44,711 nucleotides of DNA, taken from the NCBI RefSeq assembly GCF_000337175.1, contig NZ_AOIJ01000062.1:1-44711 (forward strand), given 5' to 3'. Every line of letters starts with the position of its first letter. Within the stretch, counting starts at the first letter, position 1. This stretch comes from Natrinema gari JCM 14663 (lineage in GTDB: Archaea; Halobacteriota; Halobacteria; Halobacteriales; Natrialbaceae). Positions 1 through 44,711 of the stretch are shown piece by piece. The position numbers and the translations under genes were made by a program. The notes beneath the pieces were generated by a model, which saw nothing but the letters and a program-made list of their open reading frames with translations, had not been told where the DNA came from and did not search any database.

Positions 1-19
1 AGATGTGTATAAGAGACAG
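1..19. other. Nextera transposon adapter (mosaic end), not genomic
   Basis: The first 19 bases, AGATGTGTATAAGAGACAG, are exactly the Tn5/Nextera mosaic-end sequence. They are library adapter, so genomic DNA begins at base 20. Translated, they give the familiar adapter peptides MCIRDR or MYKRQ, which should not be annotated as protein. Confidence 0.97.
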
Positions 20-859
20 GCCCTCTACGAGGTCGTCCAGGCGCTCGTCGAGGACGGCGACGAAGTCGTCCTGCTGGACCCCGCGTGGGTCTCCTACGAG
101 GCGATGGTCAAGATGGCCGGCGGCGACCTCACCCGCGTCGACCTCTCCGAGACCGACTTCCAACTCGAGCCTGCGCTCGATGCCCTCGCGGCCGCCGTCT
201 CCGACGAGACCGAACTGCTGGTCGTCAACTCGCCGTCGAACCCCACCGGCGCGGTTTACTCCGACGCCGCACTCGAGGGCGTTCGCGATCTCGCCGTCGA
301 ACACGACATCACCGTCATCTCCGACGAGATCTACAAGGAGATCACCTACGGCGTCGAGCCGACGAGTCTCGGCACGCTCGAGGGGATGGCCGACCGTACC
401 GTCACCGTCAACGGCTTCTCGAAGGCCTATTCGATGACCGGCTGGCGGCTCGGCTACTTCGCCGGCCCCGAGGACTTGGTCGACCAGGCCGGCAAACTCC
501 ACAGCCACTCCGTCTCCTCGGCCGTGAACTTCGTCCAACACGCCGGTCTCGAGGCCCTCGAGACCGAAGACGCCGTCACCGAAATGGTCGCGGCCTTCGA
601 AGAACGCCGGGACCTCGTCGTCGACCTGCTCGCCGAACACGATGTCGACGTGGCTGTCCCTGATGGCGCGTTCTACATGATGCTCCCAGTGGCCGAGGAC
701 GACCAGGCCTGGTGCGAGGGCGCGATCGAGGACGCCCACGTCGCGACGGTCCCCGGCAGCGCGTTCGGCACCCCCGGCTACGCGCGGATCTCCTACGCCG
801 CGAGCGAGGAGCGACTCGAGGAGGGGATCGAGCGGCTGGCCGCGGAAGGCTACCTGTAA
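20..859 (+). CDS. PLP-dependent aminotransferase class I/II, 5'-truncated
   Basis: This is a fold-type I aminotransferase of the aspartate/aromatic aminotransferase family, cytosolic and PLP-dependent. About 279 residues remain; the usual length is about 370-380, so roughly the first 90-100 residues lie beyond the contig end. Visible landmarks are SPSNPTG, the SDEIYKEI cofactor-pocket motif, and FSKAYSMTGWRLGY. The last contains the lysine (codon 422-424) expected to form the Schiff base with PLP. The C-terminal small domain, including the YARISYA segment with the expected carboxylate-binding arginine, is intact. The apparent start at base 5 is adapter-derived. Substrate cannot be told; aspartate or aromatic/branched amino acids are the family options. 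Confidence 0.93.
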   Translation, partial: ALYEVVQALVEDGDEVVLLDPAWVSYEAMVKMAGGDLTRVDLSETDFQLEPALDALAAAVSDETELLVVNSPSNPTGAVYSDAALEGVRDLAVEHDITVISDEIYKEITYGVEPTSLGTLEGMADRTVTVNGFSKAYSMTGWRLGYFAGPEDLVDQAGKLHSHSVSSAVNFVQHAGLEALETEDAVTEMVAAFEERRDLVVDLLAEHDVDVAVPDGAFYMMLPVAEDDQAWCEGAIEDAHVATVPGSAFGTPGYARISYAASEERLEEGIERLAAEGYL

Positions 860-912
860 GGACAGCACCGAGGCGATCCACGGGCGAACATGACGGACCG
901 AACGAGGTGCCG

Positions 913-1123
913 ATGGAACGGGATGATCTGACGGACGTGGACACCGCGATTCTCGACGAGCTTCGGGGCGGCCGAGCCACCAAATGCACTCGTCGATTGG
1001 ACCGGCTACTCGAGAAACAGCGTCTACAACCGACTCGAAGTGCTCGAGGCTGCCGGACACATATCGTGTGTCCACGACGGAACGCGCCTCTTCGAACTGC
1101 GAGACGACCCTCGCGACGAGTAG
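913..1123 (+). pseudogene. Small winged-helix DNA-binding protein, frameshifted
   Basis: The reading starts at ATG 913 with a typical haloarchaeal winged-helix opening (DVDTAILDELRGG). It then loses frame in the GGGG run near 965-968. In the +1 frame from 971 it continues as YSRNSVYNRLEVLEAAGHI and FELRDDPRDE, ending at TAG 1121-1123. That second half is a recognition helix plus wing of the small MarR/ArsR-like regulators common in haloarchaea. Removing one G would give a 69-residue protein, a normal length for this family. A single sequencing error or a recent mutation are equally possible. Confidence 0.7.
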
Positions 1124-1234
1124 CGTTCTCGGCTCGGATCGAAGCTGACATCGGTGATCGGAAACACACCACCACCTCACGACGAAAAGTAACACTATTG
1201 TGCGGTGGCGACCTATCCGGTAGGTGAACCGAGC

Positions 1235-1307
1235 AGTCCCGTGGTGTAGTGGCCAATCATATGGGCCTTTGGAGCCCATGACGGCGGTTCGAATCCGCCC
1301 GGGACTA
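1235..1307 (+). tRNA. tRNA-Gln (anticodon UUG)
   Basis: A complete cloverleaf is visible. The acceptor arms AGTCCCG and CGGGACT are perfectly complementary, followed by discriminator A at 1307. The anticodon arm TGGGC/GCCCA has loop CTTTGGA, giving anticodon TTG, which reads the glutamine codon CAA. The T arm is GGCGG-TTCGAAT-CCGCC. No intron is present and CCA is not encoded. The 3' half of the gene recurs in degenerate form at 4878 and 7920, which marks this tRNA as an integration target. Confidence 0.95.
1283..1307 (+). repeat. tRNA-Gln 3' end, likely attachment-site core (copy A)
   Basis: The T arm and 3' acceptor strand of the tRNA are the presumed crossover region (att core) for tyrosine-integrase elements. 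Partial copies sit at 4878-4890 and 7920-7942, and an integrase remnant begins about 50 nt downstream of this copy. Confidence 0.6.
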
Positions 1308-1358
1308 TTCTGCGACGAACGAACGTGAGGAGCGAATAGTCCACCGGATTCGACACCC

Positions 1359-1537
1359 AGAGGACTTCTGTTTCTACATGAAGTGATTTTCGGCATCTCG
1401 AGCAAGGCCTTATTCCGCGGGTGATCTGCCGACCCACGGAGCGCGTTGATCTCGTCCTCGGTCAGCGTCTTGTCCGCGTCAACCTCGCGGTCCGTGACCG
1501 CGCCGGTCTCGATATCTTCCGCCCGGTCACGGCCGTG
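1359..1537 (-). pseudogene. Tyrosine integrase remnant (copy 1), central fragment
   Basis: Read on the minus strand from about 1537 to 1359, the sequence gives GRDRAEDIETGAVTDREV, then LTEDEINALRGSADHPRNKA and LLEM. This is the junction between the core-binding and catalytic domains of haloarchaeal XerC/D-like phage integrases. It has no start. It ends abruptly after LLEM, so the catalytic R-H-R-Y half is missing. It is an imperfect direct repeat of 4944-5123 and lies 52 nt downstream of the tRNA-Gln gene, the usual place for an integrase of a tRNA-integrating element. At its upstream edge it is joined to a VOC-family gene fragment. Confidence 0.7.
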
Positions 1538-1701
1538 AGCCCGCTCGTCCGCAGGAGCACGAGATCTGTTTCGCCGGCCGCGGCGACGAATTCGTTGTCC
1601 CCGCGCTCACTGACGGGAAGTTCCAGCATTTCCTCATAGAACGCCCACGCTGGCTCGAGAGATTTGGCCTTGTGCACCAACCAGGAGAGCCCTGTGAGCA
1701 T
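1534..1701 (-). pseudogene. VOC (glyoxalase/bleomycin-resistance) family fragment
   Basis: ATG at 1701 (minus) opens MLTGLSWLVHKAKSLEPAWA, FYEEMLELPVSERGDNEF, VAAAGETDLVLLR. This is the N-terminal beta-alpha-beta-beta unit of a vicinal-oxygen-chelate fold protein. After about 54 residues it runs straight into the integrase remnant at about 1537 and the VOC similarity stops. The remainder of the gene is missing, which indicates an illegitimate-recombination scar. It is presumably non-functional. Confidence 0.6.
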
Positions 1702-1802
1702 CGGGCAGGTTACTCGAGGCAGGAGCAAAGAATCGTGGGCGATCGGTGACCGGCCCAGACGATTCGACGGTTGGACGAACATTCGATTGATGCACGCGAA
1801 AC

Positions 1803-1812
1803 GATAGATAAG
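1803..1812 (+). promoter_or_regulatory. TATA-like box for the 1837 redox operon
   Basis: GATAGATAAG is centred about 29 nt before ATG 1837. This is the spacing expected for a leaderless haloarchaeal transcript. Confidence 0.4.
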
Positions 1813-1836
1813 ACCGTAATCTACCTACACTTGTCC

Positions 1837-2145
1837 ATGAGATCCCCACTTCCGACGAACAGACTCGTTTCGCTGACGCTCGCCGGCGCGGTGGTAACTG
1901 CGTTCGTCGCGCTCGCGCTGGCAGCCCCCGGACTCGGGCTCGGCGTCGATTCGCTGACCGACGACGAGAACCCGACGGTCGCGAGCGATGCACCGACGCC
2001 GAACGAGGACTTCACACCGGCGGTCGGGACGCAAGGCGGCGGTGAACACGAGGACGACGAGTACGAAGAACACGAGGAGTACGAGGACGAATACGAGGAA
2101 TATGAAGAGGACGAATACGGGGAACACGAAGAGGAGGACGACTAG
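1837..2145 (+). CDS. Small membrane-anchored acidic (Glu/Asp/Tyr-rich) protein
   Basis: The protein has 102 residues. Residues about 10-35 form a hydrophobic signal or membrane segment (LVSLTLAGAVVTAFVALALA). An acidic linker follows, and from about residue 68 the tail is almost only E, D, Y and H in loose EYEE/EDEY/EHEE repeats. ATG 1837 was chosen because it sits at leaderless distance from a TATA-like box and directly precedes the hydrophobic segment; a longer open frame from 1771 is less likely. It is the first gene of a tight unit, with apbE starting 2 nt after its stop. The tail could bind cations or a cytochrome partner electrostatically. No flavinylation motif (D/N-x-x-S/T-G-A-S/T) is present. 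Function is not known. Confidence 0.7.
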   Translation: MRSPLPTNRLVSLTLAGAVVTAFVALALAAPGLGLGVDSLTDDENPTVASDAPTPNEDFTPAVGTQGGGEHEDDEYEEHEEYEDEYEEYEEDEYGEHEEEDD

Positions 2146-2147
2146 CG

Positions 2148-3017
2148 ATGAGCTTGGCGGACTCCCTTACTGCCGCCCGCACGCGACTCGGTGATGCCAG
2201 ACTGGAGTTTCGGTGCTGCGATACCGACTTCGTGGTTCGGACGACGGGCTACCATGCCAACGCCGCAGCCGAGCGCGCCCGCGATACCGCGCTGTCACTC
2301 GAGGCCGAACTCAACGCGTTCGATCCGGAAAGCGCAGTTGCGCATCTCAATCGGACCGGACGCATCGAGAACGAACACGTCGCTCGCTTGGTCCGGCGCG
2401 GTCTCGAGTACGGCGAGCGCACCGACGGCGTCTTCGACATCCGGCAGGGGGCGGTTGAACACGACCTGAAGGCATACCTCCGCGGCGACCGAGAATCCGT
2501 TTCGCCAGCGTTTGAAACCGGGTCGGTACGCATCGACGGCGACCTCGTTGTCACTGAGACGGAACTCGACTTAAACGGTCTTGCGAAGGGGTACATCGTC
2601 GACCGTGCGACCGCCGCAGCAGCGGGGTCGGGCCGACGTGGCTTCGTCAGCGGCGGTGGCGATATGTCGCCGCCGACCGGCCCGATCGCCGTCGAGAACC
2701 CCTACGGGGATTCGCGTCCGCTCAAAATTCTCGACACCGACTGGAACGTCGCCACCTCCGGGGGCTATCGCCGGGAGCGCGACGGTGTCGACCACGTCTA
2801 CGATCCGACGACGGAGCGACTCGGTGCGCGACATGAGTCGGTCACCGTCGTCGCACAGCGCGACTGCATGGAGGCCGACGCGCTCGCGACGACGCTCGCC
2901 GCACTGCCGCTCTCGGACGCGCTCGAGCGCGCAGCAGCGTGGCCGGACCTCGAGGCGTTCGTGATTCATGACGGCGTCTTTCGGACGACGGAGGGATTCG
3001 ATGCGCACGTCGCATAG
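2148..3017 (+). CDS. apbE: ApbE-family FAD:protein FMN transferase
   Basis: The family transfers FMN from FAD onto a Thr/Ser of an acceptor protein, as in NqrC, RnfG and other extracytosolic electron-transfer flavoproteins. The 289-residue protein shows ApbE signatures: DLNGLAKGYIVDRA (about residues 140-153), the GGGD turn, the HVYDPTT motif, and the late ADALATTL Mg-site motif with its aspartate. No signal peptide is evident at the N-terminus (MSLADSLTAARTRLGD), unlike many bacterial ApbE lipoproteins. Its stop overlaps the start of the next gene at 3001. The neighbouring TSP3-repeat and ferric-reductase-like proteins suggest a membrane redox chain, but no recognisable FMN-acceptor domain is encoded in this operon. 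Confidence 0.88.
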   Translation: MSLADSLTAARTRLGDARLEFRCCDTDFVVRTTGYHANAAAERARDTALSLEAELNAFDPESAVAHLNRTGRIENEHVARLVRRGLEYGERTDGVFDIRQGAVEHDLKAYLRGDRESVSPAFETGSVRIDGDLVVTETELDLNGLAKGYIVDRATAAAAGSGRRGFVSGGGDMSPPTGPIAVENPYGDSRPLKILDTDWNVATSGGYRRERDGVDHVYDPTTERLGARHESVTVVAQRDCMEADALATTLAALPLSDALERAAAWPDLEAFVIHDGVFRTTEGFDAHVA

Positions 3018-3288
3018 CGGGAAGATCACGGTCATCGCGGTCGTGCTACTTGTCGCCACGATTCCGGTGTTGTGGGGGATCGCTGACGTTCGCAAGACGC
3101 AGGCGGTCGACCGCGAGCAGGCGGACCTCGTCGACTCGACGGTGCCGACGAGACAGGCACCGAACGATTACGACGGCGACGGGATTCGTGACGACACGGA
3201 CCAGTGCCCGACGCGATCGGAGACGACGAACGGCTTTCAGGACGGCGACGGCTGTCCGGACGTCGTCGAGACAACGGGGGCCTCGTAA
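3001..3288 (+). CDS. Membrane-anchored protein with thrombospondin type 3-like calcium repeats
   Basis: The protein has 95 residues. One N-terminal transmembrane or signal-anchor helix spans residues about 8-26 (ITVIAVVLLVATIPVLW). The outward part carries TSP3/EF-loop-like segments DYDGDGIRDDTDQCP and FQDGDGCPD, whose Asp spacing and paired Cys are typical of calcium-binding TSP3 repeats. ATG 3001 lies inside the last codons of apbE, and its stop overlaps the next start (TAATG), so translation is probably coupled. It is likely an extracellular accessory or structural subunit of the redox operon. Exact role unknown. Confidence 0.75.
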   Translation: MRTSHSGKITVIAVVLLVATIPVLWGIADVRKTQAVDREQADLVDSTVPTRQAPNDYDGDGIRDDTDQCPTRSETTNGFQDGDGCPDVVETTGAS

Positions 3289-3836
3289 TGGAGGTCATTT
3301 GGTATCTCGACCGTGGTGCGGCGCTGGTCGCTTACCCCGCGCTGTATCTGGCGGTCTTGACGGGGATTCTCTACACCGCGCGGTCGTTCGGCCCGCTCTA
3401 CCGGCTCTCTCGCCGGGTCCACATCGAAGTGTCGGTGTTTGCGATGCTCATGACGCTCCTCCACGGCGTCCTCGGTGTCCTCGATACCTGGTTCATCGTC
3501 TCCGGGTCGGCCCCCCAGCCCGCATACTCGACAACGTACCTGCTCGCTGGTGTCGTGGTCGGCGTCGGGGCGCTGCAGGTGCTCGTCGTCGCGGTCCGTG
3601 GCTTTCTCGACGCACAGCGGTTCGACCGGCCCTGGGGACCGCGGGTCGTCCATGCATTCGCCTACGGTGGCTTCGTGTTCGCGACGATCCACGCAGTCGT
3701 CATCGGGACCGATGTCGCGGGGCTGATCCGTCCAGTCTTCGGCCCGGCGATCGCGTTCCTCGGCTACGTCCTGCTGTTGCGCCTGCTGGTGGCCAGCGGG
3801 CAGCTGTCGACGCCCGCGACGACGAAGCATAGCTAG
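3288..3836 (+). CDS. Ferric-reductase-like transmembrane cytochrome b protein
   Basis: The 182-residue integral membrane protein has about five helices. Two helices carry paired histidines: H-X13-H in VHIEVSVFAMLMTLLHG and H-X12-H in VHAFAYGGFVFATIHA. This is the bis-haem arrangement of the ferric reductase-like transmembrane (FRD/YedZ) superfamily, which moves electrons across the membrane. ATG 3288 overlaps the preceding TAA. No FAD/NAD(P)H domain is fused, so the electron donor must be another protein. With ApbE upstream, the family precedent is an extracytosolic flavin-linked electron-transfer module. The gene ends convergently, overlapping the stop of the regulator on the other strand by two bases. 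Confidence 0.8.
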   Translation: MEVIWYLDRGAALVAYPALYLAVLTGILYTARSFGPLYRLSRRVHIEVSVFAMLMTLLHGVLGVLDTWFIVSGSAPQPAYSTTYLLAGVVVGVGALQVLVVAVRGFLDAQRFDRPWGPRVVHAFAYGGFVFATIHAVVIGTDVAGLIRPVFGPAIAFLGYVLLLRLLVASGQLSTPATTKHS

Positions 3837-4372
3837 TAGCTGTCCCACAGGTCGAACAGCCGGTCGACAACTCGATCCGTAAATGTTCGCCGGTGGATCG
3901 TGTAGAGATACTGCACGCGCTCTGGATCGTGCAGTTCGTATTCGACGCTGCGCCCGTTCCGCTCCTTGGTCACGAGATCCGCGTCCTCGAGTTTCGAGAG
4001 GTGCCACGACACCGTCGACGGCGACCGATCGAGGCGATCGCTCAGGTCGGCGGTCGACAGCGCTCCTTCGACGGCGAGGTGGGCGATGATCCGGCGGGCG
4101 TACTCGCGTCGCAGCGCGTTCATCACGGCCTGATCAGCCTCGTCGAACTCCGTTGCCGGATAGTACCGAGTGTACTTCCCGTCGTCCGACTTCTCGAGCA
4201 ACCCTTGGGTTTCCAGCTGGCGGAGGGGGTACTGCAGTGTTCCCTGCGCATACTCGAGAGCCTCGAAGAGAGCCCGAAAGTGGATCCCGGGATTGTCGCG
4301 GACGTGCTGATAGATCGTCCGCCGCGACCGCAGTTCCAGCGCCGGGTCCGCGTCGGGGTCGGGGTCCGTCAT
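3833..4372 (-). CDS. Transcriptional regulator with two winged-helix domains
   Basis: The protein has 179 residues. Residues about 15-75 form a first winged helix (RRTIYQHVRDNPGIHFRALF, TLQYPLRQLETQGLLEK). Residues about 95-160 form a second ArsR/MarR-like one (ARRIIAHLAVEGALSTADLS, STVSWHLSKLEDADLV). Tandem winged-helix proteins of this layout are common haloarchaeal regulators of adjacent genes. ATG 4372 follows the upstream membrane protein's stop by 2 nt, so the two are co-transcribed. It could control the convergent redox operon or its own membrane partner. No ligand-binding cysteines are evident. Target inferred only. Confidence 0.85.
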   Translation of the reverse strand: MTDPDPDADPALELRSRRTIYQHVRDNPGIHFRALFEALEYAQGTLQYPLRQLETQGLLEKSDDGKYTRYYPATEFDEADQAVMNALRREYARRIIAHLAVEGALSTADLSDRLDRSPSTVSWHLSKLEDADLVTKERNGRSVEYELHDPERVQYLYTIHRRTFTDRVVDRLFDLWDSY

Positions 4373-4374
4373 GG

Positions 4375-4704
4375 TCAGTCCCAAGTCAACGCGAGGAAGA
4401 ACGCGAGCAGTCCCACGAGGATGAGTGCCGCCGCGCTGTGCTCGAGCAACTCGACGGTCCGCACGGAGAAATACGAGAAGAGGTAGTACTCGAGGAAGAC
4501 GACGAACCCGTAGATCGCGAACATGAGATAGCCGACGGCGACAACAGCCATGCGACGGTCGCGTTCCCGTCGCCATGCCAGCGCGCTGAGCAGTGCGAGC
4601 ACCGCGCCAAGGAGAAAAATCCCGAGGCTGATACTCTGCTCGAGTTGCTGGGCGAGCGTCAGTGCAATGACCATCGTGACGAATTCCGGGACGAGCACTG
4701 CCAT
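4375..4704 (-). CDS. Haloarchaeal four-helix membrane protein paired with a regulator
   Basis: The 109-residue protein has four predicted transmembrane helices: FVTMVIALTLAQQLEQSISL, IFLLGAVLALLSALAW, AVVAVGYLMFAIYGFVVFLE, and ALILVGLLAFFLALTW. Charged RRERDRR lies between helices 2 and 3. Small proteins of this type are repeatedly found just upstream of winged-helix regulators in haloarchaea (DUF7521-like; family assignment from memory). Start ATG 4704. Two nucleotides separate it from the regulator at 4372, suggesting a membrane sensor/regulator pair. Specific function unknown. Confidence 0.75.
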   Translation of the reverse strand: MAVLVPEFVTMVIALTLAQQLEQSISLGIFLLGAVLALLSALAWRRERDRRMAVVAVGYLMFAIYGFVVFLEYYLFSYFSVRTVELLEHSAAALILVGLLAFFLALTWD

Positions 4705-4877
4705 TCGGTACGACTCGGCAGTGGTATTGGGAAAGAAAAAGGATTGTCGTCCAAGCGTCGAATCGGCAGCCGGTCTGGTCCCGACGTCGGGTTGGCAGGC
4801 GCTAAATGGTCATCGAGACGATTTCCCGACTCAACGGAGTTACGGCGCTGCAAGATGCAAAGCTCGGACTGGCAGCC

Positions 4878-4890
4878 CCGCCCGGGACTA
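4878..4890 (+). repeat. tRNA-Gln 3'-end remnant (att-like copy B)
   Basis: CCGCCCGGGACTA repeats the last 13 bases of the tRNA-Gln gene. The following bases (CTTCTGCTGCGAAC) loosely match the sequence after the real tRNA (TTCTGCGACGAAC). The second integrase remnant begins about 54 nt further on, the same arrangement as at the intact tRNA. Confidence 0.6.
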
Positions 4891-4940
4891 CTTCTGCTGC
4901 GAACAAATTCGTGAGCAGCAGGTCTCCTCGGCGGTTCGAA

Positions 4941-5455
4941 CCTAGAGGACTTCTGTTTCTACATGAAGCGATTTTCGGCATCTCGAGCAAGACCTTGTTC
5001 CGCGGGTGATCGGTCGACCCACGGAGCGCGTGGATCTCGACGCGGTCATCGACGAAGTCCAGGCCGAACTCGCGGTCCGGGGTTCGCGCCGATCTCGATG
5101 TCTTCCGCCCAGTCACGGCCGTGGTATGGGAAGAACTTCCGGAACGCCTTCCGGTAGTTCCGGAGGGGGGTCCTTCGCTATTTCGCGCTCGTGCTTGTAT
5201 TCGAACAGCAGCGCCTCGATGTCTTTGCGCTCCATGTCGACCAGCGGCGTATCTGCACGCTCGGCACTGAGTCGGAGATCGGAGCAGTTGTTGACGGTCG
5301 TACTGGCGGCGAGATTCCGCTGGGTGTCCCGGTAGGGAATGAGTTCCTTGCTCACCTTTCGATCGCAGTCGTCGATGTCTGCCTCCTCGAGTTTCTGCAG
5401 TTGGTACTCGAACTGGTTGTTGAAATTGTGAATATCACTTACGCTTGTCGTTCAT
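4941..5455 (-). pseudogene. Tyrosine integrase remnant (copy 2), N-terminal half with frameshifts
   Basis: On the minus strand an ATG at 5455 is followed, after an early frameshift, by FNNQFEYQLQKLEEADIDD, SKELIPYRDTQRNLAAST, RLSAERADTPLVDMERKDIE and LLFEYKHEREIA. After a shift in a C run near 5165 it continues RNYRKAFRKFFPYHGRDWAEDIEIGA. After a third shift it gives PDREFGLDFVDDRVEIHALR, GSTDHPRNKVLLEM. This is the core-binding domain of a haloarchaeal phage/plasmid integrase. The catalytic domain is missing: the gene stops being recognisable at exactly the same residue as copy 1, followed by the same residues (PKI[A/T]SCRNRSPLG). Dead mobile-element gene. Confidence 0.75.
4944..5123. repeat. 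Direct repeat of 1359-1537 (integrase/flank duplication)
   Basis: An imperfect direct repeat of about 180 bp. For example, both copies contain AGAGGACTTCTGTTTCTACA, then TGAAG(T/C)GATTTTCGGCATCT, CGAGCAAG, and a near-identical stretch through GACCCACGGAGCGCG. Both copies sit just over 50 nt downstream of a tRNA-Gln 3' end. Confidence 0.8.
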
Positions 5456-6114
5456 GTCGAAAATACACACTTCGGCAACGCGTTGTGTCTGATCTCCGCC
5501 CCTCGTGAAAGAATCAACAGCAGTGGTTGATAAAAGGGTTAGGAGAATCACCTCTATTGAAATCTATACTACGACCGGTTCTCCTCGAAACAGGTGTTAA
5601 CTACAGATGCGAACTTAACGCTGATACTCTCCCATCTACCGGTGATGTTGACGGAGTCGTGCTGAAGACAGAGCGCGAATGTGGCACGGGCTGATGAGTG
5701 ATCACCGTGGAAGATCGAACGCCCAGTACAGGGCAAGCAGCTAGCGATCTATCCGAAATATGCCGACAGTTGGCTGCAGAAATAGAGGGCGTATTTGTTC
5801 TCATCGAACTACTGAAGCAGCTGCACCGAACCTGTTGAGAAAGCCAGATTCGACGAAGGAATAAAACGAGTGAGGCAGTTCCTCGGACGTAAGCGATGAG
5901 CAGTCGGGGAGGCCATGAACTGAAACAGCGAGCGAGTGAAGGGAGTGGGACATCGGATTCGGTCCGGAAGACGAGAAGAGTCAGTTTGATCCGCGTGCTT
6001 ACTACTCATTTCGGTAACACAAACGCACGCTACCAACAGAGTCATACATGTCTGTTCGGGAGTGTAGGGTGTCAGAGCCTTATTCCCGAGTCTCAACATC
6101 GCCTGAATCCATCT
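5456..6114. other. AT-richer intergenic region after the integrase scar
   Basis: Composition falls visibly below the neighbouring genes (e.g. GATAAAAGGGTTAGGAGAAT and TTGAAATCTATACTACGACC), consistent with decayed foreign DNA. Apart from the small ORF at 5698 no gene is supported. The open frame running from 5896 into the permease lacks protein-like composition and is read as untranslated leader. Confidence 0.5.
5698..5838 (+). CDS. Hypothetical small ORF or gene fragment
   Basis: A GTG at 5698 opens a 46-residue frame. It contains DLSEICRQLAAEIEGVFVLI then ELLKQL, which reads as an amphipathic helix rather than random translation. No family is recognised. It lies in low-GC sequence between the second integrase scar and the permease, so it may be the remnant of a mobile-element gene. 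Low confidence. Confidence 0.25.
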   Translation: MITVEDRTPSTGQAASDLSEICRQLAAEIEGVFVLIELLKQLHRTC

Positions 6115-7323
6115 ATGTCCTCAGTAATTGGCATCGTCAGTGTTGCGCTCGTTGCATCGCTTTTTATGTCATTCACTGTCGGGGCGAACAGTAACTCCGC
6201 CCCGATCGCGCCCGCCGTTGGGGCGAACGCGCTCTCCACCTTACGAGGGGCGTTACTGGTCGGGATCGTTGCCGCCCTCGGGGCTATCGCACAAGGTGGC
6301 AGCATCTCTGAGACCATCGGCCATGGACTGGTGACCGGCGTGACGATTACCCCGCTGGCCGCTACTGCGACGCTGCTCACGGCAGCGACACTCATCACCA
6401 TCGGGAATTCCCGTGGCTACCCAATCCCCTCAGCATTCACCGTCACCGGTGCCGCGATCGGTGCCGGTGTCGCTCTCGGCGGCGGCTTTGCGGTCGTGAC
6501 GTACGCCAAGATTCTGGGGTTCTGGTTCGCTATCCCCGTCGTTGAGGGCGTCCTCGCGTACGGTCTCGCGTGGCTGTTGCTGGACGAGACGGTCTCGGAC
6601 ACGCTGAGTATTCCACTCCTCGCCGGCGGTGTCGGCTATGCACTCGCCAACATCCAGCTATCGTTTCTCCCGGCCCCACAGAGCAACCAAGGGTCGATCG
6701 CGGGCGTCGTCACGCGTCAATTCAACGTCGCATCAATAGGGGGTGGCGGGGCTGGAATCGTCCTCATCGGGGGTGTAATCGGACTTCTCACCGCTGGCAT
6801 AGTCTACTGGCAACTCCGGCGTGACGTGACGACCGGGATCAACCGGATGCTGGTCGCACTCGCCCTCGTCGTCGTATTCACCAGCGGGGGTTCGCAAGTC
6901 GGACTCGCCACCGGGCCACTGGAATCCGTCTTCGAATCGTCGCTCGGTCTGCCCTCACTATACTTGCTCGCGCTCGGCGGACTCGGCATTCTCTTCGGTG
7001 GCTGGTTCCGGTCGCCGCGTCTCATTCAGGCAGTGGCCCGTGAGTACGCCTCGCTCGGGCCCAAACGATCGATCGCCGCGTTCATCCCCGCGTTTCTCAT
7101 CGCGCAGGCCGCGATCGTTCTCGGCTATCCCATCTCGTTCAACAAGGTGATGATCTCGAGCATCATCGGAGCCGGGCTGGTCGGCGGGTCGTCAAGTTCG
7201 GACGGGGTGTCCGCCACGAAGACGGGATACACGGTCGGGGCGTGGATCGTCTCAATGGTCGGCGGTGGCGCGATCAGTTTCGCACTCTACCACGTGCTTG
7301 CTGCCCTCCCGGGACTGGAATGA
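6115..7323 (+). CDS. PiT-family inorganic phosphate permease
   Basis: The 402-residue membrane protein has about ten helices and the internal duplication of PiT transporters, which move phosphate (or sulfate) with a cation. The N-terminal signature FTVGANSNSAPIAPAVGANA corresponds to the GAND-x-A-NA motif. The second-repeat counterpart is the segment around GYPISFNKVMISSIIGAGL. ATG 6115 was chosen because the permease signature follows directly. It lies between tRNA-Gln 3'-end remnants B and C, so it may be element cargo. It converges on the hypothetical gene at 7324. No phoU-like gene is adjacent. Confidence 0.88.
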   Translation: MSSVIGIVSVALVASLFMSFTVGANSNSAPIAPAVGANALSTLRGALLVGIVAALGAIAQGGSISETIGHGLVTGVTITPLAATATLLTAATLITIGNSRGYPIPSAFTVTGAAIGAGVALGGGFAVVTYAKILGFWFAIPVVEGVLAYGLAWLLLDETVSDTLSIPLLAGGVGYALANIQLSFLPAPQSNQGSIAGVVTRQFNVASIGGGGAGIVLIGGVIGLLTAGIVYWQLRRDVTTGINRMLVALALVVVFTSGGSQVGLATGPLESVFESSLGLPSLYLLALGGLGILFGGWFRSPRLIQAVAREYASLGPKRSIAAFIPAFLIAQAAIVLGYPISFNKVMISSIIGAGLVGGSSSSDGVSATKTGYTVGAWIVSMVGGGAISFALYHVLAALPGLE

Positions 7324-7653
7324 TCAGACGTTCTGGAGTGTGACGAGATCTTCGGTCGCTGCGGTCTGCTTCATTTCTGTCCACGCCTCAAAATCGGTCG
7401 TCCGCGCTACGAACGCATCCCGTTTGTCTGTTGAGAGCCGTTGAACACCCCCGATCGTATCGTCGTCACACGGGCAGGCCGTACAGAACTCGGCCACTGA
7501 GTTGAACTGTGTGTGGCGGCGAATGAACGTCTCCGAGGCGACCCGCTCACGGGACTCGGAAACCCATGATTCCAGTGTGAGTGCCTGTTTGATTGCTGTT
7601 CTAAGACTAGTATGCAGCGAATCGGGGGTCTTGACTCTGGAGTCAAGAACCAT
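7324..7653 (-). CDS. Hypothetical protein
   Basis: The protein has 109 residues and is soluble and helical. It carries a cysteine cluster F-C-T-A-C-P-C in the middle (about residues 59-62) that could bind metal. ATG 7653 is preferred over a TTG further upstream. No family is recognised. Its stop abuts the permease stop (convergent). It lies inside the tRNA-Gln-associated region and is likely element cargo or a remnant. Confidence 0.5.
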   Translation of the reverse strand: MVLDSRVKTPDSLHTSLRTAIKQALTLESWVSESRERVASETFIRRHTQFNSVAEFCTACPCDDDTIGGVQRLSTDKRDAFVARTTDFEAWTEMKQTAATEDLVTLQNV

Positions 7654-7713
7654 ATTATCGTGTTCGTGTCTCAAGCCCCGTAAGCCCAGTGACGAGGCAA
7701 CTTTGAGACCGTC

Positions 7714-7885
7714 TTACTGTAGCAACTCCGTAATCAGTACAGTCTTTTCGCAAGCAGGCCAGATAGGCCCATTGATTGCCGTTTTGAGCTCAGACTTTTC
7801 CCAATCTAACAGTTCCTCTTCGATCAACTCAGTGTCTGTCAGTATTGGTGTGACCGATCCAGGGCAAGTATTCAGCAGAGAACAT
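7714..7885 (-). pseudogene. Unrecognised short gene remnant, one frameshift
   Basis: Minus-strand ATG 7885 gives MFSAEYLPWIGHTNTD. In a shifted frame near 7835 the protein-like sequence continues DTELIEEELLDWEKSELKTA, INGPIWPACEKTVLITELLQ, to TAA at 7714. The acidic, helical character looks like real haloarchaeal protein, but no family is recognised. It begins 35 nt from the third tRNA 3'-end remnant. Confidence 0.3.
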
Positions 7886-7919
7886 TGCAGCGACCAACCC
7901 GTGAGCTGCAAATATCCCC

Positions 7920-7942
7920 GCGGTTCGAATCTACCCGGGACT
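7920..7942 (+). repeat. tRNA-Gln 3'-end remnant (att-like copy C)
   Basis: GCGGTTCGAATC-TA-CCCGGGACT matches the T arm and acceptor strand of the tRNA-Gln at 1235 over 23 positions with two changes. It carries the acceptor sequence CGGGACT specific to that tRNA. No 5' half is present. Probably the distal attachment-site copy left by an integrated element. Confidence 0.6.
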
Positions 7943-8356
7943 GCAGTCACTAGAAGTGCTATTTTGTTCTCGGCGAGACGGACCCCATTCGATCGTCGCG
8001 CCCCCGGCCACAGTCCACTGGCGGCCCGAGCGTCCGTGCACTCGGCTACTCCGCCTCGAGTCCCCTGTCCACCACCAACGAGTGGTCGACATCGGTATCG
8101 GTCCCGAACCGATCGAGGGACGGTGAGGAATCGGGGCTCGGTCGACGGCTGGCTGATCGCGCGAGACGGGTCGGCCGTGCTTCGCCGGCGACTACGCTGA
8201 CGTGGCGGGAGCCGCAACCGGGTGACGACACCGACCGCCGTCCCGAGAGCGGGCGTCTCGAGGGCCGCGCGGCCACTGCGCGAAACGGGACGAAACCACC
8301 ACTGTGCCCGTTCTAACAACTCCATAATAATCAGTTCGCTATCAGATTTTGTCGCT
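7943..8356. other. Intergenic region upstream of the phosphohexomutase-like gene
   Basis: About 410 bp in which neither strand gives a protein-like frame. A TATA-like element lies at the downstream end (8323). This marks the boundary between the tRNA-linked region and the polysaccharide locus. Confidence 0.4.
8323..8332 (+). promoter_or_regulatory. TATA-like box for the 8357 gene
   Basis: CATAATAATC is centred about 30 nt before ATG 8357, as expected for a leaderless transcript. Confidence 0.45.
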
Positions 8357-9694
8357 ATGGTTGGCCCACGCGGTATCGGAGGACCGGGCGGTGAAGAGAT
8401 CACGGCCGCACGCGCGCTCTCCGTCGGTCGCGCCGTCGCGTCCGACGGCTCCGATCGCGTCGTCGTCGGCCGCAACGCTCGAGCGACCGGAGCGGTACTG
8501 GCCGATGCGGTGACTGCCGGTCTTCGAGAGTGTGGTGCGGACGTTCTCGCGGTCGGCGTCGCACCGACGCCGACGATCGCGCGAACCGTCTCGCGAACGG
8601 ACGCGGAGGCGGGGATCGTCGTCACGGCGGCTCACGACCCGACACCGGACGATGAGCTCATGCTCCGGACGGCATCCGGAAAGGCGGTCGGCCCCGAGCA
8701 GCGGGCTGCGATCGCCGCTCGAGTCGAACGCGGCAAGTACGATCTCCACCCCCAGGACGGCAGGGGGTCGACGGAGACGGTGGCGGACGCGAGCGAACGG
8801 CACGCGACGGAACTGGTCGAGGCCGTCTCGGTGACTGACCCACCGAGCGTCGTTGTCGATGTCGGGGACGGGGCCGGCGAGATCACGGCGCGCGTGCTCT
8901 CGGCGCTCGGTTGTGACGTCGGGACGCTGCACGGACGGCGGAAGGAGGCCGTTCCCGGGTGGCCGGGCGAGCCGGCCGGAGAGACGCTCGGAGCGCTGTC
9001 GTCGCTCGTGGAAGCGACGGACGCGCGGCTCGGGATCGCCCACGACGGCGACGCCGATCGGATGCTGGCCGTCGACGAGACGGGGGCCGTCGTCCCGCGG
9101 AACGCGCTGCTGGCGCTGTTCGCGCGGGTGACTGCGACCAACGGTGACATCGTCGTTGCGCCGGTCGGGACGAGCATGGCCGTCGACGACGCGCTCGCGA
9201 CCGTCGGCGCGACGGTGCGTCGAACGCGGGTCGGCGACACGTTCGTCGCCGACTGCACGACGTGGCCGGACGTCGCCTTCGGCGGCGACCCGAGCGGGGC
9301 GTGGATCTGGCCGGACGAGACGCCGTCTCCCGACGGGCCACTTGCCGCGTGCAAACTCGTCGAACTCGTCGCCGATCGCGGGCCGCTCTCGTCGCTCGCC
9401 GCGGCCATCGAAACGTACCCCAGCCGCCGCGCGTCGGTCGCGGTCGAGGAGCAAACCGCCGTGATGAACCAGGTTCGAGAGTGTGCCCACGAGTGGTACG
9501 ACGATGTCGACACGCTCGGTGGTGTCTACGTCGATACCGGTCCCGGCTGGCTGTTCCTGCGTGCGAGCGATACCGAGTCGGCGATCCATCTCACGGTCGA
9601 GGCACGAGACGAGTTTCGAGCCGAGCGACTGGAAGCCGACGCGATCGGACTCCTCGAAACGGCGATCGCGACGGTGTCGGGACTTCGACCGTGA
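8357..9694 (+). CDS. Phosphohexomutase-like protein (GlmM/PMM family) with degenerate catalytic motifs
   Basis: The 445-residue protein has the four-domain alpha-D-phosphohexomutase layout. The family isomerises hexose-1-P and hexose-6-P, e.g. glucosamine-P for UDP-GlcNAc synthesis. The metal loop DGDADR (230-235) is intact. The catalytic phosphoserine loop, normally TASHNP, reads TAAHDP (90-95), with alanine at the position of the phosphorylated serine. The N-terminal FGTxGIRG motif is VGPRGIGG. The sugar loop is GGDPSG (309-314). The phosphate loop, normally RPSGTEP, is RASDTES (402-408). It may be inactive, regulatory, or altered in chemistry. ATG 8357 has a TATA box at leaderless distance. 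It opens the polysaccharide locus. Confidence 0.85.
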   Translation: MVGPRGIGGPGGEEITAARALSVGRAVASDGSDRVVVGRNARATGAVLADAVTAGLRECGADVLAVGVAPTPTIARTVSRTDAEAGIVVTAAHDPTPDDELMLRTASGKAVGPEQRAAIAARVERGKYDLHPQDGRGSTETVADASERHATELVEAVSVTDPPSVVVDVGDGAGEITARVLSALGCDVGTLHGRRKEAVPGWPGEPAGETLGALSSLVEATDARLGIAHDGDADRMLAVDETGAVVPRNALLALFARVTATNGDIVVAPVGTSMAVDDALATVGATVRRTRVGDTFVADCTTWPDVAFGGDPSGAWIWPDETPSPDGPLAACKLVELVADRGPLSSLAAAIETYPSRRASVAVEEQTAVMNQVRECAHEWYDDVDTLGGVYVDTGPGWLFLRASDTESAIHLTVEARDEFRAERLEADAIGLLETAIATVSGLRP

Positions 9695-9844
9695 GCGGTG
9701 GCCCGACGACCATTCGTCTCTCGTTTGACCCGCCACGAGCCCGCGCAGTCGAACCGGACACCCGCTGGCTCGAGGCCGCGAGGCCGGCGCCCCCAGTACC
9801 CGACGGAACGCGACGCTCGGGACCCGCTGGTGGCCTTAACGGAG

Positions 9845-9854
9845 CGATAATGAA
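9845..9854 (+). promoter_or_regulatory. TATA-like box upstream of the phosphodiesterase leader
   Basis: CGATAATGAA lies about 119 nt before ATG 9969. If used, transcription would start near 9875 and leave a leader of about 95 nt containing the short ORF 9886-9972. Confidence 0.35.
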
Positions 9855-9885
9855 GTGGTCCGTCATCCTCGCCGGGTCTAGAGAC

Positions 9886-9972
9886 GTGGTGCAACGAACG
9901 ACACCGCTGTCGTGGCACGTCGACAGCGGTCGAACGGGAACGCGGGTTACGAAACGACAACTACAACGATGA
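9886..9972 (+). CDS. Putative leader ORF overlapping the phosphodiesterase start
   Basis: GTG 9886 opens a 28-residue frame, rich in Arg/Thr/Gln, whose TGA (9970-9972) overlaps the next start codon as ATGA. It could couple translation or be chance. It is one of several such arrangements in the window (14466, 17470 minus, 31099 minus, 32372). No family similarity. Confidence 0.25.
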   Translation: MVQRTTPLSWHVDSGRTGTRVTKRQLQR

Positions 9973-11654
9973 CTCGGAAGTTTGTCCGTGACGACGCGAC
10001 ATCGACCGGGGGTACCGAGAGCGAATCGGACGGGCTGGACACGCTCCTCATCGGCATCGATGCGGGGTGTCTGCCGGTCTTCGAGCGGCTCTTCGAGGCG
10101 GATCGGATTCCGACTATCGAGCGGCTCTGTTCGACAGGCGTAACCGCCCCGCTCGAGTCACAGATGCCGCCGTGGACGCCGAGCGCCTGGCCGTCGCTCT
10201 ACACCGGCGTCAATCCCGGCAAGCACGGCGCGGTCGGTTTCGTCGGGTACGATGGCTACGACTGGCACGTGACGAGCAACGACGATGTCCGCGCAAAGCC
10301 ACTGTGGACGCTGTTGGACCGCCACGACCGCTCGAGCGTCGTCGTCAACGCCCCGGTCACCCATCCGCCCGACGAGTTCGACGGGGCAGTGATACCCGGC
10401 TTTCTCGGCCCTGAGCAACCGCCGTGTCACCCCGAAGGGCTTCTCGACGACGTCCGCGACGCGATCGGGGAGTACCGCATCTATCCGAACTATACGCGCG
10501 ACGACGATTCCCTCTCCGACCGCGAGAAGATCGCGGAGTACCGGGAACTCGTCCGGCTGCGCGGCGAGGCGTTTCGGTATCTCGCCGCCGAGTTCGAGCC
10601 GGACTTCGGCTTCGTCCAGTTCCAGAAGACGGACACGGTCTTCCACGAGTTCAGCGGCGAGCAACGACACGTCGATCGCGTCTACGAGGCGACTGACGAA
10701 CAGATCGGAGAGATCCTCGCGGCCTGCGATCCGGACCGCGTCTTCCTGGTGAGCGACCACGGCATGGGCGAGTACGAGGGCTACGAGTTCCGGGTCAACG
10801 AGTACCTCCGGGACATGGGCTTTCTCGAGACGACGACCGGCGGCAAGGGTATGCCGTCGTGGACGCCGATGCGGAGACGCCTCCGCGAGGGCGAGGCATA
10901 CGACACGTGGGAGCCCGGTCCGATCGCACGCGCGGCGTCGGTCGCCGCGCGGTTCGGCGTCACCGCGCGACGAATACGGGCCGTCCTCGAGCGGGTCGGG
11001 CTGGCCGACCTCGCGGTCGAGTACGCGCCGAGCGGCGTCTCCCGGACGGCGAACGAACAGGTCGACTTCGCCGAGTCCGAAGCGTACGTCCGTGCGCGAA
11101 CCGAACTCGGCGTTCGGCTCAATCTCGAGGGGCGAGAGCCAATGGGCGTCGTTCCCCCCGACGAGTACGAGGAACGCCGCGAGGAACTCATGCGGGCGCT
11201 ACAGGCGGTCGAAACGCCCGACGGCGAGCCGTTCTTCGAGACGGTCGCGCCCCGCGAGCAGTACTTCCACGGCGAGCACGTCGAGGAGACGGTCGATATC
11301 GTCACGATCCCGACCGACTTCGACCACATGCTCTCCGAACAGGTGGGTGACGGCGACTACTTCGGCCCGGCCGAACCCTGGAACCACAAGCTCCAGGGCG
11401 TCTTCGTCGCGGCAGGCGAGGGGATCGACGAGGACACCACGCTCGAGCGGGCACACCTCTTCGATGTCGCGCCGACGATCATGGCCACGATGGGGGTCCC
11501 CTACAGCGACCGGATGGACGGCAGCGTCGTGCCCGTCGTCGATCCGATCGACCCGATGGCCTACCCCGCATACGAGGCGGGAAACGGCGAGCGTCGACCG
11601 GCGACCGACGAGGCCGTCACCGATCGGCTGGCCGATCTCGGGTACATGAACTGA
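9969..11654 (+). CDS. AlkP-superfamily type I phosphodiesterase/nucleotide pyrophosphatase
   Basis: The protein has 561 residues. The N-terminal metal-site aspartate lies in LLIGIDAG (about 27-33). The nucleophile region MPPWTPSAWPSLYTGVNPGK (66-85), followed by HG, matches the type I phosphodiesterase family. Further metal ligands are in LVSDHGMGEYEG and near the C-terminus, LFDVAPTIMATMG. The family hydrolyses or transfers phosphodiester/phosphonate groups; haloarchaeal members often sit in surface-glycan loci. No signal peptide is visible, so it is probably cytosolic or membrane-associated. ATG 9969 was chosen because upstream sequence is not protein-like. Substrate unknown; a phospho-sugar or nucleotide-sugar is an inference from context. 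Confidence 0.88.
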   Translation: MTRKFVRDDATSTGGTESESDGLDTLLIGIDAGCLPVFERLFEADRIPTIERLCSTGVTAPLESQMPPWTPSAWPSLYTGVNPGKHGAVGFVGYDGYDWHVTSNDDVRAKPLWTLLDRHDRSSVVVNAPVTHPPDEFDGAVIPGFLGPEQPPCHPEGLLDDVRDAIGEYRIYPNYTRDDDSLSDREKIAEYRELVRLRGEAFRYLAAEFEPDFGFVQFQKTDTVFHEFSGEQRHVDRVYEATDEQIGEILAACDPDRVFLVSDHGMGEYEGYEFRVNEYLRDMGFLETTTGGKGMPSWTPMRRRLREGEAYDTWEPGPIARAASVAARFGVTARRIRAVLERVGLADLAVEYAPSGVSRTANEQVDFAESEAYVRARTELGVRLNLEGREPMGVVPPDEYEERREELMRALQAVETPDGEPFFETVAPREQYFHGEHVEETVDIVTIPTDFDHMLSEQVGDGDYFGPAEPWNHKLQGVFVAAGEGIDEDTTLERAHLFDVAPTIMATMGVPYSDRMDGSVVPVVDPIDPMAYPAYEAGNGERRPATDEAVTDRLADLGYMN

Positions 11655-11762
11655 CTCGCCGAATCGCAGGTCGCGGCTGCGTTCGCGCCGTTGCAATCCG
11701 CTTACCCGCGGTATAAGTATAGGCCACCGGACCCGACGACCGAGTACGACATCGATCTCGCA

Positions 11763-12425
11763 ATGGGATTTATCGCAGCAGTCCACCTCGCTCACGACGA
11801 ACTGCCGTTGGTTCCGACGATCGCGCGCTGTGCGGACGCGACGCTTAGATACGAGTACGGGGCGACGACCGGGAAGCACTGTTTCCGGGTCGTGTCGGCC
11901 TTCGGCGACGAGCGTGCGGCCCTCGAGAGCGCGATGGCCGCCGATCCGACCGTCTCGAACCCGACTCGCGTCGCGACGTTCGAGAACCGAGCGGTCTACC
12001 GCGTCGCCGTCGACAGCGACCTCGAGATCGTTCCCGACCGGTGCATCGAGGACGGGCTGTTCGTCTTTACGGTCACGAGCGACGACGGGGGATGGCTCGC
12101 ACGGGTCCACCTTCCCGATCGGGGCGCGCTGGCCGCATTCCGGACGCACTGTCGCGACCGCGGCATCTCGTTTCGCGTGACTCAATTGTACGACTCGTCG
12201 GCGACCGACGACCGGACCTACTCCCTGACCGAACGACAGCACGAAATTCTCACGATGGCGTACTACGCCGGCTACTTCGAGGTGCCGCGGCGAGCTACCC
12301 AGGACGATCTTGCGGCCCGGCTCGGGATCTCGGATTCGGCGGTTTCCCAGCGAATTCGGCGCGCCGTCTCCGAACTGATCGCGACGACCTTGGAGAACGA
12401 TCGCACGCCCGACGGGTACGGATGA
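11763..12425 (+). CDS. HTH_10 (Bat-type) transcriptional regulator
   Basis: The 220-residue protein has an N-terminal Bat-like sensor domain (residues about 1-150). A C-terminal HTH_10 domain follows: LTERQHEILTMAYYAGYFEV, PRRATQDDLAARLGISDSAV, SQRIRRAVSELI. This is the bacterio-opsin-activator type of helix-turn-helix, almost confined to haloarchaea. ATG 11763 has a TATA-like GTATAAGTATA about 48 nt upstream; an in-frame upstream start at 11691 is unlikely because it precedes that box. No PAS/GAF cofactor residues can be identified. It is probably a local regulator of the glycan locus, by position only. Confidence 0.88.
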   Translation: MGFIAAVHLAHDELPLVPTIARCADATLRYEYGATTGKHCFRVVSAFGDERAALESAMAADPTVSNPTRVATFENRAVYRVAVDSDLEIVPDRCIEDGLFVFTVTSDDGGWLARVHLPDRGALAAFRTHCRDRGISFRVTQLYDSSATDDRTYSLTERQHEILTMAYYAGYFEVPRRATQDDLAARLGISDSAVSQRIRRAVSELIATTLENDRTPDGYG

Positions 12426-12722
12426 GCACGGCCGGCCCGCGGTCGCTCGTGGGTTGCTCGAGCCCTCGCCGGGACTGGCGCTTCTCGGGCAGCTGCGCCC
12501 GAGTCGCAGGCGTTTAACCAGGGTTTAAACACCGAACCGGAAACGGTGAAAACTCGGCACGATCGCGACCGAACTCGCCATTTGAGATTCATGCAACTGT
12601 TCCGAGACGCGAAATCGTGACGGGCATCTCGAAACCGTCGTTCCGTCGGTCGATCTTAAAGGCTTGCTATCCGAATCCGTAGATACTGGGCCCTAGACTC
12701 ACTCACAACGAAGTGATTCTCA

Positions 12723-14372
12723 ATGTCGGAACGACGTAGTCTGCAGCGCCCGGATGGGGACAGTGCTGGCCGGTCTCGGCCGGATAGGGAGGGGGATCGG
12801 CGGCCATCTCTCGACGACTCGATATCGCAGAGGCGGTCACGACGGTCGTTTCTGGGAGGGGCCGTGACAGCGTGTCTCGCCGGGATCGGGCTGACCACGA
12901 CCGCCAGCGCAGCCACGGACCCGTACGGGTACTACTACGACGACTACGAAACCGTCGTCGACGTCACCGAGGCGGGCGCGGACGACACCGGTACCGAATC
13001 GATCACGCCCGTACTCGAAGACCTCCGCCGTGACGAGACGCTGCTCGTGTTCCCTGAAGGGGAGTATTACATGGACGAACAGTTCCGGTTCACGGGCTTC
13101 GATAACTTCGGCGTCGTCGGCGAGAACGCGACGCTGATCCCGGCGAACTACCACGAGTTCGACGGCCCACAGTATCGACTGTTCCGGCTCGGCGTCGCGT
13201 ACAGTCCCGGGGGGCATCTCCGCTTCGAGGGGTTCGACATCGATCAGACGGCCCCCGAGACGGGGATCAGGGCGATCGAGGCCTACGCCGCCGACCGGCT
13301 CGAGGTGCGCGACGTGACGATCACCGGCTATCACGACAGCGGGACGTGGGGGCCGGGACTGTTCAACGTCACCGACCCAGACGGGCGAGGCATCGTCGAA
13401 CGGTTCCGCGCGCCCGACGGCGGCGCGTGGGTAAACAACACGCCGAACGCGGGCAACCGCTGGCGCGGCCCGATCGGCATCGAAGCGAACGAGAACCGAG
13501 GGCGACTCGAGTTCAGACACTGCGCGCTCGGTGGCTTTCCGAACAACGGTCTCTATGCCGCGGGCGGCGACGGGACGATCATCGTCCACGGGGGGATCTA
13601 CCGGAACAGCAACGGTGCAAACGTTCGCGTCGGCGGCCGAGACAGCGAGATTCGCTGGCCGACGGTCGAAGTCGACACGACGCGACTGGAGGACGTATCC
13701 CAGCGCGGCATTCGGATCGAGAACGGCCGTAACATCGAAATCTACGGTGCCGCCGTCGAGATCACCGCTCCCAAACCGACCAGCCACGCAATTTCGGTGA
13801 TGAACACCTGCGACAGCGCACGAATCGATACGACTCGCATCCAGTTGCAGGGGCCGGAGGTAAACCACGGGATCGTCATCTCGCCGGAGTGTGGCGAGGC
13901 GACGATCATCGACACGGAGATCACCCACGCAACCGGGGGCGGCTACCCGCTCTGGATTCGGGACAGCGACAGTGCCGGACAGGTGCTCGCGGAGCACCTC
14001 ACGATTTCGGGACGTGCGGGCGATGGCGGCGGGTTCCGGGACGGCATTCGCTGTGAACGGGACGACTGCCGGTTCAGTCATGTCGATGTCACACAGCACG
14101 GACGCGACGGCGTGGATCGAAACGCCATCGTCAACACGGGCGCTGATCTGACCGTCTACCGGAGCGAACTGCGGGCCAATCAGTATCCATACATCGATCT
14201 CGGGTCCGGCGCGCTCGTTCGCGACTCGACGCTCGAGTCGTCGGCCGACCATGAGGCCGTCTGCCTCTACTCGTCGTCGACGAATCCGACCTTCAAGAAA
14301 AACCGGCTGGTCGGCGGTATTCGCGACCTCGGCGCGAGCGGCGTGACGACCTGGGAGAACACGTACGAGTAG
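12723..14372 (+). CDS. Tat-exported right-handed parallel beta-helix protein
   Basis: The 549-residue protein has a long basic n-region with twin arginine R40-R41-S-F-L, a hydrophobic h-region, and an ASA-A cleavage site near residue 63, so it is exported folded by Tat. The mature part opens like pectate-lyase/phage-tailspike proteins (VDVTEAGADDTGTESITPVL, LVFPEGEYYM). It continues with many short Asn/Gly-rich coils (e.g. GIRIENGRNIEIYGAAVEI, HGIVISPECGEATIIDTEI) typical of parallel beta-helix repeats. Such folds are polysaccharide lyases, epimerases or binding proteins. No catalytic triad can be assigned by eye. Probably acts on, or anchors, the surface polysaccharide made by this locus. 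Confidence 0.88.
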   Translation: MSERRSLQRPDGDSAGRSRPDREGDRRPSLDDSISQRRSRRSFLGGAVTACLAGIGLTTTASAATDPYGYYYDDYETVVDVTEAGADDTGTESITPVLEDLRRDETLLVFPEGEYYMDEQFRFTGFDNFGVVGENATLIPANYHEFDGPQYRLFRLGVAYSPGGHLRFEGFDIDQTAPETGIRAIEAYAADRLEVRDVTITGYHDSGTWGPGLFNVTDPDGRGIVERFRAPDGGAWVNNTPNAGNRWRGPIGIEANENRGRLEFRHCALGGFPNNGLYAAGGDGTIIVHGGIYRNSNGANVRVGGRDSEIRWPTVEVDTTRLEDVSQRGIRIENGRNIEIYGAAVEITAPKPTSHAISVMNTCDSARIDTTRIQLQGPEVNHGIVISPECGEATIIDTEITHATGGGYPLWIRDSDSAGQVLAEHLTISGRAGDGGGFRDGIRCERDDCRFSHVDVTQHGRDGVDRNAIVNTGADLTVYRSELRANQYPYIDLGSGALVRDSTLESSADHEAVCLYSSSTNPTFKKNRLVGGIRDLGASGVTTWENTYE

Positions 14373-14427
14373 TCGCGATTCGCGCCCGCGCCCGACTCGA
14401 TGTCGCGTTCAGGGTCGTTTACCTCCC

Positions 14428-14437
14428 GTATAATAAG
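14428..14437 (+). promoter_or_regulatory. TATA-like box upstream of the flippase leader
   Basis: GTATAATAAG is 110 nt before the flippase GTG and about 33 nt before GTG 14466 of the short leader ORF, placing the expected transcript start next to the leader ORF. Confidence 0.4.
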
Positions 14438-14465
14438 GCTTCGCTGTCGCCCCGGTACTGCTACA

Positions 14466-14546
14466 GTGAGTCCGTCGGATCGCGACCGGTCGGCGGCGAA
14501 CGGGGCTGTCGATCGTCGACTCGAACGTGTGGGGGCGAACCCGTGA
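14466..14546 (+). CDS. Putative 26-residue leader ORF overlapping the flippase start
   Basis: GTG 14466 to TGA 14544-14546; the stop overlaps the flippase start codon as GTGA. The encoded peptide is Arg/Asp/Ala-rich with no known similarity. The TATA box at 14428 is at leaderless spacing from this ORF rather than from the flippase, so translational coupling is plausible. Chance occurrence cannot be excluded. Confidence 0.3.
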   Translation: MSPSDRDRSAANGAVDRRLERVGANP

Positions 14547-16165
14547 ACAGAAGTATTGCGAGCGGCGTCGTCTCCGTCGTCAGTGCGAAAATCGTCGTCC
14601 TCGTCGTCACCGCGCTTTCAACGCCGCTGCTCTACCGGTTCCTCGGGGCGTCGGCGTTCGGCGAGTACGCGTTTCTGCTGTCCGTCTTCGCGATCTACAT
14701 GATCTTCGTCAGCTCCGGGGTCACCGACGGCGTCCGAAAGTTCCTCGCGGAGGACCGCGCCGCGGCGAACTGGAGCGAACACGTCGTCGGCTTCTACTTC
14801 CGGCTGGCGGTCTCCCTCTCGGCTATCGGGGCCCTCCTGCTGGTCCTCGCGACCCGGGCCGGAATCGTCGCCCTCGCGTTCGGAGCCGAGCTCACGACGT
14901 ACTTCTACGTCCTCGCGGCGCTCGTGATTTCGGCGCAGTTTCGCGATTACGCGCGGAAGACGCTCATGGGATTCGGCCTCGAGCGGTACTCGGAACCGCT
15001 CAAGGTCCTCGACAAACTCGGCTTCGTCGCGGTCGCGATCCCGCTGACCTACGTCGGCGTCGGCGTGATGGGGGCGCTTGCGGGCCACGTGTTCGCGAGC
15101 GGTCTCGTCGCCGCGGTCGGACTCGTCCTCGTCCATCGACGCGTCTCGCTGTCGTGCGTGTTCACCAGGACGTCGGCGCGGTTTCCCCGGAAGGAGATGT
15201 TCGCGTTCAACTCGATGAGTATCGCGTTGATCTTCCTGCTGATGTCGCTCTACCACATCGATGTCGTGATGCTCCACCGGTTCCGGACGGACGCGGCGGT
15301 CGGTAACTATCGGGCGGCGCTGACGCTCGCCGAGTTCCTCTGGTTCGTCCCGATGGCGATTCAGACGGTCTTCGTCCACTCGACGTCGGAGCTGTGGTCG
15401 CAGAACCGCTACGGGAAGATCTCCGCGCTCGCCTCGCGGACGACGCGCTATACGTTTCTGCTGACGGGCGTGATGGCGGTCGGGCTCGCGGCGCTGGCGG
15501 ATGTCGCCGTCCCGATCTACTTCGGTGCCGAGGCCGAGCCGGCGATCACGCCCCTGTTGCTGTTGCTCCCCGGCGCGCTCGGCTTCGCCCTCGCGCGACC
15601 GATTCTCGCGATTTCGCAGGGGGAAGGGACGCTCCGGTACCCGGTCGCGGCCACCGGCGGCGCGGCGCTGCTCAATCTGGGACTCAACCTCGCCCTCATT
15701 CCGCGCTACGGGATGCAAGGTGCAGCCGTCGCGACCAGCGTCGGATACGGGTCGATGTTCGTCTGCCACTGCTGGAGCGCTCGACGCGTCGGGTTCGATC
15801 CGCTCGCGGACGCCCGGATCGGTCGCGCAGTTCTGACGACCGTTCTCGCGGCCGTTCCCATCATCGCCCTCTCGATGGCGATCGCGAACCCGTGGCTCGC
15901 GCTCGCTGTCGTCCCGCCCATCGGATTCGCAATCTTCGTCACGTTCGCGCTCCTGGTCGGTGCGCTGGACCCGGCCGAACCGTTCGAGATCCTGTCGGTG
16001 TTTCCGGACCCGATCGGATCGACGGCGGACGCGATTCACGATCGGATCGCGGGCGGCGGGAGCGACGACGCGACGCGTAACTGGTTGCAACTCCTCCTGT
16101 TCGTCGTCGGCCTGTCCCTGCTCGTCTCGGGGCTCGCACTGGGCATACTCGATCCCGGCGTGTGA
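14543..16165 (+). CDS. Wzx-type polysaccharide/oligosaccharide flippase
   Basis: The 540-residue integral membrane protein has about 14 helices of the MOP/polysaccharide-synthesis superfamily. Its opening is typical (VVSVVSAKIVVLVVTALSTP, LLYRFLGASAFGEYAFLLSV), as is the later repeat (LAISQGEGTLRYPVAATGGA, ALIPRYGMQGAAVATSVGYG). Such proteins flip lipid-linked oligosaccharides outward across the cytoplasmic membrane. The start is GTG 14543. It is the exporter for the polysaccharide built by the neighbouring glycosyltransferases, whether for capsule/EPS or S-layer N-glycan. It converges with the GT2 gene on the other strand. Confidence 0.92.
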   Translation: MNRSIASGVVSVVSAKIVVLVVTALSTPLLYRFLGASAFGEYAFLLSVFAIYMIFVSSGVTDGVRKFLAEDRAAANWSEHVVGFYFRLAVSLSAIGALLLVLATRAGIVALAFGAELTTYFYVLAALVISAQFRDYARKTLMGFGLERYSEPLKVLDKLGFVAVAIPLTYVGVGVMGALAGHVFASGLVAAVGLVLVHRRVSLSCVFTRTSARFPRKEMFAFNSMSIALIFLLMSLYHIDVVMLHRFRTDAAVGNYRAALTLAEFLWFVPMAIQTVFVHSTSELWSQNRYGKISALASRTTRYTFLLTGVMAVGLAALADVAVPIYFGAEAEPAITPLLLLLPGALGFALARPILAISQGEGTLRYPVAATGGAALLNLGLNLALIPRYGMQGAAVATSVGYGSMFVCHCWSARRVGFDPLADARIGRAVLTTVLAAVPIIALSMAIANPWLALAVVPPIGFAIFVTFALLVGALDPAEPFEILSVFPDPIGSTADAIHDRIAGGGSDDATRNWLQLLLFVVGLSLLVSGLALGILDPGV

Positions 16166-16271
16166 GTGGCGGTCCTCGAGCGAGTCGCGCTCACGCTCGT
16201 GCCACCATCGGGACCCAGGGCGAAGAGACAGATCGACGCGGCCGACCCGGACGGACCGGAATCCCCGTCGC

Positions 16272-17330
16272 TTATCGAACCTGGGTCTCGAGCGGTTCGC
16301 TCTCCGCCATGTCGAAGACCATCGCGAGCAGGAGGACCCCGATTCCCGCGACGAACAACAGCAGGCTCGTCGCGACCCGGAGGGCCGGAACCCCGCTGCT
16401 CGAGAGCACAGCGCCCAGCGATGTCCCGGCACCGAGAACGGCGGTCGCGGCCGTCGCGGCCCCGAACAGGTAGAGCAACGCGAGCGGGTGGAAGTCGAGG
16501 ACGAGGTACTTGGTTCGCAACCGCCACAGGAAGTCGCGCAGCAACAGCAGTGACACCTTCGGGACGTATCGGGAGTAGGTGATGCTCGACTCTTCGTCGC
16601 CGTAGACGGCCGGCATCGCCACGTCGGCGACGCGCATCCCGTGGACGTTCAGCTTGACCAGCAGATCGTTACAGTAGCCGTAATACTCGTAGAGGGCCGG
16701 CACGTCGATCGCCGCGAGCGCGTCGTGTGAGATCGCCGTATACCCGTTTTGGGGGTCCATCGTCTTCCAGTAGCCGGACGCGATCTTCGTCAGGACGGTC
16801 AGGGTCGCGTTGCCGACGAGCCGAAACCGCGGCATGGCCGCCCGGTACTCTCGTGACAGGAGTCGGTTGCCCTTCGCGTACTCGGCGTCGCCCGCGACGA
16901 TCGGATCGAGGAGCCGCTGCATCTGCGAGAGGTCCATCTGGCCGTCCGCGTCGACGGTGACCGTCGCGTCCACGCCGTCCGCGAGCGCGGCGAGATAGCC
17001 GGTCTTGATCGCGCCGCCAGCACCACGATTCTCGCGGTGCTCGATCGGGACGACCCGACCGATGGCGTCGCCGACCGTCGCCCGGTTTGCCAGTGCGGAC
17101 GCGCCGCCGTCGGCCGCGAGCCGTTCGCCGGCCTCGTCGACACGTCCCGCGTTCTCGAGCGCGTCCTCCCGGGCGGCCTCGCGGATCTCCGCGCCGGTCC
17201 CGTCCGTCGACCGATCGTCGATCACGTACATCCGGTCGACGTACGCGGGCATCTCACGGATCACGTCGCCGACGAACCCTTCCTCGTTGTAGGCGGGTAT
17301 CACGACGCCGACGCTCGCGCCTCGGTACAT
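16272..17330 (-). CDS. Membrane-anchored GT2 glycosyltransferase (dolichol-phosphate hexose synthase-like)
   Basis: The 352-residue protein has a GT-A domain at residues 7-245: VVIPAYNEEGFV, the VIDDRSTDGT nucleotide-binding motif, HRENRGAGGAIKTGY, and the metal DxD motif VDADGQ (126-131). Two C-terminal transmembrane helices lie at about 270-345. It resembles polyprenyl/dolichyl-phosphate glucose or mannose synthases, which transfer a sugar from NDP-sugar to a lipid phosphate on the cytosolic face. Odd feature: between STDGT and the HRENRG strand there is an extra segment of about 35 residues (about 55-92). ATG 17330 overlaps the stop of a short upstream ORF (TGATG). Confidence 0.9.
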   Translation of the reverse strand: MYRGASVGVVIPAYNEEGFVGDVIREMPAYVDRMYVIDDRSTDGTGAEIREAAREDALENAGRVDEAGERLAADGGASALANRATVGDAIGRVVPIEHRENRGAGGAIKTGYLAALADGVDATVTVDADGQMDLSQMQRLLDPIVAGDAEYAKGNRLLSREYRAAMPRFRLVGNATLTVLTKIASGYWKTMDPQNGYTAISHDALAAIDVPALYEYYGYCNDLLVKLNVHGMRVADVAMPAVYGDEESSITYSRYVPKVSLLLLRDFLWRLRTKYLVLDFHPLALLYLFGAATAATAVLGAGTSLGAVLSSSGVPALRVATSLLLFVAGIGVLLLAMVFDMAESEPLETQVR

Positions 17331-17470
17331 CAGTGGTCCCCTCCGCCATCGTGGTCGCTGGCGTCGATCGTCGCCGTCCAGCCGTCGCGGGTCTCGACGC
17401 GATCGCTCGGTTCGAACGCGTCGGCCGATGCGACCGCGACTACGACCGGTCGTCGGTTTCGATTCGTCAT
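17330..17470 (-). CDS. Putative 46-residue leader protein coupled to the GT2 gene
   Basis: ATG 17470 encodes 46 residues starting MTNRNRRPVVVAVASADAFE. Its TGA overlaps the GT2 start (TGATG). A minus-strand TATA box at 17501-17508 lies about 33 nt before this ATG, so the leader ORF, not the GT2, sits at the transcript's 5' end. The peptide is acidic after residue 15, as haloarchaeal proteins are. No known family. It is the best supported of the leader ORFs in this window. Confidence 0.4.
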   Translation of the reverse strand: MTNRNRRPVVVAVASADAFEPSDRVETRDGWTATIDASDHDGGGDH

Positions 17471-17500
17471 CGACCGCGTCGACGCGCCGTTCGCTCTTGC

Positions 17501-17508
17501 TTATACGG
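17501..17508 (-). promoter_or_regulatory. TATA-like box for the 17470 leader/GT2 transcript
   Basis: TTATACGG on the plus strand reads CCGTATAA on the coding strand. It is spaced about 33 nt from ATG 17470. Confidence 0.45.
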
Positions 17509-17610
17509 CCGTTAGCGCGGTCATCGCCGAGCTGGCCACCGAACTCGCGACTGCGGCGATGTCACCGGTCGATGACGCGATCGGGTGCTGCGGCCTCCGA
17601 CGCTTAGCCG

Positions 17611-17624
17611 GGCGATAATAAACC
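17611..17624 (+). promoter_or_regulatory. TATA box of the 17647 GT2 gene
   Basis: GGCGATAATAAACC is centred about 30 nt upstream of ATG 17647 (leaderless). The identical 14-mer precedes the DUF1616 gene at 23579-23592. Confidence 0.55.
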
Positions 17625-17646
17625 CGGCCGGGCCGGAAGTGCCGCC

Positions 17647-18621
17647 ATGACTCGCGTCAGCGTCATCATCCCGACGTACAACAGAGCGGCGACGCTTCCG
17701 CGCGCGATCGACAGCGCGCTCGAGCAAACGGTCGACGACCTCGAGGTGGTCGTCGTCGACGACGGCTCGACCGACGACACCGAGGCGGTGCTGGCCGCGT
17801 ACGAGGACCCGCGGGTTCGGCCGGTGGTCCACGCGACCAATCAGGGTGCAAACGTCGCCCGGAACACGGGCCTCGAGTACGCACGCGGGGAGTACGTGGC
17901 CTTCCTGGACTCCGACGACGAGTGGCTCCCCGAGAAGCTCGAGCGCCAACTCGCGGTTCTCGAGGAGCGCTCGAGCGACTGGGTCGGTGCCTACTGTGAC
18001 TCGGCGTACGACCTGTCCGGCGCGAGCGGCCGGCTCCGGTCGGCCGCCGCGGCCGTCCTCGCTCGCGGGGCCGACGAGCCGACGCGGGAGGGGAACGAGG
18101 ATCTGATCGGCGAAATACTCGCGGACAATGTCCAACCGGGAGCCGGCTCGACGCTGCTCGTCCGGACCGCGGTCGCCAGGGCCGCCGGCGGCTTCGACCC
18201 GGACCTCGACCGGTTTCAGGACCCGGAGTTCTGTCTGCGCGTACTCGAACACGGGAAACTCGCCTACGTCGACGCGGTGCTCGTCCGCCGCGAGGAGACC
18301 GGTCACCCGTCGGCGGCCGTCGTCGCGAACGCGAGCGAGCAGTACCGCTCGGCGTACGAAGCCGAGATCGATCGCTTCGAGGACGCGGGGTACGATATCC
18401 GCTCGAGTCACGAACTCGTCCTCGCGAAGCGGTACTTCGCGGAGGGACGGTTCCTCCGCGGCGCGTGGCACGTCCGCGCGGCCACCGTCTCGCCGCGGGC
18501 GTATCCCGGCGTCTGTTGGGCCGCCGGGATGGGCGTTCGGCGGCGCTCGAGGCCGATCGCCGCGGCGCTGGCCGTCCTCCTCGTCGTGACCCCGCTCTGT
18601 CGGCGTGTCCGATCCCGGTGA
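17647..18621 (+). CDS. GT2 family glycosyltransferase
   Basis: The 324-residue protein has a GT-A fold. VSVIIPTYNRAATLPRAIDS opens the nucleotide-binding half, with VVVVDDGSTDDTEAV (34-48) and the metal motif FLDSDDEW (86-93). The acceptor half contains FQDPEFCLRVLEHG. A C-terminal hydrophobic stretch (IAAALAVLLVVTPL) may associate with the membrane. The architecture matches processive or side-chain sugar transferases of capsule and EPS clusters. It is transcribed alone from a TATA box at leaderless distance. Donor sugar unknown. Confidence 0.92.
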   Translation: MTRVSVIIPTYNRAATLPRAIDSALEQTVDDLEVVVVDDGSTDDTEAVLAAYEDPRVRPVVHATNQGANVARNTGLEYARGEYVAFLDSDDEWLPEKLERQLAVLEERSSDWVGAYCDSAYDLSGASGRLRSAAAAVLARGADEPTREGNEDLIGEILADNVQPGAGSTLLVRTAVARAAGGFDPDLDRFQDPEFCLRVLEHGKLAYVDAVLVRREETGHPSAAVVANASEQYRSAYEAEIDRFEDAGYDIRSSHELVLAKRYFAEGRFLRGAWHVRAATVSPRAYPGVCWAAGMGVRRRSRPIAAALAVLLVVTPLCRRVRSR

Positions 18622-18703
18622 AGACACCGGTTGGACGCTGATCCGGAACGATCGGAGGGTCGAGTCCACCGGTGCGGATCGTGACGGGGGCTGTGGCCGA
18701 AAA

Positions 18704-20032
18704 TCAGCGGTCGTTCGTTCGCAGCCGCCAGAGGTCGTCGAAGGTGATGACCTCGACGTCGGCACTGTCGATGTGCTCGAGCAACGCCTCGTAGTCGTCC
18801 GTGGGCATCGTATTGTCGGCCTCGAACGTGTGGAAGTTCAGGATCGTACACTGGTTGTGCCGGGCGGCGAGATCGACACACCGTTTCGAAATCCCGAGGT
18901 CGTGGCCGATCGTCCGCGGCAACACCAACGGGTCGAAGCCGTAGACGCTCGTCGTATTGACGTTCCCGGCCTGGTTGAAGCCGCCGCAGTAGTGGTAATC
19001 GCTCGTCCGCTCGAGGCTCGTCTTGTCGAAACTGTTGTGCGGATGGACGATGTAGTTCGCTCCCTCGAAGCCGTTGTCGATATACCACCGTTTGTCGTTC
19101 CTGAGCCGTTCGTCGAGCGCGCCTTCGTCGTCGAGTTCGTGAATCGGATCGTGCGTCCCGTGGACGACGATCTGGTCGCCGGCGTCCTGGCGCTCCTGAA
19201 GTTCCGAGAGCGACATGACCCCGTCCCGGCTCTGTTCGACCCACCGCGGGACCGGCGCTTGGACCGCCGGAAACCCGTACTCGTCGTGGAGCGGCGCGGC
19301 CGTCTCGTAGTAGTCACGCATCCCGTCGTCCCAGCTCAGCATGACGTACCCCTGCTCGGGCGTCCCGTGAGCCCGCAGATCGTCGACCCAGAGTTCGGCT
19401 TCCGGCATGGAGTGGAGCACCCGAATCTCGAGCCGATCAAGATAGTCCAGCGACGGCTCGACGTCGTCCTGCTGGAAGACGCCGGGGCTCGTCCGAAACC
19501 AGCCGACATCGGGCGCACGATACCTGATCTCCCGGAGCGAGTACACCTTCTCGCTGCCGAACTGATCGACGAGACGCAGGTTGACCGCGATGCTTTGTGG
19601 CGTCGTCGTCCGGATCGCGACGGAGAGATCCGTCTCCGTCAGGTCCTCACCCTCGAGACTCCGCTCCGCGACGATGTTCTCGCTGCCGTTGGACTGGAGC
19701 TTGAAACTTTGTTCGCCGTCGAACACCACGTCCGTGTCCGCGTCGCCCGATCCCTGGCTGACGGTCCAGCGGTCGAGATCGGCGAAGTCATCGAGCGACT
19801 CGCCCGGCTTACGGTACCGGTCTCGGCTGTCGAATGCGGTTTCGAGCGGCGGCACCCCGTCCGTGAGCCCCGGCGTGGGGCCGTCCGAACCGCTCGGGGT
19901 ATCGGCCGCTGAATCGCCGCCGACCTCGTCGGACGCCGACTTGATCCGATCCGCACAGCCGGCCATACCGGCGATCCCGGTCGCACCCGACAGTGCGAGG
20001 AACCGACGTCGCGTCGCGCGTTTCCGTGACAT
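18704..20032 (-). CDS. Tat-exported lipoprotein polysaccharide deacetylase (NodB-like)
   Basis: The 442-residue protein has a twin-arginine signal (RRRFLALSGATG, residues 8-19) ending in a lipobox-like MAGC at Cys26, so it is probably a Tat-exported, membrane-anchored lipoprotein. A Ser/Asp/Gly linker precedes a beta-rich domain of about 150 residues (70-225, carbohydrate-binding-like). The NodB-type deacetylase domain follows, with SWDDG (233-237) as the catalytic/metal Asp pair and VHGTHD (290-295) supplying the metal histidines. The family removes N-acetyl groups from amino sugars. With GlmS in the same locus, an N-acetylhexosamine-containing surface glycan is a reasonable substrate. Confidence 0.88.
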   Translation of the reverse strand: MSRKRATRRRFLALSGATGIAGMAGCADRIKSASDEVGGDSAADTPSGSDGPTPGLTDGVPPLETAFDSRDRYRKPGESLDDFADLDRWTVSQGSGDADTDVVFDGEQSFKLQSNGSENIVAERSLEGEDLTETDLSVAIRTTTPQSIAVNLRLVDQFGSEKVYSLREIRYRAPDVGWFRTSPGVFQQDDVEPSLDYLDRLEIRVLHSMPEAELWVDDLRAHGTPEQGYVMLSWDDGMRDYYETAAPLHDEYGFPAVQAPVPRWVEQSRDGVMSLSELQERQDAGDQIVVHGTHDPIHELDDEGALDERLRNDKRWYIDNGFEGANYIVHPHNSFDKTSLERTSDYHYCGGFNQAGNVNTTSVYGFDPLVLPRTIGHDLGISKRCVDLAARHNQCTILNFHTFEADNTMPTDDYEALLEHIDSADVEVITFDDLWRLRTNDR

Positions 20033-20243
20033 TGACGCTCCGAAGCTACCGACAGCGATCCCATTATTATGGATCCGATAGGCCGTCGCGACGATCGTCC
20101 GAGCGGTGCCGAATCCGTCGGCTCGGGGCTTAACCGTCGCATAGTAATTGAGTGCTCGATCGGAGGAAATCCACGGCGGCGTCCGGCACCGACGAGCGGT
20201 CGGCGCTCACCACGGGTCGCCGTCCGTGAGGCTGTCTTCGACG

Positions 20244-21956
20244 ATGAACAGGGAACTTTTCGGTGTATTCGGCGGTATCGACGCGTTCGAGCGACTCAGG
20301 TCCAGCGACGACTTCGATGAGGTACTTGCCGGGCCGACGCTGACGGTCGGCATCAGGGATTCCGACCTCGGCACACCCGGGTGGAGCGCCGCGTACACCG
20401 GCGACGAGGGGTGCTGTCTCGTCTGGGGCGAGGCGTACGTCCCCGGCGACGACTCCAACGCCGCGCGGTGGCTCCTCGAGCGCTACGCGGCGGACGGACA
20501 GGAGGCGCTGACGGCCCTCAACGGATCGTATCTGGCCGTGGTCGACGCCGAGTCGAGCGGCGATGCGTTCGTCGCTACTGATCCCGTTCGGTCCCGGGAG
20601 TGTTTCTATACCGACGATCCGGGAACCCGCGTCTTCGGCACCGACGCTGCCGCGATCGGCCGCACGATCGCGGAGCCGACGCTCTCCCGGGATGGCGTCC
20701 TGGAGTTCCTCCATCTCGGGGTGATCCTCGGCGAGCAGACGGCCGTCACGGAACTCCGTCGGCTCCCGATCGACAGCCGGCTCATGCCCGCGTCGGTCGA
20801 GCCGTTCGATCGATTCGTCTACGATCCGCAGCCTCCTGAGGCGTTCGACCCGGTCGACGAACTCGCCGAGCGACTCGAGCGGGCGCTCCGACGGCGGTCG
20901 GGGCTCCCAGGCCGAGCAGGTGTGCTCCTCTCGGCGGGCTATGACTCGCGAATCATCCTCTCGCGAGTCGACGCGATCGCCCGCAGTTACACGGTGGGCT
21001 CGCTCGAGGCACAGGAGGTCCGCGGCGCGCGATCGGTCGCCGCCCAGTACGGTACGAGCCACACTGCGTTCCCGCCGGACGAGCGCTATCTCCGGCCCGA
21101 CGAGTCGAAGGTGCGCTACTCACAGGGGATCAAAGAGTCCCTGCACATCCACCACGCCGGCTACACGGACGACATCGCTGTCGACACGATGTATCACGGC
21201 CTCCTCTGTGATACGTTCTTCCGTGGCCATTTCACGGCCTCGGAGACCGTCGACGTCCTCGACAAACGCGTTCCAACCGGGCGGCTCGATCCGGACCCGG
21301 CTCCCGTCGAGACGCTCCTCGAGAAGGTCGGTTACAGCCGCGACGCCAGCCGTGCGCTCGCCGAGCGCACGTCGTTCGACGCGGATCCGGACGCGTTCGT
21401 CAGGGACGCTCTCGCCGACGAGTTCGCGGCGAGACGGGATCGCGCGGGGACGGTTCAGAACGCACTCACCTGCTGTGGCATCGCGAATCAGCCGTCGATG
21501 CCGTTCCATACGCACCTGTCCGATCACTTCGTGACCTCGTTTCTGGCCGCGGACCGCGACCTGATCGACTGGCACCTCATGACGCCGCCGGCAGACCGAA
21601 CGACGGACACGTTCCTCCGTGCGTGTACCCGGATCGACGACGACATCCTGCGACACCGCCCGCCCGACCGCCCGCACGATTCGACGCTGCTCAACGAGGT
21701 CGAAGGCTTCGTTCGCCGGAAGACGCCGTTTCTCTCGTCGTTCGAACCGCCGTGGCCGGACCGCGAGGCGCTCTTCGAGCGCGACGACCTCGATCGGCGG
21801 CTGTTGGGCGACCTCGAGCACGTCCATCGCCTGCCAGCCAGGTACAAACTCAGGCTCACCGACCTGCGCGGGTGGCTCGAGTGCTGGGACTCACAGGCCC
21901 GACTCCAGCCGTGGCTGCGACCGCCGGAACGGACGGTCGCTAACACGTTCGGGTAG
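20244..21956 (+). CDS. Asparagine-synthase-like protein lacking the glutaminase cysteine
   Basis: The 570-residue protein resembles AsnB. Residues about 1-190 are a degenerate class II glutaminase domain. Residues about 205-450 are the ATP-pyrophosphatase domain, with the PP-loop variant LLSAGYDSRIIL (228-239; usual form SGGxDS). The protein starts MNRELFG rather than MCG, so the N-terminal nucleophile Cys needed for glutamine hydrolysis is absent. In O-antigen and capsule loci AsnB-like enzymes amidate uronic acids, which fits the UDP-sugar dehydrogenase nearby. Ammonia-dependent or purely structural roles are alternatives. An upstream in-frame TTG at 20148 was rejected as start. Confidence 0.85.
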   Translation: MNRELFGVFGGIDAFERLRSSDDFDEVLAGPTLTVGIRDSDLGTPGWSAAYTGDEGCCLVWGEAYVPGDDSNAARWLLERYAADGQEALTALNGSYLAVVDAESSGDAFVATDPVRSRECFYTDDPGTRVFGTDAAAIGRTIAEPTLSRDGVLEFLHLGVILGEQTAVTELRRLPIDSRLMPASVEPFDRFVYDPQPPEAFDPVDELAERLERALRRRSGLPGRAGVLLSAGYDSRIILSRVDAIARSYTVGSLEAQEVRGARSVAAQYGTSHTAFPPDERYLRPDESKVRYSQGIKESLHIHHAGYTDDIAVDTMYHGLLCDTFFRGHFTASETVDVLDKRVPTGRLDPDPAPVETLLEKVGYSRDASRALAERTSFDADPDAFVRDALADEFAARRDRAGTVQNALTCCGIANQPSMPFHTHLSDHFVTSFLAADRDLIDWHLMTPPADRTTDTFLRACTRIDDDILRHRPPDRPHDSTLLNEVEGFVRRKTPFLSSFEPPWPDREALFERDDLDRRLLGDLEHVHRLPARYKLRLTDLRGWLECWDSQARLQPWLRPPERTVANTFG

Positions 21957-22051
21957 TCGGCGACTCGGACGAGCGATGATGCGGGTGTCGTCCGCGAAAG
22001 CCGCTCTCCGTGGCATTTATTCCGTTCACAGGCGTAAACCGTGAGAAGCCT

Positions 22052-22059
22052 TATATACC
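22052..22059 (+). promoter_or_regulatory. TATA box of the 22080 gene
   Basis: TTATATAC is centred about 25 nt before ATG 22080, so the transcript should be leaderless. Confidence 0.5.
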
Positions 22060-22079
22060 ATGGTGTTTAAGCGCGGAAT

Positions 22080-22562
22080 ATGCGTCTGACGCCGCCGTGG
22101 TTGCGCTCTTCGTCCGATTCCGACGAAGCGTCTCCTGGGGGATCCGATACGAGCTCCGGACTGACGATGGTCTACGACCCGGGGCAGGACAGTGCGGTGG
22201 AACCGGACGCCGAGTCTCGAGCCGCGGCGTTCGTTCCGGACTCCGATGATGCCCTCGTGGCTCTCCTCGACGAGATGCAGACGCCCGCGACCGTCGACGA
22301 AGTCACCGACGCGCTGATCGACCCGGCCCATCCGCCGATCGAGACGTGGGCACTCGTCCACGAGCGACTGCATCGGGACCGTCTGCCGGCACTCGACGCG
22401 TCGGGGGCCATCGAGTTCGACGAAACGCAGGGCCTGATCGAGTGGCCCGCCGCTCGAACGGGCAAGGAGCGACGCTTCTCGCCGGCCGTGCTCGCAACGA
22501 TTTCGATCGGATTGTTGCTCGTCTTTCTCACGCTCGTCTCGGTATCCGTCTTGATTTCGTAA
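22080..22562 (+). CDS. Predicted winged-helix protein with C-terminal membrane anchor (DUF7344-like)
   Basis: The 160-residue protein has a disordered N-terminus. A compact helical domain (residues about 55-125) follows: ALVALLDEMQTPATVDEVTD, HERLHRDRLPALDASGAIEF. This resembles haloarchaeal DUF7344 winged-helix domains. One C-terminal transmembrane helix ends the protein (VLATISIGLLLVFLTLVSVS). It faces, convergently, a second protein of the same general design at 22616. Likely a membrane-tethered regulator or adaptor; family assignment by pattern only. Confidence 0.7.
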   Translation: MRLTPPWLRSSSDSDEASPGGSDTSSGLTMVYDPGQDSAVEPDAESRAAAFVPDSDDALVALLDEMQTPATVDEVTDALIDPAHPPIETWALVHERLHRDRLPALDASGAIEFDETQGLIEWPAARTGKERRFSPAVLATISIGLLLVFLTLVSVSVLIS

Positions 22563-22615
22563 CGGACGGCTTCGCGTGCCGATGTCTCCGCGTCGGTGGA
22601 CAGCCGCGGCGGCCG

Positions 22616-23227
22616 TCACTCGACGAGTCGTCTGATCGTCAGCACGGTAAAGAGCGCGAGGATGAGCGCGCTCAGACCGATCCCCGAGAGCAACGAGGTA
22701 AACGGCAATTCCATTACTGCACCGAGAAGGATGGCGTAGGAGACGACCGTCGCGCCGATATAGTAATCGTCCCACTGCGGGTTCTCGGCCTGCTCCTCGT
22801 CCGCCGACTCCGCGGTCGACTCCCCCTCGAGGTACTTGTCGACGCGATCGGCGGGGGGTTTTCGCTCGACGATCCCGCGGTTTTGCTGGTACTCGATCAG
22901 GCCCGCATCGTCGAGCTTGGAGAGATGTGACTGATAGAGGGGGATATAGACGCGCTGGCGCTGTGTCGAGGTGAGGTCTTCGACGGTGGTTTCGTGCTCC
23001 CACGCCGCGACCTGTTCTGCGACATCGCGCATGCGTACGGGCCCTTCGGTGCCCCTGAGATACCGGAGAACCATCCGACGGCGTTCGTTCTGCAGGAGAT
23101 GAAAGAGTTCGTCCTTCGAAAACGCAGGCTCCTCGGAGCGGCAATCGGCGTCCTCATCCGCGCCCTGATCGTCGTCGATCACATCCGCCTCGTCCTTCTC
23201 TTCGGAGCTGATATGTTTCGCTTTCAT
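22616..23227 (-). CDS. DUF7344-like winged-helix membrane protein
   Basis: The 203-residue protein has an acidic N-terminus. A winged-helix domain spans about 35-125 (DELFHLLQNERRRMVLRYLR, SHLSKLDDAGLIEYQQNRGI), matching the haloarchaeal DUF7344 pattern. A linker and two transmembrane helices complete it (YYIGATVVSYAILLGAVMEL; GIGLSALILALFTVLTI). These proteins are common near haloarchaeal glycan and motility loci and are presumed regulators. ATG 23227 is preceded by a TATA-like TTTATTA on the coding strand about 31 nt upstream. Confidence 0.82.
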   Translation of the reverse strand: MKAKHISSEEKDEADVIDDDQGADEDADCRSEEPAFSKDELFHLLQNERRRMVLRYLRGTEGPVRMRDVAEQVAAWEHETTVEDLTSTQRQRVYIPLYQSHLSKLDDAGLIEYQQNRGIVERKPPADRVDKYLEGESTAESADEEQAENPQWDDYYIGATVVSYAILLGAVMELPFTSLLSGIGLSALILALFTVLTIRRLVE

Positions 23228-23617
23228 TGCGCCAATCCTCCCTATTCAGAAGTGGGTAATAAAGGATAGATATCGTGTATTCTGGAACGATACGATTTAG
23301 ATATATTCACGATGTCTGATTTTCTTTTGGGTTATTTTTATTCCCGTATTTCGGACTATATGGCGCATCAGGGTGCGATTCAGGGAAAGAATACTGGACG
23401 TTTATTTCGAGAAAGAGACCGGTGTGTCTTTCCGACGTTCATTCCGAGTTTACGATCATTCCGGATTCGATGACGTTCAAGAACGAGCGAAAGAGACTTA
23501 AGCGGAATCAGTGTCGGGATCGTTATGGTTCGGGGTTAGAAGGCCGTCGGATCGACCCGTGGAATCAGGGCTTATCTCGGCGATAATAAACCACCACTGT
23601 CCCCTAGAGACGACGAA
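23228..23617. other. AT-rich divergent intergenic region (390 bp)
   Basis: This is markedly AT-richer than its surroundings (e.g. GATTTAGATATATTCACGAT and TTTTCTTTTGGGTTATTTTT). It separates two divergently transcribed membrane-protein genes and carries a TATA-like box at each end. No ORF looks coding. It may hold regulator-binding sites or a non-coding RNA; none can be identified by eye. Confidence 0.5.
23579..23592 (+). promoter_or_regulatory. TATA box of the 23618 operon
   Basis: GGCGATAATAAACC is about 32 nt before ATG 23618 and is identical over 14 nt to the element at 17611-17624. Confidence 0.55.
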
Positions 23618-24607
23618 ATGAGCGATACCCACTGGTGGTTCTTCGACCTGGCAGTCGCCATCGCGGTCACTGGCGTCCTCACGTTCGGCATTCTTGCAGG
23701 TGGAAACGGGCTGGTGAGAATCGCGGTGACGATTCCGCTCGTTCTCTTTCTGCCCGGGTATGCACTCGTCTCGGCGCTCTTTCCGGACGAACCGAACGAC
23801 GACTATCGGACCTTTGACGAGGAGAAGACCGGCCTGGGCAGCCCGGTGCTGGTCAGCGGTGGACTCGAGGCGATCGAACGCACGATCCTTTCAGTCGTCT
23901 TGAGTGTCGCGATCGTTCCCGCGATCACCCTTTTTGCAACCGTTACTCCAGGGGGTGTGACCCTCGAACCGATCCTTTCCGGGTTGGCGGTGGTAACCGT
24001 TCTTCTCGCTCTCCTCGCGATCGGCGTTCGGTCCCGCTGTCCGCCGGACCGGCGGTTCACGCCCTCGCTCCCGTCGGTCACTCCGTTCTTCACTCGAGGA
24101 CGTCCGAGTCCGTACGAGCGATCCAACTACCGACCGTACAACGTCGCGATCGGAATCGGGCTGGTGCTCCTGCTCGCAAGCGGTGGCTTCGCCCTCGCGA
24201 ACCCGCCACAGCACGAGGGGTTCACGGAACTGTCGGTCGGCTCACAGAACGTCACCGGAGACACGGACACGATGTATGACTCGACGTATACTGCGGGAGA
24301 ACGACAGGAACTGCAGGCGACGATCACGAACCGGGAACACGACACACGGACCTACACGACCGTGGTACTACTCCAGCGGGTGAGCGACGACGGAACCGGC
24401 GTGACCGTCCGCGAATCGACCGAGATGGACAGACAAACGGCGATGGTTCCCGATGGCGACGCACACCGACAGTCCCTCGAGATCACGCCGACGATGCGGG
24501 GGGACGACCTTCGGCTGACGCTGCTCCTGTACGACGGTGAGCCGCCGGCGGAGCCGACGGTCGACAACGCCTATCGTGCCGTCCGGCTTCCGATCGAGGT
24601 GGAATAG
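23618..24607 (+). CDS. DUF1616 membrane protein
   Basis: The 329-residue protein has four to five transmembrane helices in its first about 195 residues. These include the DUF1616 hallmark PLVLFLPGYALVSALFP (about 41-57). An extracellular beta-sandwich-like domain follows (about 200-329; QELQATITNREHDTRTYTTV, VLLQRVSD). DUF1616 proteins occur in archaeal surface-glycan and S-layer gene clusters but have no established biochemical role. The stop is followed immediately by the next ATG (TAGATG), so the two genes form an operon. Confidence 0.85.
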   Translation: MSDTHWWFFDLAVAIAVTGVLTFGILAGGNGLVRIAVTIPLVLFLPGYALVSALFPDEPNDDYRTFDEEKTGLGSPVLVSGGLEAIERTILSVVLSVAIVPAITLFATVTPGGVTLEPILSGLAVVTVLLALLAIGVRSRCPPDRRFTPSLPSVTPFFTRGRPSPYERSNYRPYNVAIGIGLVLLLASGGFALANPPQHEGFTELSVGSQNVTGDTDTMYDSTYTAGERQELQATITNREHDTRTYTTVVLLQRVSDDGTGVTVRESTEMDRQTAMVPDGDAHRQSLEITPTMRGDDLRLTLLLYDGEPPAEPTVDNAYRAVRLPIEVE

Positions 24608-25192
24608 ATGTGGCCGTGGGAACATCTCGCGTTCGCGTACGTCCTGTACTCGCTGACGGCGAACGTCGTCGTTCGAACGTCGCCCTCGGCCCGCGAAGCG
24701 ATCGCCGTCGCCGTCGGGTCACAGTTCCCGGATCTCGTCGATAAACCGCTCGCCTGGACGGTCGGTCTCACGGAAAGCGGCTACTCGGTCGGGCACTCGC
24801 TGTTCGTCGCTCCGTTCGTTTGCCTCGTGGTATACGCGGTGGCCGCCCGGCGGTGGGAACGGGTCCCCGCTGGCGTCGGTGCCTTCGCGCTCGCGTACCT
24901 CACACACCCGATTGCGGACATGCTCAGCCAGTTGCTCAGGGGACGGGGCGTCGACCTTCGGACCGTCCTCTGGCCGATCGCATCGCCGCCAGCGACGTCT
25001 CACGGTGGCTTCCTCGATCACTTCGTTCGATACTTCGTCCGATACGTGCACCACCTCCTCACCGGTGGGCTGACGGTGCAGCTCGCCTTCCAGTTCCTGT
25101 TGGGGCTCGCCGTTCTGACGCTGTGGCTGTTCGACGGCGCGCCCGTCCTCGCCGACGCCTGGCAGCTGCTGCGCGCCCGCCGGCACCGCTGA
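24608..25192 (+). CDS. YdjM/DUF457-type membrane-bound metal-dependent hydrolase family protein
   Basis: The 194-residue protein has several transmembrane helices and conserved metal-ligand-type residues: EHLAFAYVLYSL, GSQFPDLVDKP, GHSLFVAP and YLTHPIADMLSQ. The His/Asp spacing matches the LexA-regulated YdjM-like inner-membrane family annotated as metal-dependent hydrolases, whose substrate is unknown. It directly follows the DUF1616 gene; a lipid-linked or glycan substrate is a contextual guess. Confidence 0.82.
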   Translation: MWPWEHLAFAYVLYSLTANVVVRTSPSAREAIAVAVGSQFPDLVDKPLAWTVGLTESGYSVGHSLFVAPFVCLVVYAVAARRWERVPAGVGAFALAYLTHPIADMLSQLLRGRGVDLRTVLWPIASPPATSHGGFLDHFVRYFVRYVHHLLTGGLTVQLAFQFLLGLAVLTLWLFDGAPVLADAWQLLRARRHR

Positions 25193-25511
25193 TCGGCGAC
25201 TAACTGCCGTCGAATCGGGATTTATACAGTCGGGGTGACGGTCTCAGCCGAGCCCTGACGCGGCTCCGACCGGGCGTGCGTCGAGAATCGTACAGGGGAG
25301 CAGTGGCGATCATCCTCTCGAGTTCGGGATCGCATGGGTGGCGTCTCAGCATCGAGAAACCCGTCACATCCGGACGGCGGGAGACGGCCGATAGACGGCC
25401 GTTCGCCGGCGACCCGTCCGCCGATCGGGACAGGTCCGTCGGTCCGCCCGCGATCGGAGGTGGGTACGGCAGCCCGAAAAACGACGGGCGGACATCGATG
25501 TCGACGGCCGA
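25193..25511. other. Intergenic region, no gene seen
   Basis: This lies between the 3' ends of two convergent units. GATTTATACAGTC near 25219 looks like a TATA box facing right. The only frame it could serve (from 25276, overlapping the next gene's 3' end on the other strand) has an implausible Ser/Arg/Gly composition. No feature is claimed. Confidence 0.35.
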
Positions 25512-27488
25512 TCAATTACTCGCGGGCGAGGGCGTACACATCGTCACATCCCCGTTCGTGTAGACCGTGGCCTGGTCCGGGCGACAGAGTTGGCCTCGAG
25601 AGAGCTGTGCGATCCGCGTGTTCCCGTCGCCGTCCGTAACGTACGTCGCCTCGGTCGACTGAGCCGATCGATAGACCGTGTAATCGTGGTCCGCGACGCC
25701 GTCCTCTGGAACCGTGGCCGTCGTCGTCGACGGATACGCGCCGGTCCGACTGAACAGGGTTTGATACGGATGATCGGTGTGGAGTTGCTGATCGGGGCGG
25801 ATTTCCGCACCCTGGGGCGACCCGGTCAGCTCGCCGATCGACTCGGCGGCGGCGAGCTCCGATTCATCGTATGCGAGGCGCTCGTGCTGGCTCGAGAAGA
25901 CCGGGTTTTCCGCGTTGCTCTCGGCGGCGAGGACCATCGCGCCCGGATAGACGAGTACGATGACGAGCAACACGGCGGCGACCAGCGCCGGCGTCATGTT
26001 CCCCCGCAGCGTCCGCACGCCGATCGCCCCGAGGACGGCCATCGGGGCGTAGAGGAACGCGAACCAGCGCGTCGGAATGAAGCTCCGAATGCCGAACATC
26101 GGCAGCCCGAGGATGAACACCAGCATGAACGCCGCCGCCAGCAGGAGGGTGAACACCGACTGTTCGGCGCGTCGCCTGTGGACGACGTACAGACAGCCCA
26201 CGAACGTGGCACCGAGCAGGAGCAGGAACCCGAGGTTGTCCACGTAGGGGACGAGCCGTTCCATCAGCGTTGGCGCGGCCTCCGCCGCCGCTTTGGCCCC
26301 GTCGGACGAGTCGCCCGCGGTATTGAGGAAGCCGGCGCTCTCCTCGAGCGTCTGCGTGAAGTAACTCAGGACCGTCGCCAGGAACGAGTCCTGTCGATAC
26401 GGCGTCAGCGACCAGACGAAGATCGTCAGGCCGAGGTTGAACACGACGAGCCCGACGAGGTTGACCGGCTTTTTCGTCCGGAAGACGCTCGCGTCGAGGC
26501 GTGTGAGCCCGAGCGGGCCGACCACGAACACGAGCTGTGCGAGAAACGCCGCGAGCAACAGGACGAGCATGATGAACGTCGACACCTGATGGGTGAGAAT
26601 AACCGCGACGCTCGACAGCAGGAGCAGCGAGAAGTCCCGGATCGTGTACTCGATCCGCATCACTCGGAGTAACGCGTACAACATCGCGAGGAAGAAGACG
26701 AGCCCCAGACTCGTGGGGATGAGGTGCATCCCCCATCTCGCGACGTGGCTCGCGAAGGCGTACAGCGCCGTTGCCAGCACCGCCCATCGCGGCGAGACGA
26801 GCAGGTTCGTGGTCGCGTAGACGAGCAGGACCGAGAGCGGCATCACGAGGCCCACGGAGAGGTACAGCGCGGCGCGAATCGGAACGTCGTACAGCAGCGA
26901 CGACGCGGCGACCAACAGGTGGTAAAACGGCGACCCGTAGTGTTTGTCGTGGGAGATCGCGCCGAGGGACTGGTCCGCGAGAATCGCGTCGATGAACTCG
27001 TGGTGGGTCCAGATGTCGATCCCGATATATCCCGGCGTCGCGTACAGCGCGGTAAACCGGAAGATGAACGCGAAGCAGACGATCTGGAGGAGCAACAGGC
27101 CGGGATTGAGGTCGCGATCGCTCGCGAAGACGATCTGGCCGATGATTAGCGTCCCGACGACGCTCGCCAGTCCGAAGAAGAGGTGCGTTCGCGCCCCCTG
27201 AACGACGGGCAGCAGTATGAGCCCCGCGAGCCCGACCAGGACGGCACTCGGGAGTGCCATCGATACCGCCGACGGCAGGGTCGGGAACGCCCCGGAGTCG
27301 TCCCGCTGATACAGGGAGAGGAGATACAACGTACACGCGGTGCCGAGGAGTACTGGAACGGTATCGAGGTAAATCTGTGACGTGAGAAACCGCAACGGAA
27401 ATAGCACCGCCGCGAGCAGGACGCCGCCGATCGCCGCGACGGTGTCGAGACGCAGCGGTCGCAGCTCCGACAGCGAGCTATACGTCAT
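25512..27488 (-). CDS. Multipass membrane protein, putative GT-C glycosyltransferase
   Basis: The 658-residue protein has about 13-14 transmembrane helices in its first about 510 residues. An early extracytosolic loop carries YATPGYIGIDIWTHHEFIDA (about 150-169), then HDKHYGSPFYHLLVAAS. The acidic residue in this loop and overall topology resemble GT-C enzymes that use polyprenyl-phosphate sugars (PMT/ArnT/AglB-like fold). The last about 140 residues form an outer soluble domain. Its start codon lies inside the GT4 gene's last codons (11-nt overlap), so it is translated with that gene. It could be a polymerase or a late transferase. Confidence 0.8.
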   Translation of the reverse strand: MTYSSLSELRPLRLDTVAAIGGVLLAAVLFPLRFLTSQIYLDTVPVLLGTACTLYLLSLYQRDDSGAFPTLPSAVSMALPSAVLVGLAGLILLPVVQGARTHLFFGLASVVGTLIIGQIVFASDRDLNPGLLLLQIVCFAFIFRFTALYATPGYIGIDIWTHHEFIDAILADQSLGAISHDKHYGSPFYHLLVAASSLLYDVPIRAALYLSVGLVMPLSVLLVYATTNLLVSPRWAVLATALYAFASHVARWGMHLIPTSLGLVFFLAMLYALLRVMRIEYTIRDFSLLLLSSVAVILTHQVSTFIMLVLLLAAFLAQLVFVVGPLGLTRLDASVFRTKKPVNLVGLVVFNLGLTIFVWSLTPYRQDSFLATVLSYFTQTLEESAGFLNTAGDSSDGAKAAAEAAPTLMERLVPYVDNLGFLLLLGATFVGCLYVVHRRRAEQSVFTLLLAAAFMLVFILGLPMFGIRSFIPTRWFAFLYAPMAVLGAIGVRTLRGNMTPALVAAVLLVIVLVYPGAMVLAAESNAENPVFSSQHERLAYDESELAAAESIGELTGSPQGAEIRPDQQLHTDHPYQTLFSRTGAYPSTTTATVPEDGVADHDYTVYRSAQSTEATYVTDGDGNTRIAQLSRGQLCRPDQATVYTNGDVTMCTPSPASN

Positions 27489-28440
27489 TGCTGACCCCCG
27501 TCGGATTCCCGAACGCTTCCTCTCGGCCCACTAGCTCGCAGTACAGTCCGTGGAGGCGTTCCCCGAGGGACTCGACGGCGAGTCCGTCGACCGAATCGCG
27601 GCCGTCGGAGCGACCCCCGTTTTCGACGGCCCGCTCGAGGCCGCCGAGGAGCGCCCCGTCGTGGTCGCTGACGACGCAGTTGGTCACGCCGTGGACCGTC
27701 TCGCGGACGAAGCCGACATCCGTCGAGACGACCGGCAGGTTACACGCGGCGGCTTCCTTGACGACCATCGGGCCGCTCTCGCGTGTCGACGTGACCAGCA
27801 GGACGTCGCTCGCGTTCATGAAGTAGGGCATCGTCTCGTGAGCGACGCCGGAGACGGTTCGGAGGTCGACATCGACGTCCGCACGTTCGACGAGCCGGCG
27901 AGCGCGTGAAAAGTCCTTGACCGATCGGGTCCGGTCGTACGGGAAGAGTGCGACCGGGCGGTCGGTTTCCCAGCCGATGTACTCGCGCGCGCGTGCTCGA
28001 GCCATCGGTCGGAACAGATCGGTGTCGACGCCGAACGGGATCAGTCGGTGGTCGGTCGCGAGTTCGCGTGCCATGGTTCGGCTCGGGACGATCGCGGCGT
28101 CCGACCGGCGGGCGCTGTGGCGACTGATCGATCGGAGCCACGACCGCTCGCCCATGAGATCGGTTCCCCACAGCGTCACGACGACCGGTCGCGTCGGCTG
28201 GGCAAACGCGAACGGGGCGACGAGCCCGTAGTTCGCGTGCACCAGGTCGTACGCCGTCGAGCGGACCTCCGAGAGGAGGGTCGAATACAAGCGGGCGTAC
28301 TCCACCGCCGACCGGCCCGACGCGCCGCTGTGTTCGCCGGGGACTTCGAGGACCGTACAGTCGACGCCGCGAGCCTCGAGAGCGGCCACCTGCTGGTCGA
28401 AAAAGGGCCGCGGCGACGTGACCAGTTGGAGTACCTTCAT
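27478..28440 (-). CDS. GT4 family glycosyltransferase
   Basis: The 320-residue protein has a GT-B fold. The N-terminal Rossmann half includes VLQLVTSPRPFFDQQVAALE and DLVHANYGLVAPFAF. The C-terminal half has IPFGVDTDLFRP, ALFPYDRTRSVKDF, and the donor-binding region STRESGPMVVKEAAACNLPV then VSTDVGFVRETV, typical of GT4 retaining transferases. Length is slightly short but complete. ATG 28440 overlaps the upstream DUF354 stop (TGATG). A much longer open frame through the upstream gene is read-through only. It works with the flanking DUF354 and GT-C genes. Confidence 0.92.
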   Translation of the reverse strand: MKVLQLVTSPRPFFDQQVAALEARGVDCTVLEVPGEHSGASGRSAVEYARLYSTLLSEVRSTAYDLVHANYGLVAPFAFAQPTRPVVVTLWGTDLMGERSWLRSISRHSARRSDAAIVPSRTMARELATDHRLIPFGVDTDLFRPMARARAREYIGWETDRPVALFPYDRTRSVKDFSRARRLVERADVDVDLRTVSGVAHETMPYFMNASDVLLVTSTRESGPMVVKEAAACNLPVVSTDVGFVRETVHGVTNCVVSDHDGALLGGLERAVENGGRSDGRDSVDGLAVESLGERLHGLYCELVGREEAFGNPTGVSNDV

Positions 28441-29510
28441 CAGTGCCCTCGATCGGCTGTCGGCGTCGATCGGCCCGCGGGACGCGGCTGCGCGAGCGTC
28501 TCGAGTTGCCGGACGACGTAGTCCGTGACATCGATCCGCTCGGCGAGCAGGCGCTCGCGACGCCGCGTCCACGTCTCGGCGGGTTCCTCGACGACCGAGA
28601 CGGCTTTCTCGAGCCCGCGCGCGTGTCTCGCATCGCCGTCGTATTCGAACAACAGGCCGTATTCCGCCTCGAGTTCCGTCGTGTAGCCGAGCGAAAGCGG
28701 GTTCACGTAGACCGCGGGCGTGCCGAGCACGGCGGCTTCCGCTGCGGTCGTCGCCCCCTCGCTCAGGACGACATCGGCGGCCGCGAGCAGGTCGTGCAGC
28801 CGGGTCGGCGAGGTCTCGAACCGGTACGATTCGAGGGGGGGCGGGAGTTCTCCCTCCGCCGTGAGCAGGACCTGCAGACCCGCATCCTCGAGCCGGTCGA
28901 CGATCTCCTGAGGGTCGTCGAAGCCGCCGTGGCCGACGTCGTGGGAGGCGTCCCAACTGCTGAGTCGGACGACGGCGACCCGTGCGTCTGGGGCGAGCCC
29001 GACCTCCTCGAGCACCGTTGGATCGGGGGTGAACCGCTCGGGATGGAGATAGGCGAGTTCGTGATAGCCCGGGTACGTCACCTGTTTCGAGCCGATCTCG
29101 TCCCGATAACACGCCGGCGTAGCGATCACGTCCGCGAACGGGTAGCCGAGGGTCGTGATGAGGGTCGCGTGCTCGGTGTCGTAGAAGACGAGACTCGTCG
29201 CCCCCGTAAGCGACGCGACGTGAGCGGCGGCGACGCCGCCGATCGCGGTAATCACGTCGGGATCGAGCCGCTGCGCTCGCCGTAGCAGTCGGAACTCGTA
29301 CGTCGCCTGCACCGCCGCCAGGGAGGCCAGCGAGTCGGCGTCGCCGGCCACGACCTCGTGGTCGATGTCGTACGCCTCGAGGAGCCGAACGGCGACGCCG
29401 CTCTCGCGAGCGAAGACGTGAACGTCGTGGCCTCGCGCGTTCAGTTCCGCGATCGGGTGTCGGAAGAAGTGGACGTGGCCGGGGTGCTGGATCGTTATCA
29501 TCACCCGCAT
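28440..29510 (-). CDS. DUF354 protein (GT-B-like UDP-sugar enzyme family)
   Basis: The 356-residue protein starts MITIQHPGHVHFFRHPIAEL, the characteristic opening of DUF354. It continues with AIGGVAAAHVASLTGATSLV, TPACYRDEIGSKQVTYPGYH, and the C-terminal EGATTAAEAAVLGTPAVYVN. DUF354 proteins resemble UDP-GlcNAc 2-epimerase/GT-B folds and are frequent in archaeal polysaccharide loci; the catalysed step is not established. Start ATG 29510 and stop overlapping the GT4 start give an operon DUF354-GT4-GT-C, probably also including the dehydrogenase 117 nt upstream. Confidence 0.9.
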   Translation of the reverse strand: MRVMITIQHPGHVHFFRHPIAELNARGHDVHVFARESGVAVRLLEAYDIDHEVVAGDADSLASLAAVQATYEFRLLRRAQRLDPDVITAIGGVAAAHVASLTGATSLVFYDTEHATLITTLGYPFADVIATPACYRDEIGSKQVTYPGYHELAYLHPERFTPDPTVLEEVGLAPDARVAVVRLSSWDASHDVGHGGFDDPQEIVDRLEDAGLQVLLTAEGELPPPLESYRFETSPTRLHDLLAAADVVLSEGATTAAEAAVLGTPAVYVNPLSLGYTTELEAEYGLLFEYDGDARHARGLEKAVSVVEEPAETWTRRRERLLAERIDVTDYVVRQLETLAQPRPAGRSTPTADRGH

Positions 29511-29627
29511 CGGCGACCCACCTCCGCGACAGGCCGGCGGCTCGAGACGGCAGTCGCCGTCGACGGCGGTCGACGTGCCGCCCGGGCCACTGATCCGTCG
29601 AAGACGCGTCGCTGGGCTCGCATCGCG

Positions 29628-31034
29628 TCACAACCTCCGGTAGGCGAGTCCCGCGTCGGCGGCGACATCTTCGTCGACCGCGCCGGTCACATCGATCAGG
29701 GCGGGCTCGTCGGCGAGGTCGTCCGCGACCGTCCCGAGATCGAGATGGTCGAACTCCTCGTGGGGCGTCGCGAGCACGACGGCGTCGAAGCCCTCGAACG
29801 AGAGTCGATCCTGGATCTCGATGCCGAACGACTCTCGGGCCGCCTCGTCGTCCGCGAACGGGTCGAACCCCGCAACGTCGATGTCGTACTCCTGCAGTTC
29901 GTCGATGACGGTGCCGATCTTCGAACTTCGAATGTCGCCGACGTCCGGTTTGTACGCCAGCCCCAGCACCAGGACGCGACTCTCGCGGAGCGTCTTGTGA
30001 CACTGGTTGAGCGCCTTGATCGTCAACTCGGCGACGTGGTCGGGGACCGACTCGTTGACCTGCCGGCCCGTTTGCATGAGTTCCGGGTCGAACCCCTCCT
30101 GGGCCGACCGGTACGCGAAGAAGTACGGATCGACCGGAATGCAGTGGCCGCCGACCAGCCCCGGACGGTACTCGTGGAAGTTCCACTTCGTGCCCGCGGC
30201 CTCGAGGACGGCTCGGCCGTCGATGTCCATGGTGTCGAGCGCCATCGTGAGTTCGTTGACGAACGCGATGTTGAGGTCCCGCTGGGCGTTCTCGACGACC
30301 TTGCAGGCCTCGGCGACCTCGATCGACGGCGCGCGATGGACGCCCGCGTCGACGATCGACTCGTACAACGTCGCCACGTCTTCGAGCACCGTCTCTGTCT
30401 GCGCGCTGACGACTTTGACGACGTCTTCGAGGCCGTGGTCGGCGTCGCCCGGCGTGGCGCGTTCCGGGGAGTACCCGACGAAGAAGTCCGTGCCCGCGGT
30501 CAGTCCGGACGCGTCCTCGAGCGCCGGGACGAGTGTTTCGCGCGTCGTGCCCGGGTAGACCGTCGACTCGAGGACGACCGTCGTACCCGGGCCCATCTTC
30601 GATCCGACGGTGGTTGCCGCGCTCTCGACGTAGCCGAGGTCCGGCCGATCGTCGTCGTCGATCGGCGTGGGAACGGCGATGATGACGTAGTCCGCCGCGC
30701 CGATATCGGTCGCGTCGGTCGTATACGAGATGTCGCCGTCCTGGATCGCGTCGTCGGAGAGGTCACCGGTCGTGTCGATCCCCTCCTGCAGTCGACTCAC
30801 CGTCACGTCGTCGACGTCGTAGCCGATGACGCGGTAGTTCGACCGGGCGAACCCGACTGCGAGCGGGAGCCCGACGTATCCCAATCCGACGACGCAGATC
30901 GTCGCTGCATTCGTCGACTGTGTTCTCGAGTGCTCGAGGGCAGTGCCGCCGCCGTCGGGGCTCGATTGTCGTGTGTCCTGGTCGCTCTCCCGATCGTCGG
31001 TTCGCGTCTCCGTGTCGCTGAGTATCGTGGTCAT
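29628..31034 (-). CDS. Nucleotide-sugar dehydrogenase (UDP-glucose/UDP-ManNAc 6-dehydrogenase)
   Basis: The 468-residue protein converts a UDP-hexose(amine) to its uronic acid with two NAD+. It has the Rossmann motif ICVVGLGYVGLPLAVGFARS (46-65), PTPIDDDDRPDL, ESTVYPGTT, and EVAEACKVVENAQRDLNIAF (central helix). The catalytic cysteine is in GLVGGHCIPVDPYF (Cys298), and LVLGLAYKPDVGDIRSSK marks the C-terminal domain. The GGHCIPVDP context resembles WecC/WbpA (UDP-ManNAcA, UDP-GlcNAcA) more than Ugd. The first about 44 residues are an extra disordered acidic extension; a later start is possible. Expected to supply uronic acids for the glycan. Confidence 0.93.
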   Translation of the reverse strand: MTTILSDTETRTDDRESDQDTRQSSPDGGGTALEHSRTQSTNAATICVVGLGYVGLPLAVGFARSNYRVIGYDVDDVTVSRLQEGIDTTGDLSDDAIQDGDISYTTDATDIGAADYVIIAVPTPIDDDDRPDLGYVESAATTVGSKMGPGTTVVLESTVYPGTTRETLVPALEDASGLTAGTDFFVGYSPERATPGDADHGLEDVVKVVSAQTETVLEDVATLYESIVDAGVHRAPSIEVAEACKVVENAQRDLNIAFVNELTMALDTMDIDGRAVLEAAGTKWNFHEYRPGLVGGHCIPVDPYFFAYRSAQEGFDPELMQTGRQVNESVPDHVAELTIKALNQCHKTLRESRVLVLGLAYKPDVGDIRSSKIGTVIDELQEYDIDVAGFDPFADDEAARESFGIEIQDRLSFEGFDAVVLATPHEEFDHLDLGTVADDLADEPALIDVTGAVDEDVAADAGLAYRRL

Positions 31035-31099
31035 GGGTGATGCGGTGTCGCTGCCCCGTCACACAACCGCGTGCAACGATCACTTCGGGATCGGTGCAC
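31031..31099 (-). CDS. Possible leader ORF overlapping the dehydrogenase start (weak)
   Basis: A 22-residue frame from GTG 31099 whose TGA overlaps the dehydrogenase start codon as ATGA. A TATA-like box lies at 31150-31158 on the same strand, about 55 nt upstream of the GTG. The peptide has no similarity to anything recognised. Listed because it repeats the arrangement seen at 9886, 14466, 17470 and 32372; weakest case. Confidence 0.15.
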   Translation of the reverse strand: MHRSRSDRCTRLCDGAATPHHP

Positions 31100-31149
31100 C
31101 CGCGATCGGCGGGGCGTCCCGTGGAACCGACGAGTCGGTGGCGGTGGTT

Positions 31150-31158
31150 TACTATACC
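31150..31158 (-). promoter_or_regulatory. TATA-like box of the dehydrogenase-DUF354-GT4-GT-C unit
   Basis: The minus strand reads GGTATAGTAAACC in this region, about 120 nt before ATG 31034. No comparable element was noticed in the GC-rich 117-nt gap before the DUF354 gene, so it probably drives all four genes. Confidence 0.35.
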
Positions 31159-31288
31159 GCGAATAAACGAGTACGGGAGCGTCACCGAGCGGCTCGTGGC
31201 CGGCGGACGCGCCGCTGGCGGCGTCGGCGGTCCAAGGGTGGACGGCCGACCGAGCGCTTAGAACGTTGTTAACCCCACCTGTACTGCT

Positions 31289-31297
31289 CTATAATGA
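31289..31297 (+). promoter_or_regulatory. TATA-like box of the 31385 regulator
   Basis: CTATAATGA is about 92 nt upstream of ATG 31385. The expected transcript start is near 31320. Confidence 0.35.
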
Positions 31298-31384
31298 AGG
31301 TGGCGTGGATCGCATCCCCGATGCGGTCGGCGACATCGCGACGCTCGTGACTCGATCGCGTACCGACTGCAGCAGACGGGAATC

Positions 31385-32032
31385 ATGGTGTCCACGCCCC
31401 AGCTCGGAGTCAGCGCCCGGCTCGCATCGATGCGGAGCACCGTCTCGGCCGATCCGGGCCCGGCTCCGACACAGCAGCACGACGTGCACGTGATGGCATC
31501 GAGAACGGTCGTTCCGCGGCTCGGCGATCGGTCCGGCGGAACGTTGTCCTGGATACAACTGTTTCGCGTGACGTCGTTCTGGGAGTCCGCCCTGATCGCG
31601 GCGCTGTTCCTGCTGATCAGCGGACTCGTCGGGCTCCGGCTGGCCGCCGCGCTCTCGGATCGCGATATCGACGCGTCGTCGCTGCCGCTGATGGCGGACG
31701 CGGTCGGCGACCGAGACGACTCCGAGCAGCCACCGAACGACACCCACCGCGGGTACGAGTCGTATCTCTCGCCGGAAACGCCATCGCGGCTCCTGAGCGA
31801 CGAGGGTGAGGTGGTTCGACTCCTCATCGCGAATCACGGTCGGATTCGCCAGCATCGAATTACCGAGCGGACCGGCTGGTCGAAGTCGAAAGTGAGCCGG
31901 ATCTGCTCGCGAATGCACGCCGACGGCACGATCGAGAAACGCTCGGTCGGGCGGGAGAACGTCATCACGCTGGCCGATCGACCGGCGACTCGAGAGCAGG
32001 CGACGGACGAAGTCGAGACCCCCGCTCAGTAG
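31385..32032 (+). CDS. Membrane-anchored winged-helix regulator
   Basis: The 215-residue protein has one transmembrane helix at about 63-83 (FWESALIAALFLLISGLVGL). A cytosolic winged-helix domain follows at about 135-200: EVVRLLIANHGRIRQHRITE, TGWSKSKVSRICSRMHADGT, IEKRSVGRENVITL. This TM-plus-MarR/IclR-like design is a haloarchaeal theme (DUF7343-like). It is divergent from the dehydrogenase operon and upstream of glmS, which suggests that it senses the envelope and controls one of them. A T7 run follows about 40 nt after its stop. Confidence 0.85.
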   Translation: MVSTPQLGVSARLASMRSTVSADPGPAPTQQHDVHVMASRTVVPRLGDRSGGTLSWIQLFRVTSFWESALIAALFLLISGLVGLRLAAALSDRDIDASSLPLMADAVGDRDDSEQPPNDTHRGYESYLSPETPSRLLSDEGEVVRLLIANHGRIRQHRITERTGWSKSKVSRICSRMHADGTIEKRSVGRENVITLADRPATREQATDEVETPAQ

Positions 32033-32070
32033 GCACGATCCGACTGCCGTTCACCCACCAGTCACATCGC

Positions 32071-32077
32071 TTTTTTT
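32071..32077 (+). terminator. T-run after the 31385 regulator
   Basis: TTTTTTT lies 39 nt after the stop codon in otherwise GC-rich sequence. Runs of T on the coding strand are the usual archaeal termination signal. Confidence 0.45.
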
Positions 32078-32338
32078 CCCACCGCCACATCGCTCGCGTC
32101 CATCGCAGTTCTCGTCGGCGAGGAGTACCCCCGACGATGGCCCGTCTCGAGCCGACCGTCGGGCGACGGGAAAGAAACAGGGGACGGCCACGGCGGGCAC
32201 CGGTATCGTCCCGACGCGGGGCAATCGATCGCCGCCAGTCGTCCCGCCCCGTCGCATCGGAAAGGGGGTTTCGAGGGTCGAACGGAGGATTATACGGCCG
32301 GTAGCGACCGTCGTATTCGCAGTACCGCCTTATTCGTG
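32078..32338. other. Intergenic region between regulator and glmS leader
   Basis: No protein-like frame on either strand. It holds a TATA-like ATTATACGG at 32289 as a possible second promoter for glmS. Confidence 0.35.
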
Positions 32339-32348
32339 CTATAGTAAT
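32339..32348 (+). promoter_or_regulatory. TATA-like box of the glmS leader
   Basis: CTATAGTAAT is about 29 nt before GTG 32372, the first start of the short leader ORF, and about 220 nt before the glmS ATG. Confidence 0.4.
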
Positions 32349-32371
32349 GGCCCCTGTCACACGTCCTTGGA

Positions 32372-32563
32372 GTGAAGCCTCGGCCGTCGACAGGACCGTC
32401 GGCCGAGGTCGAGCTACCAATGACACGAACCAGTACTGCAGTTCAGGCAGCGGTCTCGAACCGGCTCGAAACGACCGAGACGACCATCGGCAGCGACCTC
32501 GGCTGCCCCACGGTCGGTGGGCCATCGCGGTCGACGGCCGCTGCTCGGGAGGTGCTGCGCTGA
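32372..32563 (+). CDS. Putative leader ORF coupled to glmS
   Basis: Up to 63 residues from GTG 32372, or 47 from ATG 32420. The TGA (32561-32563) overlaps the glmS start as TGATG. The first start sits at leaderless distance from the TATA box, so ribosomes loading at the 5' end would translate it before glmS. The peptide is Thr/Ser/Arg-rich with no recognised family. It could be a translational leader controlling amino-sugar synthesis, or chance open frame in GC-rich sequence. Confidence 0.35.
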   Translation: MKPRPSTGPSAEVELPMTRTSTAVQAAVSNRLETTETTIGSDLGCPTVGGPSRSTAAAREVLR

Positions 32564-34374
32564 TGTGCGGTATTATCGCGCGCATCGGCCGCGGCAGCGC
32601 GGCGGAGACGCTTCTCTCGGGCCTCGAGAACCTCGAGTACCGCGGCTACGACTCGGCGGGGATCGCGGTCCAGAACGGGTCCGGCGTCACGGTTCACAAG
32701 ACGTCCGGCGAAGTGTCCGACCTCAAGTCGTCGCTCGACGGCCGTCCCCACGGGAACATGGGGATCGGTCACACCCGCTGGAGCACCCATGGCCCACCGA
32801 CCGACGAGAACGCCCATCCGCATACGGACACGGCGGGTGACGTGGCGGTCGTCCACAACGGCGTCATCGACAACTACGACGAACTCAGGGCGGATCTCGC
32901 CGCGACGGGCCACGAGTTCGAGAGCGAGACCGATACGGAGGTCATCCCGCACCTTATCGACGAGTACCTGCAGTCGACCGACGACACCGAGCGGGCGGTC
33001 CGCAAGGCCGTCGACACGCTCGAGGGGAGTTACGCGATCGCTGCGATCGTCGACGGCGAGGAGCGCGTCTACGCGGCGCGAAAGGGCTCCCCGCTCGTCC
33101 TCGGTCTCGACGACGAGGAGTGGTATCTCGCCAGCGACGTGCCGGCGTTCCTCGATCACACTGACGACGTGATCTATCTCGAGGACGGCGACCTCGTCGT
33201 TCTCGAGCCGGACGCCTACCGAATCACCGATCTCGACGGCACACGGATCGAGCGAGCCGTCGACACCGTCGACTGGGACCCGGACGATGCAGGGAAAGGC
33301 GAGTACGACCACTACATGCGCAAGGAGATCGAGACGCAGCCGACGGCCCTCTCGAACACGATCGAGGGGCGGATCGATGGTGGGGACGTCGCCTTCGAGG
33401 ACCTCCCGCCCGGCTCGTTCGACGGGATCGAGTCCGTCCAGTTCGTCGCCTGCGGGACGTCGTATCACGCGGCGATGTACGGCGGGCAGTTAGTGCGGGA
33501 GGCGGGCGTACGGGCCGATGTCCTCCGCGCGAGCGAGTACGAATCGACGGCCGGACCGGTCGACGAGACCACGCTCGTCGTCGCGGTCACGCAGAGCGGC
33601 GAAACCGCCGATACCCTCGACGCGGTCCGGAACGGAGCCGCCCGTGGCGCGCGGACACTCGCCGTCACTAACGTGGTCGGCTCGACCGCCGCACGCGAAG
33701 CCGACGACGCCGTTTACATCCGCGCCGGCCCGGAAGTCGGCGTCGCGGCGACGAAGACCTACTCCTCGCAGGCGGTCACGCTCGCCCTGCTCAGCCAGCG
33801 CATCGCCGGCGACGTTCCGGACGCGACACCCGTCGCGGACCGAGCGGCCATGCTCGAGGCGCTCGAAGCCCTTCCAGCGCACGTCGAGACCGTCCTCGAA
33901 AGGGAACGGGCGGAACCCCTCGCACGGGACCTGTTCGACAGTGACTCGTACTTCTTCATCGGGCACGGACTCGGGCACTCGGTGGCGCTCGAGGGCGCGT
34001 TGAAGTTCAAGGAGATCACCTACGAGCACGCCGAAGGATTCGCCGCCGGAGAACTGAAACACGGACCGCTCGCGCTCGTGACCGAGGACACGCCCGTGTT
34101 CGCGGTCGTGACCGGCGGCGACGACGACGAGAAGACGAAGACGAACGCGATCGAGGCCCAGTCTCGCGGTGCGCCGATCGTCGCTGTCGGTCCGGACGAG
34201 CAGCCCCTCGTCGACATCGCCGATGCGCACCTGCCGGTCCCCAACACCCATCCCGTCTGGGTGGGGTTGCTCGCGAACGTCCAGCTCCAGTTGCTCTCCT
34301 ACCACGCCGCGACGCAACTCGAGCGCCCGATCGATAAACCGCGCAACCTCGCGAAGAGCGTCACGGTCGAATGA
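32563..34374 (+). CDS. glmS: Glutamine--fructose-6-phosphate aminotransferase (isomerizing)
   Basis: The 603-residue enzyme makes glucosamine-6-phosphate from fructose-6-P and glutamine, the first step to UDP-GlcNAc. It starts MCGIIARIG with the N-terminal nucleophile Cys of the glutaminase domain, then LENLEYRGYDSAGIA and GHTRWSTHGPPTDENAHPH. Two SIS sugar-isomerase domains follow: FVACGTSYHAAMYGG, VAVTQSGETADTLDAV, ATKTYSSQAVTL, and FFIGHGLGHSVALEGALKFK then EITYEHAEGFAAGELKHGPL. It ends KPRNLAKSVTVE, the usual C-terminal catalytic tail. Length is normal. ATG 32563 is fixed by the MCG motif. It supplies amino sugar to the adjacent locus. Confidence 0.97.
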   Translation: MCGIIARIGRGSAAETLLSGLENLEYRGYDSAGIAVQNGSGVTVHKTSGEVSDLKSSLDGRPHGNMGIGHTRWSTHGPPTDENAHPHTDTAGDVAVVHNGVIDNYDELRADLAATGHEFESETDTEVIPHLIDEYLQSTDDTERAVRKAVDTLEGSYAIAAIVDGEERVYAARKGSPLVLGLDDEEWYLASDVPAFLDHTDDVIYLEDGDLVVLEPDAYRITDLDGTRIERAVDTVDWDPDDAGKGEYDHYMRKEIETQPTALSNTIEGRIDGGDVAFEDLPPGSFDGIESVQFVACGTSYHAAMYGGQLVREAGVRADVLRASEYESTAGPVDETTLVVAVTQSGETADTLDAVRNGAARGARTLAVTNVVGSTAAREADDAVYIRAGPEVGVAATKTYSSQAVTLALLSQRIAGDVPDATPVADRAAMLEALEALPAHVETVLERERAEPLARDLFDSDSYFFIGHGLGHSVALEGALKFKEITYEHAEGFAAGELKHGPLALVTEDTPVFAVVTGGDDDEKTKTNAIEAQSRGAPIVAVGPDEQPLVDIADAHLPVPNTHPVWVGLLANVQLQLLSYHAATQLERPIDKPRNLAKSVTVE

Positions 34375-34879
34375 CCGTCCCGTTCGCCGAATAACGCCTT
34401 TTTGATGCGTCAGTTCGAAAGCGGACCGTCGATTCTCGAGCCGATCCCGTGAGCGATCATGACGGCCGACCCCCGAGCGCTGCCGTTGCTCTGTCGAACC
34501 GAGGCCGCAGCCCACGCCGCGCGGACACGATGCCACACCGCTCGAGCGATCGGAGGGCTCTCGCTTCGAGGAATCGGGAGTGTCGGTTGTCGTGACCGCG
34601 GCCGGACAGTCGACGATGGACGATTCCACGGGACGGAGCCGCGCGCTCGGTGGCGACGCCCGCACGTTGGTCCTGCGGTCGCCGTGCAGCGAACGCACTC
34701 ACCAAGAGGACAGTAAGCGGCTGCCGAACAGGGCTCGAGGCGGCGGTGCCGTCGGCACGGCAACGAGCCGACATCACGCGGTGCTCGAGGCGGTCGGTGA
34801 CGCCGACGGAAGGGCCAGAAGTCCGCACTGATACCAACGAGCGACACACCGCGACAGCATACCGGCGACCGACCAGTCC
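34375..34879. other. Intergenic region after glmS
   Basis: A T5 run at 34399-34403 may terminate glmS. The remaining about 470 bp has open frames on both strands but none with a convincing haloarchaeal amino-acid composition or motif. No gene is claimed. Confidence 0.35.
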
Positions 34880-35854
34880 CTAGCCGTCGGTCGTCGCCAC
34901 TGTCACGCGCCGTCTCGTGTCGCCATCGACATCGACGGTCCGCTCGTCCGACTCGGTCCCGTCTCCGATCACGGTAAACGTGTACTCGCCGTCCTCGCGC
35001 TCGAAGTCGACCTCGCCGTTCCGATCGACGGGCTTGCGCTCTTTGCCTTGCAGACTCAGCGGTTCCCGCTCGAGCGCAACGGTCGCGTTGTCGAGCGGTT
35101 CGCCGCTCCCGTCTTCCACGGCGAACGTCACCGTGCTCCCGTCGTCGCTCGAGTCGTCAGTTCCCGACCCGTCGCGTTCCGCCTCGAGCGTCAGCGTGAG
35201 CGACGCGTTGCCGCCGTCGATGTCGACGCTGTCTTCCGCGGACAGGTACCCGTCCGCGTTCGCGGACACGGTGTAGGTGCCGTTCTCGACCTTCCAGGCG
35301 ACCTCGCCGTTTTCGTCGGTCGTTCGTCCAGCGCCGACGGTCCCATTGTGACTGACGTTGGCTCCGGCAATCGCGTTCCCGGCCCGATCTTCCACGGTCA
35401 CGGTCACCGTGTGCGGTCCGTCATCGCCGTCACCGCTGGTGCCGTCGCTACCGCCGTCCGTCCCGCTGTCATCGGTATTGCCGTCGCTGCGATCCCCGTC
35501 CGTCTCGCCGTCGCCGCTGTCGGTGCTCCCGTCGCTGCCACCGTTGTCGCCTCCGCCGTCAGCAGCGGTCCCGTCCTCGCTCTCGTCGTTCTCGCCGCTG
35601 GTTTCGTCGGTTTCGTTCCCGCTGCCGGCGTCCGCAGCGCTGTCATCCGACGACTCGATGTCGTCGTCGGCCGGCTGCTGCGAGTCGTCGAATCGGTCAG
35701 TGACCGATCCGACGGCGCTACTGACGGACGCACCGCTCGCAGCGAGTACTAACCCGGCCAGCAGGAACACGATGCCACTGACGGTGAGCAGAATCTGGAC
35801 GCTGCTCCGAATCGATCTGGTCTCCGTTCGCTGTCGTTGGACATTGCGACGCAT
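34880..35854 (-). CDS. Surface protein: membrane anchor, acidic linker, two Ig-like/carboxypeptidase-regulatory domains
   Basis: The 324-residue protein has one N-terminal transmembrane helix (about 20-45; VQILLTVSGIVFLLAGLVLA). A disordered Asp/Ser/Gly/Thr-rich linker of about 105 residues (about 55-155) follows, suited to crossing the S-layer. It has two beta-sandwich repeats of the carboxypeptidase regulatory type: VTVTVEDRAGNAIAGANVSH, VENGTYTVSANADGYLSAED; and VTFAVEDGSGEPLDNATVAL, DGEYTFTVIGDG. Several N-x-S/T sites suggest N-glycosylation outside. ATG 35854 is preferred over an in-frame start at 35929, because the residues before it are Arg-rich and not protein-like. Probable exported stalked surface protein. 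Confidence 0.75.
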   Translation of the reverse strand: MRRNVQRQRTETRSIRSSVQILLTVSGIVFLLAGLVLAASGASVSSAVGSVTDRFDDSQQPADDDIESSDDSAADAGSGNETDETSGENDESEDGTAADGGGDNGGSDGSTDSGDGETDGDRSDGNTDDSGTDGGSDGTSGDGDDGPHTVTVTVEDRAGNAIAGANVSHNGTVGAGRTTDENGEVAWKVENGTYTVSANADGYLSAEDSVDIDGGNASLTLTLEAERDGSGTDDSSDDGSTVTFAVEDGSGEPLDNATVALEREPLSLQGKERKPVDRNGEVDFEREDGEYTFTVIGDGTESDERTVDVDGDTRRRVTVATTDG

Positions 35855-35883
35855 ACGTGACACTTGTGAGTCGTGATCAGTTG

Positions 35884-36135
35884 TTACGCGCGCACCGTCC
35901 CGTCTCCGTCCGCGACCGACGCGTTCCACTCTCCATCGGACACGTCCGCTTTCGGTCGGCCAGCGCTCGCGCGGGTGCCGGTCGGAACGCTTTCCGTCTC
36001 GGACGTTACTGGTGTAGCCGCCGCGTCGTCCGACGCGCCTCGAGTCGGGTCCCGTGCCCCGGAGTGCTGGCGGCTCACCTGCCGACGGCGGCCAGTCGCC
36101 CGGGAGTTCGATCGGTCACGTCCGAGTGAATTCAT
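35884..36135 (-). CDS. Possible 83-residue upstream ORF (uncertain)
   Basis: ATG 36135 lies about 33 nt after a minus-strand TATA box (36165-36172). The frame ends 29 nt before the start of the surface-protein gene. The Ser/Arg/Gly/Thr-rich sequence has no family match and looks disordered, so it may simply be leader RNA. Confidence 0.25.
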   Translation of the reverse strand: MNSLGRDRSNSRATGRRRQVSRQHSGARDPTRGASDDAAATPVTSETESVPTGTRASAGRPKADVSDGEWNASVADGDGTVRA

Positions 36136-36164
36136 TACGCGACGCTTCCCCGGTTCGAGGGTTC

Positions 36165-36172
36165 ACTATACG
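36165..36172 (-). promoter_or_regulatory. TATA-like box, minus strand, upstream of the surface-protein gene
   Basis: The minus strand reads CGTATAGT. It is the best promoter candidate in the 605-bp gap before the 35854 start. The rest of the gap (36173-36459) shows no gene. Confidence 0.35.
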
Positions 36173-36459
36173 GACGATAAAACCGTTTCACTACCGCAAA
36201 CCGTCTTCGACGGCGGACTGTGGTGGCGATACCGTCACTAGCACTCGGCTGTGCGATCGAGCGGCCAGTAATCCCGTATTACCCAGTCCGGCGGGGGAGC
36301 ACAAGTCGCCGATTGGCGAGTCGTAACGGCGGTTTTGGCCGCTCTCACGGCTCGTTGACCGATCGCCGAACACGGAATCTCCGGACGGATTTCGAGCGTG
36401 GAGCGTGAACGGTCGGCGCGCTTTTTCAGTGTTCCTGTCGGAGTCCCGGTTGAGAGCCC

Positions 36460-36921
36460 ATGAGCGAATCCACGACAAACGACCCGGCGGCCGGCGAATC
36501 GCACACCCGCGACCAAGGTGAGCCGGACAGCCAGAAGTGGCTGAGCGGCTTCGTCTCGCTGATCGGCCTGTGGCTGGCCGCGTCACCGTTCGTCTACGGC
36601 CCGGCCCAGTCCATGCTGTGGAACAACCTGCTGGTCGGGGGTGCGATCTTCCTCCTGGCGGGGTACAACTACTACCGGATCATCACCGCCCACCCGACCA
36701 GTACCGGCGTGATGTCGCTCGTCGCCCTGCTCGCGCTGTGGATGGTCGTCTCCCACTTCGCGATCGGTGGGCAGTTCGCGATCGGCGGCCTCGAGGTCGC
36801 CAGTGCGGGCCTGGCCTGGAGCAACATCGTCTCGGGACTCGTCGCCGCGGCGCTGTCGGCGTACATCGCCTACGCTGCCGGTCGCGGCGTCCCGCGCGGA
36901 ACGGCCGCCGGGACGCGATAA
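36460..36921 (+). CDS. SPW-repeat membrane protein
   Basis: The 153-residue protein has a hydrophilic N-terminus and then four transmembrane helices. The first unit WLSGFVSLIGLWLAASPFVY and the following WNNLLVGGAIFLLAGYNYY form the SPW motif (tryptophan-rich pair of helices). A second, more degenerate unit follows (LVALLALWMVVSHFAIGG, WSNIVSGLVAAALSAYIAYA). SPW proteins are small integral membrane proteins of unknown function in actinobacteria and haloarchaea. A T6 run follows 15 nt after the stop. Confidence 0.85.
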   Translation: MSESTTNDPAAGESHTRDQGEPDSQKWLSGFVSLIGLWLAASPFVYGPAQSMLWNNLLVGGAIFLLAGYNYYRIITAHPTSTGVMSLVALLALWMVVSHFAIGGQFAIGGLEVASAGLAWSNIVSGLVAAALSAYIAYAAGRGVPRGTAAGTR

Positions 36922-36936
36922 CGACCGGGACGCGGC

Positions 36937-36942
36937 TTTTTT
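36937..36942 (+). terminator. T-run after the SPW gene
   Basis: CGGCTTTTTTCG lies within the 39-bp gap between convergent genes. It is a likely terminator for the plus-strand gene. Confidence 0.45.
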
Positions 36943-36960
36943 CGTCGCCGTTCGCCGCGA

Positions 36961-37935
36961 TCAGGGGTATCGATCGGGCGGTGCGTCCGCCGCGTGCCGC
37001 TCGAGCAGGTCGAGCACGGGCTCGCTCGCAGCCAGTCGAATCCCGAGCGTGGTGAGCCGATCCCGTATTGCGCCCGGAACGAGCGTACCGTATAGCGATC
37101 CGAGGACGGGGACCGGGCCGACGCGATAGTGCGTGTCGGGGTTCGGAACGGTCGCGGCCTCCCGAATCGTCGCGGCGACCCGGTCGGGATCGTTGATCAA
37201 CGGACCGCCACCTTCGACGGCGCGGAGTCGCCGGAGGATGCGGTAGAGATCGGCGTACCCCGCGGGGCTGACGACGGTTACGTTCCTGCTCGACTCTTGC
37301 CGGTCCGTCTCCATCGCCGCCGCGCCGTCGACCGGTCGAGCGGCCGCGGCCGCGTCATCGACCGCCGTCACGGCGCGGTCGTAGAACGGCGTCCGCACGA
37401 TACCCGGTTGCACGACGACGACATCGATCCCGGAGCCGGTCAGCTCCTGTCGCAGCGCGTCGCTCAGACTCGCCATCGCCCACTTGGAGGCGGTATAGGC
37501 ACCGATCCCGGCGAGCGCGAGCCGATCCGCAGCGCTGGTGACGGTGATAATGCGGCCACCGCCGCGGTCGCGCATCCCCGGAAGCACCGCCCGAATCAGT
37601 CGGTGCGGCCCGAAACAGTGGACGGCAAACTGGCGCTCGAGCAGCCTCGTGGGCACGTCTTCGACCGGGCCGAACTGCCCGTAGCCGGCGTTGTTGACGA
37701 GGCACTCGACGCCGCCGGCTTCGTCGCGGACGCGCTTGACGACGCGGTCGATATCGTCGGGGGCGGTCAGATCCAGTGCCGCGATGTCGGCCCCGCGGTC
37801 GGCCAGTCGCTCGAGGCCGTCCCGATCGCGATCACGAGCGGTCGCATAGACCCGCCATCCCGCCGCGAGCAGTGCGCGCGCCGTTTCGTAGCCGATGCCC
37901 GACGAACAGCCGGTCACGAGTGCGGTCGTCGCCAT
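36961..37935 (-). CDS. Short-chain dehydrogenase/reductase (classical SDR)
   Basis: The 324-residue protein has the cofactor motif TGCSSGIG (TGxxxGxG, about 8-15), DLTAPDD, the NNAG motif (LVNNAGYGQFG), and the catalytic Ser of VTSA with YTASK. The arginine in VYATARDRDRD favours NADP(H). A C-terminal extension of about 50 residues goes beyond the core. Substrate is unpredictable; the family includes keto-reductases of lipids, sugars and steroids. ATG 37935 is preceded at 7 nt by a perfect 10-bp inverted repeat, implying specific regulation. Confidence 0.92.
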   Translation of the reverse strand: MATTALVTGCSSGIGYETARALLAAGWRVYATARDRDRDGLERLADRGADIAALDLTAPDDIDRVVKRVRDEAGGVECLVNNAGYGQFGPVEDVPTRLLERQFAVHCFGPHRLIRAVLPGMRDRGGGRIITVTSAADRLALAGIGAYTASKWAMASLSDALRQELTGSGIDVVVVQPGIVRTPFYDRAVTAVDDAAAAARPVDGAAAMETDRQESSRNVTVVSPAGYADLYRILRRLRAVEGGGPLINDPDRVAATIREAATVPNPDTHYRVGPVPVLGSLYGTLVPGAIRDRLTTLGIRLAASEPVLDLLERHAADAPPDRYP

Positions 37936-37941
37936 GCGCCG

Positions 37942-37962
37942 TTCTACGATGGCATCGTAGAA
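37942..37962. promoter_or_regulatory. Perfect 10-bp inverted repeat upstream of the SDR gene (putative operator)
   Basis: TTCTACGATG-G-CATCGTAGAA. The arms are exactly complementary with a single-base spacer. The element lies 7-27 nt before the SDR start codon, where the transcript start of a leaderless promoter would be. It is suited to binding a dimeric repressor such as a TetR or winged-helix protein. Confidence 0.5.
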
Positions 37963-38052
37963 GGCAGTCCCCAGATCCCGGACTCGAGGACTGTCATGGC
38001 TATCGACGGCTCCGAGAGCGGTCGTCGATCCCCGAAGGGGGGAACGGAACCG

Positions 38053-38829
38053 TCAGTCCTCGAACGGAGCAACGGGGTCCGACGGACTTCGTGGATCCGC
38101 CGGTGATCCCCGTTCGAGACCGTCCGGCGGTCCCCGCGGCACGTCCGGGAGCCCCAGTTCGTCGTCTTCCGGCAGCCCCCGTTCGATGCCGGTCGACGGC
38201 TCCCGCTCGTCATCTGCCGACGGATCACGGTCGTTCGCCGCCGAGTCGTCCGCATCGTCGATCAGCCCGGCGTCCTCGAGCGTCCGCTCGAAACCGCCAT
38301 CGAAGTCGTCGTCCGCGTCGTCGGACTCGTCCGGTTCGATTGGTTCGTCCGAATCAGTGGGTTCGTCCGGTTCAGAGGGGGTATCCGGATCAGTTGCTTC
38401 GTCCACGTCGTCCGGTTTGGGTGGTTCATCGGGAGTCGCGGGGTCGGCCGGCTCGGCGGGACCGCCCGGTGACGGTCGGGCGGCATCGTCCGCCGGGTCG
38501 TCGTCTCCGTCGGGGTCGGCGACCGACGGGTCGGAATCGGTCGGCGGCACCGGGTCGCCTGGCGGTTCCGTCGCACTGCCGTCGTCCCCGTCCGGACTCG
38601 AGTCGGGCTCGGGTTCGGGGACGACCGCGTCGTCACGGTCGTCGGTCGGCGCGGTTGACTCGGCGGCCGACGCGTCGTCGTGCTCCACTGCAGTGGCAGA
38701 CGAATTCGTCTCGTCCGCCCGCAGATCCGGGGCGACGACTACCGTCAGGACGCCGAACGTGAGCAGGACGGCCACGATGGGAACCAGCAACGCGAACGCC
38801 GATGGGAGATCGTCTCGAAGGCGTGACAT
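38053..38829 (-). CDS. Membrane-anchored, highly acidic Pro/Asp-rich protein
   Basis: The 258-residue protein has one N-terminal transmembrane helix (FALLVPIVAVLLTFGVLTVV, about 12-31). More than 220 residues of low-complexity Asp/Pro/Ser/Glu sequence follow, with loose SDEP/TDPDTP repeats, then a short GLPEDDELGLPDVPRG-type tail. No folded domain can be seen. ATG 38829 was chosen directly before the helix. It resembles secreted or cell-wall-spanning haloarchaeal proteins of unknown role. It is transcribed divergently from leuS. Confidence 0.6.
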   Translation of the reverse strand: MSRLRDDLPSAFALLVPIVAVLLTFGVLTVVVAPDLRADETNSSATAVEHDDASAAESTAPTDDRDDAVVPEPEPDSSPDGDDGSATEPPGDPVPPTDSDPSVADPDGDDDPADDAARPSPGGPAEPADPATPDEPPKPDDVDEATDPDTPSEPDEPTDSDEPIEPDESDDADDDFDGGFERTLEDAGLIDDADDSAANDRDPSADDEREPSTGIERGLPEDDELGLPDVPRGPPDGLERGSPADPRSPSDPVAPFED

Positions 38830-39045
38830 TCGACGCCTCGACTGTAGACGGTCCGCCCGCTTTGTTACTCTCGGCCCACAGCGGAGCGAACCGACGGGTG
38901 TCGGCTGATACGCGATCATTTCCGTTCGTATCGGCTCGCTTCGGACTCGAGAAACGGCGTCGGTCGCGGCACAGGACGAAGGCCGTGGGCGGCCGAACAA
39001 TGATATAGTCGGCCCGTCCAGTGGGAACAACGGACACCGCCGACA

Positions 39046-41808
39046 ATGACGAGTCATTACGATCACGCGCAGGTACAGGAGTTTTGGCAATACGTCTGGG
39101 AGCGCGACGACGTCTACGCGCTCGATGCCGACGCCACGGACCCGACCTACGTCCTCGGCATGTTTCCCTACACGTCGGGCACGCTCCACATGGGGCACGT
39201 CCGCAACTACGCGATCACCGACGCTTACTCGCGCTATCGTCGCATGCGTGGCGACGACGTTCTTCATCCGATGGGATGGGACGCGTTCGGCCTCCCCGCC
39301 GAAAACGCGGCGTTCGACCGCGGGACTGACCCCGAGTCCTGGACCCAGGCGTGTATCCGGCGCATGCGCGAGGAACTCGAGACAATGGGCTTTGGCTACG
39401 ACTGGTCACGGGAGATTACGACCTGCGAGCCCGAGTACTACCGGTGGAATCAGTGGCTGTTCAAGCGCCTCTACGAGGCGGGACTCGTCGAATACGAGGC
39501 GGCGACGGTCAACTGGTGTCCCGACTGCGAGACGGTACTGGCCGACGCGCAAGTCGTCGAGCGCGAGGCCGAACACGGTGAGGCCGCGGAGCAGGGACCC
39601 GGCGACGCCGCGAGCGGCCACGGCGATCGCGTCTGCTGGCGGTGTGAGACCCCGGTCGGGCGACGGGAACTCGATCAGTGGTTCTTCACGATCACCGACT
39701 ACGCCGAGGAACTCCACGCGGGACTCGCCGATCTCGAGGGCTGGCCCGAGGGCGTCCGTGAGATCCAGCGCAACTGGATCGGCCGGCAGGAAGGGACACG
39801 GATCACGTTCGACGTGGCCGGTTACAGCGGCGCTGACGGGAACGGCGACGGTGACGACGACCGAACCGTCGACGTGTTCAGCACCCGTCCAGAGACGATC
39901 TACGGCGCGACCTATCTCGCCGTCTCGCCGGGGCACGACCTCGCTCGCACCCTGGCCGAGGACGACGACGCCGTCGCCGAGTACATCGCGACCGTTCGCG
40001 AGCAGGACCCTGGCCGAGTCGGGTTTTCCGGTATCGAGACTGACGCCACCGCGGTCCACCCGCTGACCGGTGCGGAACTCCCGGTCTACGTCGCCGGCTA
40101 CGTCCTCGAGGACGTCGGTACCGGTGCCGTGATGGGCGTTCCCGGCCACAACGAGCGCGACCACTCGTTTGCGCGCGAGCACGACCTGCCGATCGAGCGC
40201 GTGATCGTTCCCGACGCGGACGACAACGGCGGTAGCGGGACCGAAACCGACGAAGGCGGCCCGTACACCGGTGATGGCGTCCTCGAGCACAGCGGCGAGT
40301 ACGACGGCCTCGAGAGCGGGGTGGCCGGCGAGCGGATCGTCGCGGACCACGACGCGCTCGCGAACGATGTCACCTATCGGCTCCGGGACTGGCTGATCTC
40401 CCGCCAGCGCTATTGGGGGACGCCGATCCCGATGGTCCACTGTGACGAGTGCGGACGCGTTCCGGTGTCGGACGAGCACCTCCCGGTCGAGCTCCCGGCG
40501 TTCGTCCGGACGACGGGGAACCCGCTGGACGCGGCCGAGGAATGGACCGAGACGACCTGTCCGGACTGTGGCGGACCCGCCCGGCGCGAAACGGACACGA
40601 TGGACACGTTCGTCGATTCCTCGTGGTACTACCTGCGTTTTCTCTCGCCGGCTCTCGCGGACGCGCCGTTCGATACCGATGTCGCGAACGACTGGCTCCC
40701 GATCGATCTCTACGTCGGTGGCGACGAGCACGCCATCCTGCATCTGCTGTACACCCGCTTCTTCACGAAGGCGCTTGCCGATCTCGACCTCCTCGAGCGC
40801 CGGGAGCCGATCCGCGAGCTCATGAGCCAGGGGACGGTGCTGTACGACGGCGAGAAGATGTCCAGTTCGAAGGGCAACGTCGTCACCCCCGAGGAGTACG
40901 GCGCGGAGACGACGCGCCTGTTCGTGCTCTCGGCGGCGCATCCCGAACAGGACTTCGAGTGGACCGCCAACAACGTCCGCGGAGCCTACGAACTCCAGCA
41001 GACCCTCTACCGGATGGCGACCGCCTTCGTCGAGGAAGGCGATGCCCGCGTCGAGCGACGGGACCACGACGAGTACGTCGCCCGGGAGATCGACCGAACC
41101 ATCGCCGCGGTCACGGCGGAGTACGACCGGTACCGGTTCCACCGCGCCGCAACCGAGATTCGGGAACTGGCGCGGCTGCTCCGGCGCTACCGCGAGTACG
41201 ACCGCCCGCACGGCGACGTCTACCGGCGCGGCCTGCTGACTCTGGCCGCGCTGATCGCCCCGATGGCACCCCACCTCGGCGAGGAACTCTGGAACAAACT
41301 CCGCGGGGACGGGCTCGCCGTCGAGGCCGACTGGCCCGAACCCGACCGCGACGCCTCGCGGTATCGGCTCGAGCGCCGCCTGGTCGATCGGACGCTCGAG
41401 GACGTTCGAGACATCGTCGGCGTCGCCGACATCGACGACCCCGAACGGATCGAACTGGTCGTCGCCCCCGACTGGAAGTACCGGGCCGCCGAGTTGGCGA
41501 GTCGAACCGCCAGCGGTGACGATGGGGCAGACCCCGTCGACTCGGTCGTCGACGCGGTTCTGGCGGACGACTCGGTCGCCGCCCCCGACCCCGCTCGCGT
41601 CGCGGCGTTCGCGGGCGAACTCGTCGGACGCGACGGCGGGGACGGCGAGGAGGGACGAAGCGCGGACCGCGAGCTGGCGATTCTCGACCGCGCGTCCTGG
41701 CTCATCACCGACGAGTTCGATGCGGCCGTCACCGTTCGACGGGCCACCGGCGACGACGCGCAGGCCGCCAAAGCCCGACCCGGCAAACCCGCGATTCGAA
41801 TCAGTTAG
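39046..41808 (+). CDS. leuS: Leucyl-tRNA synthetase (bacterial-type catalytic half)
   Basis: The 920-residue class I synthetase has the HIGH motif as HMGH (48-51) in FPYTSGTLHMGHVRNYAITD. PMGWDAFGLPAENAA and the zinc-finger CPDC/CWRC pair follow. The CP1 editing domain runs from VFSTRPETIYGATYLAVSPG to GVPGHNERDHSFA. The core then shows DTFVDSSWYYLRF and KMSSS (604-608). These motifs are bacterial-type LeuRS; the last about 250 residues do not look bacterial. Natrialba magadii is known to have two such bacterial/archaeal chimeric LeuRS paralogues with very different activity. In the editing pocket the first Asp of the usual H-D-x-R-D is Asn369, while Asp372 is kept. ATG 39046 follows a TATA-like TGATATAG about 40 nt upstream. 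Confidence 0.95.
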   Translation: MTSHYDHAQVQEFWQYVWERDDVYALDADATDPTYVLGMFPYTSGTLHMGHVRNYAITDAYSRYRRMRGDDVLHPMGWDAFGLPAENAAFDRGTDPESWTQACIRRMREELETMGFGYDWSREITTCEPEYYRWNQWLFKRLYEAGLVEYEAATVNWCPDCETVLADAQVVEREAEHGEAAEQGPGDAASGHGDRVCWRCETPVGRRELDQWFFTITDYAEELHAGLADLEGWPEGVREIQRNWIGRQEGTRITFDVAGYSGADGNGDGDDDRTVDVFSTRPETIYGATYLAVSPGHDLARTLAEDDDAVAEYIATVREQDPGRVGFSGIETDATAVHPLTGAELPVYVAGYVLEDVGTGAVMGVPGHNERDHSFAREHDLPIERVIVPDADDNGGSGTETDEGGPYTGDGVLEHSGEYDGLESGVAGERIVADHDALANDVTYRLRDWLISRQRYWGTPIPMVHCDECGRVPVSDEHLPVELPAFVRTTGNPLDAAEEWTETTCPDCGGPARRETDTMDTFVDSSWYYLRFLSPALADAPFDTDVANDWLPIDLYVGGDEHAILHLLYTRFFTKALADLDLLERREPIRELMSQGTVLYDGEKMSSSKGNVVTPEEYGAETTRLFVLSAAHPEQDFEWTANNVRGAYELQQTLYRMATAFVEEGDARVERRDHDEYVAREIDRTIAAVTAEYDRYRFHRAATEIRELARLLRRYREYDRPHGDVYRRGLLTLAALIAPMAPHLGEELWNKLRGDGLAVEADWPEPDRDASRYRLERRLVDRTLEDVRDIVGVADIDDPERIELVVAPDWKYRAAELASRTASGDDGADPVDSVVDAVLADDSVAAPDPARVAAFAGELVGRDGGDGEEGRSADRELAILDRASWLITDEFDAAVTVRRATGDDAQAAKARPGKPAIRIS

Positions 41809-41925
41809 GGGTCACCGACCGGGGCGATGGGTCGCTATCGGCGGCGCGGGCGCGGTCCGCTCGAGCGGCTCCGGGAACTCGGGAAGGACAGTTTTATTCA
41901 ACCGGCTTCGGTAGACCCAAATACG

Positions 41926-42219
41926 ATGGTGGAGGGTGGCGGTAGCGTCGGCTCGTCGTCCCAACGAGCACCGAGCCAAGCAGTGATCGAGGCGGTCGCC
42001 GAGGCGGAAGGCGTTTCGCCGGCGGCGATCTCGCCACCGGACTACCAATCCCTCCACGCCGTCGTCGATCCGGCGGCACTGGACGCACTCTTCGCGGACC
42101 GCTCTAACGGCGCGAGCAGGCCCGGAGGAACAGTTTCGTTTTCATTCTGTAACTACGATGTAACCGTCGATCAGGACGGACAGGTAACGCTCGGCGAGCC
42201 GACTGACTCGGACGACTGA
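41926..42219 (+). CDS. HalOD1 (haloarchaeal output domain) protein
   Basis: The 97-residue protein consists almost only of a HalOD1 domain: AVIEAVAEAEGVSPAAIS, LHAVVDPAALDALFADR, GTVSFSFCNYDVTVDQDG, a helix followed by a beta-meander. HalOD1 proteins are haloarchaea-specific stand-alone or fused putative signalling output modules with no established biochemical function. ATG 41926 lies about 31 nt after TTTTATTCAA (leaderless-type spacing). Confidence 0.85.
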   Translation: MVEGGGSVGSSSQRAPSQAVIEAVAEAEGVSPAAISPPDYQSLHAVVDPAALDALFADRSNGASRPGGTVSFSFCNYDVTVDQDGQVTLGEPTDSDD

Positions 42220-42379
42220 TGGTCCCCTCGACGGATGGTCGTGGCTGCTCGCGATCCGTTTCTCCCGCGGCGAACGCTTCGGCGGGGATCGACCAGGCGC
42301 GATCACGCGCCGGAGCGATCGCTCTCGGATCGCACCCGGAACAGCAAGCATGATACGGCGGTGTTCCTAACGTCCGATA

Positions 42380-42985
42380 ATGGCAACCGCTGACGCCAAA
42401 CGGCGACTCCGGCAGCAACCGGTGGGCGCAACGATCCTCCTGACGATCGTCGGGTATGCGCTGGTGCTCGGAACGTTTCTGCTGGACGTTCCGATCTATC
42501 CCGACCTGACGAACGCACAGGTCAATCTGCTGTCTCACGTGATCGCAGTCATCAACACGACCGCGACGGCCGTCTTGCTGCTCGGCTGGTACTGGATCCG
42601 CGCCGGCGACGTCGAGAAACACCGGCTGGCGATGGTCAGCGGGTTCGTGTTGATCCTCGGCTTTCTGGTCGTCTACCTGCTCAAGGTCGGCGGTGGCGGA
42701 ACCAAGGAGTTCGTCGGCCCCGATATAGCCTACTACCCGTATCTCGTCATGCTGGCGATCCATATCATCCTCTCGATCGTCTCGGTCCCGGTCGTCCTCT
42801 ATGCCCTAGTCCTCGGGCTGAGTCACACGCCCGCGGAACTCCGGGAGACGCCACACGCCAAAGTGGGCCGTATCGCCGCCGGCGCGTGGATTCTGAGCCT
42901 CTTCCTCGGCGTCGTCACCTACGTCCTGCTCAACCACGTCTTCGCCTACGAGTTCGCGTCGATGATCCTCCCCGTCGCCGTCTAA
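42380..42985 (+). CDS. DUF420 family membrane protein
   Basis: The 201-residue protein has five to six transmembrane helices. Conserved histidines in the membrane region (LLSHVIAVINTTATAVLLLG, EKHRLAMVSGFVLILGF, LAIHIILSIVSVPVVLYALV, HAKVGRIAAGAWILSLFLGV) are the hallmark of DUF420. In bacteria DUF420 (YozB-like) proteins are linked to cytochrome oxidase assembly or redox functions; that role is unproven here. No oxidase genes are adjacent. ATG 42380. Confidence 0.85.
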   Translation: MATADAKRRLRQQPVGATILLTIVGYALVLGTFLLDVPIYPDLTNAQVNLLSHVIAVINTTATAVLLLGWYWIRAGDVEKHRLAMVSGFVLILGFLVVYLLKVGGGGTKEFVGPDIAYYPYLVMLAIHIILSIVSVPVVLYALVLGLSHTPAELRETPHAKVGRIAAGAWILSLFLGVVTYVLLNHVFAYEFASMILPVAV

Positions 42986-43123
42986 CGCGTCGCATACCGA
43001 CGCTAACGCATCGCACCCGTTTCGTTACGATCGCCCGCGAGCACGAGCCGTCCCGCCGGTGGTCCCCGCTCGAGGGCGGGACCCACAAGTTATCCCGTCG
43101 CCCGCCGTACCGTCGAGCAACGA

Positions 43124-44023
43124 ATGCAATTCGTCGAAGAAATCGTCGTAGACGAGTTCCTTCCGACCGTCCGCTCGCTGCTCGCCGGCGATCTCCGAGA
43201 GCGAGGGTTCACGCAAAGCGAGGTCGCCGACGTGCTCGGCATCAGCCAGAGCGCCGTCTCGAAGTACGCCCACGGCGACGTGACGGTCAACGACCGCATC
43301 GCTACGGACGATCGGGTGTTGGATCTCGTCGACGAGCTCGGCACCGGACTGGCCGCCGGCGAAATCTCGCCGGTACAAGCCCTCATCGAGATCGAGGTCC
43401 TGATCCGCGACCTCGAGTCCGGCGGGGACCTGCTCGCCCAACTCCACGAGGAGGCCGTGCCGGAACTCGCCGATCACGGCGCGAGTTTCCGCGTCCACGA
43501 CCCCGAAAGCGACTTGCGGACCAGCGAGCGGGTGCTCTCGTCGCTCCGGCGAGGGCTGGGCATCCTCGAGACCGCAAGCGGGTTTACGAGCCTGATCCCT
43601 GCAGTCGGCTCGAACCTGGTCGCCTGTACGCCCGACGCGGACGACGTCGACGACGTCGCGGGCGTGCCCGGCCGCATCTTCGACGTAAAGGGGCGCGCAA
43701 CGGTCCCCGCGGACCCCGAGTTCGGCGTCTCGGAGCACGTCGCGCGGGTGCTGTTGGCCGCTCGCCGCCACGGTGCGGACGTCTCGGCGGCGATCAACGT
43801 CACGTACGAGCCGGGCCTGATCGATGCCCTGACCGAGCAGGGCCACGTCGCCGCCGAGTTCGACGAATCCGGCGACGTCGCCTCGAGCGTCGGCGCGGCG
43901 ATCGAGAACGAACCCGAGGCGACGGTGCTCTACCAGACCGGCGGCATGGGAATCGAACCGCTGATTTACGTCCTCGGCCCGGATGCGGAGTCGGTCGCGG
44001 ACACGCTCCGGTCGCTCGTCTGA
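43124..44023 (+). CDS. HTH-ThiN protein (ThiR-type thiamine regulator or thiamine-phosphate synthase)
   Basis: The 299-residue protein has an N-terminal helix-turn-helix (about 20-55): LRERGFTQSEVADVLGISQS then AVSKYAHGDVTV. A helical linker follows, then a C-terminal ThiN domain (about 125-299): SERVLSSLRRGLGILETASG, PAVGSNLVAC, PGRIFDVKGRATVP, EFGVSEHVARVLLAARRHGA. In archaea ThiN occurs as thiamine-phosphate synthase (fused to ThiD) and as the ligand-binding domain of the repressor ThiR. The HTH fusion here favours ThiR. Whether the catalytic Arg/His pair is retained cannot be judged without alignment. ATG 43124. Confidence 0.88.
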   Translation: MQFVEEIVVDEFLPTVRSLLAGDLRERGFTQSEVADVLGISQSAVSKYAHGDVTVNDRIATDDRVLDLVDELGTGLAAGEISPVQALIEIEVLIRDLESGGDLLAQLHEEAVPELADHGASFRVHDPESDLRTSERVLSSLRRGLGILETASGFTSLIPAVGSNLVACTPDADDVDDVAGVPGRIFDVKGRATVPADPEFGVSEHVARVLLAARRHGADVSAAINVTYEPGLIDALTEQGHVAAEFDESGDVASSVGAAIENEPEATVLYQTGGMGIEPLIYVLGPDAESVADTLRSLV

Positions 44024-44045
44024 ACGGCGCACGCGACAACAGCCA

Positions 44046-44682
44046 ATGACGGAGTCAACACAGGAGTTCTACGGTCGCTGGGCACGCCTCTACGATCTGA
44101 TCGCGCGACGAACGCCGGGTATCGCCCGCCTCCGGGATCGGGCGGCCGCCGCCTGTCGCCTCGAGCCCGGCGACACGGTCGTCGAGATGGGCTGTGGCAC
44201 GGGCGCGAACCTCCCCGTCCTCCGCGAGCGGGTCGGACCCGAGGGGACCGTGATCGGACTCGACGTGACGCGACCCGTCCTCGAGCGGGCGCGTGCGGCG
44301 ACGGCGGCGTACGACAACGTCCACGTCCTGCAGGAGGACGCGACGCAGCCACCGGTCGGTGGCGGGCGTGACGGAGCCGGCGTGCTGGACACGGTCGCCG
44401 GCGATATCGACGCTGTCCTCGCGACGTTCGTCGTCGGCATGCTCGCGGAGCCGGCGGACGCGGTCGACGACTGGTGTGACCTCGCCGGGCCCGACGGGAC
44501 GGTCGTCCTCGCCAACGCCGCCAGAAGCGGGACGTGGTACGCCCCGCCGGTCAACGCCGTGTTCCGGGCGATCGTCGTCCTCTCGACGCCGCCGACGACG
44601 AAACTCCGCTACGAGAGCGATCCACATCGCCGGCTCGACAAGAAGATCAGTCACGCACACGCCCGTCTCCGCGAGCGTGTGG
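44046..44682 (+). CDS. Class I SAM-dependent methyltransferase, 3'-truncated
   Basis: About 212 genomic residues remain. Motif I VVEMGCGTGANLPVL (about 41-55) binds S-adenosylmethionine. VIGLDVTRPVLERARAAT is motif post-I, and the acidic QEDAT is motif II. The N-terminus (QEFYGRWARLYDLIARRTPG) is typical of UbiE/Methyltransf_11-like enzymes acting on quinones or lipids. The C-terminus is lost at the contig end, and the apparent last residues GSYTHL come from adapter. It starts 22 nt after the HTH-ThiN stop, possibly in one unit. Substrate unknown. Confidence 0.88.
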
Positions 44683-44711
44683 CTGGCTCTTATACACATC
44701 TCTGAGCGGGC
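44683..44711. other. Nextera adapter (reverse complement) with 454-type tail, not genomic
   Basis: CTGGCTCTTATACACATCT is the reverse complement of the mosaic end with one mismatch. The following CTGAGCGGGC matches the start of the reverse complement of the Roche/454-compatible Nextera adapter. The contig ends in library sequence. Confidence 0.93.

Follow-up and report, generated by a model that had tools for sequence, protein, structure and literature searches.

The alpha-D-phosphohexomutase superfamily is already known from vertebrates to contain dead paralogues, and a pseudoenzyme with this fold would not in itself be of a new kind. PGM5 (aciculin) is such a paralogue, inactive as a mutase but with the fold kept; herring PGM5 is described as inactive with its substrate binding intact, and among the active-site loops of fish PGM5 the one that binds phosphate is given as the least conserved (PMC7761743). 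The defects named for PGM5 in that account are substitutions other than loss of the phosphoserine. Removal of the phosphoserine itself is known from laboratory-made proteins, as in Aspergillus AGM1 S69A, which is reported to have no detectable activity and was crystallised with Glc-1,6-bisphosphate bound (PMC6096347), and in the S108A variant of P. aeruginosa PMM/PGM. Bacterial GlmM demonstrates that this fold can also regulate another protein by binding, as it is reported to bind and inhibit the diadenylate cyclase CdaA/DacA (PMC8573169, PMC6368335), the S. aureus GlmM being itself described as an active mutase (PMC6368335). A limited search of the open-licence literature found no example of a prokaryotic phosphohexomutase pseudoenzyme, and the open-licence literature on haloarchaeal GlmM and on Natrinema glycosylation held nothing on the gene described below.

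The window (the whole analysed stretch of 44,711 nucleotides from Natrinema gari JCM 14663) encodes a degenerate GlmM-type phosphohexomutase of 445 amino acids, here termed paralogue 2 (8357..9694, + strand), which was assigned from its ORF, Pfam and NCBIfam matches, motif alignment and predicted fold. The frame comprises 445 codons with no internal stop and has a coding score of 99.5, versus at most 15.1 for the remaining five frames. Pfam PGM_PMM domains I to III exceed their cut-offs and domain IV is marginal (21.7 vs 23.1 bits), and the predicted structure (pLDDT 90.4, pTM 0.90) resembles solved archaeal phosphohexomutases with TM scores of 0.93 to 9du5 and 0.92 to 1wqa. By its predicted fold, which has the four-domain architecture, the protein is a member of the alpha-D-phosphohexomutase superfamily. 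Low pLDDT at residues 1-10, 91-100 and 191-210 (63, 67 and 54/61) does not count as evidence of erosion, since the canonical N. hispanicum copy dips equally in these segments (69, 67 and 58/60). The nearest family is archaeal GlmM, with which the protein shares domains and fold; unlike members of the NCBIfam equivalog Arch_GlmM (TIGR03990), it scores only 347.6 bits against a curated cut-off of 439 and is missing catalytic residues, and on both counts its sequence places it outside the active family. The copies of N. altunense (367.7 bits) and of a further Natrinema genome, G052 (412.6 bits), likewise fall below 439, with N. hispanicum paralogue 2 (485.3 bits) and the window genome's own GlmM1 (480.2 bits) above it. 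The original prediction took the long open frame as a sign of selection, an argument which is weak in this GC-rich genome, since the opposite strand has an open frame of the same length that is no gene. An antisense gene as the source of constraint was ruled out, as the overlapping antisense ORF contains three stops in the sister genome.

Likeness to the active mutases was judged on three motifs, of which the metal loop DGDxDR is present in the window protein as an intact DGDADR (9044..9061, + strand, like all features below unless stated). Neither of the other two is found: T-[AG]-S-H-N-P, with its phosphorylatable serine, is replaced by TAAHDP, and the phosphate loop R-x-S-G-T-[EQ]-P by RASDTES. 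In the alignment, the catalytic loop (8624..8641) carries S92A and N94D and is followed by K102M, loop 0 (8357..8383) reads MVGPRGIGG versus the canonical MFGTSGIRG and has lost R8, and the phosphate-binding loop (9560..9580) carries G405D and P408S with R411H directly after it. The sugar-binding loop GGDPSGAW (9281..9304) has E311D as its sole change, and a domain II loop at residues 190-206 (8924..8974), a segment picked post hoc, is altered at 6 of 12 conserved positions. H93, R402, S404 and T406 are retained. In P. aeruginosa PMM/PGM the counterparts of R8 and K102 are presumably the catalytic residues Arg20 and Lys118, on which a literature search gave nothing. The loop changes named in the original prediction (TAAHDP, VGPRGIGG and RASDTES) and the kept DGDADR are all visible in the ORF and the alignment, with the correction that RASDTES, although an altered loop, is not to be derived from RPSGTEP: close relatives commonly read RASGTEP, and the true changes are G405D and P408S, at positions which are conserved in 100% and 98% of 105 canonical rows. 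K102M, N99D, E311D, R411H and several changes in the 190-206 loop had gone unmentioned. Unlike the eukaryotic PGM5, the protein is of archaeal GlmM type, is encoded in a glycan locus and has alanine at the very position of the serine; and this change, although identical to that of the engineered mutants, is natural, occurs in two species and is accompanied by further losses.

The extent of the degeneration was measured on 143 positions with a conservation of at least 95% across the 105 canonical rows of a 109-row alignment, in which some genes occur in duplicate and N. altunense occurs twice. Alterations at these positions number 31 in the window protein, 25 in N. altunense and 19 in G052, the last figure including 6 N-terminal positions merely missing from the fetched match (13 without these); the G052 gene itself starts with MFVTNEISR. 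In each of the 12 canonical Natrinema copies of paralogue 2, 0-3 positions are altered, and in no canonical row more than 12. Among the loops that would bind substrate, as judged on sequence, the metal loop has changed at 0/8 conserved positions in the window protein, the sugar loop at 1/12 and the phosphate loop at 4/8, and loop 0 has changed at 4/9 and the catalytic loop at 6/12. The loops of the chemistry (loop 0, catalytic and phosphate) are thus altered at 14/29 positions versus 1/20 in the metal and sugar loops (p = 0.0013); the same comparison gives 12/29 vs 2/20 in N. altunense (p = 0.024) and a non-significant 6/29 vs 1/20 in G052 (p = 0.22). The five textbook loops pooled are not significantly enriched in changes over the rest of the window protein (15/49 vs 16/94, p = 0.086), and the enrichment reaches p = 0.001 when two extra loop segments, GRDxR and 190-206, are added, both of which were picked after the changes had been seen.

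Paralogue 2 was found in 17 of 29 Natrinema genomes and was not detected at E <= 1e-60 in the other 12, an absence which holds within the at most 13 candidates scored per genome. Fifteen of the 17 copies are full length and two are broken, one by a frameshift near codon 132 (G075:C56, L127) and one by truncation after codon 228 (G058:C17, L126), where a GlmS-like frame comes immediately after it. Twelve of the full-length copies are canonical and three are degenerate, namely those of the window genome, of N. altunense, which is 89% identical to the window protein and likewise has TAAHDP, and of G052, which is 77% identical, reads TASHDP and SDTEP, lacks FGTSGIRG and retains the serine. The question raised with the original prediction, whether the genome also holds a canonical GlmM, is answered by GlmM1, which is encoded elsewhere and is one of four further phosphohexomutases of the window genome, each with TASHNP; GlmM1 has canonical motifs in all 17 genomes that carry paralogue 2, the window genome included. 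Within the 109-row alignment, deviation from [VIL]TASHNP is restricted to rows of the three degenerate lineages (4/109, N. altunense being counted twice), and of 391 haloarchaeal genomes sampled, two, those of the window and of N. altunense, have TAAH[DN]P inside a phosphohexomutase. A sporadic haloarchaeal occurrence of this motif was considered and rejected, as the pattern [V/I/M]TAAH[DN]P, which covers replacement of the serine by alanine and not by other residues, matches in 5/391 genomes, the other three matches lying in frames which, on inspection by eye, were not taken for phosphohexomutases; a reversed control pattern matches in 6/391 genomes, so that lone matches mean little. Sequencing error was ruled out by the same TAAHDP in the independently assembled N. 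altunense genome.

Alignment of the clade, which had been proposed as the means of checking the original prediction, showed TAAHDP to be common to two species and the other loop losses to three. N94D, N99D, F245V, E311D, G405D and the loss of R8 are common to all three degenerate lineages, S92A is restricted to the window genome and N. altunense, and the three degenerate copies cluster in the gene tree with a support of 98. From this sharing pattern and the gene-tree grouping it follows that loop 0, N94, N99, E311 and G405 were lost first and the serine later. The G052 copy, in which the serine is kept and other loop residues are lost, would represent a living intermediate, and canonical sister copies occupy this locus elsewhere in the genus, so that the stepwise transition from enzyme to non-enzyme could be traced in cultivable haloarchaea. 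Trees of the neighbouring genes place G052 differently, with G052 and another genome, G072, clustering in the beta-helix gene tree (support 96) and G052 grouping with the window genome and N. altunense in the phosphodiesterase tree (support 99), from which G072 is absent; some recombination within the locus is therefore likely.

Selection on the gene was examined with codon models of the GY94 type with branch classes, run with an own script and not a standard package, on taxa drawn from the 15 full-length Natrinema copies: 12 in the main fit, 10 in the fits by domain and branch age, and 8 in the controls and in a fit with empirical frequencies, the broken copies of G058 and G075 being excluded throughout. 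With 12 taxa, the degenerate clade has an omega of 0.274 and the background one of 0.126, and one ratio for all branches is rejected with 2dlnL 30.6, a test of relaxation which is post hoc because the clade was defined after the motifs had been seen; omega = 1 is rejected for the clade with 2dlnL 102. Less exposed to this choice is a test of neutrality for the two tip branches younger than the loss of the serine, which have an omega of 0.286; omega = 1 is rejected there with 2dlnL 34.5 (12 taxa), 34.1 (10 taxa) and 37.6 (8 taxa, empirical codon frequencies). In an 8-taxon control, in which the window and N. altunense branches were compared with the rest, the mutase gene gave an omega of 0.274 vs 0.144 (2dlnL 13.4), and no significant difference was obtained for its neighbours, namely the phosphodiesterase (0.101 vs 0.071, slightly up, 2dlnL 3.3), the regulator (0.104 vs 0.173, down, 2dlnL 3.4), the beta-helix gene (0.104 vs 0.100, 2dlnL 0.04) and the flippase gene (0.089 vs 0.102, 2dlnL 0.4). 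The mutase genes of the window and N. altunense differ by no indel in 445 codons, and their changes are distributed over the codon positions as 23:28:51 (p = 0.0004 against equal thirds). The tip-branch omega, the neighbour controls and the codon positions together indicate that the protein has been preserved after the loss of the serine at about half the usual strictness. Part of what is expected of a pseudoenzyme, a missing catalytic residue combined with purifying selection after its loss, is found in this gene.

The relaxation is unevenly distributed over the protein. In the 10-taxon fits it is significant in domain I (omega of clade and background 0.444/0.132, 2dlnL 26.2) and domain II (0.301/0.090, 2dlnL 14.3), and not significant in domain III (0.123/0.116, 2dlnL 0.02) or domain IV (0.222/0.169, 2dlnL 0.7); neutrality is rejected for each of the four domains in the degenerate clade. 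The contrast stems from the older branches, where omega is 0.435 for domains I and II vs 0.116 for domains III and IV, and is gone on the two youngest branches (0.304 and 0.269), with domain III at 0.233 having lost its special protection on these most recent branches. This pattern agrees with a history in which the phosphoryl-transfer half was released early and the whole protein then stayed under moderate constraint; it is also compatible with slow decay.

The mutase gene stands at the head of a block of five glycan genes, in which it is followed by conserved neighbours that encode a type I phosphodiesterase/nucleotide pyrophosphatase (PF01663; 9969..11654), a HTH_10/BAT-type regulator (11763..12425), a right-handed beta-helix protein (12864..14372) and a polysaccharide flippase-type protein (Polysacc_synt; 14543..16165). 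The block is present at 16 of the 17 Natrinema loci with paralogue 2, G058 being the one without it, and is also found in Natronorubrum sulfidifaciens (L039) and Halobiforma haloterrestris (L042). Upstream of the mutase gene, alignment revealed a conserved promoter-like element, TCTAACAACTCCATAATAAT (8312..8331), with 25 bases between its end and the ATG. The element TCTAACAACTCCATARTAAT, which in the window stands at this spacing from the ATG, aligns at all 10 paralogue-2 loci examined out of the 17 known, and these 10 include all three degenerate ones. No second copy with at most 3 mismatches was found in its own genome. A related sequence is located at the same distance ahead of the canonical GlmM1 (L003:370-389), and an element common to paralogue 2 and GlmM1 is possibly a shared regulatory site, as judged from sequence likeness. 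A sigma-70 promoter scan of the locus was discarded as inapplicable to archaea.

It is proposed, with a probability of about 0.6, that paralogue 2 of the window is a lineage-specific pseudoenzyme, a once-canonical second GlmM-type phosphohexomutase whose phosphoryl-transfer residues disappeared in three lineages of Natrinema and which was kept for a non-catalytic role. With no serine to phosphorylate, the window protein would be unable to run the mutase reaction; it should still fold and probably binds Mg2+ together with a hexose (or hexosamine) phosphate. Through its bound state it may then serve the intact GlmM1 as a partner subunit or modulator, or else regulate the adjacent glycan pathway in response to sugar phosphate. 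The original prediction, of a catalytically dead and probably selected protein heading a glycan locus, is supported by the serine loss in two species, the other loop losses in three, the purifying selection, the promoter element, the synteny and the canonical GlmM1 in another part of the genome, inactivity being predicted from the residues; its suggestion of a sensor or regulator is possible. A more specific proposal, which is tentative and on balance unlikely, is that in a surface-glycan block a serine-less GlmM-type protein has the dedicated task of binding sugar phosphate, as a subunit or sensor, and would pair or compete with GlmM1, domains I and II having been freed and the recognition half having at first remained fully constrained. 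Against any retained role stand the constraint at about half normal strength and the two sibling genomes with a broken copy and 12/29 without one, which make the gene dispensable somewhere.

The same observations can be read as the slow decay of a redundant copy, in which GlmM1 covers the reaction and the remaining constraint reflects past use or avoidance of misfolding and no present function. This reading is the main rival, if on balance an unlikely one: the roughly doubled omega of the degenerate clade, the broken copies (2/17), the canonical GlmM1 in 17/17 genomes and the undetected paralogue 2 in 12/29 (E <= 1e-60) are all as decay would have them, whereas neutrality is rejected on branches younger than the serine loss, the window and N. 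altunense genes differ without an indel and with changes weighted towards the third codon position (23:28:51), the promoter element is retained and the chemistry loops have changed while the metal and sugar loops are preserved. It is improbable, in turn, that the protein is still an enzyme, whether a mutase of low activity or the catalyst of another, serine-free phosphosugar reaction, for example via D94 or S404. Persisting constraint and the retention of the metal loop, H93, R402, S404 and T406 would suit such an enzyme, as would the residual activity said to remain in P. aeruginosa PMM/PGM S108A (as cited in PMC6096347); R8, K102, G405 and R411, however, are lost along with the serine, and AGM1 S69A as well as human AGM1 S64A or S64T are reported as inactive. 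Very improbable indeed is a dedicated non-catalytic inhibitor subunit for a diadenylate cyclase, comparable to bacterial GlmM on CdaA/DacA. The genome does encode one DAC-domain protein, but the cyclase gene lies on a different contig, no link between it and the mutase gene was found, and the canonical GlmM1 could serve equally well. The pseudoenzyme reading, if it holds, would provide a prokaryotic case in which the phosphoserine itself has been removed, and if GlmM1 were regulated by the window protein, this would constitute a control point in the archaeal supply of amino sugars for surface glycans.

Several further features of these loci were observed. In G072, although it has a canonical GlmM paralogue 2, the phosphodiesterase (L118:6707-8391) is split over two reading frames. 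Between the aminotransferase fragment with which the window opens and the mutase gene there are an ApbE-like gene and a PHO4 phosphate-transporter gene (window 1837-7323); the regions fetched from 16 Natrinema relatives showed no counterpart of them. The same contig also carries a UDP-glucose/GDP-mannose dehydrogenase (window 29628-31034, - strand) and a GlmS-type protein with SIS and glutamine amidotransferase domains (window 32563-34374, + strand), which is consistent with an amino-sugar glycan region. GlmM1 loci (e.g. L049, L056 and L064) have their own homologues of the phosphodiesterase and the HTH_10-type regulator within about 5 kb on either side, which are more distant, at about 50% and 40% identity respectively to those of the paralogue-2 cluster, and the two clusters may be duplicates that arose by the copying of a three-gene set.
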